This document shows positions 1-64,000 of a stretch of DNA of 64,000 bases, in pieces. The translations under genes and the position numbers were made by a program. The notes under the pieces are model-generated. The model was given only the letters and a program-made list of their open reading frames with translations. It did no database searches and was not told where the DNA came from. The DNA lies in NCBI RefSeq assembly GCF_002999335.1, contig NW_020312080.1, positions 44,607-108,606 of the forward strand, read 5' to 3'. This DNA is from Cyclospora cayetanensis (taxonomy: Eukaryota; Apicomplexa; Conoidasida; Eucoccidiorida; Eimeriidae). Positions within the stretch are counted from its first letter, which is position 1. Each line of letters begins with the position of its first letter.

Positions 1-762
1 TGCTAGCGCATGCTACGATTCACCGTTGGGGCCCTATGCTTTGAATGCTTCAGACGAAGTGTAGCCTTATGCCATGCGTCCACCATTCGCCCAGGAGATC
101 CATGACGAAACATTTTAAATCCCAGGTGCTTAGTACAATTGTCTCACCTTTCATCTGAGCTGAACACTTCTACGCTCCGTACACTTATTGCGATTGCATT
201 GGACTCTTCGTAGGGCCCTGCATGCCGCAACATGCCGACGCTTATTCTTCTTTTACTCACCAGCTAGGATTCTACTTGAAATCAGGCTAGGCTAGCTGGG
301 TAGCGCAGGTGCCAGTCTACCTGCTGCAGATTAACATAGCCGTTACCTAACAACCTTCCGTGCCTAGGTGCATGCATACATTTTAGTCCCTAGCCCCTAG
401 AGGTCCATTCCGTAGAGCTAATGACTTACGCAAGAAGTGCCTTAAACGCCATGACTGCAGCATCTCTAAGATAAAATTCTCAACAGCTCAGGCTCAATCC
501 ACAACCGATAACGAAATTGGCTGAAATCTCTTAACAAAAGCACCACAAAAACACTCTAAGCGCTGCACGCCAAGCGCCTAATCCTAGCCTTCGGTAAAGG
601 GTATAACCTAGCAGCATATCAGGTCGGAGCTTTCGGTGTGCCCGGTTTTGGCGCCGTCCATCACTCACTTCTAGACATAACCCATATCGCTATATCGTAA
701 TTGCGATTTCACGGCTCATGCAGCCCAGATGCATGGAGGATCTGCTGTGTGCATGAGCCTCT
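1..762. other. No supported gene; 3' flank of the SelS-like gene
   Basis: I see no convincing coding exon here. On the minus strand this is the downstream (3' UTR) side of the SelS-like gene, so a SECIS element would be expected here if the UGA at 769-771 is read as selenocysteine. I found only a weak hairpin candidate at about 677-720 on the minus transcript, with an AUGA and an opposing GA but an imperfect helix. I do not count it as support. Confidence 0.4.
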
Positions 763-1602
763 TTAGCATCAGCCACCGCCCCTTCGGGTTCTGCCATATC
801 TTTCTGCAGGGCTGGGCCTCCAGGGCTTGGGCTGGGTGGGAGGGGCTATCCCATGTCTCGAGATCTGCCCTCTGTGTTCCGGTCGAATGCCTCCGGTAGC
901 TACTGAGGAGGCCCTCTGCAGCTCAGCGTATGCAGGCGTTTCCTTAAAGGCCTCCATCTCCATCTCCAAGGATGCAGCCTGGCGCTCCCTGCAAGCTCAA
1001 TGCGCAGGCAGAAATTACAGCCACTTGAGCTGCCATCCTAAGACCGCCGCAGTGGGCCTTAAACAGGGCATCGCATAGCAGTAGTGCCCTCCTACCGCAT
1101 GTCTCAAGCCGGATACAAGGGCCTAGACTACAAAGCCTCTTTAGGGCAACGGCGAAAACAACGGCAGCTCCTGATTACGGATTTCCTGGCAGTTTGTGCA
1201 TCTTAACAGGTGCAGCTACTCACAAGGATAGACATGAATGCCACGTACCTGGCTTCACGCAGACGCTGGCGACGCGCTTCAGCCTCTTCCTTCTCGCGGC
1301 GATGTCCCCAGGCCACAGTTACTCTGCAAGATACCAAATATAACCAACAAAAACGACGATACAGGATGCACTGGAGCCCACAGTTCTCGGATAGCCATAA
1401 GGTGAGGAATCAAAGATGTCAGAAGCATCAGCCGCTAATTTACACACCTGTACAGAAGGAAGAGGATCACTCCTAGAAGAAGGGCCCCTGCAATGCTCCA
1501 AAAGTTTGCGCCGCTCAAAAGATCCCCATCTTGATTGTCGAATGAAGTTTTCCCAAAGGGATCCTCATCCCAGTCCATCGGGCTGTCATCTTCGCTATTC
1601 AT
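763..1602 (-). CDS. Selenoprotein S (VIMP)-like ER membrane protein, 3 exons, with candidate Sec UGA
   Basis: Exons on the minus strand are 1448-1602, 1249-1323 and 769-988 (763-988 if UGA is read through); both introns are GT-AG and all phases agree (2 and 2). The product starts MNSEDDSPMDWDEDPFGK, with an acidic N-terminus of about 33 residues. One membrane segment follows at residues 34-51 (FWSIAGALLLGVILFLLY), then a charged Glu/Arg-rich probable coiled coil at about 60-95, then a Pro/Arg/Gly-rich tail ending PWRPSPAERYGRTRRGGG. This order and the tail resemble selenoprotein S, an ER-associated-degradation membrane adaptor whose Sec is second to last. Here the Gly run is followed by TGA, TGC and TAA, so read-through would give a 151-residue protein ending Gly-Sec-Cys; termination at UGA gives 149. 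No convincing SECIS was seen, so Sec is inference. A non-selenium homologue is the alternative. Confidence 0.68.
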
Positions 1603-2303
1603 TGAGCCCTACGTGTAGCAGAGTTCATTGAGACAGCCATTGAATGGCGAAAGAGCCAGTGGCAGTTGCACCAGCGGATTGCAAGGTGCCTGTGCACTGT
1701 GTACTAAAGATGCTCAATGATGGGATTAAACAACACAGCAGTGGATATGCGTGGCAGGACAAAGGCACACAGCCACACTGTAACTGACAAGCAGCGATGG
1801 GTCATAACGAAGAGGCTGCCGAGATGGTCCAGCTAGTCGAACGCTAGACGCACGCGCACAAATTTCTAAGTGAGAAATGAAGAAGAGTATTCATTGGAAA
1901 ACGTTTGAATAGCGATGCTCCGATACTGTTGTCACCGTTGCAGGGGCTGCTGCATGCGCCTCCTCAGCGACAGGACCTACAGAAGCAGCCGCAACCGCAG
2001 CCGCGACAGCAAGTAATGCCACTGTGGCAAGGGTTTACTCTATATTTAAAGTGTGGACAAGATCCACGGCGTCTGGACTGCTCTGGTTCCCTCCTTACAC
2101 CCTCGGAACTCTTTGAGCCCCAACCCCCAAAGCGTGTATGCGGATATCGGCTCTCCGAGGTACGGCAGGCCAAACCACTTGGGGGCCGCTGGTCTCTGGA
2201 GACTAATTGGACGAAGAAGAGTGGCAAGGGAGAGAAAGTAGGAAAGCTAGCACTAGCGCGCTTCAAAGCAGCAAGAAGAAACCCCAACGGAAAAAATTGG
2301 CAA
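1603..2303. other. Divergent intergenic region between SelS-like and RBM-like genes
   Basis: This segment lies between two divergent starts, the minus-strand ATG at 1602 and the plus-strand ATG at 2304, so it probably contains both promoters and 5' UTRs. The plus-strand frame of the RBM-like gene stays open upstream from about 1905, with an in-frame ATG at 2016. The RBM protein could therefore begin earlier, but composition upstream of 2304 looks less like coding sequence. Confidence 0.35.
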
Positions 2304-5300
2304 ATGTCCCGCCGGCGAGCGGCCCCCAATGGGGCGGATGGGGCCGAGGACTTTAGGGAGCGCGAGCCCAAAGATATCCCGAGCAGCAGCAGTAGCAGTA
2401 GTAGTAGCAGCAGCAACAACAGGGGTGTCGGGCGCAGTTCTGACAAAAAGTCTGCTGGCCCCAACAGCAGTAGCACGAACAGCGGTAGTGGTAGAAACCG
2501 CAATTGGGATGAGTTAGGGGACTGGCAGCAACAGCACCGGCGGCGCAGCAGAAGTGACAGCAGAGGAGGGGACAGAGAGCGGCGTCCAAGAGAGAACGTG
2601 GATAAGGATCGATATAGGGAAAGGGACAGAGATAGAGAGCGAGAAAGGCACAGAGAGAGGGACCGAGAGAGAGAGCGAGAAAGGGATAGGGATAGAGATC
2701 GGGACAGGGAGAGGGACAGAGATAGAGACAGGGAGAGGGACAGAGATAGGGACCGGTCTCGTCGGCGGGATCGGTCTCGTGAGAGTGAGTGGGAGAGGTC
2801 TAGAGACAGAGACACGGAGAGCCGCAGCAGTAGGAAGAGGGAAGAGATCCTTAGTTGTACGGCTGTTATTCGAGGGCTACCAGAGGGGGTGACGGAGGAG
2901 GAGACGGAGGAGCACGTAAGGGCCTTAGCCATTGATAAGCGATTCTCGACGCCAGATGCTGTCCGCCTGCAGATGTTGAGTGTACTTGCACTCAACGCTC
3001 TTTGCCCCACCGGAGCTAGGCTTTCGCTGGATATGGTCCAGCAGCTGCTGCCTTCAGCAGGAACCACAGGCGGGAAGCATCAGGAGCAGCACGGGGAGAA
3101 GGAACAACAATTGTTGGTTGCCTTTGTGGACTTCCCGTCGACTGATGCAGCTCAAAAATTTCTGAAGAGCTGCAAGGGAGAGGTGTGCGGTATCAGAGGC
3201 AGACTCTGTCCCGTGACTGTGCTTTTACAGCAGCCGCAACAGGGGAGAGCAGCAGCCACCGAAGCTGCTGAAGCTTCACCTCCAGCAGATTGGATATGCA
3301 GCACGTGCGCAGCTCCCAATACCCGCAGCAGCGGTAGTATCAGCATGGCCTGCGTGTCATGTGGGGCCCTGGCCCCTGGAGGAGCATCCGAGAAACAGGA
3401 GACAGAAGGAGGATGGGGGGGGGAGGGCACTAGGAATCCGTCTTCGCTTGTTGTTGTCTCTGACTTGCTGCTTATCGAGTGGGAAGACCTACTGCGCTCG
3501 CTCAGGCGGAAGCTGCGGCGCCGCAGCAGTAGCAGCAGTAGCAGCGGACAACAAACCGAATTTCAGAGCACTGTGCACGTAAAAGACGCCCCGGGGACCC
3601 TCAGACCAGCCGCGTTTGGGATTTTGAAGTTTGCATGTACAGACGCAGCTAAAAGCGCATGGAGAGCCTTGCGCTCCCTTCGAGGATTAGATGTGGGGGG
3701 TCATTTGTGCGGCGTGAGGCCTTGGATAATGAGTAAAGAGGAAGAGAAAAGCTGGAGGGAGATGCTCATTGTCGCTGCTGCTGCTGCAGCTACGGCAAAG
3801 GCAAACTCAAACAGCAGCAAGAGCGGCAAAAACAGCAACGAACAGGTCTTCAATCTACAAGAAATGCGCGAAGTAGCAAGTTAGTCCTTCTGTTGTTGTT
3901 GCCGGTCTTGCTGCCACTGCTCTTGAGGGTGCTTTTGCAATTGCTGGTTCTACGATAGGCAGGAACGATGCTCTTAGCCAGTCACTGCAGCAGTGCCGAG
4001 TGGTTTGCTTTGGGCTGCAACCTCTACGTCCCTGCGTACTCACCTACATCTCTAGAATAATGTTCATATGCATATACATACACACATTTGTTTCATATAT
4101 GACACAAGAGTGCGTGCGAATGTGCAAATGCCTGCTTGTTGACGTGGGTTACTATAGAGCTATTTCACTCTGCTTCTTTGGTCGTGCAGTGACATGGGTA
4201 ACGCGGGATGTGCTGTTTGTTTCCATGCTGTACGAGCTTGTACTATGGGAGACGTGTGTCATATTTGTTTTTACTGCTTTCAGAGACCTCTTCATCATGG
4301 GGCCGTTTGCTGCAGCAATGCGAAGGACAATTGCTTCCACTTCTAGGAAACGAGCCGCCGTCTCTTCCCTCCCGGGACCCGCAAAGCGGATACTTGTTTT
4401 CTGCAGCAGCAGATCTCTACTTCGATCCTACTTCGTCGTACTACATGAACTCTGCCGGAGACTACTTTATACACGATACTGCTCTTTCTGCCCTTAGGCG
4501 TGTCTGCAATTACAGAGACAGAAAACTAGATGGAGATACAGACACACAGGACCAGCAGCTTCAACAGCAACAGCAACAGCAGCCCACAGCTTCTGTTGTC
4601 GCCTCGCTTGTCGCATCCGCGCAGCGCAGCGCGCAGGCCACCAAAGAGGCCATTGAGAAGGCAAAAACTACGGAGAAAAGAGGGCCGCTAGTTGAACCGC
4701 CTGCAACCGCAGCGGCTGCAAGTGCTGTCGCTAGTCAGCTTCAACAACACCAACAAAATATCCCTCCTCCGCCTCCTAGGGATCCCGCCGGGGGTGGCTT
4801 CTTAGATGGACCGGTGCCGCACATCACAATGCAACAACACTCTCAGCAGACGCAGCAGCAACAGCATACACCTAGGGGTTTCTCTACAGGGCCCCCAGGG
4901 GGCTTTGATGTGTCTCATCCACTACCTGGAGGTAGCCGGAACAGCGCTGGGGCCCCCCCTGTGGACGTAAGCGGAGCCTTCTTGCCTCCTGCTACAGCGG
5001 CTGCTGCTAGTGCTGCTCCTAGTGTAATTGCCGATGTGGCGAAGGTATTTGAGAGGAATTTGGCAGCAGCAGCAGCAGAAGACCTGAAGACAGCGGCAGC
5101 AGGCACTCCCGGGAGCTCACTGCCTGATGCCCTCCCCGCTGCTACTGGAGCCAAGAACAACAACAGCAGCAGTAACAACACGAACAATAACAGTAGTACT
5201 GTAAGGTTGACGCCAGCGGAGCCCCCAAAGTATTGCTTTGTGTGTCTTCGCGTATTTAAGACAAAGGCAGAGGTTCATGAGCACGAGCTGAACTCAAAGC

Positions 5301-5407
5301 TGCACAGGCAGAATGTCTTAATGCTGGAAAAGGGGAAAGAAGAAGAAACGAAATTGCACCTGAAGCAGTTGCAACAGATGCAGCTACTAAGACTCCACCT
5401 CAGCTAG
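2304..5407 (+). CDS. RBM5/RBM10-type RNA-binding splicing factor, 2 exons, no G-patch seen
   Basis: Exons are 2304-3879 and 4284-5407, with phase 1 at both ends and a polypyrimidine-AG acceptor at 4283, giving 899 residues. In order: a serine run and a long Arg-Asp/Arg-Glu tract (about 105-170); a divergent RRM (about 182-306); a RanBP2-type zinc finger at about 328-357 with the cysteine pairs CSTC and CVSC; a second divergent RRM (about 379-477); an OCRE aromatic repeat at about 559-592 (motif YFDPTSSYYMN); Gln/Ala/Pro-rich linkers; and a C2H2-type finger at about 842-867 (CFVC and a distal H-H pair). This order is characteristic of RBM5/6/10, alternative-splicing regulators that act in early spliceosomal complexes in the nucleus. 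Family members normally end with a G-patch; none is visible, because the frame closes about 30 residues after the finger. The start codon is uncertain, since the frame is open upstream to 1905. Confidence 0.8.
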
Positions 5408-5867
5408 TCAGGAAAGCGAAAACTGCTGCTGTAAGAGGAAAGACACAACCAAGCCAATAGGGAAGCTGACTGATCCTATTTTCTTCTCCTTAATGAAGCT
5501 GTCGGTCATGCTTTTTTAACTGCTGGAAGATGTTGTTAAACTGGCAAGCTGTCGAACCATAATATGGCTTGGCGCTGCTGGCACATGCAGTTTCGCTGCC
5601 TGTGCCCTAGCTTTCTTTTGCTTATGCCCTCAGCGGCAAGAGTACCTCTTTTTCTTTTTAAATCCAACACGCGTTTCACTGGTGTAATACAACCATTTTA
5701 GTGGAGGGAGAGACAGTCAGCAGAAAAAGAAGAACGCGGTTGCCCCCACAAGAGTACGCAAGTGTCATCCTAGCAATGAGGGGGGACGAGCCCTCGTACA
5801 TACTTTTTCATGAGGATTTTAGCTCCTTGACTTCGAGCAGCTCTTTTCGTTTGGATTGTCGACAGTC
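5408..5867. other. No gene seen
   Basis: This is the 3' flank of the RBM-like gene. Around 5401-5460 another plus frame stays open for about 25 codons (through QLVRKAKTAAVRGKTQ), followed by TAG. That could be an alternative C-terminus reached by a different splice. Nothing else is recognisable before the retroelement remnant. Confidence 0.3.
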
Positions 5868-7902
5868 TTAAATCGATTCGAGGCGTAGCTGTGTTTGCCA
5901 GAGAAAAGGGTCACTGGGATCCATAAAAGCCTGTGTCAGTACACCGGGCTGGAAGACGCACGTATCAGGGATGCACAAGGGGCCGCAGGGCCCATTCAGC
6001 AGCGCAGTATATTGGGGGTAACAGCCAAACTTGATAGGCCTTTCCCTTTGAAGACCGTGAACGGTCCATACCATGTCGAAAAACTTCACAGCTCCTCTCA
6101 CATAATCTTCAGTGAACGAATGTTCAAAACTATCCACGGCAGGATGTCGAAGGGAGATTATTGAGTTCTGGCCAGATTGTTGAACTGCTAGATAAGGCAT
6201 GCGAGTGTTCCCATGCATGTGTCGTCTTGCGATTGCCTTTACTGAACTGCTAAATTTTTACCTTCCGGTACATGTATATACCATTCAAATGATTTGCAGG
6301 ACAATCGGTGTTAATTCATTCGGCGACTTTGACTGGCAGACAAATAAATTTTACTTGATGTCGGCGACCATCGTGTAACTGCTTGGTGGTGGGATCCAGT
6401 ACACGCTGATGGAAGGCTTCACAGTAGCAGCATTTGCTGCTCAAAAACATGCGTACACCTGCATTGATGAGCTGCTTGTGCAACTGCCTTTTTGATTCAA
6501 GCGTTGTGTGCTTGCTTTTTTAATGTTCAGTTCCGGCTCGTTTCCCTGTTTTATGCAACTGTCGACAAATGCTTCATGTTGTAGGAGTACTTTGAGAATG
6601 TATGGCATCCCTCACCAAGTCGTCTGCCATCTGTTTGAAGCTAAGGCCTTGAACTCAGCGGCTTTCATTTCCTTGTGTCCCGTTGGCGTCAATGCAGGAT
6701 GTCTTTGTCAAATGTAGACAAACTTTCGTGTTAGCATGTAGACGCAAAATGCAACTTCAGTTTGCTGCCCTATCAATATCCACTTACCGTGATGGCACAA
6801 GTAAATTGGAGCCTAAGGTTCGTACACCCAACAGTTATCCCATCCACACGCCGTATGAGGTTGCTTTGGCTTTAAGTGGGTAAGATCACCTGGTTACCAT
6901 CCACGTATACGAACGGCCTAAGAATAGTCTGGTACTGGGATACATTGGTGGCGTCGTGGTACCATGGGAACACCCTGGACTGCTGCCCCTGAAGTGCACA
7001 TTTTATTGTCAGGGGGGCAAATGTGAATGTTTGGAAACGCCCTTTTTTCATCAAAATAATTATGTATCTGAGATTTTACAGCTTATTCAATATGGCTTGC
7101 ATGGCACTGGCAATCATTGGTACAATGATAAAAGTTGGGCTTCAATCCTCTGCAAGCACAGAGTTGGCAAGAATCTCTAAGGGCCTATGCCTTCCTAGAG
7201 TAATCCACTTCAGGTTTTCCCCAAAGTGCAGCTCATTCGGCCACTCTAGTCACGAGCAAATGCAAGCGATACGTACGGAATGGATGGGTTCAGCACCATA
7301 GGTGCTGTTCTCCACGTGCACAGAGTTGGCTAGGTTCGCATTGCCTGATCGGAACAATTTAGACTAGCCAGCAAGAAGTGATAAATCACTAAGTGCTGCT
7401 GCATGAAAAGCCTCAGAAACCCAAGAGCACTTTACTATTTCGTTTGTACAGACTTCATAAAGCAAAAAATTATGGTGCACGGTATGTAGGAAACTCTGCA
7501 GGTTTATGGGCATGAGCTAATCCAACACCAGCTACGGAGGCAGCAATTGACGGCTTATCTGAACCGCCAGCTATTTCCCAGCCGCAAGGTCTTTATGCAT
7601 TCTGCAGAGAGCTTTCAGGAATGTGCTAAGCGCAGCGTAGTTCTTTATTGCGTGTAGGTCCTGCTGTAATACTCGGCAATGGGCTGCGACACCAACTTTC
7701 TTAAGCATAGCCACCGGTGCACGCTTATAATGCTGTTGCGCTGATCCATTGTGCAATGAGACAGCTTGATATTCGTGAGTCTATTGCTTGTGTGAACATT
7801 GGGTTCTGCTTGGACCTCTAATGCTCGTGCAGCTACTGCCTTTGGCAAGAAGGTGATTGGTATTCGGTGAATAGTTCCATCGCTTCGGACAAAATAATGC
7901 AT
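5868..7902 (-). mobile_element. Degenerate Ty3/gypsy retroelement, minus strand (RT and integrase remnants)
   Basis: On the minus strand, about 7760-7571 reads as the N-terminal part of a Ty3/gypsy reverse transcriptase. The fragment APVAMLKKVGV...IKNYAALS corresponds to the family pattern PVV.V.KKDG...IKN.YPLP. Downstream on the same strand, about 6170-5960 reads as an integrase core: FTEDYVRGAVKFFDMVWTVHGL corresponds to the region leading into the HGLP and SDRD motifs. The order RT then integrase with about 1.3 kb between fits one pol gene. Frames are broken by stops and the catalytic motifs are lost. No LTRs or target-site duplications were found. Confidence 0.6.
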
Positions 7903-8039
7903 TTAGATAGAAAGTGGAAAAATGCAACTCTTATTCATATTGACTGTATCAAATTGTCATTACAAACCATCAGTCATTTTTCGTACTTTTCCACCAGCCT
8001 TTAAAATCCTGATAATACTAGCTGAGCCATTTGGTGGCT

Positions 8040-9140
8040 TGGGCGCCTTCTGCAGCAGGACTTCCAGATCATATCAAGGGTTACACCAAAGTGGCCAACG
8101 ACGCGGTATCGCGAAGTCCCAGCGGCTGACCATTATGCAAGGCAACCGCGCTTGTCTCTGAGAATTCACGGTGTCTGTCAAAATTGCGTAAGTTAAACAC
8201 TTTGACATGCATGCATACGCTAGTGTTGCCAGCATCCGGAATGACAATAGGGTGATCCCTAACCACATTGAGGCTGCCACGCTGTGGTCAAGACAGAGTG
8301 TAGACTCCGTTGCTTGTACATTTTGACTTCGCTATGCAGTGCCGTTTTGCACGAAGCCAATTATCATGTTATTTTTGATGATAGTGGAAATCTCGCTACA
8401 GTGTGAAAGCTTCCACTGTCTTTCTGGTCATTTGCAATGTGTTCCGCGGCAGAGCAACATGCACTGTCATTTCAGGGCTGTCAGCAGCTGATGCCGCGTA
8501 GTTCCCCCAAACCCGACCTGCAAGGCTTTCCAGGTCGTGGAACAAGTTGGGATGATTAAACAAGGAACATTGTCTGCCGGAGGTCAATGGTCAGGATAGC
8601 ATCTAGGTCGTCGTCACCATACCCAGCAGATATGCCGATTTTGTCGTTTGCACGACCTCCATCACGCCTCAGAGCGTTGCTCAATTATTCGCAGCTCACT
8701 TCTTAATACTTAAGAGATTATCCCGGAGTATTTCCTCGAATGGGGATCCTAAGCTCGTTTGTGCGTTCTGGCGTGCCTTGATGACGCGCCTATGCATTGA
8801 CCAAAATATGGGCCCTGCTAACCACTCTGCGGCAGATGGGCAGATAGAGCGCACCAACCTCACGCTACTCTTCAATATTTGCGTCTCTTATTTAAAATGT
8901 AAAATTGCTCCCCTCGAACTTCTTTGTTGCACCGAATGTGTTTATCATGCGCCAGTACACTTGTCTGCCCATCGCCCTCTTGCATCGTAAGTTCATGCCA
9001 AGGAGCCCTTCTACGATCCAAGCATAAACCTGGCAGTCCGGGGTTAGCAGCTACCCTAAACGGCCTACAGAGTAGGAGAATAGCTAGCTGGTGCAGGCGA
9101 CTGTATCCTCAAAGCTCGATAGAGACGAACACGGAATAAT
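8040..9140 (+). mobile_element. Degenerate Ty3/gypsy integrase remnant, plus strand
   Basis: The plus strand from about 8580 reads LPEVNGQDSI, a stop, then VVVTIPSRYADFVV, the usual start of the integrase catalytic core after an H2C2 region. It continues to NHSAADGQIERTNLTL at about 8818-8866, matching the family motif YHPQTDGQTERTNRTL, and TECVYHAPVHLSAH at about 8930-8970, matching AEFAYN..VHSST. At least one stop interrupts the core. The region around 8400-8480 is similar in DNA sequence to 33290-33360, for example the shared string acatgcactgtcatt, so this is a relative of the 32-34 kb element. It lies head-to-head with the minus-strand remnant just to its left. Confidence 0.7.
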
Positions 9141-12100
9141 GATAAGCTGCGTTCGGCTGTGTGTTTCGAGCCCTCAGGATTCGTTGCGAGAGATTCTGTG
9201 GCTTTGAAATGTGCAGCAAAAGCTGATAAGGAAAAATAGTTCGCGGCCAGCGGCCTGAAACCAGTTGCAATTCTTTAACGAATCAATGCTCTTCCATATA
9301 CCGTCGCTTTCTCTAAAAACTGAAAGTGTCCTAGGTATATATATATATATATGTATTGGCTTCCTAAATAGATTGAAAGGTGTCCACGATATTATCGGGC
9401 CTTGCCGCGTAGTAAAGTGACTTGTGTGGTAGCGCATAATTCGCGGAAATCCTTAAAGTGATGGATTGGACCGGTAGTGGGCGCTGAGGCCACAGTAGTC
9501 AGGAGGCTCTAATGCAATACGTTAGGGAAGGCTGACCTCATTGCTTAAAGCAAGAGCACTTGCATGCTTCATATCTTACGGGCTAATTTGGCTACCAATG
9601 CTAGTCGCCATGGACTGTACTCTTGGCGTTCCATGGTAATTGTCATTCCCAACGCATGCTCTGTATGAGCTGGCTAGGTAACTATATGGGCGTTGCCTGT
9701 GTGATTATTATTAAGGTGTTATCCATCCTAGGGTGCATTGACGAGCACTTCGAGTTGTGGCCCTCTGCATTCCTCCTTGTACCTCTGTGAGGCTTCGAAA
9801 TGAGGCTTTAAAAAAGACTAGACTACATGCTCTGGATGTTTTTGGATGCAAGGGCTGCTCACGAACGCGGAAGCCTTGCTGTAATAGAGTGAATTTTGAC
9901 TTGCTTTGCGCATTGTGCTTGCCTTATGGTAGCAGGAGGCTCACATTTTAGCGCTCCGGCAAGAGCGAGTCATCGTGGCTTTGCGATTGTTTTCGTTTGC
10001 TCCCTCATTCGTTGTTGGCAAGTACGTTTGTCTTTCATTCTGTCGACTGCATCTTAGCAGTCAACACACACATGTTCCGTCTTTTCTTGCATGCTTTTTC
10101 TGCTTCTGCCTTCCTGGGAAGTGAAGACAGGGCGGAACCTCGTCCATTGTTCTGGATGCAGTTGGTTTTGTCGTACAGGAATTGGCGATAGCGAAGTGGA
10201 TTCTCAATCGGGAAAAGATGTGACAGACAATGCTAGGCTCAAACACTTCCAACTGCGCTAGTTATGTTGTACATAGAGTTAGTAGCGAACATACCAACTG
10301 CGTTTGTCTGTTTGTATATTTTATTTATTGCAGATTATTTGTAGCTCCATTCAAGGAAACGCAATGTTGTGTGCAGATGTGCTAGATGCTACATGTGGCT
10401 AGCTATGGGTTTTCGGGGTGGACAGGGCGTGGAGCTACGCGCACTCCAGCTGCCCACCTCCCCTCATCTTGGGAACTCTCGAGGGTGCAGGCAGCGGAAG
10501 CAAAGAGCTCTTTTCATCAGAAAATAACCCAATAAGTTTGTAGTGAGTCTGAATTTTGATGTGTCACGGAAATTTTGATGGAGCCTTCCATAAGCGGCTA
10601 CCTGGTTTAGGACTACGGCATCCCTCTTGGGTCCAATGGTATGATTTTCACGTTTCGAGGCGTTTTGGGGGTTTTCACGTGTTGCGGGAAGCAGAAAATG
10701 TAACATGGAGAGATTGAAAAGTGAAGCAGGTAGTATCACACAGTATAATGCTTTCGAAAACTAGAGCAAGGGGATGCTAATCAGCACAGACTAGGTATGG
10801 CATTAGAATGATGGAAACATGCACAGCCGCCCAAAAACTGCCTTTAAAGCTGTATCCATCGTGTACTGAGCGTGTTCTACGCTGGTCGGGGGAATCGAGC
10901 ACAGCATACCACCAAACAGTACGGCTATTGAAGAGCATTTATTGTTGGGGGCTCAATGCTATCAAAATGTGAGTATTGCTGGAGTGTCTTCCAGAGATGC
11001 ATTGAACTACAGGTGGGGCCGAGTGTAGTGTCTACGGCCATTCACGATGGAGCAGTCTACGGATTTCCCCTGGTTGTCGATGATTATTAAGGTTGCAAAT
11101 AGGAATAGAGACCACTGTGAACCAATGAAAGCCTGGTGGGAAGGGCAACACAACCACCGCACTCGCATGCAGCGCCTCAAGTAAATAAAGCATAACTTGG
11201 CTTCATGCTTTGATGATTTTGCTTGTGCCAAGTCGGATGTGTCACAGACGTGTAGTTCTCTAGCTAGTGCCCCTGCACTCCTGAGCCACCCGATGGGGCA
11301 CTCTGAGCCAAAGTTTGTTTAACGTTCTCGAGTTTAGTGGCCACCCTACGCAGTGCCGAAAATCAAGATGCTCACATGAACATTTTGGGAGAGTAAACAA
11401 TATGGCAAACAGCCAGAGGAAGCCATGCTCACATACGATTTTTGATCTGGCTAATGTGGGCCTTATATCGACACGATTTTTTGATGCTAACTGCAAAGAA
11501 TGGTTGCTTGGGCATTAACAGCTCAGCGCCAGCTAGCGTTTGCAGCTCTACTGTCCCAATAATCGTTTGTGCGACTGAGTATCCCAACAGCAAGCGGATA
11601 CATAACAAAACCACGATTTTTGGCTCAAATAATATTCCTTCGATGTCTCTAGTTATATTCGTGCTCTGCCATAAAGACGGAGATCTTTGTAGCAGCTGAG
11701 GTCTTGGGAAAAGTCACTGGAACTCTGAAGTCAAGAATCTTAGCAGGTCGACGGCGAATGAGGGGAAAGATTTTGCTGCAATCTGGCAGGAGGAATCTAG
11801 CGACAAGGGGTTTCTCGGAAATACTGGGAACATTTTCGGAAAATCTCATCTTTACCTTAAGCGTTGATGTATCTAAAGGAGAGTGCAGCACCGAAACTAA
11901 GCCATTTATAGAAGCATTCACCCTGTGTGACAATGCCTGACGGTGTCTCAGTGCTATTGCGTTGATCATTCGACAGCACTATCGCTATCTTTTAATTTTT
12001 TATTGCCGTACTTTTTCCTCTAGGCTTTCAAATTTTAGGACCTGTGGGCATTTTCTTTCCAAAAAAGGTATTTATCTTATTCTGGAGCTGATCAAAAGCC

Positions 12101-13768
12101 GGCTACAGTTGCAAATCCTGAGTCGGGAATGAAGCGCCTGACTGGTAAGAGGGAAACAAAATCTTACGCTACTGTACGCACTGGCGTTTCAGCTTCATCT
12201 AATTGTTCATCAAATCCCTGTTGACAGCCTATTAGTGCCCATTGCCAAGTCTGCGTTGGTGCACATTGTTGCTGTTATCATGGCCGTTTCACTCTGCCTA
12301 GACTACACTGGGGGTGTCCTGCATTCCTGTCTACCTAGCTGTTTTCTCTGCACAGAGGATGACCAAATTGGTCCCCTGTTGTTCTGGCGGGTTTCTGAAA
12401 AAGCAGCGGAAGGCATGGCAATACCTACATATTCGGGATTTCACTCAACTGATTTTTACCAGCTGGTCGAGGACGCGGGAGCCTATGGCTTCGACAGCAG
12501 GGAAACTGCAGTAGACTTAGATATAGGTAGCCTGCCATCTTTAAATATATATATAGTTCCTCATGAGCTAAACGGTAGCAAGCATTTATCGAATGCAAAC
12601 CCTGTGTCAGCACCGCATAGCATCTCTGAGGGTTTTATATAGATGCTTGGTATATATCTGCGATATGCAAGTTTGGGCTGCGACTGCACATATTGGTCTG
12701 GTGCACAATTACCTACAGCACCTCTACGCCACTTTCCAAGACACCGTAGGCTTTACCATAAGGACGGACAAGGTGGTGGGGAGTTTGGGCGAAGTACATT
12801 CTCCTTTAAAACGAAAAGGGAAGCTTTCTTCAAACCTTCGAAACTGGTTAAGGTATATGAGCTAGTGCAGGGTCTACAGTGGGCCTAAAGCCCGGCACGA
12901 CGGGCAATGATGCGTTGTGTAAAAGGGAAGGCAATCATTCCTTAGTGCTTGGAAGGTTGCAGCGGTTAGAGCTTTCCCTGTTGAGACCCGATAGGATGTA
13001 CTACATCACGCGGCCAGCCTTTTGCAAATCAGAAATTCGCGGCTCCTCTACAGCCAAGTTCTGAGTTGGAATTCGCCAAGCCAACAGGGTTTTGAGTACA
13101 GCTAGAAAGCCGGCACTTGTGCGGAAGAGCGCCGGGAGACTATTGAATGTAATTCTTATCGCACGCTTCAGGGACTTGACTGAACTGAGAGGCCAACCCT
13201 GGTTTCTCATTGGACTGAGCACCGACTCCCGCCTATAAAAAGATAATTCCCAGTATTACGTATGTCAGGCATACCCATCGAGAAATGTTAAGCTGGAGGT
13301 AGGTTCTCTAGAGCGCGCGTGGCCCGCACTGAAGTCAAATTGATCAAGGGTCAGGCATGCCCACAAGCATACCCCTTCTCTGAAATCATATGGGGAATAG
13401 CAAGCACTGAGCAAACTTGGCTGTTTTCGAGGTGGTCGCAGTCTTCAAGGCTACTTTAGGGCTCAAGTGAATGTTGAGGAGTGAGGTGGGGCCTGGTCCT
13501 GTGTTTCGGGCTGCAGCCGACAGGCAGTAAGTGACCTCGTGCGATTCCTTCTTTTGTTTACAGATCCTTCTGTTTCTTTATAAGTAAGACCATTATTGAT
13601 AGGTTAGCTAGTATATTTTGCAACAAAAATACGGGCAATGCGAACGGGTTCACACGAGGGAATCGCAGCCGCCGGTCAGAGGACTGCCACTTTTTGCTGT
13701 CGCGTTGGGCAGCAATAATGATTCTGTACAGAACCTTCTGTTCCTGACATTCTGAAACAGACAGTCTA
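9141..13768. other. 4.6-kb region without a supported gene
   Basis: Only short open frames lacking recognisable domains or convincing splice structure are present. A short TA dinucleotide run occurs at about 9335-9353. The region 12.2-12.9 kb has open frames on the plus strand with a vaguely RNase H-like stretch (GFTIRTDKV), which I do not regard as sufficient for a call. 5' exons of the CFAP65 gene could lie in the right end. Confidence 0.35.
9335..9353. repeat. TA dinucleotide run
   Basis: A short uninterrupted alternating T-A stretch with no other association. Confidence 0.9.
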
Positions 13769-16700
13769 ATGGAAAAACGTACTGCTCTAAGTTCCGGGGG
13801 AACCAATGACCCTGGAGACCCCCATAGGTCCTCCTCAAACTGCTTCAAGGAATGGTCAGAGAAATTGGCCCATTTAGGAATTGAGTGTTTGCCCGAGCTT
13901 TGCTGGAGCCAGTGGAGTGCTAAAAAAGATCTAGAGAAGCAATTGATTGTTAAAAATGTGGGTTTAAAGCCCTGCACACTATGCTTCCGGCCACCACAGA
14001 GTCGCTGCTTCTTTCTTCCCTTGCCTGTGGCCCGTAAGATCCCCCCCGGCATCACTTGGAGCATTCCCGTGACATTTAGGCCACATTATAATGATTCTTT
14101 TGAGGATATACTCGAGATAATAACTGAAAATGGCTGCTTTGATATCGTGCTAAGGGCCAAAAGCAACGAATTAGCTCTCTCTATTATTCCACTGTGCGTC
14201 GAATTTGGTATGGTGGCCATTGGAAGAAACGCAAAAGAAAAGCTGACAGTTCGAAACACGGGGTCTGTAGACGTAATTGTAAAGTGGAGAGCAGTGGCCC
14301 CCTTCTCTATTATACCTGAGATTTTCTCTCTTCCAGCACGCGAAAGTACCACTTGCAAAGTTACCTTTAGGCCAGCCGCGCCATGCACGTACACTGCGAC
14401 TGCGGTGTGCGAGATGTTATTGCCTCTCAAGGAGGCTGTTAAGACTCTTTGTTGTACCGAATGTCACTCTGCCCCACCCCGTACAAGCGAATCAATCGTT
14501 TCAACAGGCCTATTTGAAGCTGCATCCCCGAACGAAAAGCTAAAGGTTGTGGAAGGAGAAGGGACAAGCCAGATTGCAAAGTCCTATACCTTGCAGTTTA
14601 CCGGATCCGGAAAGATCCCTCTTCTCCTTCTCGGAGGCAAAACCACGGAAATTCTAGATTTCGGCGAGCTGATGCCTGGAGAGATACAAACAAAAACCGT
14701 GACGCTCACAAACACCTCGCCGGTCCTTGCTGAATTCACGGTACATATCTTGCACTGTAAATAACTCTGAACACCTGAACTCGGCTGTGACCATGTAGCC
14801 TGGTTGATATGCATGAGCCGCTGTTTCCGGTGTGGGTGTGAGTATGTATATGTATATGTATACACGTATGTGTGTGTGTGCCCCTAATACCTAACCAGAT
14901 AGAAGAGAAAGCGTTGGCTTCTTCTACGCCGGTTGACGGTAGGACCACTGCTGCAATTTCCGTGTTTGTGGACAGCTACTCCATCCCACCCCTCGGGTCG
15001 CAGCAGATTGTGGTGCGAGTTTGCTCCCAAAATATATACGAGACACTCCGCGCCGTCTACCAGGCACGTTTATTCCTTAATTTTTTTTGTTAAGATGCAC
15101 GCCTAAAAATCTAGGTTTTCAGCTATTGACAAAACAGGCAGTTCAAGTAAGTTCCTTTTGACCTAGTTTCTAGTGAATCGTAAAGTCCGGCATTTGGTAT
15201 TAAAGAGGTTTGGGATACTGGATGATGCTTGGCGACTCCGTAGATCAAGTGCAGCATTGGCTGCTCCCCAAATTTGGTCGTTGAAGGCAAGGTCAACCCC
15301 TTAAAGATTTTCTTCAAGAACAGTTTTGTGACATTCGGAGACCTGAAGATGCACACGAAGGTGGGCCATATGGCTTATGTCCGTACTAGGTGATCCTGAA
15401 AAGCCTAGCCTTACAAAAATCTTCTCGTGTGCGTTTGCTTTACAGGGCAGGCAATTGCATGGCTACTTGATTGTTGTAGAGATATTTTAAATGTATCTAT
15501 ATAGCCCTCAAAGCTCACCTAGTGCCCTAAATATCCATTCAGGTTTTATTTATAGAGTTCAGCGGTGCTTGGTTCGAGGTTGGGCGGTTGTGTTTTGCTT
15601 CGACGCAAGAACAGGCGACTCGGGTAGTTGAGCTCGTAAACGCCTCCTCAGCCCCAGCAGTGTTTTGTTTTCCTTCGCTACACCCTGAGAGCATTCTACA
15701 GCTGAACAAGAGATCTGGGATCGTTCCTCCCAAGAGCTTCGTCCAGCTGTCGCTTTCCCTCGACCTTAAAAGCCCCTGCTCCTTCTATCACAGGGCCTAT
15801 TGCCTTGTTAAAGGAGGCCCACACCCGTTGCCCCTTGACATCGTCGCTACCTGTTTCTCCAACTCTGAATACCCCGCCAGAATCACAAAAGGTCACATCA
15901 TCCTGCAAGAGTATGCCACAGTTCGTCCGATTACCTATTCTGGGTTAAGTAAAAACGGGATTAGGTAATGTATGGGGCACTAGTTCTGAGAGTGCAATCG
16001 GTTGGAGGAAGAGATCCAGCGTGCAGGACTTGACTAGGCAGGCTTTGTGGTGTAGCACCTGGCAACTTAGCTTAAAACCTCACTCATACGGCACACAGGA
16101 ATAACACATGGATTCTCCTGTGATTGCAGGTGGCGGTTATTCAGCAAGAAAAGCCTGGCACCAGGTTAGAGCCGTGTGTGTTATGTTTTGTCCCCTTGAG
16201 TGCAGACGCCTCCCATCGTGCAGATAGCTAAAGGGCAGCCTACGCGCATGGCAGCGCATGTCCATATGCAAGTTTACCCTGTGGTAGAGGTGAAAACGGC
16301 TTAGGCTTCAGGCTATAAGGTTATGCTTGCAGACCGATACAGATTTGACACCCTGGGACTCCCCATTGATGTTCCCCTTCCCGTGGTGTCGCCTTCCAGC
16401 CGTATCCTCGAGGCAGCAGATGGATTCCCCCACCACAAAAGGCAAGTCACTCTTCGCTCAGAAGCATCCAAATATGCGTGTGAATACAAAGAGTATTAGC
16501 AGCTTTGGCACAAGTCTTCCTTATGTCCTATATCATGCTTGCTTGCACTGGAGTAAATACAGAATCGCCGTCCTGAGCTGTTCAAGTCTAAAGTTCAAGA
16601 CACCGGGGTCCTCACTGCCTGTGGATATTATTAACAACACCAATCAACCAGTAAGCCGTACAAGTAAATGTACAGCTCTATTCTACAGCTTTTCATCCAA

Positions 16701-19700
16701 GGTTGCCAGCTCTGGCTAATCAAAGCATAGCAAACCCTTAATACATTGCTGCTGCTTGTCTATTCCCCTCCAAACTTTTTTCTGCGTATCTTTTTCTCTA
16801 CGGCTTCATTAGTCAACAAGCTGATTGGTCTATAGATTTCCAGTGGAAGGTGGCTTTCCAGCTTATGCCTGGCTGTGTTATTGTTTTTCTGAGTGCTATG
16901 TAGCTGTATTGTTGCTGGAGTCAGAAGCTGGTGATGGGTCGAAAGAGCGCCTTTTCCGTTTACCCGGAAGAATCTATTTTATCTCCCCTTACTTCTTCAA
17001 CAGTCATGTTAGCAAAATGCCGTGCTTCAGGCTCTCAACGCTAAACTTTGTCCCTACTTTGTAGCCCTCCTGGCATGTCCCCCTCTGCCTTTCTACTGAA
17101 GCATCAACCCCCCTTCCAAGAGCTTAAAGCCTCAAATGTAGCTGTTGCATCCTACATGATAAAATTCGATACGTGCGCTGTGCATCAGAGTAACTTGGTG
17201 TGGCGGTTGGGATGGTGGTGTACACCGCGAATTCGCTGAGGCCCTGATATATCCGTCAGCCCAGCGGAGTCATCAGGCCGTAAACCCCCAAAACTTTGTG
17301 GTCCCTCAGCTACTGCAGCTGGATCTGTTTGGATGTGCTGTATCTCCCCTGCTCAACCCACCAGAGGAATTAGAGGCCGCACTCAGTCTCTCCGAACAAG
17401 TGCTGAGGATGCCACCGTGTGCTATGGGTGCGCTCGATGCCCTGAACTCTACAATCGGTTTGCATTTGTATCCACTCAACCGCAGTCAGAAATCCAGAAT
17501 ATTTGTTTTAAGCCTCCGTGATCAGGAGGGAAATTGATTCGGAAATCAATATAGGGATTGCATTAGAGGGTATCCATGTCGTAGAGCATTTATCTTCAGG
17601 GCAACTGGCTTGGCAGGTGGTGCAGCTTTCGAACCGGGGCGACAGCCCAGTAGAGGTGGAATTTAGACTTGCAGGAAAAGCACCAGAGACAGTCACTACG
17701 AGACGACAGGCTGCAAATGACCTAAGGTTAGGGCTCTTGCGCAACTTTTTGTTTGGTAGCGTTTTGCGTCCTGTGTCCTATTCAGGTCTGCATGCTGTAT
17801 GTAGGTAGCCGAATTCTGCCCATATTGGCTTTGACTATGTGTTTTAGGATTTGGCCAGCATGGAGCCGCATCCCACGTGGTGGCATGCAGCTGTTTGTGG
17901 TGTTACACGCCCCTTCTGCTTCTTCTACTGCAGGGAGGCAGTTGCGAGAGTTTAAGCTCTTCAGTGGAGGTGCTCCGATATCCAGTATTCGCTTGCAAGT
18001 TTATTCTACTGTTGCGTGTGCCAAAATTAGCGTTGAAGAAAATCCCATCGTAGGCATATCAACTCAAAATTCTAGTGGAGATTCTAGGGTGCAGGGATTG
18101 TATCTTCGGGCAAGCTCTTGTCTAGGTCTCCGTTAGCTCCTCTTTGTGTGCTTGGGCATAAAGACATTGGGTGCTCTGAGGCATAGGACGTAGGGGTTAG
18201 TCTTTAAGGACTTAGGAATTGCGTATAATGTTGCGTACACCTCAGTTATTTCAGCTTGCAGGGGTTTGCCGGTCGGTCCGCCGCCTTGTTTTGGTTAAAA
18301 ACACTGGAGGGGTGCCTGTTAAGGTACGGGCAACAACAATTAGTACAATTATGGAAAGAAGCAGCAGCCTGCAGTGGCCAGAGGGGGCTGAGACGGATCT
18401 TGAAAGAGACACTCGAGATAAGCCCCGAAGCACGACTTACAAACAGAACAAAGCAAACCCTGAAAAAATATTGGCTGAGGAGAGCAGTAGGAAGGCAGAT
18501 CGCGGTCCCTTTTTTCTTGCAATCGGAGACATAAACGAACTGGCCAGTAAGAACTCAGCCCGGCCTTAATGCTGATTGTATCATCAGTAACGCTTTTCTT
18601 GTTGTTCCTGCTGTTGACACCGCACATCTTGCTGATACACGTGCCCCGAATGTCTCCCTAAGTGCAGCTGCTAATCACTGTTAGCACTTTCCCTGCTGCG
18701 CGGTTACCAGCTAGTCATGCACTTTAGGGAGCTCCCGGCAGCTGGCCAGCGTCCAGTTAAAACTCTAGAATGCTTACCCATGTACGGACCCATGTGTTTC
18801 TAGTAAGCTTCCATCATTTAGGCTCTAGTCGCCGTAAAGTATGCGATGACTGTTGCATCAGCGAAGGATAGCAAAGAGTCAGAGGAGTTTGTATTGGATG
18901 TCAGCGAAAGCAAGCCCCTCTCAGTTTTCTTCTCTCCCAAGAAGGCTCAGGCATTCAGTGGAACTCTTGTGCTGCAGACAGAGACTCTTTCAAACCACTT
19001 GCTGGTATTGAACCTAGTCTTCGCGCTAATGCAGGCGCTGCCACTACCGCTGCTGCTGGTGCTATTGCTGCATGTGGATGTGTGGCCGTTGGGTACCCTG
19101 CTTTTAGTGTACCCCTCGTCAAAATTGTGACAGGCAAAATATTTATTTTTGTCATAAGCTCCTCTCAATCCATCACCTGAAATATTTTGAAGCAATTGAA
19201 TCTCTGTCGTTGTGTACATACGAGTGGATCTTTTCGCCTGAATGCTTGCCGCCTGCGTTACATGCACAGCTGCAATCCGATGATTCCAGCGAAGACACAG
19301 ATGAAGTTGGCGACAGAAAATGGGACAAACTAGCAGAGAATCAAAGTAGCAGCATTGCTGACTCTGGAAGCTGCATAGCTGACGCAAGATGCAGAGGCGC
19401 GCAACGAGGTAGCGGTCAGGGGGGTTACCAGAAAGAAGTGGCGGGAAACTCCCAAAAGTTGCGCGTGCCTCTTATTGGGAGAGCAACCTGTCCCCAACTA
19501 CAAATAAGCCAAAAGCATATAGAGCTCGGTACTGTAACAGTCGGAACTACAATTATCAAACAAGTACAAGCCCCACTCCCTATGCTCTACACGCTTTCCA
19601 AAAAGCATTGAGCTCGAATCCTGCGCTCTACTGGCCCCTCCTCAATAAGTTCTTACTGGATTGCCTCCTTTCCTTCGGCAGTAAATTCTGTTCCGCGGAT

Positions 19701-22700
19701 TTAGTGTTCGGATTCAAAGTTATCCTGGTGTATGTTCAGTTGATTATACAAAACCCAACAGTGGCTGAAGTGCGCTATCGCGTGGCATGGGAATGCATTT
19801 CTGTTGAAGAGCCCCCAGAAAAGTGCCGAGGGCTCATGCAGATGCAGGCGGAGCGGGATCTTGCTGCGGCTGCTGAATTGTGTACACACACAAGGGTGTT
19901 GCATGCCAGATGCAGCAGCCGCCTCCAGTTCGCTGTCACTTGCCTTCTTCCCCAGCCCTTCCAGTTAAGGTTTTCGCTCGTCTATGACGACGAAACGGTA
20001 GACCAAAAAGCAGTGGACCTCGCTAGGGCACCCGCTGACACAAAACTGCACTTCCAGCAGCAGAAGCAAGAGACCTTAAGGCTGTACGCACAAAAAAAGT
20101 CTTAGTCCAAGGACCTTTCTGTAAAACGCCCCCATTACGCAAGCAAGCAACTTGTGGATGGGAAGAGCCTTCCTCTTTGCTGTGTTTCTATATGCTGTTC
20201 TTGCTGCATCTAGCAGCACCTCTAAACTTGCCCTTTTTGCGCCCCTATACCCTACCGAATGCTCTCTTCTCCACTTACCTCGCAGTATTCTTTTGTTTAT
20301 TCATGCAACTTTTGTGTTCTGCTGTGATTTTCATGAGTGTCTCTAAATATCTTCTTCTGCACGAGAACAGGCCTGTCTGCCTACTCTGTCGGGAAGCGCA
20401 CTCGCTTGATTTTCTCTCTTGCCTGTTTTACAGGGACGTATCTTCTCCTCTGTGCACTTTCCTTGTAAGTGGAGTTGGAGACATCCCTCGCGTGCTGTTG
20501 GCCGACGTTCGGTCGCTGTCTGGATGGGAAGCTCCATTCTCGCTCTGGCAGCACTTCCAGGCAGTCCAAATCAACAAGTAATCATGAGACAATAGTGCAC
20601 AAACCACATTTTCCAATACTGTGCCTTATAATTTAGCCTCTAGCTTTACATTTTGTAGACAAATAGCTGCAGAAAACTTGGCATTTGGATGCGCAGGTAT
20701 CTTTCAGATGACTTGACCTATGCGGACTTGCAGTTTGTGTCTTCGGACGGCTTGCTTGGGCGGCGTAAAGCCCTTTCCTTGCTGCCCACTGTAAGCTGCT
20801 ATTGTGGCTTCCGCTTCCCCCGTGTGGGATACGTTGACGGCAACCCTGGAAGGGGCACCTTGGTTCAGAAACGTCTCCTTCTGACCTTTTTCAACCCAGG
20901 ACCAACCACTGCTGAGCTCCGCGTTCTCACAGACAAATACTTCCAGGTCCCCTCGTTCCCTTCATGGATGAAAGGAAAATCCGTGAGATGTATCACCTCA
21001 TCCTAAGATGTAAATTTTAAGTTGTAGAGCTAAAATTCTACGACGCTGGACTTTGGAACTGTCTGGCCGATCTGTGTACCGGGAGGTATCAAGTACTCTA
21101 CGGAGACCGATAATGTCGTTCCCTAAGACGTTTAGAGGTTATGGTCTGATGCGTTTTCTTGGCTTGAAAAGGAAAGCTTTGGGAGGTCGCGGGTTTTGGT
21201 GAAGCCTTCTTCCTTGAGACTTCCTCCAAAGGGATACAGGCAGATTTTGGTGGAACTTTTCCCCCAGCTCCCAAGTAAAGAAGCCCCTACAGACGCTCAT
21301 GGAACTCACACTGGCTACAGCATGGCTCGCGATGACGCAGAAGAGGATACAGATGTGCCATTAGTGCTACAGGTGGCCCAGGGAAAGGCTGTGCGATTGC
21401 TCTTGAGGACTGGAGGTCTAAATCCCAGGACTCCTCTCCTCTATGCTCCTCCAAGTATTCCAGTGAGATACCGTAGCATCTCCCAAGGAAATATGGATAC
21501 ACAATAAGTTTTTCTCAAGCTTCAGGAAGACTAACTGCACATACTAACAACCAGCTGGAACCTTAGGGTAATGGTATGAGGAACTAGTGCCTAGGCCTTA
21601 CGCCGTTTGGCTCAATGTACTGATTTTTGCTTTGCGCTTGTGATCCGCGGTTCCAGCTGTCAGCTGCGCGTATTGAAAGCTCGCAGGGCTGCTTGCAATT
21701 AATTGAGCTGCGAAATGAAAGTGAAGTACCTCTTCAATGGTGGCTGCCCCCAGCTATCTGCGCAGCGGCTGGTTTTATGAACAATGGAAGGCCGCTGCTT
21801 CGATTTTACCCTTCTGAGGGCTTTTTGGGTCCCCTCTCTGCTGCCTACCTACTTGTGTCTCTAACCCCTTCCATGGCCGCACAGTACACAGTTCCTATTG
21901 AGGTACAGTACAAAGAGACAGAAAAAGAGGAAACCGAACTCAAAACTCTCTCTTTCTGTGTCTCGTTCACGGGATGTAAAGATGCATCGCAAAAGGCATG
22001 TGAGGATTCAAAAATTAAAAAAGCGGAAGATGAATTGTACTCACTACCCATCTCAGCAGCTCCCAATGCAAACGTGCCTCTCCCTCTCAACGCAAAGCTT
22101 TCCCGAGAGAGAATCGCCTTCCCCCCCCGGCCATTCCGGTGAAATCTGTTCTGTCGGCATTCTTGCATAGGCATGCTTCTTACCCGTAGCTTTGCTCCTC
22201 TTTTCGTATGTTTCATCTCCCTTTGTCATTCTCCTCATTTTTGGCATCACCTTTATCGTGTTTGATGTACATTTGATAAAATTCGCCAGACCGTTTACGA
22301 TCCTTACCAGTTGCGTCAGATACATGATTGGCAACCCTGTTTGGCTGTGATTTCTTCTGCTTCATGCTCATGCTTCTCATTGGTCTTCTGCCTCTCTGCT
22401 TTATCTTTAAACTGGGTTCCAAAGCTGCTCTCTCAGCGTATATCTTCCTTTGGGGCCCCATTTCGTTTCCATTCTTTTTTTCCTCTCATTTTGCATCGCT
22501 CTCTTTGCCACAGTAGCAGTCCATCTGTCGCTTTTTGTCAGTGTTTCATGCCTCTGCAGGTCCAGTGTGCATAGCCTCACTGCTCTCTATAACAACCACC
22601 CCTCCAAGACTTTGGTCTTTTCGTGGAACCTATCTTGCCCTGTCCTTGCAGCCATAGCCCTTGATGTTACTCCCTTGAAAGGTATGGCACAAGAAGTAAG

Positions 22701-24836
22701 GCTTCTGGTTCAAGGAGTAGCACGTCGCATCAAAGTACCCAACAGTTTTTCAAGATCTCTCTAGGCGTATCCACAGAGAGACACGCTCAACTGGATGGAG
22801 GCATCTACTAACTCGAGCATCCTGTTCAGGGTGCTGACATTTGTCCGTTAGGCGTATTGGGTCCTGGAGAGGACTGCCTCTTTTGGGTGACTTGCCGCCT
22901 CCCCGACGCCGAGGCGAAATTGAGGGCCCTGATAAGGTGTGACATCATCTGGGCAGATGACGCAGATATGAGCTTGGAAGAGAGTATTCAAACAGGTCTG
23001 TTCCCTCAGCCAGCAGAGCGATGATTGCCGTTACCACTAAAAGGAACATTGAGATCTTATTACTGTCTGGAGTTTTGTGGACCGAGATAGCACTAAAGAA
23101 CCCTTGCCAACCCAGATCAACAATGCTTTTGTGACATGCAAACGTACTCCATGTGACTGCTATGTGTTTGCAGCACCCAAGCCAACCGATGCTGTAGTGT
23201 CAGCAAACTTTGCAGTCCTGCAAAACCAGCACCGGCAGCAGAGAAGAGTGACGGCGAGTTCGGCAGCCTCCTTTTGTTGTACTCAAATTGAAAAATGCGT
23301 ACAAAAGGAGTTAGAGGTAGGCAGCTTCTCGCTTGACCGAGACCTTGCCTAAGGCTTACTCTTCCATGGAACATGTACCAACTTGAATTTTTGCTACCTC
23401 TGACTTCGGTTCATCCTACGCACCATCTCTCACCCACGGGCTGCATAGCCTACAGGACTCAGTTAATAGAAAATGTCCATACTGGTTTCTGATAGTGCCT
23501 CTATTCTTCTCCTCCCACAGCGCTTCTGCCTATAGGAGCGATACGCTTTTTTTGGTGTCTATGGTGGTTCAAGGAATGCACACAAATGGCTGAAAGGGGG
23601 CCATTTACTGGCGACCAACCTATTGGGGAACCTTTTCTGTGGAAGGAGCCGGACGAGTTATTGGATTGGCACTCCATGGGAGGGTCCCGCAATATACATG
23701 ATGTGGGCGGTCCTTTGTTCCTGCTGCTAGAGGCAGAGGTGTCAGAACTGCTGGAGTACCGTGCGCGGCTCACCCATAGGTCCCCCGCTCCCCTGCCCTA
23801 TGTGCAGAGGCCTCACATGGATGGTAGCCCCCAAGAAGCCGCTTTCCGTCTCTACCCAGAGACAATTCTCAATAGGTCCCTACAAGGGCCTCAGAGGTCT
23901 CTTCAGAAGGTCCAGAAAACCCTCTCATGGGAGGGAATAGTGAGGAGGACGACACAGGAAATATGTATTCTGCTGCTAAATGAGTTGAGCCGCAGAGCAG
24001 AAACGAGTGAGCTAGTTTGTGATCTGCTGGAAGACAAAATAGTGCCGTTTTTTACTTTGTTCCCTAAGATTTGCACATGCATCCCAGCAGCCCGCAAGCA
24101 GCTGCAGGAGCGGTGGCAGCAACTGCAGCAGCACCGACAAGAGCCAGCAGCCATTGCAAGAACATCAACGAGGCCATGTTCCCTTCAATTATTGTATGCA
24201 AATGCCTTTATGTACCCGTCTAGGGCGTCCAATTTCTTTGACCATGTTCAGCACAATTCTTTAAAAGTAAGCAGTTACACAATGATGCACACAGCAGGAA
24301 AGTAGTGCCTTTCTCTATCTCGATCTTTCGTTTAAGCCATGTGTCGTATCATTACTGATCCTTTTAAAAGCTTAGTTGGTATTTAAGTGTTTTCCTCCCG
24401 GCTAACACCGCTGTCAAATGATCTCGGCTTGGTTGTATCTCTTATTTATTGCCTTTCCCGTGTGCATAGTCCCAAACGTTTTAAAGCTCCTTTTGCCCTT
24501 TCCCTTGCTATGCCTCTAATTTCGCTGTCCTGTGGACCTAGTTTCTTAAGTTTGACATTTAACTACGCTCTTGCTGTGCAGCCCGAAACACTACCTGCCC
24601 TCCTACCGCCACCTAAAGTAGCAGCCAAACCGGCGTCAGCGGAGTCATCTACAGCATCTCCAACAACAGCGGAAGTGCCGACACCATCTCCACGAGGAGA
24701 TCGTAGCTTGAGTTGGTTGGGGAATGGTTCCTGCTGGGATTTGGAGTGGGTGCCGTTTATGGCGTCTATCTGCATCGAGAGACTGCTACAGCGTCTTGTA
24801 ACTGAGTATTATACGGAGGGTTTCGACGTCTTCTAG
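13769..24836 (+). CDS. CFAP65: CFAP65 (CCDC108) flagellar ASH-domain protein, many exons
   Basis: Well-resolved exons are 13769-14740, 14899-15067 and 15556-15943, with agreeing phases. Further coding segments lie near 16560-16650, 16900-17040, 17290-17500, 17518-17726, 17870-18060, 18270-18550, 18846-19030, 19230-19560, 19740-20105, 20690-20950, 21196-21470, 21650-22140, 22600-22740, 22858-22995, 23077-23318, 23586-24266 and 24580-24836; their exact boundaries are not resolved. Repeated ASH/MSP-like beta-sandwich modules appear throughout, with motifs such as LIVKNVGLKPC, IPVTFRPHYNDSFEDIL, LTVRNTGSVDV, PVDIINNTNQP and LVLVKNTGGVPVKV. The N-terminal block (WSQWSAKKDLEKQLIVKNVG onward) and the block around 15790-15900 (CLVKGGPHPLPLDIVATC) line up collinearly with animal CFAP65, a roughly 1,900-residue axonemal protein needed for sperm flagella. 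In coccidia the expected site is the microgamete flagellum. Introns hold TG/TA-rich simple sequence (about 14838-14880). Confidence 0.82.
14834..14881 (+). repeat. Imperfect TG/TA simple repeat in CFAP65 intron 1
   Basis: A run of alternating purine-pyrimidine dinucleotides (TG, TA, AC units) sits between the exon ending at 14740 and the exon starting at 14899. Confidence 0.8.
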
Positions 24837-27800
24837 CAAAGACGACTAATGCAACAAGCAGAATAAGAGGGGTAGCACAGAAAAGTTAAGGGCTATGCAC
24901 AGAAGATACAAATACTTAAAACTGGAGACCCGGCGGGGAAGAAAGACAGTCAGTTGTTACGTTTCAGCAGTAACACAAAGCGTTCAAATCTATCTGTCGT
25001 TTGGGTATTTTCTCCTTTTACCTTTAAAAAAAGGCCGACATATCCCTTGGAGTGCAGGGCCATGCATGCTCAATTTCAGGCAAGCGCAGCCTGGTAGAAT
25101 ACAACACTACTAGTCCTTTTTATTTGAAATTTTTTGATGACTCTTGTCTCTCCATTTCCTTCATGCCCTAATGAACAAATTAGCCCATAGCTCCAGAGGT
25201 CAGCGAAGGCGGTCTTAGCTTTAAGTTCTAAAGTCTACGGTGGAGGCGGTTGGCACCTTCAGTGGCGTTAGAGAGGAAGCAGTTTGAACAGCTTTCATGG
25301 AAGGTGGGAGTACGAGACTATTGTTTCGTGTTGGGCTCTTCAGCGCATCTCTCTATATAAAGTAGGTCTAAAAGTTTGGAAATTCAACTTCTAGACTTAG
25401 ATTACGAGCTCCAGAAGGAAGCTACCGAGCTTCAGGCACGGCTCTATGCAGTAACTGAAGACCACTGCAGACTGGACGCAGCATCGCGAGTTACCAATAT
25501 GGGCCACTGTAGCCCCCTTCAGCTCTGTTTTTTCCAGATAACATTGGAGTAGTGTATGTGAGAGAATAGATAGCTTCTAATGTGTAACATAGCAACTAGC
25601 AATTTCACAGCATAGTACTTTTTGTTCTGGGTGACTGTACGTACCAAAACCTACCAGAGCATGACATCACTGTCACCCAACTTCCAGGATGTATGCCGCA
25701 CGCGTTCACGCATGTACTACGAAATGTGCAGCTAGGAACAAGCATCTGACAACGTCCCAGTATTATTCATGCACCCATATTCGTAGAAGCCTGTAAGTGA
25801 AAGCCACAGAAAAAGGGTTTTGCATATGCCTGATCGAACGCTTTGCAAGGCTGGGGTAGACCTGGAAGGAGGGTACTTCTGCCTTTTTCTTCTAATTGTG
25901 GTGTTGCTGTACGTACCTCCCCATGTCTCTCTGCCTGCCGCGATGCTGGATGCAATGGAAAGCCTATACTTACTGTATAATATGTTAATGCTGGTGCTGA
26001 GCAGGAACTAGATGCTGGTGTGCATACCTTCTCGGTTGGTTACTCGCTCAACTATCCTCACTAGAAAATATACGGGCTGAGATTTGCCAATGCCCTTCGA
26101 AAAAATAAAGTCATTGTAAACTCCACAAGCACATGACATATTCATCGGGCCTTTTAAGATTATTAGTGTCCTAAGAGATTTCACCCAATTCTATCAGTCG
26201 ATCATTTGCTCGTCCCCATCACTTTTCACGGTGGTTCTTACCACCACCAAGCTGCCAAGCCTTACCGGCCTCTGACAGCGCTCTATCTAATGGGCTGAAG
26301 AGCTCAGGATTGTAAGGATAATGAAGCAGGACAATTTCGATTCGATGAGTGGAGCCACTATGCGAGCATGCTACGCAGACAAGGCCATGGTTCTGATTGT
26401 TGATCACGTCCCTATACGTCTATAGGCGTCCTTTGGATACAAGTCCATACATTCCTACGTCTCGCAGCTTAAACTATGCTTTTCCCGACCTGCATGCATT
26501 CATTATGGGCAACAGCGTGGTTTGCCATTACAGGCGCTCTTAAATCTGGCTAGCTACCATTATATATATCTCAGGCTGTATGATGAGTAAAACGGCACAT
26601 AAAGGCCCAAACTAGCTGTCCTTCACCAAACAACTTTCATGAATTGATATAGAATTACCATGAAGACTTGTTGTGGAGCTCTGACAAAGTGCCTGCCTGA
26701 TGTCTCACAGCATGGTGCGAGGTGCGGTTGTTCTAGTCCAGTTGATTCGTGGAGCTCGCGGGCTCCAGGTATATTCACCTATGGGTTCTCGAGCTTCAGT
26801 TTCTAAGACATAAAGTAAATCGTATTAACACTCGCTCGCATCATCACGCACTTTGCAAGCATAAGTTTCGAACTAGAGCTTGCCAGGCGATTGTTACAGA
26901 TCCCTGGAACACGAGGCAATAATTCGAGTAACCACTTGATCCGACTCTAAAACCGATAATTTTAGGTATCTGATAAATATTTCAATCAAACCGCATCACA
27001 GCAAGGCTCTACGCAAGGCCAGAGGGAAAATTTATGCGGTGATAGGGCAAACAACGCAGTCTGCGGTTAGTACTACATCCAAAATGGGGAGTCTACTACA
27101 GAAACGCTTAAAAACCCGAGCCTTCGAAGTTGGACTTTGAATCTAGGTAAAACACAGCAGATATAATGAAAAGGTAATAATATTTTGGGGGGTTGGTCAG
27201 CCACAAGAAAGACTATTTTTAGTGTAAAAACTATGTGTCATTGGGGAATATTGTTTTGTTGACCATAGCCCTCACCGTGCATCTATGCTAAGTGAAACGG
27301 AAACTGTTGTAAAGGCCCTTTGAATTAGCTTTCAAAGCTGCAGTCATTTGCCACTCGAATGATCAGCCGGAAACGTGGCTTCTCAGAGTCACACGGGCGG
27401 TGGTGAAATGTTGTTTGCCTGTTTCGATTATCATTAGCACCTTAAACGCTGTAGCTAATTAAGCTCCAACACGATGACCCTCAACAGTTCATGCCACATA
27501 CAATCCTACTAAAAAATTCGCTGATTATCTCTAGCTAACAGTTTGTACAGTAGGTTGTAACTACAAACCTGCCCTCAAATATGAGAACCTATATGCCCTG
27601 AATCCGGAAGGAAGAAGTAAGGTACATCTTCCCGTAAACATTACTGAGACGGTTTGTTGCTGAGGTATCGCGCATTTGGTGCTCTCGCAATTCTAGTAAA
27701 CAGCCTTAGCACTGCAGTTATGTGCAGTGGGCGAAGTTGTAATTGGGCAATGTATACTCCACTACTGCTCCTTGGTTAGGAATTAGTCGAGGGTTGAAAT

Positions 27801-28559
27801 TTTGGAAGGGCTGTCCCTATATCTTATTTGCTGCAACGCAGAGTCACGTCAACGTGATAAGAATCAATCTTGTTCGCATCAGTGTTTTTGCGCTGCTAGC
27901 GAACGCGCATCTATTTCTCCCTCTCCCTTCATGTCCGAACCCTGAGGGGCGATAGCAGGCAGAGAAAACGGCTTGTTCAAAAGGACACCAAAAGCTTTTT
28001 ATCGAGTTTTGTCTTGGTTTGAGGCTAAGAATCTACTATGGAGGTCCAAGTTGGTGCGTTACGGTGTACGTGTACAGTATCCACACGCATTGAGCTGCCC
28101 CTAGCTGGTGCGTGAACTGCGAGCTTGAAACACTCGCTTCTGTTCTTGCTAAATAGTGCTTCTAGTGTTATCTGAATTAAGACCTGACACTCTTAAACCC
28201 AAATCGATAAAGTGCATCAAATTCAAATGAACAATTCTTGTGAGACAGGATATGTCGATCAATGCCAGGTATCGTAGCGAAGCCTACATTTGATTCGATG
28301 CAGACAATTAGAATGATCAGTGGAAGCCTGTGTATCTTTGCGATGAGAATCACGTTAGACGAAACTTCGAGCAATTATCCATCAACAGTCTACGGTTTCC
28401 AGGGGATTGCAAAACTACACCGAGGGCTACTGCCTTACATGCCGTCCAGATGTACATATACTACTTCAAACGCCTGTACAAGAAAGAGTGTGCAAAGAGA
28501 AGATTCACGACTTTACTTGGACTGATGAAATTACCACCATGTGGATCACTGCCTCACAC
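24837..28559. other. Gene-poor region, nothing firmly supported
   Basis: Mostly short random open frames. The one segment that looks coding is about 25380-25550 on the plus strand, where a frame reads EIQLLDLDYELQKEATELQA and continues charged and coiled-coil-like before a stop. It could be an exon or a fragment of a retroelement gag. No splice partner or domain was identified. Confidence 0.3.
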
Positions 28560-28690
28560 GTGAAAGTCATGGAAGGAGCCGGACGACTCCCCCGTGGAAT
28601 GCTTGGGTGAAAGTTGAAGTTTTAGAGCTAGAAATAGCAGTTGCTACACTGGATCATACTGAATACGACATAATAATGCCAAGTTAGAAT
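28560..28690 (+). mobile_element. Possible retroelement pol fragment (protease to RT linker)
   Basis: A plus-strand frame reads VKVEVLELEIAVATLDHTEY and then DIIMP. This resembles the Ty3/gypsy segment after the aspartic protease, where a conserved YDVILG-type motif precedes reverse transcriptase. A stop codon precedes and follows the frame. The fragment is short, so the call is tentative. Confidence 0.3.
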
Positions 28691-30690
28691 TTCAACTCCA
28701 GTCAATGGTATTCTGGTTGCTGTACCACTATCCGGACTCGTGGAAAGACACTAGCAGCACTTCCGACCAAAGAGACCCAAGCGGGGAAACAGTTTACATT
28801 ATGAAACCGTTTAGTCGTGCTAAATCTAGCAGTTATTTTATTTTTTCACACCGCTTCAGGTTAGTTGACCTCATTAGGTGAGGAACTTCACGTGCTGATT
28901 GTTGCATTGGTATTTATGTGGTTTTAGGTGTAACCGGCCGGATGTCCTGTGATCACCCCAGAGAGACCTCATTGATTTCACGCTTTCGGGGTGCATTGGG
29001 TCACTTAAAAAAAAATATAGATTCGCCCTTGTAGATAGTTTCTCCTTTGATGCGTGTCCCCTTGGTGTCTCATCCGCAGCTCTCAACACAGCTATCAAAT
29101 AAAATATCTGTTTCCACACCTCAAATCCGTTCGTCTCCTCGTTGTATTAGCGGTGAGTAGTTTTACTCAAAATCAATATCATCTGCTCATCAGGTTGATA
29201 TTGGCAGTCTCCAAAATGGCTTGACGATAAAAGAGCATCTGACAGCGCTACACTTTTGGATATTACCAGGCTGCATATCGGGCCCTCAATCTTCAGGGAA
29301 AGCTGCTTTAGCTTCATATAATAAAATGTATCAGAGGCACACTGCAATGCAATTGTTGGTTTGCATCTTCCCAATCTCATCGGGGACGATGGCACAAAAT
29401 TTGGACCGAGGGCAGCTCGTCGCATTGCATATCACCATGCACTAAGAAGGATGGGGACGCCCAATAATTATAGAGGCAGGAGTCGGGGTGGCAACCACGA
29501 CCTTGCCCAAGGTCACAAACATGTGAATAATAAAGCTCCAAGAAATTCTATTGTGAGACCTCTAATGACTTTGAAGACTAGGAACACTAATGCCGAAACC
29601 CGCGTGGGACCTGCAGTCAACACCCGTTACAATGCCTTGCCCCATCGTATGCTGAAGCGCAGGCTCAACCTGTGCCCTTCAGATGTAGTATTTTTATAGT
29701 GCTATTAGTGAATAAGAGTATTTGCCAAGGATATGCTGGCGATGGCACTAGAGTGTGATACGGATTGTAATGAGCGATCCCTCGAAACGCTCCTGCAGCT
29801 GCTTTCTTCGCAGTTAACCGCACACTCCAAACAGGAACCCTTGATTACTCAGGTCATGCTTTTAATCTAGCTCGCTCCTTGGCTCTTCAGATTGCTTAGC
29901 GCAGCTGCATGTTCGTCGACACCCGATGCTTTTAGAGAGTTTGCTTGACTATAATGATTGTGGGACCAGGGATATGCAAGATTTTGTGCTACGATTTCGC
30001 AATTCCCCCTATGTACGTGTACGAATAATATTAACGTTAAGTACGCACAGGGCGAAAAATTAGAAGGTAGCAGAGGACTTATTCACAGGGGGCTTGCGGC
30101 CGGCACGGCACTGGCACATATTAGGACCTTGGGAAAGCTGTTGCCCCCAAGTTCCAACTCGGCTTGCACGTAGCTTTGCAATTAAGCACTTTGTCGATAT
30201 TCACACAGTCTTCAAGTGTTGAACCTGCATCGAAATTACTTTGAAGCGCTGGATTGTGTCTAGTATCGAGGTTTAATCACTATAGATTCCAGATTGCATG
30301 CGTGCGGACTGCGACTGGGTTTAAGGGAGCCTCTGTGGATCACTCGCTGTGACCAGAGAAAGTTTTTAACAGGGCTTTACGAGATAGGGGTTTGAAAGGG
30401 TTTCTGAGGAGCCCGCGCAAGGTGCAATCGGGTTTGGAACCCTTCTGTGCGTGCATTTGCCACATGCTCTGGGAGAATTAAGAAAGCCGCATCAGAGAAG
30501 TCTATCAAGATATCGAGTTTTAGAGTGATATGACTTCAAGATCTGCAAACTCACAACGTAGGCGGAAAGGTGGAAAGATCAGTGGGTTATGTCCGATCTA
30601 AGCGAAATGCCACTTTAAATGGTCCCACGATGGACGGTGACTCAACGATTGAGCAGCCAGCCGCTAAGGCTGTAGCGAAGGATGAGTTCT
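28691..30690. other. No supported gene
   Basis: There are short open frames on both strands without recognisable motifs. The sequence lies between two retroelement fragments and is probably old repeat material, but I cannot show that. Confidence 0.3.
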
Positions 30691-33600
30691 TGAAAGTTTA
30701 GTGGCAGCTGAGCTCAACACCTGCGTCATTCGCTGCAAAGGAGAATTTGGATCGAGCCTTGGAGCATATGCATATCGGACCGGTGTTAACCAGACATAGC
30801 ATAAATTCTACGGTGAAAAATGAAATTAAGGCGAAACAAGCTCTTTATGCAGTCCCAAGCCAGCCCAAATAATGCATTTGCTTTGATGGTGGAGTGGTGG
30901 GTCATATAGCACGGAATTGTAAACCTACGCAAATAGCCAAAATTTAAACGGTGGAATTGGACCTAGCGAGGTCGGGCTGCGTGACAAGCACAGAAGGTGT
31001 ATTAAGCAAAACGGAAAGCCCCCAATCAGGCTACGGCGCAGTGAGAGGGGCTACGGAGGAGGTAGCTGCAGCTAGGGTCCCAGCATGGCTGCGTTTATGC
31101 AAGTCCAAATAAATGAACTAAAACTGCTAGTGCTCCTAGCTATTAAATGCAATGTGGATCTGCTATCTGTGGACACAACGTAGAAGCACAAGCTGCCTTT
31201 TCATTCGCAACAAAGAATCAGGTTTGCTGGCAGGTATCAGCACCCAAGGAATGGAAAGGACGTGTTAGTTGAAGTTCAGGTTAGATCGTAATTCTGACCT
31301 ATCAGCTTGGTCCCAGACTATCATGTTGAACTCGTGCTTCCTAACTACATCCTACATACGCCATGGGTGACCTAATAAAAGGCGCGCATTTGGCGGCAGC
31401 TGGGCTCGCTGAAGGTTGTTATACCAGAACGCGCTCTTGAAAGCCGCCGCTGGGCGCATCAATAACGCTCATTATCTCCGCAATCACTCAGGTAGAAGAA
31501 CAGTCTCAACAAGTAGAGGCAGAGTCGTCATACGGGTGGCGCAGCAATGCAGTGAGAGGACGGTTCTGAGATTGCAAAGAGCACTAGATTCTGTCCGACT
31601 GATTCTATTTTTGGCACTTTACTCTCATATTCAGCGTGAGAACAGTAAGCATGAACAGCTATCTGGAAGGTGTTCGCCAAAGCTCTAAATTTACGACGAG
31701 CTGGCAGCAGGGTAGGCACCTGCTAGTCGTCCAACACACCGGATTAGCCTGATTTCCCAGTCGGCCGCAAGTTTTATTCCGCGGCTTCGGTATCCTCCAA
31801 AGTACGAGAAGGCAATTGAGTTTTAAGCGAAGTATTTGTTTAAAGGCAAAGCTTTGGACTTGACCACCGCTTCTGGGTATTCTCCGGTGTTGGAGGGAGC
31901 AAGGATGAACGGTGGCTTGGTGCGCTAACGTCAAGCCGACAAACAAGAGAAATGTGAAGCACAAGTTTCACATGCCTCATCTTAAAGAATCACTTGACAA
32001 AATACACGGAGCAACGGTCCGCTCGACATATGTTATCCACGGTGTCCTTTCACAAACCCATATTCACCTTGATGACAATCACGAAACGGCATGCAACACT
32101 CGCATACACAAACTCAATAACACCTGCATGCCTTGTTCCTTGCTAATTTTTTAGCACAGCTGCAACATCGGCTTTATCGGAACTTCCGTGAGCCTGTGAA
32201 GGAGATGTGTAACAATGTTTACATGGTCAACGCGCTAGTGTGAAGCCAAGTTGCGCAAGAGCACTTACAGCACCTATGCCGTGCGCTTCAGCAGCTGCAC
32301 AACAAGCACTGGTATGTGAAGGCACGGAGGTGTTCGTTTTTCTCTAGAACAATTGTGGGTTGAGAATTATGTGTTTTGGCTGCAGGATTCAAGTCATATC
32401 CGATCAAAATCGAAGCGTTCACAGGGTGACCCTTTCCCTTGTACACCTGCAAGGACTTTGCAGAGCTCAATGGACCTAGATACAATTACCAGTTCCATTC
32501 CTGCGTTTGCTCGCATTGCTGCTTCTTTAGCTTGTTTACTCCAAACAGCGCGGTTTGTGACCTGGATGACGAGGCAAACACCGCGGCACAGCTCCTATCG
32601 CCCGCCTTTAACCCCTTTTGTAGTTGCTCTGCTAGAATGTAAGCGTCATTTCTTCCCTACTACCGATGCTTGTGACGAAACGATAAGTGCTATTCCCTCC
32701 CAACAAGCTGCAAATTATATACCACGCCACACTATTGTTTGCTGTCCTCTTCGCTGCACCGATACCGAGCAGCGATTTTCCGTTTGAAAAAAACTCTATG
32801 CGTTGTGGTGGGGCTTGGAAAATTCCGACATCGTTTATATGGCCGGTCTTATACTTTTCATAACGACCACGTATCCTTGAGGTGACTATGGAGGGTTTTA
32901 GGGTTTTCGATTTTTCCAGAGTTGTTCGCTAGCTACCGCGTTTACTGCAGTACGGCTTTACAGTAATGTATATTGCGGGTATCGCCAGTGTGGTCACCGA
33001 CGCACTCTGGCGACTCCCCAGAGGTTCACTCTTGCGCAGCGCAACCGCTCGGATCTCTAAATATCTACGGTTTTGTCTCGTACGACGTGTGGAGCTTTTG
33101 TTTTTGATACCCCTGCATCCGATACTGTTGCTAGATCAGGAATTGCACAAGGGTGAGGCATGACCACATTGAGGATGGCCTGCTAGTTCAAAACAAAGTC
33201 GGGACTTCACAAGGACATCATTCCGCACTGAAAATGCACAACGCTTATGATCCCCCGCTTTCAGGGCATGGTGAAATTCGTAATGCTGCTTGAATGCTCT
33301 CACAGTCTTCTCGGTGGCTTTGGACGAATGACGCGGTATAGGAACATGCACTGTCATTCCCTGGATATCAAAAACTGGAACCGTGCACCATTCCCAACTC
33401 CGTATTTTTAGCCACTCAGGACCTAAAGGAATTGGACTGCTTTGGTTTTAGACTTAATTGTTGGACTACCGGAGGTCACGTGTGAGGACAGCATCTACGT
33501 CGCAATCAACAGACTCTGCAAACGTGCACATTTCCATCTTATCTTTCCTGATCCAGCTCTATCAAAGCTCACAATGCTGCGCATATATTAGTAGCTTTTA

Positions 33601-34740
33601 TTTGAAAGATTCATAGCTTTCCCAGGAGTATCATTACGAATCGGGAACCCGAAATTCGTAAGTTTATTATGGCTTGCCCTCAACAGATGACACGCCTACT
33701 CATTGACCATAATGATCAGTACGAACCACCGTGAGGCAGCAGGGCAGACAGCGCACACTAACCACATTCGTATGCGGAACTGCGTCTCTATGCTCACAAG
33801 AATTCAATTGCTTGGCTTGAGTTGTTTTTGTAGTGCTGAGTGGGTCCAAAATACAACCGTGCACTCACACACCCGTTGCCACCCCCCATCCTGGTCTACA
33901 CCTACATGCCTCTCTCGGATACGAGCCTACCCTTTGTGGTCGAATGCCAGGAGCCACTGTAGGTGGATGAAAAATCCAGAGAACACTTGGCTACTGCAGG
34001 TGAATGTATGCACACAGCTTAAGAGAGAAGCACGGAATTGCGATACGTGGCAAGTGGCTGCATTATTCGAGCACGAAAATTTGGTTTTGATGCACGGGCA
34101 GGCTACACTCTATGGAATAGAAGGTGACTCTAGAAAGGCGTTCGCGGCCAGCTGTCTACGACCATTTGCGCCGCATGCACGAATTAACACTCTTTGTTAC
34201 TTCAGCAATTACCCTAAGAGTAGGAAATGCCGCAAAGCTTTAAAAACTGGCTTTGTTCAAAATTTTCAACTCTGACCCATTTATTCGCGGACTTTGCTGC
34301 ACAGGCAATCAATCCGTGCGGAGGCTAATGTGCGCAGGGAGCCGTCGCAGTGCTCGATTTTATAGCTGTTGAGCGCCAAAGGCACACTGGACGGAAGCTT
34401 TTCTTGATGCGTGGTGGGAACAGTTATCCGCAGTGGTTGAAAAAGGAGCAAGTGCGGGTTTATTGCCACCGCATGGTTATGGGGTCTGTCTAGTTCACAA
34501 CGCTAGTCGCTAGGAACGGAATTCCTCGCGCTCCTGGACAAGTGTCGTTCCCCAGTGCGTGCTCTGGCTGGAATGATTACCCCCAGCAACGGGAGCTGCT
34601 CAAAGATTTCTTGTTTATTATTGTAGAGGTACTGTCTACACACATATTTATGGACAAGCACTCGCGAGTTTTGTGTCCTTCCTATCTTCCTCACTCCTCG
34701 CTTGTAGCTTTGAACAAATCTAGGCTACATGTCCCGGATG
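30690..34740 (+). mobile_element. Degenerate Ty3/gypsy (chromovirus-like) retroelement: gag knuckle, RT, RNase H, integrase
   Basis: The plus strand shows pieces in canonical order. At about 30867-30925 is a damaged CCHC zinc knuckle (CICFDGGVVGHIARNC). At about 32160-32350 is RT palm/thumb sequence ending ALQQLHNKHWYVKARRCSFF. At about 32380-32640 is the RT connection region (SYPIKIEAFTG, then after a frameshift IPAFARIAASLACLLQ). At about 32950-33010 is the RNase H end (YIAGIASVVTDALWRLP, family pattern Y.PGK.NVVADALSR). At about 33490-33790 is the integrase core, from DSIYVAINRLCKRAHF to TNHREAAGQTAHTN. The integrase C-terminal region runs to about 34275. Stops and frameshifts break every part, so it is non-functional. 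A possible chromodomain remnant lies near 34560-34610. LTRs were not identified. Confidence 0.75.
32304..34740 (+). repeat. 2,437-bp direct repeat, copy 1
   Basis: This segment recurs at 40873-43309 in the same orientation at a constant offset of 8,569 bp. I noticed only about three substitutions (near 32395, 32480 and 34732). It contains the RT-thumb to integrase part of the dead retroelement, with the same stops and frameshifts in both copies. Confidence 0.97.
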
Positions 34741-36511
34741 CAGTTGCGCGGACAAATCGCTGTATGGGGGATGGACGCACCGCTTAAGTAGTGCGTACTT
34801 TAAATGTTAAACACATTCTAGTTGTCTTGTGGGTTTCAGCACAAGGAGACTCACAACTGTGAGCGCTCCAACGACAGCGAGCCAGCGCGCTGCTGCAATT
34901 GTCTTCGATTTGTCCCTGACTCCTTTTTTGCTAATATGCATGGCTTTGTCCACTTCGATTCTCTTATATTGACTTACATACACTCTACATCTCTCATTTT
35001 CCCCCATTTACACTTATTTTCTCGCTTCGCTCGCCCTGCGGGGTGGCGATAGGGCATGAAATATTCCGCTCTCAGACGCAGGTGGCCTGGACGAACACCT
35101 AAGGACCACGAAAGGCAGGTAGTTTGAAGTGTCAAGGGGAGCTAGAGCGGTCCAAGCTGCACCTAAACACTTTGTACGACGCCAATTCGGTTTAGCAAGT
35201 AATTGGTAAAACGATTGGTTTGTCTGCTTGAACATCTCGTTGCTGCGCAGTACTGCGTTGTGCGTGTATGCATGTGCGGGAGATCCTATGTGTAGCTAGC
35301 TGTGATTGCTCAGATTGCTTAAAGGGGCCAGATACTCTACCCTGGCCGTCCCCCTACTCCCGCGACCACGACTATGGGGGGCGCGAAAGGGCTAGAATTC
35401 TTCTGAAAAGCACGAGGTCACCCTCGACTAGCTTGGATTGAGTCTGGAATTTAGTGTGTCCCTATGGAGATCTCCCATGCAGCGTTGCACTTACATACTC
35501 AAAGTTAGGAAGCGTTGAATGAGCAGTCTTCCCATTCTTCCATTCAATTTGTGGTGGAATTGACCCGACGATACAAGACATCTTCTCTGTCGTGGAGCTG
35601 TGCGCAAAGCAACTGCATGAGGATGCCTTCGTTGTTCCGGAGGGAACTATTACTCGTACTGCTGCTCTTTCTCTCTCCTCGCTCTCAGAATCTTGTGCGG
35701 CAAGCGTAAAGGGGAAATGGCAGCTCTCTTAAGTACCATATAGCTTTCTTTCAAGCTTCGTAGGATCTGTGGAGCGCAGATCTCTTACAAATACTCTAGG
35801 AGGAGTAATAACAGCTCAGGGCACTTTTACGGGCAGGTGCGAGAGCCTCGCTTGAGCCAGGCATAGCCTCGGTATTGATACATCTATGAAGGCAGAGATA
35901 TACCTATGAAAAACTCAATTTTTCGAGCCTATGCCTACTCCTTTGTTGTACAAGTGCACCTATCACGCCTACCTAAGGTATCAGATACATATTCGTAGAA
36001 ATGTGCATGATGGAAGATCACATCAGCCGGCAGCTGCTAAAGAACATATGAGAAAAATACAATATTACACGGAGGCCATTCGCAGGGGCTGCCGCAGTGT
36101 ACCGCCGCCTCCCTCAAGTGCGAGGTACCCACGTACTTGAGCGAAACTGAGCGCCTTGGTGGCCTTCAGGCTGCACTACTGCAGCCCAAAGAAATTCCGT
36201 CATTGTGAGTAAAAGCAGAAAAGGCGCAAAGGTGCCACTAAGGACTGAACCGCCGACAGAAGCACGACACTCTCTGACCCCGAGAGTTTCCATGCGTGGT
36301 AAACCGCTGGGAACCCATTGATACCGGGGTCTCTTAAGAACCCCACATAGTGGGAGCCCCTTGGCGCATTATCTGCAGTCGCGGTGATGAGGCCCCAAGG
36401 AAAAGTCAGATGAGGCCTCCTGGCCATTTGCTCCATGTGTTATAAAAGCTCGTCAGTAGGGAGATAGCCCTCGTCAACCCCTTAGGGTGAGCATATTCTG
36501 GCGCAAATTTA
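34741..36511. other. No supported gene
   Basis: This lies between the retroelement repeat and the 3' end of the fructose-bisphosphatase-like gene. Only short frames with no recognisable domains are present. Confidence 0.35.
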
Positions 36512-39098
36512 CTACGACCGGTTATGAGGGCTTTGGAAGCACCACCCTCCATCTCGGAGTTTGTTCTTTGCCATGTAGAAGTTGAGTACATCTACGAGAT
36601 GACTGCTACCGCAGAAAAAGGCAATACGATCTTGGAAGGAGACTGGCTCAATGAGCTGAATCCTCGTGAAGCCGTCGCTTGCCCGCCCCCCAGCCTGCTC
36701 CGCGATGAACGCCAGGGGAAAACACTGAAATACCATGTTGACCGACGGCAAGGGATCAGCAAAGGTTGGAGGATAAATGTATATTCCTCCCTTCAGCATG
36801 TTCCTGTGAAAATCTACAAAACCCAGACAAGCCCTCCAGAAGAAACACTTTTACAAAGCATATATATTGGCATTAGTGTGCATCAATGCCCCAACTGCTG
36901 TGATCCACACACAGCTACTCCTTCCAACATGCCAGCAGAAAGCATAGCCTCTACTCGCCGATCAACTTTAGCTCTTAGCCTCGACTCCCGCATGCCAACC
37001 CATATTGTAGGTCCTAGCTTAAAGTCGTAACCCACCTGCGACTAGCGAACCGATGTATCTGCACGAAAATCCCTTGTCTTGACAATGAGAAATGTACTGC
37101 CTGACAGCGACGGGAAACCTTGCCATTTTACCTCCATTGACAGAGTAGATGGTTCCCCTTTCGGGCATTTTTATGTTGGGGTGAGAGAGGTAGAAGGTGC
37201 CAAGAGAAGGATCTAGAGTGAAGCCTTGTACGCCGCTTCCCAGAGTACACACTAGGATTGTAGACGAGCCGTAGAGCACATACCCCGCGCAAACCTAAGC
37301 CGCAAACGAGAAAGCCTACAACCAGATGCCATGCTGGTACATGTGAAAAGCATACAGGTCCCAGATGCGCGTGGCCGATTAGATTTATGGGCCGAACACT
37401 TAGTAATCTAGGTCGTGTAGTTCAGCGTGAGCGGCCCACTTGCTTTTCTCCTGCCTGCAGGAAGTCCTCCCTGGTCACTGGGCTACCCACTGGAGAGATT
37501 CTCTTGTAGACCGAGAAGAGGGAACCGGAAGAGACGTTAACGTCAATCTGGCGAGTGCCGTCCAACGGGGTCACTAGCACGACTAAACTCTGGGCAGAAA
37601 GACAAAAACACGATGAAGAAGGAAGTGCCTAGATAAAAGAAGCAAACGAAGGAAGATACACGGCGCTGATAGATCGGGGAAGAAGGAAACTGAGTACCGG
37701 GCGGCGATGTCTTATATAGGGAGTGACTTGGAGAGGGCTACAGGAGGGCAGATGGGGAACCACCAATAAGTACGAAGGATAATGAGCAACAGATACACAT
37801 GTGGATGCATGAGGAGCGAGAACGAAACAAAAAAGATTAAAAGTGGGATGCCGAATAGGACAGACTGACTAGGGAAGGCTCAGATGGGCAAGCACAGATT
37901 GTCCCAGAATATTGTGGCATAAGCACTAAAGTCCTCAGTCGACAATTCGCGTTCACCCCTGAGCCATCAGCTGACCTTGTCTTCACAACCTTCACACGAA
38001 GTAAAGTTTCCATCGACAATGTTAGCAAGTCCAGCTGCCCCCTGTCTGTTGATGATGGCATCCACAAAAGTGCGGTGTGCCAACGGCCGCAAATCTGCCA
38101 CGTCCTCTGTGGGCATCTTCACTGAAAGCTCTGCAGGGCAAGAAAACACATAGTAAAGATGAAAGACAAGGTAACCACGCAAAGAATGAATCCATAAGAC
38201 AGGAAAAGTAGCTTAGTAATTAAGCACGACATGACTCAGGCATGAAACAAAGGGAAAACGAGGCTACCCAAATAGCAGATGAAGGCAGCAAGTGTTATAT
38301 ATAGTGGAAGACAGCCAAAGTAGAAAAGATTGAGACGTAAATTGGGGTGTATGTGATACGGATTAGAGAGAGGATGCCTAATCGGGAAAGTGAACAAAAA
38401 GATAGACGAAAGGCGGCTGATGACGTACGCATGGGAAACAAGTGCACACGAGAGGTAGGCGGTGAACAAGGTAAGCATAAGCAGCATAAGAATCTAGAGG
38501 ATCTAGAGAGTGCCAAAACCTGAAAGGTGTCAAGGCCGGGTAGGCAGAGAAATATGCTAGGGTCTTCTGTGGCATTAGAAAGTATGAAATGGAGGGGCAC
38601 AATCTTGCAGCGAGACAATTACGAGATACTGGGGAAAAATAATGCGTGGCAGACAACCCGGCAAGCGCAGGCTACTGGATGGGCGAAAAAAATGAGATGG
38701 CTAGGCCTCATGATGGGACTCGGAGAAAAAGTGCAACAGCAAAAAAAACCGCTGTTTTCTTCCTCCTTGATCAAGTGTTCCTAAGCCTCACCATCGAGTC
38801 CATATGTGCCCTGTCTGGTGATGATCCTATTTACAACTTTAGCAGCCAGCTTGATCGAAGTGAAGATGCTGTTCAGTTCCGTTACGTTAATGCCACGCTG
38901 AGCAAGCTTTGCCGCATGCTGTAACACGAACTCTCCTAGCTCTGGTAGTACAGAACACTCGAAGGGAGCGCCGGGATGAGGATCTTCTGGCAGCACCACT
39001 GAGCCCCGGCTGTTCAACGACAAACATTTTGCCACGCCGGGGACAGACTCTGGGGATTTCACCCCTCCCTCCCCTCTGCTTGTCTGCCTCTCCGGCAT
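36512..39098 (-). CDS. Fructose-1,6-bisphosphatase family protein, 5 exons, metal site degenerate
   Basis: Minus-strand exons are 38792-39098, 37976-38130, 37440-37589, 37036-37294 and 36512-36813. All introns are GT-AG, phases agree (1, 0, 0, 1), and the product is 390 residues. Class I FBPase features appear in order: helix-rich N-terminus with YGLD near residue 100, [21 protein letters not shown] at about 162-182, [20 protein letters not shown] across the exon 3/4 junction, [33 protein letters not shown] and [14 protein letters not shown]. The family hydrolyses fructose-1,6-bisphosphate in cytosolic gluconeogenesis. Unusually, the conserved Glu-Glu pair is absent (IVDGN at about 140-144), the first Asp of DPLDG is Thr161, and the Glu of the C-terminal metal site is Gln320; only Asp164 remains. 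From memory, Toxoplasma has two FBPase genes; this may correspond to one of them. Fold assignment is secure, catalysis doubtful. Confidence 0.93.
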
Positions 39099-40820
39099 CA
39101 GAAGGCGAGGGAAAGAGGATAGAAGACAAAAACGGTAGGAATATACGAAAGAAAGAAACTCGGGGAAAGGAAGCGAGCAACTCTACTGGATGCCCCCCAA
39201 GGCAGACAATAGAAATGAAAGATGGGAAGGGCACACTGAAGCGACGAGCAAAAGAGCTCTAAGAAAGCTGTACTTCTCCTTTAAAAAGAGAAAAAGATGG
39301 CAGATAAGTGACTCCCTTCTGTTGGACGGCACTTTCTCCTTTCTGCGACACAGCCCCACGACACCGGAGCAGCCGGGCGAAGGAGGGGACAGGCTTATAT
39401 TCAGGATCAAAAGGCAAAACGGGACTTATTGGCTGTTTAGAGTTGTCTCGCTGCACCTTCGCATTCTTACTGAACGAAAACAACGCTGGAGGCCAGATCT
39501 CCTGCGACAACCTGGATCGCTGTCATGGTCTCGGTTTGAGTGTGGGAATTGCCTTCTTGGGAGCTGTACAGGATGTGCTTTAAAACTTAAAGTGACAGAA
39601 TTATGATTTCCAGTTGTCACCCATGCAGTCGACCAGATTTTATGCGTTTTATCTCCTGGATGGTCTTTTGTGCTCAAGACCTCGCTATTCTGTCAGGCTA
39701 TGGAGAAACGTCGACCACTGCGCACAGGCGTCTCCGTCCGACGTCAGCGTGGACAAAAATACCTCTACTTTGGTATTGATTAGCGTATACACACCAGTTC
39801 AAGCAGTATACAAGCAGCTCTAGGTGGTTTGTGGTGTCGTGGGAGTGGCACAGCTAAAAATGCAAGCTTTGGGTTTCCCTGAATGTACGAAGGGCTAATT
39901 ACTGTTGGGCAATCACCTCTTGGCTTTGGAACTGGCTGTACTCTAGTTGACTGTATTGCCTGGGTGCTTTGCTTAGGATTTCCCCATCCTCTTGTCCTCC
40001 ACCTTTGGCTGTAGGCTACAAGCTGGTTGACACTGTCCCTAGATCTACAGGTTCAAAATACCTATAGTTTTTCATTTGCAGCTGAACACTCGGCCAGAGC
40101 TTATATGCTCCGAAGCTAAGAGTACTTCAGCTATTGTTAAAGCCTTGCTGGTGGGTTGTTAAATAGTAGCTGCCCAAACTGCGACCACCCGAAGTGGCAT
40201 CTCGGGTAGAACTGATATAAACCACTGACTCAGTAGCTGTTCGTCTAAGTTGTGGCTTTTGCACACCGAACTTCCTTAGTTTCAGTATAATGATTCCGTG
40301 GCAGATTTCTGTGCTGTAGCTTTCTCAGTCCTTTCAGAGGCTGCGGTTGAGCTTGTCTCATTGTAAACCGGTGAGTCAGAGTTTGTACAGAAATTTTAGC
40401 TGTAACATTCCCTCAAGATCGACGAACTCATCTGTACGAATGACGTCACTGTTTGCCTAGTCTATTGTACGTGCCAGAAGAAGTACTAGTTTTGTGGACT
40501 GGGGAGAAACCAAAGTCGATGTGTCACGTAACGGCTGATGAAACAAGTGCCTGGTCATCCGTGCAGCCGGCATACTTTTCTAATGTGCACAAATAAATCG
40601 ACAGATCCATAAACACTGTATTTGCTGACCAATCATGCCTGTTCACCAGCCGTGGAAGTAGTAATTTTACACCAGCTTACACGGCCCACTCAGCCGCTCA
40701 AACACGAATTGTGTCATCATCAGCATCCGTCATCGGAGGAGCGCTTTTAGCCCATTTCCAAAGCGCTCAGGGAGTTGCGTTACCAAGTAAACCACAGCAG
40801 AAAGGCTCTCTCAGGGAAGC
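39099..40820. other. Upstream region of the FBPase-like gene; no supported gene
   Basis: A 138-codon plus-strand frame starts at ATG 39190 and runs divergently from the FBPase start, but it has no recognisable domain and may be chance. The remainder up to the second repeat copy shows nothing. Confidence 0.3.
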
Positions 40821-43309
40821 TGATGGTATAGGGCTAATGGAACCGACGCATGTACTCCAGAGCCTGCGCAAAAAGCACTGGTATGTGAAGGCACGGAGGT
40901 GTTCGTTTTTCTCTAGAACAATTGTGGGTTGAGAATTATGTGTTTTGGCTGCAGGATTCAAGCCATATCCGATCAAAATCGAAGCGTTCACAGGGTGACC
41001 CTTTCCCTTGTACACCTGCAAGGACTTTGCAGAGCTCAATGGACCTAAATACAATTACCAGTTCCATTCCTGCGTTTGCTCGCATTGCTGCTTCTTTAGC
41101 TTGTTTACTCCAAACAGCGCGGTTTGTGACCTGGATGACGAGGCAAACACCGCGGCACAGCTCCTATCGCCCGCCTTTAACCCCTTTTGTAGTTGCTCTG
41201 CTAGAATGTAAGCGTCATTTCTTCCCTACTACCGATGCTTGTGACGAAACGATAAGTGCTATTCCCTCCCAACAAGCTGCAAATTATATACCACGCCACA
41301 CTATTGTTTGCTGTCCTCTTCGCTGCACCGATACCGAGCAGCGATTTTCCGTTTGAAAAAAACTCTATGCGTTGTGGTGGGGCTTGGAAAATTCCGACAT
41401 CGTTTATATGGCCGGTCTTATACTTTTCATAACGACCACGTATCCTTGAGGTGACTATGGAGGGTTTTAGGGTTTTCGATTTTTCCAGAGTTGTTCGCTA
41501 GCTACCGCGTTTACTGCAGTACGGCTTTACAGTAATGTATATTGCGGGTATCGCCAGTGTGGTCACCGACGCACTCTGGCGACTCCCCAGAGGTTCACTC
41601 TTGCGCAGCGCAACCGCTCGGATCTCTAAATATCTACGGTTTTGTCTCGTACGACGTGTGGAGCTTTTGTTTTTGATACCCCTGCATCCGATACTGTTGC
41701 TAGATCAGGAATTGCACAAGGGTGAGGCATGACCACATTGAGGATGGCCTGCTAGTTCAAAACAAAGTCGGGACTTCACAAGGACATCATTCCGCACTGA
41801 AAATGCACAACGCTTATGATCCCCCGCTTTCAGGGCATGGTGAAATTCGTAATGCTGCTTGAATGCTCTCACAGTCTTCTCGGTGGCTTTGGACGAATGA
41901 CGCGGTATAGGAACATGCACTGTCATTCCCTGGATATCAAAAACTGGAACCGTGCACCATTCCCAACTCCGTATTTTTAGCCACTCAGGACCTAAAGGAA
42001 TTGGACTGCTTTGGTTTTAGACTTAATTGTTGGACTACCGGAGGTCACGTGTGAGGACAGCATCTACGTCGCAATCAACAGACTCTGCAAACGTGCACAT
42101 TTCCATCTTATCTTTCCTGATCCAGCTCTATCAAAGCTCACAATGCTGCGCATATATTAGTAGCTTTTATTTGAAAGATTCATAGCTTTCCCAGGAGTAT
42201 CATTACGAATCGGGAACCCGAAATTCGTAAGTTTATTATGGCTTGCCCTCAACAGATGACACGCCTACTCATTGACCATAATGATCAGTACGAACCACCG
42301 TGAGGCAGCAGGGCAGACAGCGCACACTAACCACATTCGTATGCGGAACTGCGTCTCTATGCTCACAAGAATTCAATTGCTTGGCTTGAGTTGTTTTTGT
42401 AGTGCTGAGTGGGTCCAAAATACAACCGTGCACTCACACACCCGTTGCCACCCCCCATCCTGGTCTACACCTACATGCCTCTCTCGGATACGAGCCTACC
42501 CTTTGTGGTCGAATGCCAGGAGCCACTGTAGGTGGATGAAAAATCCAGAGAACACTTGGCTACTGCAGGTGAATGTATGCACACAGCTTAAGAGAGAAGC
42601 ACGGAATTGCGATACGTGGCAAGTGGCTGCATTATTCGAGCACGAAAATTTGGTTTTGATGCACGGGCAGGCTACACTCTATGGAATAGAAGGTGACTCT
42701 AGAAAGGCGTTCGCGGCCAGCTGTCTACGACCATTTGCGCCGCATGCACGAATTAACACTCTTTGTTACTTCAGCAATTACCCTAAGAGTAGGAAATGCC
42801 GCAAAGCTTTAAAAACTGGCTTTGTTCAAAATTTTCAACTCTGACCCATTTATTCGCGGACTTTGCTGCACAGGCAATCAATCCGTGCGGAGGCTAATGT
42901 GCGCAGGGAGCCGTCGCAGTGCTCGATTTTATAGCTGTTGAGCGCCAAAGGCACACTGGACGGAAGCTTTTCTTGATGCGTGGTGGGAACAGTTATCCGC
43001 AGTGGTTGAAAAAGGAGCAAGTGCGGGTTTATTGCCACCGCATGGTTATGGGGTCTGTCTAGTTCACAACGCTAGTCGCTAGGAACGGAATTCCTCGCGC
43101 TCCTGGACAAGTGTCGTTCCCCAGTGCGTGCTCTGGCTGGAATGATTACCCCCAGCAACGGGAGCTGCTCAAAGATTTCTTGTTTATTATTGTAGAGGTA
43201 CTGTCTACACACATATTTATGGACAAGCACTCGCGAGTTTTGTGTCCTTCCTATCTTCCTCACTCCTCGCTTGTAGCTTTGAACAAATCTAGGCTACATG
43301 CCCCGGATG
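40820..43309 (+). mobile_element. Second, truncated copy of the degenerate Ty3/gypsy element
   Basis: This contains RT thumb, RNase H end and integrase remnants identical in layout to those at 32.3-34.3 kb, with the same lesions. Just left of the identical block, 40830-40875 reads HVLQSLRKKHWYVKARRCSFF. This is still the RT thumb pattern, but diverged from the first copy (ALQQLHNKHWYVKARRCSFF). Further left there is no RT palm. The right end stops abruptly at 43309. Confidence 0.75.
40873..43309 (+). repeat. 2,437-bp direct repeat, copy 2
   Basis: Nearly identical to 32304-34740 at a fixed offset of 8,569 bp. Together the two copies flank the FBPase-like gene in direct orientation. Flanking sequences differ on both sides: 34741 onward and 43310 onward are unrelated. 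Confidence 0.97.
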
Positions 43310-44193
43310 TATGAGCCACCCTTAAACACCTTCTGATGGACTACATAAACGTCCGGTAGGAATTATTGAACAACTCAGTAATTATTTGGCTTTTCCGTGT
43401 GTAATTTATTGCATTGGTCCTTTACGTTTATGTAACGAGGCTCAATGTTGTGTGTGTGTGTGTATACATATGCTTGTTTGTTTCCAATAAGATGCTGGAT
43501 TCAACACATGAAGGCTAGAGCTACGCGCATTTTGGCTGTCGCTCTGCTAGCATGTAAAGGTAGGAAAACGCTTCACTTTTTGTCAGGTTTGCGGTGAGTC
43601 TGGATTTAAACCCCCCTTATGGAGACACTATATGGAGCGTAAAATAAATTTAGCCTAGCCTGCTACACGAGCCACTGAGGCCCCTCATCACGAGTATAAC
43701 GCGAGAATAGGGATAGCTCGGCTATTACCCCCAGGGAGCTGTTAAAGTTGGGCCTTTCCTGCATAGCCCAGCTTGCATTAGCTTGCAGCATGAGCCTCCA
43801 GAGCCCAAATTAGAAAGCCCCATGAGCCCCAATCTGCCGTAGAAGCTGGACGACAAGCATTGTTTAAGATGGGTTTCTAAGTGGCTTACCTAACGGAAAG
43901 ATTGAACCGCAATAATCCATTGACTAGGGAGCGTGAAGGAGGCTGCAAAAGCAATGATTATTTTAACAGTGAACTGCAGTCAAGGGAAAGCATGATGTGC
44001 ACGTACACCAGAATCATGGCTAGATTAATAAAGGGGAAGGGGAATGTTTCAATGCGAAGTTGTGTGCGACTGTGTGAAATGCAGTACCTGGTAGTTCTTA
44101 GGCTTCCCGTATAGCGGAGGGCCCTGCAGGCCTCTGCTTGTGGTTTGTGTTGCTATTCCCTCTCGTAAGACAAAACAGGGAAGGAAGGGAAGC
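43310..44193. other. No supported gene; short GT repeat
   Basis: A short GT dinucleotide run lies at about 43449-43463. No coding exon is recognisable. Confidence 0.4.
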
Positions 44194-44662
44194 TCAAAAA
44201 GAGAAAATGTGATGAAGAAATGGGGCCTTATACAAGCGACAGTGGAAGGTTCGGAATGTTGCTATCCGCCCGCCGCTCACTGAACGGATATGAACAATAT
44301 TCTGGCCCAGTGTCGCCGGCTTTTGCTTTCCTTTATTATGCGGTGAACTTACTTTTTTTGTCAAATCTATAAGTTTGTAAGTTTGATCTTGAATTGGCTC
44401 GTGTACTTCATTGTGGTCCCAAGAATCTGCAAGGGCCCCGAATTCTAGATCAATCCAGCCCAAAACCACGGCATCCGAGTCCCTCCCGAGAGGGCCTTTG
44501 AAGCTCTCTATCCTGCACATCCCACGGCTTTGGTGCTTTTGCGACCAAAGAGTTTGTCAAATAGGTGGGAGAAGCAGCAAAGGGCGCTAACTCGAAAGGG
44601 AAGCCGCAACAATCGACTCTTCTCAAGCGTCGAGCTCACGGGGCCAAGCGCCAACGCCACAT
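44194..44662 (-). CDS. Small unidentified protein, 2 exons, 113 residues
   Basis: Minus-strand exons are 44640-44662 and 44194-44512. The donor is GTGAGC, the acceptor TGTGCAG, and phase 2 agrees. The product begins MWRWRLAPIESFKGPLGRDS and has a mixed hydrophobic/acidic middle (LGWIDLEFGALADSWD) and a basic, hydrophobic C-terminal part (IVHIRSVSGGRIATFR). I do not recognise the family. The first few residues could be part of a targeting sequence, but this is only a guess. It is divergent from the ELM2 gene, whose start is about 200 bp away, so the two may share a promoter region. Support is splice consistency plus an uninterrupted second exon; the model could be wrong. Confidence 0.4.
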
Positions 44663-44862
44663 AATTAAACCCTACACTCTGTTCAACAGCTCCAGATGCA
44701 ACTCAAGTGTGAGATTGCTGCTCAACTTTATACTCAAGGAAGGACAAAAAGGGGACCTTTGTCCCCCTAAAGTTTGTGCACATATGTAGCGGCCCATAAC
44801 CTGCAGACAAACTCCAGAAGGTACATCATAGGGCCTTGTCGCGCAAGGACGTGAACCAGGCC

Positions 44863-45906
44863 ATGATGACGTGGCCGGGTGGAGGGGTATTTGCTGCATC
44901 CAATCCGGGGCCTGGAGAGCCTGACAAGGACACAGCCAGTGCAGTTTTTGCTCTGACAGCGACAGCAGAATCAGTCGATGAAGCACCAGTAACGACATCT
45001 TTTAAGGAACCAGTGGCTCCCCTCGATTCTTCCTCCCTGTTGCCAGCACATCTCGAGGAAAAAACGCTAGTAGCAAGCCAGAAGGGGCTCCCAGCCCCAG
45101 CCGACAGGGGACCACAGGGGGCTACCCGTAGGAGGGCCTCAAGCCCAGGCCTGTTAGTGCCTTGCTCAGCCAAGCTGAGATCTCGCTCCAACTCCCTTAG
45201 TCCTTCTCCGAGTCGGAGGAGGCGGAGAGTCACCACCGCCAACAGCAGCGTATGTAAGATAAATGTAGGACCTAAGTTTCAGGCCCCTTATCTGCCTCCC
45301 TTCTTCCTGACTGCCGACGAGGGGGAATCATCACTGTCTGCCGAAGACCTGGAAGCGCCCGCCTTGGACATCGAGGGAGAGAGCCCCAACGGACCGAGGC
45401 TGGTTTATTCAGCAGGCGCACTGCTGCGTGTTGCTGCTGCACGGACCGCGGCGGCAGCAACAGTCCAGGAGGGAAGCACAACAGGCTGCGGAAAAATCTG
45501 TACAGGATTGTCTCAGGCTGCGGATTTAGGTTCCTTCGTGGGCAGCGAAGAGGATTTGGACCGCTACTTAGCTCATGCAGCCGCCTCTTGGGCTCCCTCT
45601 GCGGGGTCTAAGGTCCGGGAAGGCCTTCCTTTCTCTCCAGAATTTGCACTTCAGCTGCTGCATGTGGCAGATTATAATCCGGAGAAAGCTTTGAATTTGC
45701 TACGTCAGCCAGGATTTAACCTTCAGAAGGTGTGTGAGGCTCCCCTGAGGCGCTACGACAATAAGTGGCGACCCAAAGACAGGAGAGGGCTCGTGTCGGG
45801 GGTGCCCTATCCTCCGGCTCAAATCTTAAAGACCTACGTTCACAGGTGGCATCGGCATAAGCAAGAAGGAAGTCACAGTGAGGCCCTGTACAGGGCTGGG
45901 GGATAG
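44863..45906 (+). CDS. ELM2-domain chromatin co-repressor-like protein
   Basis: One open exon encodes up to 347 residues from ATG 44863; ATG 44866 follows directly. The frame is also open upstream to an in-frame stop at 44797, so a 5' exon is possible. After a low-complexity Ser/Pro/Arg-rich N-terminus, residues about 132-147 read INVGPKFQAPYLPPFF, which matches the beginning of ELM2 (pattern I.VG..YQA.IP). Residues about 257-281 read FSPEFALQLLHVADYNPEKALNLL, the ELM2 C-terminal helices. ELM2 is found in MTA, MIER and RCOR proteins, where it recruits histone deacetylases in nuclear co-repressor complexes, usually followed by SANT. Here about 110 residues are inserted between the two ELM2 halves and no SANT is visible before the stop. 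A GT donor near 45847 (after ...KTYVHR) could lead to further exons, so the C-terminus is uncertain. Confidence 0.72.
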   Translation: MMTWPGGGVFAASNPGPGEPDKDTASAVFALTATAESVDEAPVTTSFKEPVAPLDSSSLLPAHLEEKTLVASQKGLPAPADRGPQGATRRRASSPGLLVPCSAKLRSRSNSLSPSPSRRRRRVTTANSSVCKINVGPKFQAPYLPPFFLTADEGESSLSAEDLEAPALDIEGESPNGPRLVYSAGALLRVAAARTAAAATVQEGSTTGCGKICTGLSQAADLGSFVGSEEDLDRYLAHAAASWAPSAGSKVREGLPFSPEFALQLLHVADYNPEKALNLLRQPGFNLQKVCEAPLRRYDNKWRPKDRRGLVSGVPYPPAQILKTYVHRWHRHKQEGSHSEALYRAGG

Positions 45907-48118
45907 AAAAAGAGTGTGTTCCACAGGCGAACCCAGTTATGTAGACTGAGGGGCCAATTGGCATGTTGGGGGCTTTGTCAAACTTCAGGCGCCCTTAATT
46001 TACTTGGAACGTCACCATTGTAAAGCCCGCTGACACCAAACTTGATTTCAAACAATATGCTTGCTGCTGCGCTTACTGCATCTGCTTTCTCTAGACACTT
46101 CAGCACGCAAGGATATAGTGCTTCACACTGACTAAGCAGGTTGCGCTGTTTATGCACAACCAAAGACAAGCAACCCTTACCCCTTTCCTTCACGCTGGCG
46201 GCGGGCAGAAACCTAGATAGCCGTTTAGAGCCGAAAGTCACAAAATTGTGCATCATATACCACAGACAATATAAAGATATTTGGCAAACATTGAAGGGGG
46301 AGCGACCAAGATTTCGTATCCTTTGAACGATAGTGCAGCAGCAGAAGTAGCTGCGCGCAAACCGTCCAGGTTTTTCTTTTGCTGTATCATTTATAGTTTG
46401 AGAAGGGACACCAGACTGGAGCCAGTAAATCCTTTCACGTACACTGCATAAGGCGCGGCAGAAGACCCGCGGCGATTCGCACTAATCGGTATTCAAGTCT
46501 AAACGCCTGGGCCCTTTGACAGTCCTCTGTGTATCTCAGTCAAAAATCGCAGACGTACGGACCTAGGCGGTTTTTATCCTTCCACATTTGCCCCGCGGCC
46601 AGAAGTTTTCTGGGCTACCTGGCATGAATGCCAGCATCATTTCATGCTATTAACGAGTATATGTAAAACGAAAATTTTTTAGACTGTCCGCTGTGGCATG
46701 CCGAGAGAACTCAGAAAGCGGGAAGGGCAATGAGCCAGAGCCAATGTCCAGCCAAGAGTCACATGCCTTTGATTTGTCACACGCGACCACGCGCTGCGAC
46801 CAAGCCAAATACCGCAATGCTTCAGATCTCTAGACAGTGGAGCTCACAGTGTCTACAGGTCTACTTGAAGATAAACCCTCACTAAAGGGCCCGGAGTCAA
46901 GGCCTCTGGGTCTGGGTAGCGTATAAAGGGCTGGATCGCATTCCGCCGGGTTATCGCTCGGTGGACTGTACAAAAAGCTTAATTGTTGCAAAGTAAATTT
47001 AGCTCAATACAACATGAATACATGTTGTTTGCATGTGCACTGGATGCTATGTGCAACCAGACGTACACGTTGGGGTGTTCAAAAACCCTTCCTCTCGCGG
47101 TTTCCCTCATCCATGAACCCAGAAAAGAGAGGGTATTCAGAAGGCAATGCCCTACCGGAATGAAACTCAATGTATGTGTATGAGGTTTTATAAGGGCATT
47201 GGCGCCAGAAGTGTCTCCTCGCTGAGACTGGAATTCTACTATTACCGCGCGCTTACAGGCTCGAAGTTCCCACATTGGCAAGTGCTGGACTAGCCTCACT
47301 AGTTATACCTGTTCCAATCAACTGAACGCAAGACATAGTTCTCATGCTTAGAGACCATGAACGTGTACACACCGTTTACATCCTCCAACGCTTTCACATA
47401 ACGCAACACCGGGAGCGGTTCTGCGATGCTCCGAACAAGGCTACGGGAAAATTTGGGGAGCAGAAGCGCCGTATTCTTCTTTAGATGCCTAACTAGGACA
47501 ACAAATGTATGTAGCGGTGGAACATTTCAGCATCGACGTCGTGTGTGCGTCCAGACCGCTTGTGTGGGGGCTTCCAGGAATCCTTCTGTCCTTTATTGAT
47601 CTTCTGCCCATTATCTGCAATGGGGAAAAAATCAAATATATATGATTTTGTTTCCTTTCTGTATTGACAGCTTCAGTGGAAAATATCTTGGGCCGTCCGT
47701 GGAGGCTGATAAACAGCTGTGGGGAGAGGCTACTGTTCCTTTTGTAGCCCACACAAAGCCAGTGGCTGGGGCTGATAATTAAGGAGGTCGAAGTTTCACC
47801 CTGAAACTTCAATAGCGCATTTTCTTTTATCATCCAATTTGGCTAAAGAAACTTCAGGCATTTGTGTGTGTGTCTGTATGTTTACCTTGCGGCACGTCCT
47901 CATTGGGCCCGCCTTCCGAGGATCATCTGCCGCCTAAAGATTTGTAATTCTGGGCCTGTTCCGTGTCGATACCAACACGGTCTCCTTCAGTGTGCACTAA
48001 TCGAACAAACGCCGTCCCTCCTGTTCCTCTCCTCTTTTCCCCTTTACCTCTCCGCCTTCCACTCCTTCCACCTTTGCGCTTAAATCCCCCTCTCCCGTTA
48101 CCCCGCACCTTTGTGAGG
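45907..48118. other. No supported gene; possible 3' exons of the ELM2 gene
   Basis: No domain-bearing exon was recognised. A SANT-type exon downstream of the ELM2 exon was looked for by eye and not found. The right end is the upstream region of the SET/NAP gene, and its last 200 bases are pyrimidine-rich. Confidence 0.35.
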
Positions 48119-49051
48119 ATGCCTAAACGCGAGCGAACATCCGCAACTACGGAGGAGGCGGAAGCCAAGCAGAGGAAGGTAGATGGCAGCTATTCTGGCA
48201 GAGACGAGTCTGATGCCGAGGAGTTGCTAAAGCCCTTCATGGAGGACTTGGAGGAGATACAACGGGCGCTGCAGGACCTGGATGAGCAGTGCGCTAGGAA
48301 GCAGATGGAAGTACAGAAGGAGTTCGATCTATCGAAGAAGCCTATTCTTGAAAAGCGGCAATCCGTCCTGGACAAAATTCCTGGCTTCTGGGCAACTGCT
48401 ATTCGCAATCACCATATGTTCGCCCTCATGTCGGAGGCAGACGAGCCCGTGCTCCAACACCTCAAGAGCATTCAGCTTGATGACAATTTAGACGATTCAG
48501 GCTCTTACAGGATCAAGTTTGTGGGTTAAAATCTTTCTTTCACTTCCATGTTGCTTCCTGCCCATTTCAGAAGTGAAGCATTGAGTTGCCATTTTTGTAT
48601 TGCATCGTTTTGCCCGATCGGGTATGCAGTGTCATTCACCGTGAAGTTGCGTTTCTGCGTGTTTTAGGTATTTGCTGAGGGGGCTAAGGAACACTTCTCA
48701 CCGCTGGAGTTGGTGAAGGAGGTGCGGTTTGGACCGCCCGGCCCTGCAGACGAGGAGGTCGTAGAGGCAACTGAGATTTGCTGGACGGACAAGGAGAAGA
48801 ACCCTGTTGCTGTCGTACTAGCGGAAAGGGAGAAGGGGGGGGAAGAGGACACTGCGTCATGGTCTTTGTTTGAGTGGTTCACAAAAGATCCTTGGCCCGA
48901 GTCCCGCCCTGATGTCGGGGAGGTAATAAGACGGGAAATATGGCACTCTCCTGTTGCTTTCTTCCTGGGGGATGCTCTAAGTGAGGATGAAGACGGACTG
49001 AGTGACGAGCTAAATGACAGCGAGTCGGAAAACGATGAGGATGAGGAATGA
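48119..49051 (+). CDS. SET/NAP-family histone chaperone, 2 exons, 261 residues
   Basis: Exons are 48119-48520 and 48668-49051, joined in phase 0 across a 147-bp GT-AG intron. The N-terminus (MPKRERTSATTEEAEAKQRK) is basic/acidic and nuclear-signal-like. It leads into a long dimerisation helix (about 35-75), then IPGFWATAIRNHHMFALMSE at about 85-105, a hallmark of SET/NAP proteins. The earmuff core follows, with SYRIKF joined across the intron to VFAEGA, and SLFEWF and IRREIWHSPVAFF near the end. A short Asp/Glu-rich tail closes the protein, as usual for histone-binding SET/TAF-I. The role is binding H3-H4 or H2A-H2B and nucleosome assembly or remodelling in the nucleus. It is slightly shorter than animal SET. 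Its stop is 39 bp from the stop of the convergent gene on the other strand. Confidence 0.93.
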
Positions 49052-49090
49052 ATGATTCCCCTTGACGGAATGCAGCAGCAATTCCATTTC

Positions 49091-52000
49091 TTATTTCAGT
49101 TCGTTTCCGTGCCCATATACCTGGAGGCCCATGCATAGCCGCGGGAAGTACGGTTCGACGTAAACTGCAGTTCTCGCATTAGGATCACCAGGGTTTGGGC
49201 CAGTTGATATCTCTTGGGAACCATATAGCTCAGGTGTCTGACCAGTTTGTCGATTTGGGGGTAAGGGAAACAGTGCGTGCAGGCCTTGTGCGGCTCGTGC
49301 TTGGGTGTATACGCACGTAGTTTCTCGGGGAGCCAAGGCAGCCAACATTTCGTACCAGCGGCTCAATATGGAAACAGCATGCCTCTCAGTTCACAGGGCC
49401 GCATGTTCACTTTCCTGACACAAAGGGGGCTTTTGAAAAGCTTACTTCCCCTTTTTTGCTGCATCTCAGGTGTACGTACACCTGGGATGTACAGTTTACC
49501 AAGGGTGAGAGATTTGAGCCCTCCTCCGCATTGCTCGCGGAGGAGTGAGCTGCCTTTTCGGGGACTGTAGGAGGCCCCTTTTGAAGTCACTGGTGTTTGT
49601 ATCCCACAGAAGGGGATCCTCAGGGCCCCCCTGGTATCTCGTAGCACGGTTTCTCATCAAGTTTTTCATGTGTAGTACCCTAAGTTCTGCTGCTGCTGCT
49701 GCTACAGCTGGCTCCGGCTGAGTTACCTTCGCCTGCCCTAGGCGCATTCTCCTCTCCTCGCTGCTTTCCCTCATCCTCTCCCGGTAAAAGCCACTTTTGA
49801 AAGTGGAGGGGAGGCCAGGGGTGAGCGGAGGATGCGCTTTGTGGTACTGGTGTTGGTGGTGCTGTTTCTCAGCCAAGTGAGGGAATAAGTCTGGTAAACT
49901 GGGCAGTGCATAGGGAGAAGATCCCGACAGAGTCCCCACTGAAGTGCGACTGCATTCCCCGGCTGGAGAGGGAAATCGTCCCATTTCCTCATCGTGGAAT
50001 CTGCTACCCCTTGTCTTGGCTACCGGGAACTTGGGGGTCTCAGGAGATAGTCCATCCAAAGGCACTTGAGGCAGAGGGCTTGCCCGCAGAGTCTCTCGCA
50101 GTTCCAGCGGCCGCACACGTGGTTGACCCTCTTGCATGACCCAAAAGTCGAATTGCCGAATGGGCCCCAAGTCTGTCGCCACAAGGCATAAACACACGAA
50201 AGTTACGAATAGGCATGCTGAGGCAAAGGACACGCAGGCAGCAACAGGGGCCTGTGTCCAAGAGACACAAGCAAAGCAACAAGGAGCACTTCCAGGCACA
50301 AATACCTAAGGGCTTCTCGCGCTTTTTCGGTGTCTTCCTATCGACTGCCGTTTCGGTTCGTTTCTGTTCAGTGCTATCCTCTTCAGCTTTTTCCTTTTCT
50401 CCCTGGGCACCTGCTTCATCCTCGCCCTTCCGATGGAGCTCCTTTGGTTGCTTTTTGTGTTCCGAAAAGGGTTCGTCTGGCGGCAGCGCCAATTCCCGCA
50501 GAAGTTCTGTTTCTTCACGCCGCACACGACTAAGCAAAGCCGCTCTCGAGGACCCCTCTGTACTCCCCTAAAAACCACAAAGCCGAAAATCCCCACAAGC
50601 TTCCTTCCACCCAAATTCGGCAGGTGTGATCCAGTGGAAGGCATATGGCTCTGGCAGGTTTCGGGAGGGAGTAGCACGGTTGAGTTTTTGACTTGCCTGG
50701 CATTGATCTATGATCTTCCGACGGTTTGGAAAGAGACGACCAAATGAAGGCATCTGCGTCTTTTGAGGCTTGAAGGTGCATTCCTCTGTCGCAAGCACGT
50801 ACGTTAAAACAAAGAAGTACGACTAAGCGCGTGGATCAAGTGAGAAGACGCCACATCTCGGGTTCTGTGAGCCCATGCAACGGGAGAAAAATCGCAGCAC
50901 GTAATGCAGACACAAAAGAAGCAAGGGAGAAACAGACAATCGAAGACAAAAAAATACCAGCTCAACATGTGCGTAATCCAGCAAGCGGAACACTAAGAAG
51001 CATTAGGAGAACCAAGTAAGCAAAACTGCACGCACAGAGGCGTGATGTGCCTGCAAAGGCAGACCGTCAATCTCCCTCACTTTTCTTTCTGTTCTCAAGC
51101 ATGAGGGGAACCAAACGCAGCTGAGGTATCTCTGCGCTCTTTGCTATGTGTGAAACTCACCAAGCTCCCTCTTGTTGAGAGCATCCTTGAGAGCAAAAAT
51201 TCGTTTTTCTCTACGGATGGCTGTTTCCTTTATGTGGGCCTCCAGGTTTCCAGGTGCCATGGCCTAAAAGGCACAGAATAAGTCATCGGTATAAAGCAGA
51301 TTGGGAAGCGCCAGCACGAACAAGCACACGAAAAATAGTAGGATGGTTTCCTTCGTCAGGGAGAGAGGCCTACACGTCCCTTTCAGCTCGAGACCAAGCT
51401 TCTGACATATTCTTGCGTCTAAATTTTGTTTTGGTTCCTAATGTACCCACTCTGATGCGTTGTCCTGAGTTGGGTGCTAGGTGATGCATCAGTTTGGATG
51501 GGTGTCTATTTTCTGCCTCCAGTTGCTGCAGCTTGTCCTCTAGGCCCTGTGGGATGTAGGTTCCTCTATAAAAGCTTCTGCCTGCCGGGTTGGTACAGGG
51601 CAGTCCTTCTTTGTACGCAGTAGACACTGGGTTAGTTGACAGCCGTAGGGCGTAGTAGGGGCCCGTCCCGCTAGCGTCTACCTCTATCCACTCCCGTAAA
51701 GCTTTCAAAAACACGCTCTTTTCTATGACGCCCCTGATAAAAAACACAGGCAGGCCAACGGACTACCGAGCTAGGTGTGTTGCTCACCATCCTCAAGCCT
51801 TGCAAATTAATGCCTACACGGAAAATCCTACTGGTGTAAAACGGGGCACAGCTCGACGTCTACAACGAGAAGCGAACTGTGCATTCAGCAAAGCATCAAC
51901 AAAGCTTTTTGCTTTAACGCCCGTCGTTCAGCCTACCACTGTGCATGGAAACTTCCCCAAAAGCGGGGAACTTTCCTGAGCCTGGAATGCAAAAGGGTTC

Positions 52001-52555
52001 GCCCTATCGCTGCAGAAACGCTCACTTTGTGGGACACTTTCCGTTGCTCCTATGTAATGTATTGACCTTCTAATTTCCTTACCTTGAAGAAACAAAAGGA
52101 AGCATGTCCTCTAGAACATGCAGCAAGATAACGCCCAATTCTTCGCTATCTCTCTTCGCTGCTGCAATGCATCCACATGCAGTTTCAGGGTCCACATACC
52201 CGGCTCCCAAGGGATCGAGGAGCGCATAAACCTGGAGAACCGTTCGGCACCTGGTGCGCATGACACGAGATCCAGAGCTTGATTCGCCACTTCCACACTT
52301 GTTCCTGACGCCAACGACGAGAGGGCCCTTTTTGGGAGGGGCGGGTACGCGCGGACGGCGTAATAAAGACTCGATGAATTCCTCCAAGTCGTTACCAGGA
52401 TGATTCTTCCCCTTACCCCCTAAAGCTGAAGCTGCTACTTGCGCAGCCCTCTGTCTCAAAAGATTTGGCTGAAATATATCTGCAGACCGCAGACGAGGCG
52501 GAAGGGGTCTCTGGAAGACTCCCACCTCGGGCTGGAAGCTCCTCTCCCTCTCCAT
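49091..52555 (-). CDS. Unidentified 758-residue protein with EF-hand-like segment and CTFKP motif, 7 exons
   Basis: Minus-strand exons are 52083-52555, 51376-51733, 51161-51263, 50611-50785, 50306-50529, 49500-50172 and 49091-49361. Phases agree at every junction (2, 0, 1, 2, 1, 2) and the coding length is 2,277 nt; the exon 4 donor is the least certain. The protein starts MERERSFQPEVGVFQRPLPP. A degenerate EF-hand-like loop lies at residues 114-125 (DPLGAGYVDPET, lacking most calcium ligands). A helical charged stretch (APGNLEAHIKETAIRREKRI) is encoded by exon 3. At about 313-319 is ECTFKPQ, a motif that recurs in several cilium- or microtubule-associated eukaryotic proteins. A Lys/Glu-rich segment follows, then a Pro/Ser/His-rich disordered region with an alanine run. 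No enzyme domain is recognised. A flagellar or cytoskeletal role is possible but only inferred from the motif. Confidence 0.78.
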
Positions 52556-52593
52556 GGTACTAATAAGTATTCAGAAAAACTAATACACGAAAA

Positions 52594-52668
52594 ATGTCGG
52601 AAGACGGTAGAGAGAGGCTATCCGAAAGCAGGGGTAATCTGCTAGAGCACGCAGGTGCATTGCAGAAG
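52594..52668 (+). CDS. Possible first exon of a small divergent gene
   Basis: ATG 52594 opens a 25-codon frame (MSEDGRERLSESRGNLLEHA, then GALQK) ending at a good GTGAGC donor. Its amphipathic helix character is reminiscent of a SNARE or coiled-coil start. I could not find phase-consistent downstream exons. A frame at about 53093-53330 (with QRAADRLRVLRRKI and a hydrophobic end) might be its C-terminal exon. The start is only 38 bp from the start of the 758-residue gene on the other strand. Confidence 0.25.
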
Positions 52669-53899
52669 GTGAGCAGGGCTGTTGTAGATGATGCAGCCGC
52701 TGGTACAAAAATGTCTACCCTTCCGGATGCGGCTCCTGCTAGTTATGTGGAGGGCTGTCATGGATGGAAGGCAATCTTCTTTCATTCATGGTAATGGTGT
52801 AGGTGCTGCAGCGACACGGCGCTTGTTGCAGCAGATGGCAGACCAGTGGTCACCTTCTAAGTGGATGAAGGAGCTCTCCCTGACCACGTATCCTCCTTTC
52901 TTTCCTTCCCCCGCCTTTAATTGGATCCGACAGTAAGCGAACACAGAGTGTGTATGGGCCCAAAGGATGGAGCTCTAGGCAGCAGCACGAGAATACTGGA
53001 AGTTTGAATCTTAAATGTACCTCCACTGAGGCCCCCGTCCCTGTATTAATTTTGCACGAGATAGCAGGTGCACAAGATTGTTATTTCAGTCTGCAACAGC
53101 TGCCTTTTGTTGCCGGTCGCCGTGCCTCTTCATCTCGAGCTTGCGCCAGGCCTCAACGGGCAGCTGACCGCCTACGTGTCCTGCGGAGAAAAATCCCAAA
53201 ACATTTGCTCCTTTCTGTCAGCCCGGAAGCTCAGCTCATTTTCTTATTACATAACGATAAGAAGATTCTTCCCATGGGGTTGTTGCCGCTGCCGCTGCTG
53301 TGGTGCTGCTGGGCCTCTTTGCGACCGCAGTAGCAGCAGCAGTACAACAGCAGCACCGGCTACTATTGGTGTAGAACAAGGGTTTCCCATGCTCCCGCGC
53401 ACTCTGGCTGAGATATGAAATCTCTTTTTAGTGTTGTACAAGTACACAACGGCCAGACACTTGCGTATTAAGACATTTGTATAGGATTTAGGCTTCGGCC
53501 TCCCTTTCCGTCCAAGTGTTCCCCTTACGTCACTATCTACCAGTAGTTCCTTCTCAAGCACTCCGATGGCAACGGCTGACATTGCGTCATTTCCCGGTGC
53601 TAATTCTCAAGACTCAGAGTATCGTGGGGCTTCGCAGCTCCGTGACTGAGGAGAGCGGAAAACATATGAGAACCGCAGCAAGACGAACACAAGTTCCAGC
53701 ATTTGCACAAGTACCACTGTCAGCCTCCTCAGCAGAATCATCCACACAGAAACAACAGACACCGCAGAAAAAGCAACGGTGACAGAAACAGCGACAGCCA
53801 TAGGGCGGCAACAACACTGCTGCAGCCACAGTAGTAGCACCATCAACAGGAACCGTTACATCCAACGAGTGAGGCGCCGGCAGCCTGAGGCTAAGCAGG

Positions 53900-56327
53900 A
53901 TGACAGAGGCAAGGCCGGATTCGTCAGTGGGCAGTGCAGCTTTGTCTTCGCCTGCAGTGGCACCACCTGAAGCCGCAGCAACAGCTGCTGCAGAAGGAGA
54001 GGGAGTCACAGAAGGGGAAGCAGTGCCTCCTGAATTTGAGTGCTCGATTTGTATGAAGATTCTCATGCTTCCCGTAACGACTCCTTGCGGCCACAACTTC
54101 TGCCGGTCGTGCATTGAGCAGGTACCGCTGCCGCTGGTATTGCTGGTGCTGTGGTTAGGTCGATGGACCAGCCGCTCCTGTTGCGAGTGCTGCTGCTGCT
54201 ACTTTTTCAGGCCTTTTATTCACTGCAACAAACGTGAACGTGGTATTCCGTTCTTCTGGCTTTCCCATATATTGCCACGGCGCAATTTTAAGCTGTTGTC
54301 GCTGATGCTGCAGGCACTGATCTACCGGCCAATGTGTCCGCTGTGTCGAGCCCCTCTGCTGTACTGCACGTTACCTGAGGGGGCACCAGGCGGCCACGGA
54401 GGAAGAACAACCCTTCGAGTTAACACACTGCTTCAGCAGCTACTTGAGGCTCAGTATCCACAGATGATGGCGAAGAGATTGGCGGACGCTGCTGCTGATG
54501 CTGTTAGAACAGCTGCTAACGAATCCACTAGGACTGAAGGAGAAGCTGACCAGCAGCAGCAGCAGATGCAGATGCTTCCTCTCTTCTTCGCGATGGGTGA
54601 ACAGCTTCAACGTCAAATGAGGCAGCAGCAAGTGTACAGGGGCCCCGGAGCCCTTCAGACCTGTCCACTCATGCCGGGGGAGAAGATGGTGCTGCACATA
54701 CACGAGCAGCGGTACATACACCTCGTGCAGCTTGCACTGCAGGTCAGTGCCGCAGCCTTTTGTTGCCTTTACTGCTGATATCGTCGATCTTTGGTGTAAC
54801 TTGTGATAGATATCGATGGTTTAGAGCTAGCAGTTTCGTGTTTTACGGTGTGCTGTGCCAGGGATCTCACCACTTTGGCATAATCCTGCCTCCTGTGGAG
54901 CAAGCGGCGGTGGGAATCCGTCTGCCTCAAACTCCAGGGCGCAACAGGGGGGCGACAGAGTTTTCAGGAGCAGCAGGAGCATCGCCGGCAGCTGCATCCA
55001 GGGTTGAAGAACTCGACGCATCGGAGGATGTCGGTGTGTTTGGGTGCTGCGTTGAGATCGAGCAACACTCGCTGGCCCCACCGAATCTTGATGAAAGGGC
55101 TATTGGAGCCTGTCTTATTCGGTGCGTCTGCAAGAACCGGTTTAGGCTTGTTGACATCATGCTGCCACAGGATGAGCAGCAGCAGCAGCAGCCGCTTGAA
55201 ACGCTACTTGCAGCAGCCGTTGCCTCACCTGATTTCAGCGTGGGGGCTTGCTACCCCGTTGTAGACGCCCCTCTCATCCCTCCGCCGCACTCAGCTGGTC
55301 AAGCAGCGACACCAGCAGCACCACACGCAGCAACTGCAACAGCCAACGATAGTGAGGAGGCCCAGCACCAGGAGCTCCACTATGCTCGAGCAACAGCAGA
55401 GGAGTGGTCACGAAATCCTCTATCCAGATCATCAAATCTGTCTGATGAATTTGCCTCGGTGAAAGCACTGTTAATGAGGGATCATGGCGGGGAGGATTCT
55501 GCAGGGTCTTCAGGGACCCTTTCGTTGGATATTAGACTAGCGGCGGCCCGCAGATTGTGCGAGATTTGTACAGAGGGGCTAAGCAGGTGAGGAGTATATT
55601 TCGTTCGTCTGCTGTGCCTATAAGGTAGTGTTGCTGATCCAGATCATCAAAGTTGTTCGAGAATTTTGCCGTAGTACAAGAGCTGTCAGTCAGAGATTCT
55701 GGCCGGGAGGCTTACGTAGAGTCTTCAGGGGCCCACTCACTGGAGATTACACTGGCAGTGACACTGCTTTGTGCAGGTTTTTATTGCTGAGGCCGTGCAG
55801 CACATCCGCAGCTGGCTGCTCACACTGACTGTTGACTGCTTTAGTTGTCATTCCTTCTGTTCCTCTATAACGCGTTGCCTTCTTTATTTTTCCCACTGGT
55901 GTGGATGCAGGCAACTCGCCCAGGGAGGTACTGTTGCGCAGCGCCTCTTCTCAGCGAAGTATGGCAGAGTGCCGACTATGCCAGAACGGGTAAATCCAGG
56001 ATTAAGCGCGCATGACTTTAGGACTCGTATTAAAGGATCTTGGAAATACTGCTGCGTCTGAACACCCCTGTAGCTGTACCATGCAAACACAAGGTCTAGG
56101 CTTGGCCACAGGTTGCAGCATTGTTCCCCCCCGCTTCTGGCCTTCTTGAACATCCCTGAAAGTCAAATCGTTACTCTGTAGAATTTCTCTGTACGATTAA
56201 GGAATCGGGCTCTACGGTTTGTATGTGCAGATGACGGCGGACCAGTTGGTAGCTTTCTCTTTCTTCTTCTGCAAGGTCGTAGTGGCAACAAGTCCTGTGA
56301 CGAGGTGGCAGTGGTACCTCTCAACGG
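53900..56327 (+). CDS. RING-LON (LONRF-like) E3 ubiquitin ligase, multi-exon
   Basis: Firm exons are 53900-54121, 54314-54742 and 54862-55586. Further segments are near 55777-55818, 55911-55989 and 56231-56327. An in-frame TGA just upstream supports ATG 53900. A C3HC4 RING lies at residues 48-85 (CSIC, then CGHNFCRSC, then after the first intron CPLC), binding zinc and the E2 enzyme. A LON substrate-binding domain follows: MPGEKMVLHIHEQRYIHLVQ, HHFGIILPP, FGCCVEIEQ, KNRFRLVDI, then alpha-helical C-terminal pieces (VFIAEAVQHIRSWLLTL, VAQRLFSAKYGRVPTMPE, MTADQLVAFSFFFCKV). RING plus LON is the LONRF arrangement, a cytosolic ubiquitin ligase family; no TPR repeats are seen. The junction between exon 3 (phase 2) and the VFIAE segment (phase 0) is unresolved and coincides with a tandem duplication. 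The terminal exon beyond 56327 was not identified. Confidence 0.82.
55423..55575 (+). repeat. Diverged tandem duplication, unit 1 (end of RING-LON exon 3)
   Basis: The DNA from TCCAGATCATCAAA to TTGTGCGAGATTTG recurs about 215 bp downstream with many substitutions. The frame encodes SSNLSDEFASVKALLMRD and onward. Confidence 0.75.
55638..55790 (+). repeat. Diverged tandem duplication, unit 2
   Basis: This unit starts TCCAGATCATCAAA, retains GATTCTG, TCTTCAGGG and TTTGTGCAG blocks in register with unit 1, and remains open in the equivalent frame (SSKLFENFAVVQELSVRD onward). It carries a usable acceptor (GATCCAG at 55637-55642) that is in phase with the exon 3 donor. Confidence 0.72.
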
Positions 56328-58338
56328 GTGAGCCATCTGAGAGCACAAAATGCTAGCAGATAGCTGTCTCCTCTTACTTCCTAATGGACTTGCTGAAGTA
56401 GGAACAGCACCTCGGAGCCTCATTTCTGCGTCCGAATTCACGGTGTATGCGCATCCTGGGCTGCAGACACTTTAAGTCGACTGCTGAGCGTTACCAAGCT
56501 TTTTGTTGACGCACATTGGATGAACATTTTGAATTTGAGGTTTGTAGAAGTTGAATTTTCTCTCCGTTCCCACGGTGCTTTGTCAGCTGCTAAGCCTACG
56601 GGAATTGGGGAAACTTATTCATTCGGAAGCCTACTTTATTTCACAAAATAGGCATCTGTAGTTCAACCCCGACGGGCGAAATCTTCAAACTCGGTGCTGT
56701 CAGGATGTCCGTGCTCTGCGTTGCAGCACCGCGTCTCCCTCGGCCCTCTCACGCTTCATGCTGCCGCAAGATATGCAGACAAACTTCTGGTTGTTTGCTT
56801 TGGTGCTGCTCTTGCTGCTGGCGTGCCGTAGTTTCCCATCTCTTTTTCTCGGAGACAGGGAGCTGTAGTCCCGGCCTTTTATCCCTAACCCGTCAAGTGG
56901 GTCTCGCGAATACAAATACTAGTGTGCCTGTTATGACTGTTGGGGAGGAGAGTCAAGGGTCTGGCGTTAGCCCACCACCATCTCAGCTATTTGCGGTTCT
57001 TTCAAAACAAACTCCACACTTTTGAAGCTGCAGGCGGTAGTTCAGTTGTGGGCCTTCGTCCGCCTGCACAACGCCCTGCCTCTCTTTTGGCCACCCTGCC
57101 GGCATGATACGGCACAAGTGCCTTTGGGCCATAGTGCCCATATTCAGTAGACCCGACCGAGCTACGTAGTAATTGGATTTATCTGCATGTAGCGCCCAAG
57201 TGAGCAATTTGGCGGGCCTGAGTTTAACAGTTCTTCCACTTGCGGTACATTTTGACATCTGTTGCCACGAAGGCGTGGCAGCTCAAAAAACCAATAACTC
57301 CAAGGGCATCCAAAAATCTCGGCTAAAAATCAAAGTGTGCTTCCCAATTTGGCTTCTCTCCCCCTATTAAATCCTCAAAAGCAGCTGGCGTGTTTCGGAT
57401 TGCGAGCATATTTCCCGTTGCCTCAGAGACACTGGGAAACAGGAAACGAATGAAGAACCTTCTATACCGCACATTGTGTTTGACGGGGAAAATGTCTATG
57501 AGTCTTCTATTTCTGCGACGGGGCATGTGATAAACTCGTCGGGAAAATTCCTATTAAGATAATGCAGTACAAATAACTGCCAAGGCATGAATGTCGTTCC
57601 TGGTAAAATTGAACTCAATAGCTTCCGACAGTGGCAAAAAGTGAGAGCTCTTCACTGCCACCTTTTAGTTCCCAGTGCATATCTGGCCGTGCAAAGTGAA
57701 TGCCCCGCCAGACAGATTACGCCGTGCACCCATCCACGGGCACAAAATACAAAGATGTTTGCTAAACATAGAAAACAGGCATGGAGTGAGTGTCGAGTAT
57801 ACGGAATCTGTTCGTTATATATGGCTGTTCTGGTTAAAATTCGGCTCAGAATCAGAAGTGCTTTACTTGTGATCAAGGCGAACTTGCAAATGCGAAATAT
57901 TCTTTTCTAGTTGTTCACTTAGCCGCTCGCCGCCCCAGCGATCCGTTAGTCCAAGCTTCGTGCCGTACATGCACCTCTGCACCCACACCATATTCTATGG
58001 CACCTTACAATTACTTTACATACTGAAACCTTTCAGTTTCAAGAACACGGCTTGCCCCACGTTTCCTGTGAACTATATGATGAAAGTCAGCGTACTTCTT
58101 CATTCTTGACTATGCCTTACCTCGTAATTCGCGCGCGTCATCATACATCGATCTTCACCTCCCTGAGTCCAGTACTTCTCGCCCAGCTTTTGGGCACGTT
58201 CAAGCTGAATTGCCACGCAGTTCCCATGCATGGCCAGTTCCATTTCGCACGCTTTGGGTCCACTCTGAATGGAAATCGCAAACACAGCAAAGTGCCCCTC
58301 TGTAATTGTGCAGCCAGTCGCTTCCACTACGCTTTTTG
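56328..58338. other. 3' region of the RING-LON gene; no further exon assigned
   Basis: An open plus frame at about 56360-56475 (LLPNGLAEVGTAPRSLI onward, ending TAA) could be the terminal exon, but I could not confirm it by phase. The rest shows no recognisable gene. Confidence 0.3.
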
Positions 58339-59040
58339 TCAGGCTTCTGCAATTTTCTGGGAAACTAGCACACTGGAACAGATGCGTTTGGAAGGGCGTT
58401 TGCTTACCACTGGCTGAGACATCAAATGGGCAACACGGTCTCCGTCTGGTGGAAAGGTCTTCCTGTATTTCATGCACCTCTGAGTGCAAACAGCACCATG
58501 GTACCCTGCTAATTGCGAATAAGAATCAATCAACTACACAGGGAAGAGCTGCGCCTCCGCGGTCTACTGTGGGCAATCATCTTACATGGTATGGAGACTA
58601 AGCCTCACCATATAGAGTGATCGGGTAGAGCGGCATCGGTCTCTGTCATCTTCGCTTCCAGGAACGTATGGTTCGCCATGCACCACGTGTTGTTCCAGGA
58701 ACAGCTTCACACAGGCCACGTGACCCTCCAGCTCCTCCCTGCAGTTGAAGGAGAACTCGGGATGCGAAGCAACAGAGTCTAAACAAAAACAAAAAGTGGA
58801 GAGAAGGAGTGAAACGGTGACAGCACACACACAGACAAAAATACAGGAATAGATCAGACAAAACATTCAGGAAAAAGTGAATGTGATTATCCCGTGCAGA
58901 CTGTCATGTCTAGACGGCCTCCTGGTAAGACTTCTGTACTTCTAAATGCCCATAGTGCTGCAGTGTTATGGAAGCAGGCTTTGTTTGTCCTTAACGCCCT
59001 TACCACGAGTAGAAGGCAACTCGGGTCTATCCATCCTCAT
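58339..59040 (-). CDS. Twin-CX9C mitochondrial intermembrane-space protein (COX19/CHCHD-like), 4 exons, 98 residues
   Basis: Minus-strand exons are 59004-59040, 58609-58778, 58408-58479 and 58339-58356. The donors are GTAAGG, GTGAGG and GTAAGC, and phases agree (1, 0, 0). The product begins MRMDRPELPSTRDSVASH. Cysteines 25/35 and 61/71 form two exact CX9C motifs (CREELEGHVAC and CRSTRSLYMRC), the second split by intron 2. Twin CX9C proteins fold as a disulfide-locked helical hairpin, are imported by the Mia40 relay (whose Mia40 component is often missing in Apicomplexa), and many serve cytochrome c oxidase assembly. Length, short N-terminus and the C-terminal helix after the second motif suit COX19-type members, but the precise subfamily cannot be fixed. 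The 25-residue inter-motif segment is longer than usual. The last 18-nt exon is the least certain part. Confidence 0.75.
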
Positions 59041-60849
59041 TCAAGGAATTGTATTGGAAGAAAGCAGTGGGAACCAGCAAGTGTGACCAACCGGGATTGT
59101 TGAATAGATAGAAGTTATAAATTAATATTTGTTTGCTGATCCAAAACTTGGTGATTTCCCGTGTGTTTTAATGAAGAGAAACAAGAGGAGAGACGAGGGG
59201 GAAGTGCCAGCAGCCGCTGGGCAACCAGTCCTCTTCGCCGTGTGTGGGTACCAATCTCCCAATTTTGGTCATATAAATTACAATATTCTTGAAATGTAAT
59301 ATTTCCGCGTAATATATGTGGCCAAAGTTGAGAATATTTCTATGGCATGTGATACCTCAAATGCCAAGGAGGGTAGCAGTATCGAGCATTGTTGGGACAA
59401 AGCACCGGAACGAAGATCTGAATTCTCCTTTGCATGCAAATTCTTCTTCAGAGGTAAAAGTTGTCTCGTAAGGCGCGGTAAGGCGGCGTTCTTGGGGGCC
59501 TGTTTGTCGATGTGTGCCTTTCTCTTCCCTCGAAGAAGCAAACCCTTGATAGTGAAGCAAAGTGAGAGGAAAAAACAAGATATACAGATGCTGACCCCAT
59601 GACCAAACATATAATTCCAGTGCAGTTTCACATTGTAAGTAAGGATAGAGACCCGATTTTTGGTAGAGCTATCTGACGGGCGGGTTTCATTAGCCGATAG
59701 AGCAGACTCCAGCAGTATGCAGAGGAGCAAGCTACAAGTCAGCACTTTCAGTGGTTATAAATAATCAAGGAATGTATACTGGTTGATTGTTTTGTTTGGC
59801 TGCTCGTACATGGTTTTTGTTTGAGCCTAGAACTAGGTTAATACAACAACAGCTAACATGCGTATGTGCTCGATCAGCTCTGGACAACTGGGCATGAATG
59901 ATCAGTTTTTAAAGGTTGAAGCAACGTGCGACTTAGCTCCCCCTTCTCCCACACGGTGGTGCCCTGTGTGGTAGGGCAGAGGAAATAGAAGCTTTATTTT
60001 AAGCATTCATGATAACCTCACAGTTTTTGGATTAGATTTTCGCTTTAAGTGCTCCCTGCAGGGAGTCGATAGATGGAACGCTACGCATAAGCTTCAATGC
60101 GAAGCAGCAAATAAGAGACTCCTAAATGAAGAACCTTTCTACCTTGCCCCTAGTTTTTACTTGATGCGAAAACGAATGCGCAGCAAGGAATCGGAGCCAC
60201 TGTGCAGTCTATGTGTCCCAGTCGGGAGTTACTTCACTTCAGGCTCAATACAGCCTTACTCGTAAGTTTCGAGCGTTCATCCTAAAAGACTACCCATTCC
60301 CTGCCTTCATCTCCCGGGGCTCTCGATCTGAGGGTACAGTGACAAGCGAGGATGCGCTTTGCTGCATCTTCTAAGCACTCCATGCATTCATAGGTACCTG
60401 AACATGGCATGTAGCCTCACGCACACAGCGATGGATCCTTATATCGAGCTTGTGTTACTCTGCAAGACAGCCGAGCTAATTGATTATCGGCTTTCCAATC
60501 CTTCATTGAGTGCAACGGTAGTAGGAATTGTTGAAGTGTAGCTGAGCCACAGTATCTTCATATCCAAAGAACATGGCCTCATGCTTTGCATCTGTACTTC
60601 AAGGCCAACCACTTCAAGAACAAGAAAGAAGTATCCATCTCCAGCGCTAAATATTCTATAAATCAGTGTGTACATGGTTTCCTTTGGGACGAGAGCCTCC
60701 ACACGGGTGACTTGTCTGTTCGCCAAAGTTGCAAATAATTTAGTAACTTTCAGACTTCTTTGACAACCAGTATTAGTTTGTGTTATTCTCAATGTTTGGT
60801 GGTGGCGACAAACTAAAAAAAGCATTGAGCTGTCAAAGATTTGCAAATG
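59041..60849. other. No supported gene
   Basis: This begins with the probable promoter side of the twin-CX9C gene, followed by sequence lacking recognisable exons. The right end (60.5-60.85 kb) may belong to the adjacent minus-strand retroelement, since a long minus frame is open there. Confidence 0.35.
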
Positions 60850-62510
60850 GCCAAAACCACCGGATGGCAAACTTTTTCATCTGATCGCACTCCGGTGCAC
60901 CTCGTACAGCCTGTCGATCTGCCAGGAACGAATCTTTAGTCTTGGAACTCAGAGTGCGGTCGGTTATATTGATCCCGTGTTTTCGTGTTATCATGTCCTT
61001 TGACCCCTGACAGTCCAACAATGAAGCCCCTAGCCAAGTCAGTGCAATTCATTAAAAAACCGGGAGGCTTTGCAAAATGAGAGGATCATGAGAACTCCGC
61101 TTCTTCAGCTGTTGACACTCTGGGCATGGCACTCAATGCACCTTAGCCGCGAAATTCATCCTAATCGATCATGAAACCTGCAAAAGGTTGTTCATCAGAG
61201 CAATCTGGAACTGCGGAGCGAAGAAAAATGCACAAGTGACAGAGTCCCCTTGTTGTATTGAGCCACAGCTGCACACACGTGGTAATGGTTCACCATTCTG
61301 CCAGTATGGGTACTGGCAATAATAGGGAATGCATTGCTTTAAAAGCATACGATACGGGCGACGTTCGGCAGAAACCGTGACGCATTCCAGAGCAGCTGGC
61401 CTTGATACATTTCACTGTAAAGGCGTACGGCCGAAGGCGCTCAACCCACCCAACGGTCCCAAATTATCGAGATCCTAAAAGTTGTTTAGGAGGTACAAAA
61501 CTGACTGCTGGTTAATCTGCACAGTAAAGCGACGTTTGCATAAACAGTGCCGGCATTTTCCCATGCCCCACCACACCGCATAGTTTCTTGTACCCGCACT
61601 GGATGCTGCTACTCGTATTCCGGGTAGCGCTGAGAACAAAAAAGTTGTTCTATTCTTTGGAGAGCCCCAAGTCTATTGAGAGAGAGCAGCTTCTACAGGG
61701 CTCCGTCATTAGCATTGGTTGGAACGAAGAAACGACAGTCCGAGTCGGACAGCGCGAGTACTAGAGGGATTGTAGGGCGGCAGGTAAGCGTCCTTGCCTC
61801 CGCGTGAGTCTCTTCTGTCCAGTTGGCACATTATTTTCGATTGAAGATCAGTTTAAAAAGCATATTTCTGCGTCCGCAGGACTTAAATCTCGACAATATG
61901 ATGCAGGCCCATAGGGCCTCTCAACAGGTCTATGGGTAAGTAACAGGAAAGGCTATTCTTGGCTGTTTCAAAGCTTTGCCGGATTTGGCACGAATCCCGC
62001 TGTTGAAACACTCACTCTACAAAACCCATTTTGTTCCCATCAAAAATGGTTACATAGAACTGTTTGTCGCGCAACAGCTGAGCACATGCCGCAAGTACTG
62101 TGGGTGCTCATAAGCCTCTTGGGTACATACAACTTAGTCCATCTACAAATCTCGTCAACCCCTCCTTCCAGGCTTACGAGAATCCGATAAAGTTGCCGCT
62201 GCACCTCAGCCAAGGCACTGACAAGTGCAAACGGCATACTCGTGTACTCCAATCTACACGTGCATTTGTGGAACGCCGCTTTGTGCTGGTCATCTGAGTG
62301 ACTGCAGAGGATGTTTGCAAAGTCAATGGTCGAGTACACTGTTTATCCGTGTAGCTTATCAAGTGTTCGCCATTATGCGGCATCGGTAACTTCTGCTCTA
62401 CAGCAATTTCTGAAAGCCCCAGTGCAATTGCACGTAGCCACCTGCCTACTTGTTTTGCACCGAAACCGGGTAGCAACCAGTGATGCCGATCAATTCCTAA
62501 ACTGTGCATT
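60850..62510 (-). mobile_element. Degenerate Ty3/gypsy retroelement, minus strand (RT and integrase)
   Basis: On the minus strand, about 62430-62040 reads as reverse transcriptase. YSTIDFANILCSHSDDQHKA, then AAFHKCTCRLEYTSMPFALVSA, corresponds to the family pattern FS.IDL...H.I...KTAFRT..G.YE...MPFGL.NAP. The catalytic YLDD region is degraded to VDEICRW. About 61170-60830 reads as integrase: a zinc-binding remnant CPECQQLKKRSSHDPLILQS, then HGINITDRTLSS, corresponding to HGLP..I.SDR. There are several frame breaks. No LTR was seen. Confidence 0.65.
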
Positions 62511-63189
62511 CGTCAACACTTTGTCTTGTTGCCGCTTAAGCTCTTCTTTATGCTGTGTGGACGTCACATGCTCTGCCTCATGGCTTGGAACCAATCCAAG
62601 AATTAGCTTAATACGGTGTGCTGGCCTGCCAGCAGGTGCCCAGCCTGCTAACACCTCCTCATTCACTACATCCGAGAACTCGTGCCCAAATTTGCTACTC
62701 CTGCTGTTTCTTGTTTGAGCATCAGCTGCATTCTTAAATTCTAGCTGACTGCAAAGTCAGTGATAGGGGATGCGTTTCCAGTGTCATCTTTTCGGATAGC
62801 GCTGCCGAGCGAACTGCATAGAGAGTCGTCTTCACCTCATTGAGCGGCTGAGGCACTGGCCAATCTGCGACCACCTAACGCAAAACGTCTGAACGATCTA
62901 AGATAAGCCACTCATAACGCAGTTGCTCATTTGCGTTGTAGCCTTTACAAACGAAACTTTCATGTTTCTCGCTCTATCAGTCTTTTGCTAGTTTCTTGTA
63001 AAATAGCTTTGTCAATTCTCTCAAAGCTTGCTTTTGAGCTGAACCGCACATAAGCCGGTGACTCGTGCCCTGTAAGAAGGCTTCAAGTGTAGGAATCCCT
63101 ACAGGAGGACGACCTCCGCGTCATTGGTGGAGGCACTGTTAAAGTGCTTCTAAATTCAAAGAGCCTGTCACAAAGAGCACCTTTTCGGG
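62511..63189. other. No supported gene between two retroelement remnants
   Basis: Nothing recognisable by motif. The orientation of retroelement sequence switches from minus to plus across this stretch. Confidence 0.35.
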
Positions 63190-64000
63190 TTAGTTTTGGG
63201 GTCCAGCTTGGGGCACACCTCCAACCCAATTATTACATCTTCAAGTACTTGGCGTTCCTTACATTCGTCATACTGTTCTAGTATGCACAGTCAACTTCAA
63301 TCGTCAGGGAGTGAGCAGCGTTTTGTCTATCGAGGACACAGTAGGCTGCAACGCAAACGAATTGAAAAGAATCGAACCAATAACTTTAGTCTTTACTGAC
63401 TCTCATTCAAATATAAAAGGTGTACTAGGGAATGCTTATCTTGCCTCAGTACAAGTACGCTTTTACAGTGAATTGCAGTGAGGGCATTAACAACGTGGTC
63501 GCCGACACGCTCTCACGGCAACTCAAAGATTCACCGCAGAGCAACCGCTCATGTCTATGATGACTCGCACTCTTCACCATAACCATAGAAAGTCTAGGCA
63601 TTTGGCGCCCATGCATTCTCCAATAATGCCCGACCCCACAGCGGCAAAAGGGTAAAGCGCTACCACGCTGAGGACGACCTGCTCTGGCTCACTAAAAATC
63701 AGGAGAGATTCGTTTTTCGCACTGTCCTACGTCTCTTCTTAGTGTCAATTTGTACAGAGCACATGGCCATGTCTGTTCAGGTCGTGATAGAATTTAATCT
63801 ACTGCGAAAAAGCTCTCAGAGTCCTTCTGGGGGCTGAAATGCGGTTGTCATGCCATGACAGCAGCTGAAGCCCCGCAATGATCATAGACCCCGCCTTTTG
63901 CAAACCCTCTCAGTTTCTGGAAGGTTTGTAGCAATCCAACTATGCTTTTTATTGCTAACTGGCCGAAGATCGAGACCCCGAAGGGCACCCACGTCGCCAG
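63190..64000 (+). mobile_element. Degenerate Ty3/gypsy retroelement, plus strand, cut by the window end
   Basis: About 63450-63560 reads PQYKYAFTVNCSEGINNVVA and continues DTLSRQLKDS, the RNase H end with the conserved NVVADALSR pattern. It is better preserved than the equivalent at 32950 (TVMYIAGIASVVTDALWR). About 63655-63720 reads RYHAEDDLLWLTKNQERFVF, the linker before integrase (pattern DGLLY...). The integrase would continue beyond the right edge. Confidence 0.65.

What the first reader, a model, noticed from the sequence alone, without database searches (positions are those of the whole stretch)
763..1602. Candidate selenoprotein S with UGA followed by one Cys codon and UAA
The hand-spliced three-exon gene has SelS architecture (acidic N-terminus, one membrane helix, charged coiled coil, WRP...GRxxRGGG tail). 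Its frame reaches TGA exactly where SelS carries selenocysteine, then TGC and TAA. From memory, Toxoplasma and Neospora use selenoproteins with unusual SECIS elements (GGGA in place of AUGA), so a lineage-specific SECIS could be hidden in the 3' flank at 1-762. I saw only a weak hairpin.
Basis: partly seen in the sequence, partly recalled or inferred. Interest (0 to 1): 0.85.

Follow-up and report, generated by a model that had tools for sequence, protein, structure and literature searches.

The report
Unannotated SelS-like selenoprotein in Cyclospora
A small membrane protein gene of the human gut parasite Cyclospora, annotated as ending at a UGA stop, most likely reads that UGA as selenocysteine, so its true tail would carry a selenium-sulfur pair; this is a known kind of selenoprotein, apparently overlooked in this parasite, with an unusual tail.

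Summary
A three-exon minus-strand gene (1602-763) encodes 149 residues, then TGA (771-769), TGC, TAA. The 149-residue part is identical to an annotated Cyclospora cayetanensis "transmembrane protein"; three Eimeria orthologues are conserved up to the Gly run. The layout is SelK/SelS-like: one membrane helix, a long helix, a disordered Gly/Pro/basic tail, UGA as second-to-last codon. Sequence profiles do not place it in SelS proper. The genome decodes selenocysteine: tRNA-Sec(UCA), SepSecS, EFsec and SelD pieces are present, and its SelT carries an in-frame TGA in CVSUG with a strong AUGA-type SECIS. PSTK was not found; SBP2 was not searched. In this gene's 3' flank lies a modest SECIS candidate (675-607): UGAU/UGAU quartet in a GUGA core, AAAA bulge, mini-stem. 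Rfam SECIS_1 aligns to it end to end, but at 12.7 bits, far below its cut-off of 35; by my arithmetic about 0.006 by chance for the flank's sense strand. It is GUGA-type, not the GGGA guessed. Verdict: probable unannotated SelK/SelS-family selenoprotein ending GGG-Sec-Cys, whose only Cys is next to the Sec.

The parts
1448..1602 (-). exon 1: acidic N-terminus and membrane helix
   Evidence: Kyte-Doolittle maximum at residues 37-55; helix 28-92 in the AlphaFold2 model
1249..1323 (-). exon 2: charged long helix
763..988 (-). exon 3: end of helix, WRP...GRTRRGGG tail, TGA, TGC, TAA
769..771 (-). in-frame TGA, proposed selenocysteine codon (residue 150)
   Evidence: the annotated protein P0001 ends just before it
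766..768 (-). TGC, Cys codon 151, the only Cys of the extended protein
   Evidence: no Cys in the 149 residues before
763..765 (-). TAA, proposed true stop
607..675 (-). SECIS candidate: helix I, GUGAU (664-660), helix II GGACGGCGC (659-651) with GCUCCGACC (630-622), bulge CAAAAC (650-645), mini-stem CGG-GCACA-CCG (644-634), UGAU (621-618)
   Evidence: descriptor hit, the only one in 762 nt; Rfam SECIS_1 positions 1-64 of 64, 12.7 bits against a gathering score of 35; pairs listed

Best explanation
The gene encodes a 151-residue SelK/SelS-like selenoprotein of Cyclospora cayetanensis. UGA 771-769 is decoded as selenocysteine by tRNA-Sec(UCA) and EFsec, steered by a type II SECIS of GUGA class at 675-607 in the 3' untranslated region, and translation stops at TAA 765-763. 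Shown: gene structure, the UGA-Cys-stop order, a SECIS-like fold, the machinery genes named, and a UGA-containing SelT gene in the same genome. Inferred: Sec insertion itself, that the mRNA reaches 607, ER-membrane placement with a cytosolic tail, and a redox role of the tail. Because the protein has no other Cys, the Sec can pair within the chain only with the neighbouring Cys (a vicinal selenenylsulfide), or must act with a partner protein.
For: UGA at the second-to-last codon after a Gly run, as in SelK/SelS homologues (family features from passages of PMC10650576). Residues K131 to G149 are identical in the 4 eimeriid sequences except position 136. tRNA-Sec 72.3 bits, cut-off 47, called tRNA-SeC with anticodon TCA by ARAGORN. 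SepSecS in 4 exon matches, one reading DKNFLTPVGG. EFsec 37.8 bits, cut-off 27, with a nearby frame holding GHVDSGKT and KERGITLDLGFS. SelD pieces with a FDPQTSGGLL frame nearby. SelT with CVSUG, TGA inside an otherwise open frame; its 3' flank gives exactly one descriptor hit in 1461 nt, 9 of 9 helix II pairs (43 of 2000 random 762-nt sequences had any hit, none with 9 of 9), fold z -3.53, Rfam SECIS_1 28.1 bits, E 0.0029. For this gene: one descriptor hit in 762 nt, with UGAU/UGAU quartet and 6 helix I pairs; of 4000 random sequences 148 had any hit, 61 one with helix I of 5 or more, 15 also 3' TGAN, 3 also 3' TGAT. Rfam SECIS_1 aligns end to end in the same register; E 8.4 over 4227 families is about 0.002 for the one family in 131 nt, about 0.006 for the 762-nt sense flank (arithmetic).
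Against: The SECIS is weak: 12.7 bits, cut-off 35; no Rfam match at the gathering score in the window, none at E up to 10 in 1-1000, none genome-wide for SECIS_1 at E up to 10 (which also missed the SelT element). Fold energy is unremarkable, z -0.53 and -0.52. Helix II has A.A and C.U mismatches and a third non-standard pair in the Rfam alignment. A stricter descriptor had no hit in this flank; the descriptor was loosened after the candidate had been seen, and only its use on SelT was blind. A covariance model built from SelT alone did not pick it. PSTK was not found, SBP2 was not searched. A UGA that simply is the stop also explains the annotation and the Eimeria proteins. No transcript or protein data.
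Confidence: 0.84

Rival explanations
1. The UGA is an ordinary stop; TGC-TAA and the hairpin behind it are chance. The product is the annotated 149-residue membrane protein.
For: The annotated Cyclospora protein ends there and the three Eimeria proteins end in the Gly run. The SECIS score is weak.
Against: The genome decodes Sec, with SelT as a second UGA gene. UGA sits where SelK/SelS carry Sec, and the conserved tail would end with no redox residue: P0001-P0003 have no Cys at all. Annotation is known to miss Sec: PMC3628699 says most of the SelS sequences it collected did not include the Sec (passage).
Confidence: 0.12
2. UGA is read by near-cognate decoding, or Sec insertion is vestigial: a former selenoprotein that is losing its SECIS.
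For: Helix II mismatches and low SECIS_1 score beside the strong SelT element.
Against: The quartet and the A-rich bulge agree with the SECIS_1 consensus, UGA has not become a Cys or TAA codon, and human SelS, a working selenoprotein, also has a weak SECIS (passage in PMC3628699).
Confidence: 0.04
3. The protein is a selenoprotein of a separate apicomplexan family (such as the Sel1-Sel4 of apicomplexan parasites named in PMC3473315), convergent with SelS rather than related. This shares the mechanism of the best explanation; its odds overlap with it.
For: No SelS match by profile or pair; homologues found only in Eimeria (one search scored only the 7996 candidates sharing most words).
Against: Layout, WRP and Gly/Arg tail agree with SelS; SelK and SelS themselves lack significant similarity (passage in PMC10650576).
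Confidence: 0.25

Closest known systems
Selenoprotein S (SELENOS/VIMP)
   Same: acidic N-terminus, one membrane helix, long charged helix, disordered tail with WRP, GR and Gly, Sec codon second to last (human sequence recalled)
   Different: no significant sequence match; no Cys before WRP, where human SelS has Cys174, proposed to pair with Sec188 (PMC3628699, abstract and passages); here the only Cys follows the Sec; tail ends Sec-Cys, human Sec-Gly (recalled)
SELENOK/SELENOS-like family
   Same: single N-terminal membrane helix, Gly/Pro/basic tail, Sec codon second or third from the C-terminus (features from passages of PMC10650576)
   Different: Sec itself unproven; SECIS weak
Toxoplasma/Neospora selenoproteins with GGGA SECIS (recalled, Novoselov and others 2007; not read)
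   Same: coccidian Sec decoding
   Different: both Cyclospora SECIS seen here have a UGA core: AUGA in SelT, GUGA in this gene
GUGA-type SECIS of some algae and sponges
   Same: GUGA_AA primary pattern (passage in PMC3473315)
   Different: apicomplexan host

Membership tests
SELENOK/SELENOS-like family | single membrane helix in the N-terminal region | tested here: met
   Kyte-Doolittle maximum 2.29 at residues 37-55; helix 28-92 in the model, mean pLDDT 69.7
SELENOK/SELENOS-like family | Gly-rich, Pro- and base-rich disordered tail | tested here: met
   tail PKPWRPSPAERYGRTRRGGG; block pLDDT 49-55 over residues 111-149
SELENOK/SELENOS-like family | Sec codon second or third from the C-terminus | tested here: met
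   UGA is the second-to-last codon; this tests the codon's place, not its decoding
SELENOK/SELENOS-like family | SECIS in the 3' untranslated region | tested here: inconclusive
   candidate 675-607, 12.7 bits to SECIS_1, cut-off 35; descriptor hit; no hit by the stricter descriptor; transcript end unknown
SELENOK/SELENOS-like family | Sec actually inserted | not testable with these tools
   needs mass spectrometry, Se labelling or a reporter
Selenoprotein S proper | match to a SelS profile in Pfam (PF06936, accession recalled) | tested here: not met
   not among the families matched by any of the 4 members of A1 at E up to 5
Selenoprotein S proper | Cys before WRP that pairs with Sec | tested here: not met
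   no Cys in P0001-P0003; the one Cys of P0004 is at 47 in the membrane helix
Selenoprotein S proper | p97-binding VIM motif RX5AAX2R (recalled) | tested here: not met
   0 of 4; a near form with six residues of spacing (REARERQAASLE in Cyclospora) is in 4 of 4
Sec-decoding genome | tRNA-Sec with UCA anticodon | tested here: met
Sec-decoding genome | SepSecS and EFsec | tested here: met
Sec-decoding genome | SelD (SPS) | tested here: met
   two exon matches, 40.4 and 25.4 bits, below the whole-protein cut-off of 125, exons being scored apart; FDPQTSGGLL frame nearby
Sec-decoding genome | PSTK | tested here: not met
   TIGR03575 gave no candidate at E up to 1; introns or divergence may hide it
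Sec-decoding genome | SBP2 | not tested
   no query made

The most novel reading that the evidence does not exclude
Eimeriid coccidia carry a SelS-type selenoprotein in which the resolving cysteine has moved from before the WRP motif to the residue after the Sec, so that the tail ends in a vicinal Sec-Cys pair at the very C-terminus. The membrane protein would then be a self-contained two-residue redox switch, present only when UGA is recoded, with selenium supply setting the ratio of switchable to redox-dead protein.
Probability: 0.4. Interest if true: 0.65.

Novelty: new member of a known kind. Interest (0 to 1): 0.5.

Why it matters
It would give Cyclospora cayetanensis at least two selenoproteins (this one and SelT). 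I found no paper on Sec use in Cyclospora or Eimeria themselves in the listings (titles and starts of abstracts; one search listed 15 of 19). It would correct gene models: the Cyclospora protein is cut at the UGA, and two Eimeria SelT models lack the CVSU stretch. The Sec-Cys terminus would be a simple natural test of how SelS-type tails work without the Cys174 partner of human SelS.

Tried and rejected
GGGA-type SECIS in the flank: none by descriptor. First loose scan of 3000 nt of 3' flank: 7 hits, the candidate first by energy per base. Stricter descriptor, with AA directly at the end of helix II and at most 2 mismatches: no hit in the flank. SelK: one weak match, E 0.135, below the cut-off; by eye it overlaps an intron of a glutaredoxin-like gene (motif recalled) and reads as no SelK, dropped as chance. 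SelT/SelW by Pfam Rdx: no candidate, yet SelT was found with a protein query, so that negative was false; the same may hold for PSTK. Whole-genome Rfam SECIS_1: 0 matches at E up to 10, also missing the SelT element. MAFFT alignments of the two SECIS did not keep both strands in register (3 of 484 flank settings kept both quartet ends by my test, and by eye none of the 3 kept helix II in register), so no joint model was built. A one-sequence model from SelT did not recover the candidate. A wrong coordinate made alignment A3 meaningless; replaced. NCBIfam and Pfam matches of the SelS-like proteins that were listed with cut-offs are all below them and were ignored, as were two that 4 of 4 members show weakly: GspM, best E 0.0008, and Ctr, best E 0.012. 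PDB searches: nothing with the single sequence at E up to 1; with the profile the best of 6 was E 0.52, ignored. A TGA inside one SepSecS match follows DKNFLTPVGGALIYGPAPE and by eye looks like a splice donor, not a Sec codon.

Full report
What is there. The window is contig C45:44607-108606 of a 43.2 Mb genome. The gene lies on the minus strand: exons 1602-1448, 1323-1249, 988-763, introns of 124 and 260 nt with GT...AG ends. The 149 residues before the TGA are 100% identical to a Cyclospora cayetanensis protein named 'transmembrane protein', which names the organism and confirms the hand-made splicing. After RRGGG come TGA (771-769), TGC (768-766) and TAA (765-763).

Relatives. A search of about 5.8 billion proteins gave 4 hits at E up to 10 among 178 candidates: itself and one protein each of Eimeria media, E. 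intestinalis and E. stiedai, 148 residues. A profile search gave the same 4, with only the 7996 candidates sharing most words scored. The Eimeria proteins end in GGGGG. The alignment has 80% mean column identity, and the tail KPWRPxPAERYGRTRRGGG is invariant but for one position. Eimeria DNA was in no collection open to me, so I could not see which stop codon they use.

Shape. A hydrophobic maximum lies at residues 37-55. The AlphaFold2 model (4 sequences, mean pLDDT 69.7, pTM 0.28) has helices 28-92 and 95-107, and a low-confidence tail from about 110 with two short helices.

Does this genome decode Sec? Yes on most counts. tRNA-Sec scores 72.3 bits (cut-off 47); the other 6 of 7 hits of that search are below the cut-off and are tRNA-Ser by ARAGORN. 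SepSecS has 4 exon matches; one reads DKNFLTPVGG. EFsec has 37.8 bits (cut-off 27) and a nearby frame with GTPase motifs. SelD has two exon matches and a FDPQTSGGLL frame. PSTK was not found; SBP2 was not searched.

A second UGA gene gives the yardstick. The frame reads ...QLCVSUG... and runs on to TAA; with Cys for the TGA it matches TIGR02174 (SelT/W/H) at E 0.0043, 17.3 bits, below the curated cut-off of 34.2. Two Eimeria relatives, 72% and 67% identical to the downstream part, lack the CVSU stretch in their gene models, each cut differently, as expected if annotation went round an in-frame stop. The SelT 3' flank has one descriptor hit in 1461 nt, 211 nt after the stop: AUGA core, 9 of 9 pairs in helix II, AAA, mini-stem; of 2000 random 762-nt sequences 43 had any hit and none had 9 of 9. 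Fold z is -3.53 and Rfam SECIS_1 gives 28.1 bits, E 0.0029 over 4227 families, itself below the gathering score of 35.

The SECIS of the gene in question. The same descriptor has one hit in the 762-nt flank, at 664-618: G-UGAU, helix II GGACGGCGC/GCUCCGACC with 7 of 9 pairs, CAAAAC bulge, CGG-GCACA-CCG mini-stem, UGAU, and 6 helix I pairs (two of them G.U) across a 7/6 internal loop. Among 4000 first-order random sequences of the same length, 148 had any hit, 61 one with helix I of at least 5 pairs, 15 also a 3' TGAN, 3 also a 3' TGAT. In the window, both strands, there are 8 hits including this one; it is the only one with 3' TGAT. I wrote this descriptor after seeing the candidate, and a stricter form misses it, so these rates flatter it; its use on SelT was blind. 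Rfam SECIS_1, which I did not tune, aligns 675-607 from position 1 to 64 in the same register, 12.7 bits, E 8.4 over 4227 families in 131 nt. That is about 0.002 for this family alone, and about 0.006 for the sense strand of the flank. The 131-nt stretch was chosen because the candidate lay in it; over 1-1000 nothing reached E 10. The score is far below the gathering score of 35. Energy alone is unremarkable, and a model from SelT alone misses it. GUGA_AA cores are on record in some algae and sponges (passage in PMC3473315), and human SelS is reported to have one of the weakest human SECIS (passage in PMC3628699).

How it probably works. Ribosomes reach UGA 150; SBP2 (not searched), bound to the element whose core UGA lies 108 nt on, brings EFsec with Sec-tRNA; Sec and Cys are added and TAA ends the chain. 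When selenium or factors are short, the 149-residue form results. That form has no Cys in Cyclospora or in two of the three Eimeria orthologues, and one Cys inside the membrane helix in E. stiedai. So all Cys/Sec redox capacity of the Cyclospora protein would sit in the last two residues. In human SelS a Sec188-Cys174 bond is proposed (PMC3628699, abstract); here the only partner in the chain is the next residue. A vicinal Sec-Cys ring is possible, by analogy with the Cys-Sec end of thioredoxin reductase (recalled), but nothing here shows it.

Novelty. I found no report of selenoproteins in Cyclospora or Eimeria in the held library, judged by titles and starts of abstracts: 'selenocysteine' with 'Cyclospora' gave 3 papers; with 'Eimeria' 19, of which 15 were listed; 'selenoprotein', 'coccidia' and 'selenocysteine insertion sequence' gave 2; 'selenoprotein', 'Toxoplasma', 'SECIS' and 'Eimeria' together gave 0. 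Most subscription papers are not held, so this is weak evidence of absence.

Noticed in passing
L020:1198-1983 (contig C378, around 20194-20637): Cyclospora SelT with CVSUG and in-frame TGA, with a strong AUGA-type SECIS 211 nt after its stop. Eimeria magna and E. intestinalis gene models (P0005, P0006) lack the CVSU stretch.
   Followed up: yes
L021 (contig C90:229000-238500): SelD-like frames are preceded on the same strand by a frame with an oxidoreductase-like ILIIGGGAVGVEMAL stretch (by eye); possibly a fused oxidoreductase-SelD protein.
   Followed up: no
window 1881-5407, + strand: Neighbouring frames with RS-like repeats, a weak RRM match and a weak OCRE match, both below Pfam cut-offs; perhaps one RBM5/RBM10-like gene, on the opposite strand to the SelS-like gene and pointing away from it.
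   Followed up: partly
window 13748-14764, + strand: Frame with HYDIN/CFAP65-type Ig domains (PF22544, E 3.3e-16), a flagellar protein kind.
   Followed up: no
window 44800-45906, + strand: Frame with an EELM2 domain (PF15863, E 8.4e-38).
   Followed up: no
window 53873-54778, + strand: Frame with a RING finger (PF13923, E 8.5e-8).
   Followed up: no
G000, whole genome: No PSTK by TIGR03575 despite the other Sec machinery found; either divergent, split by introns or replaced.
   Followed up: partly
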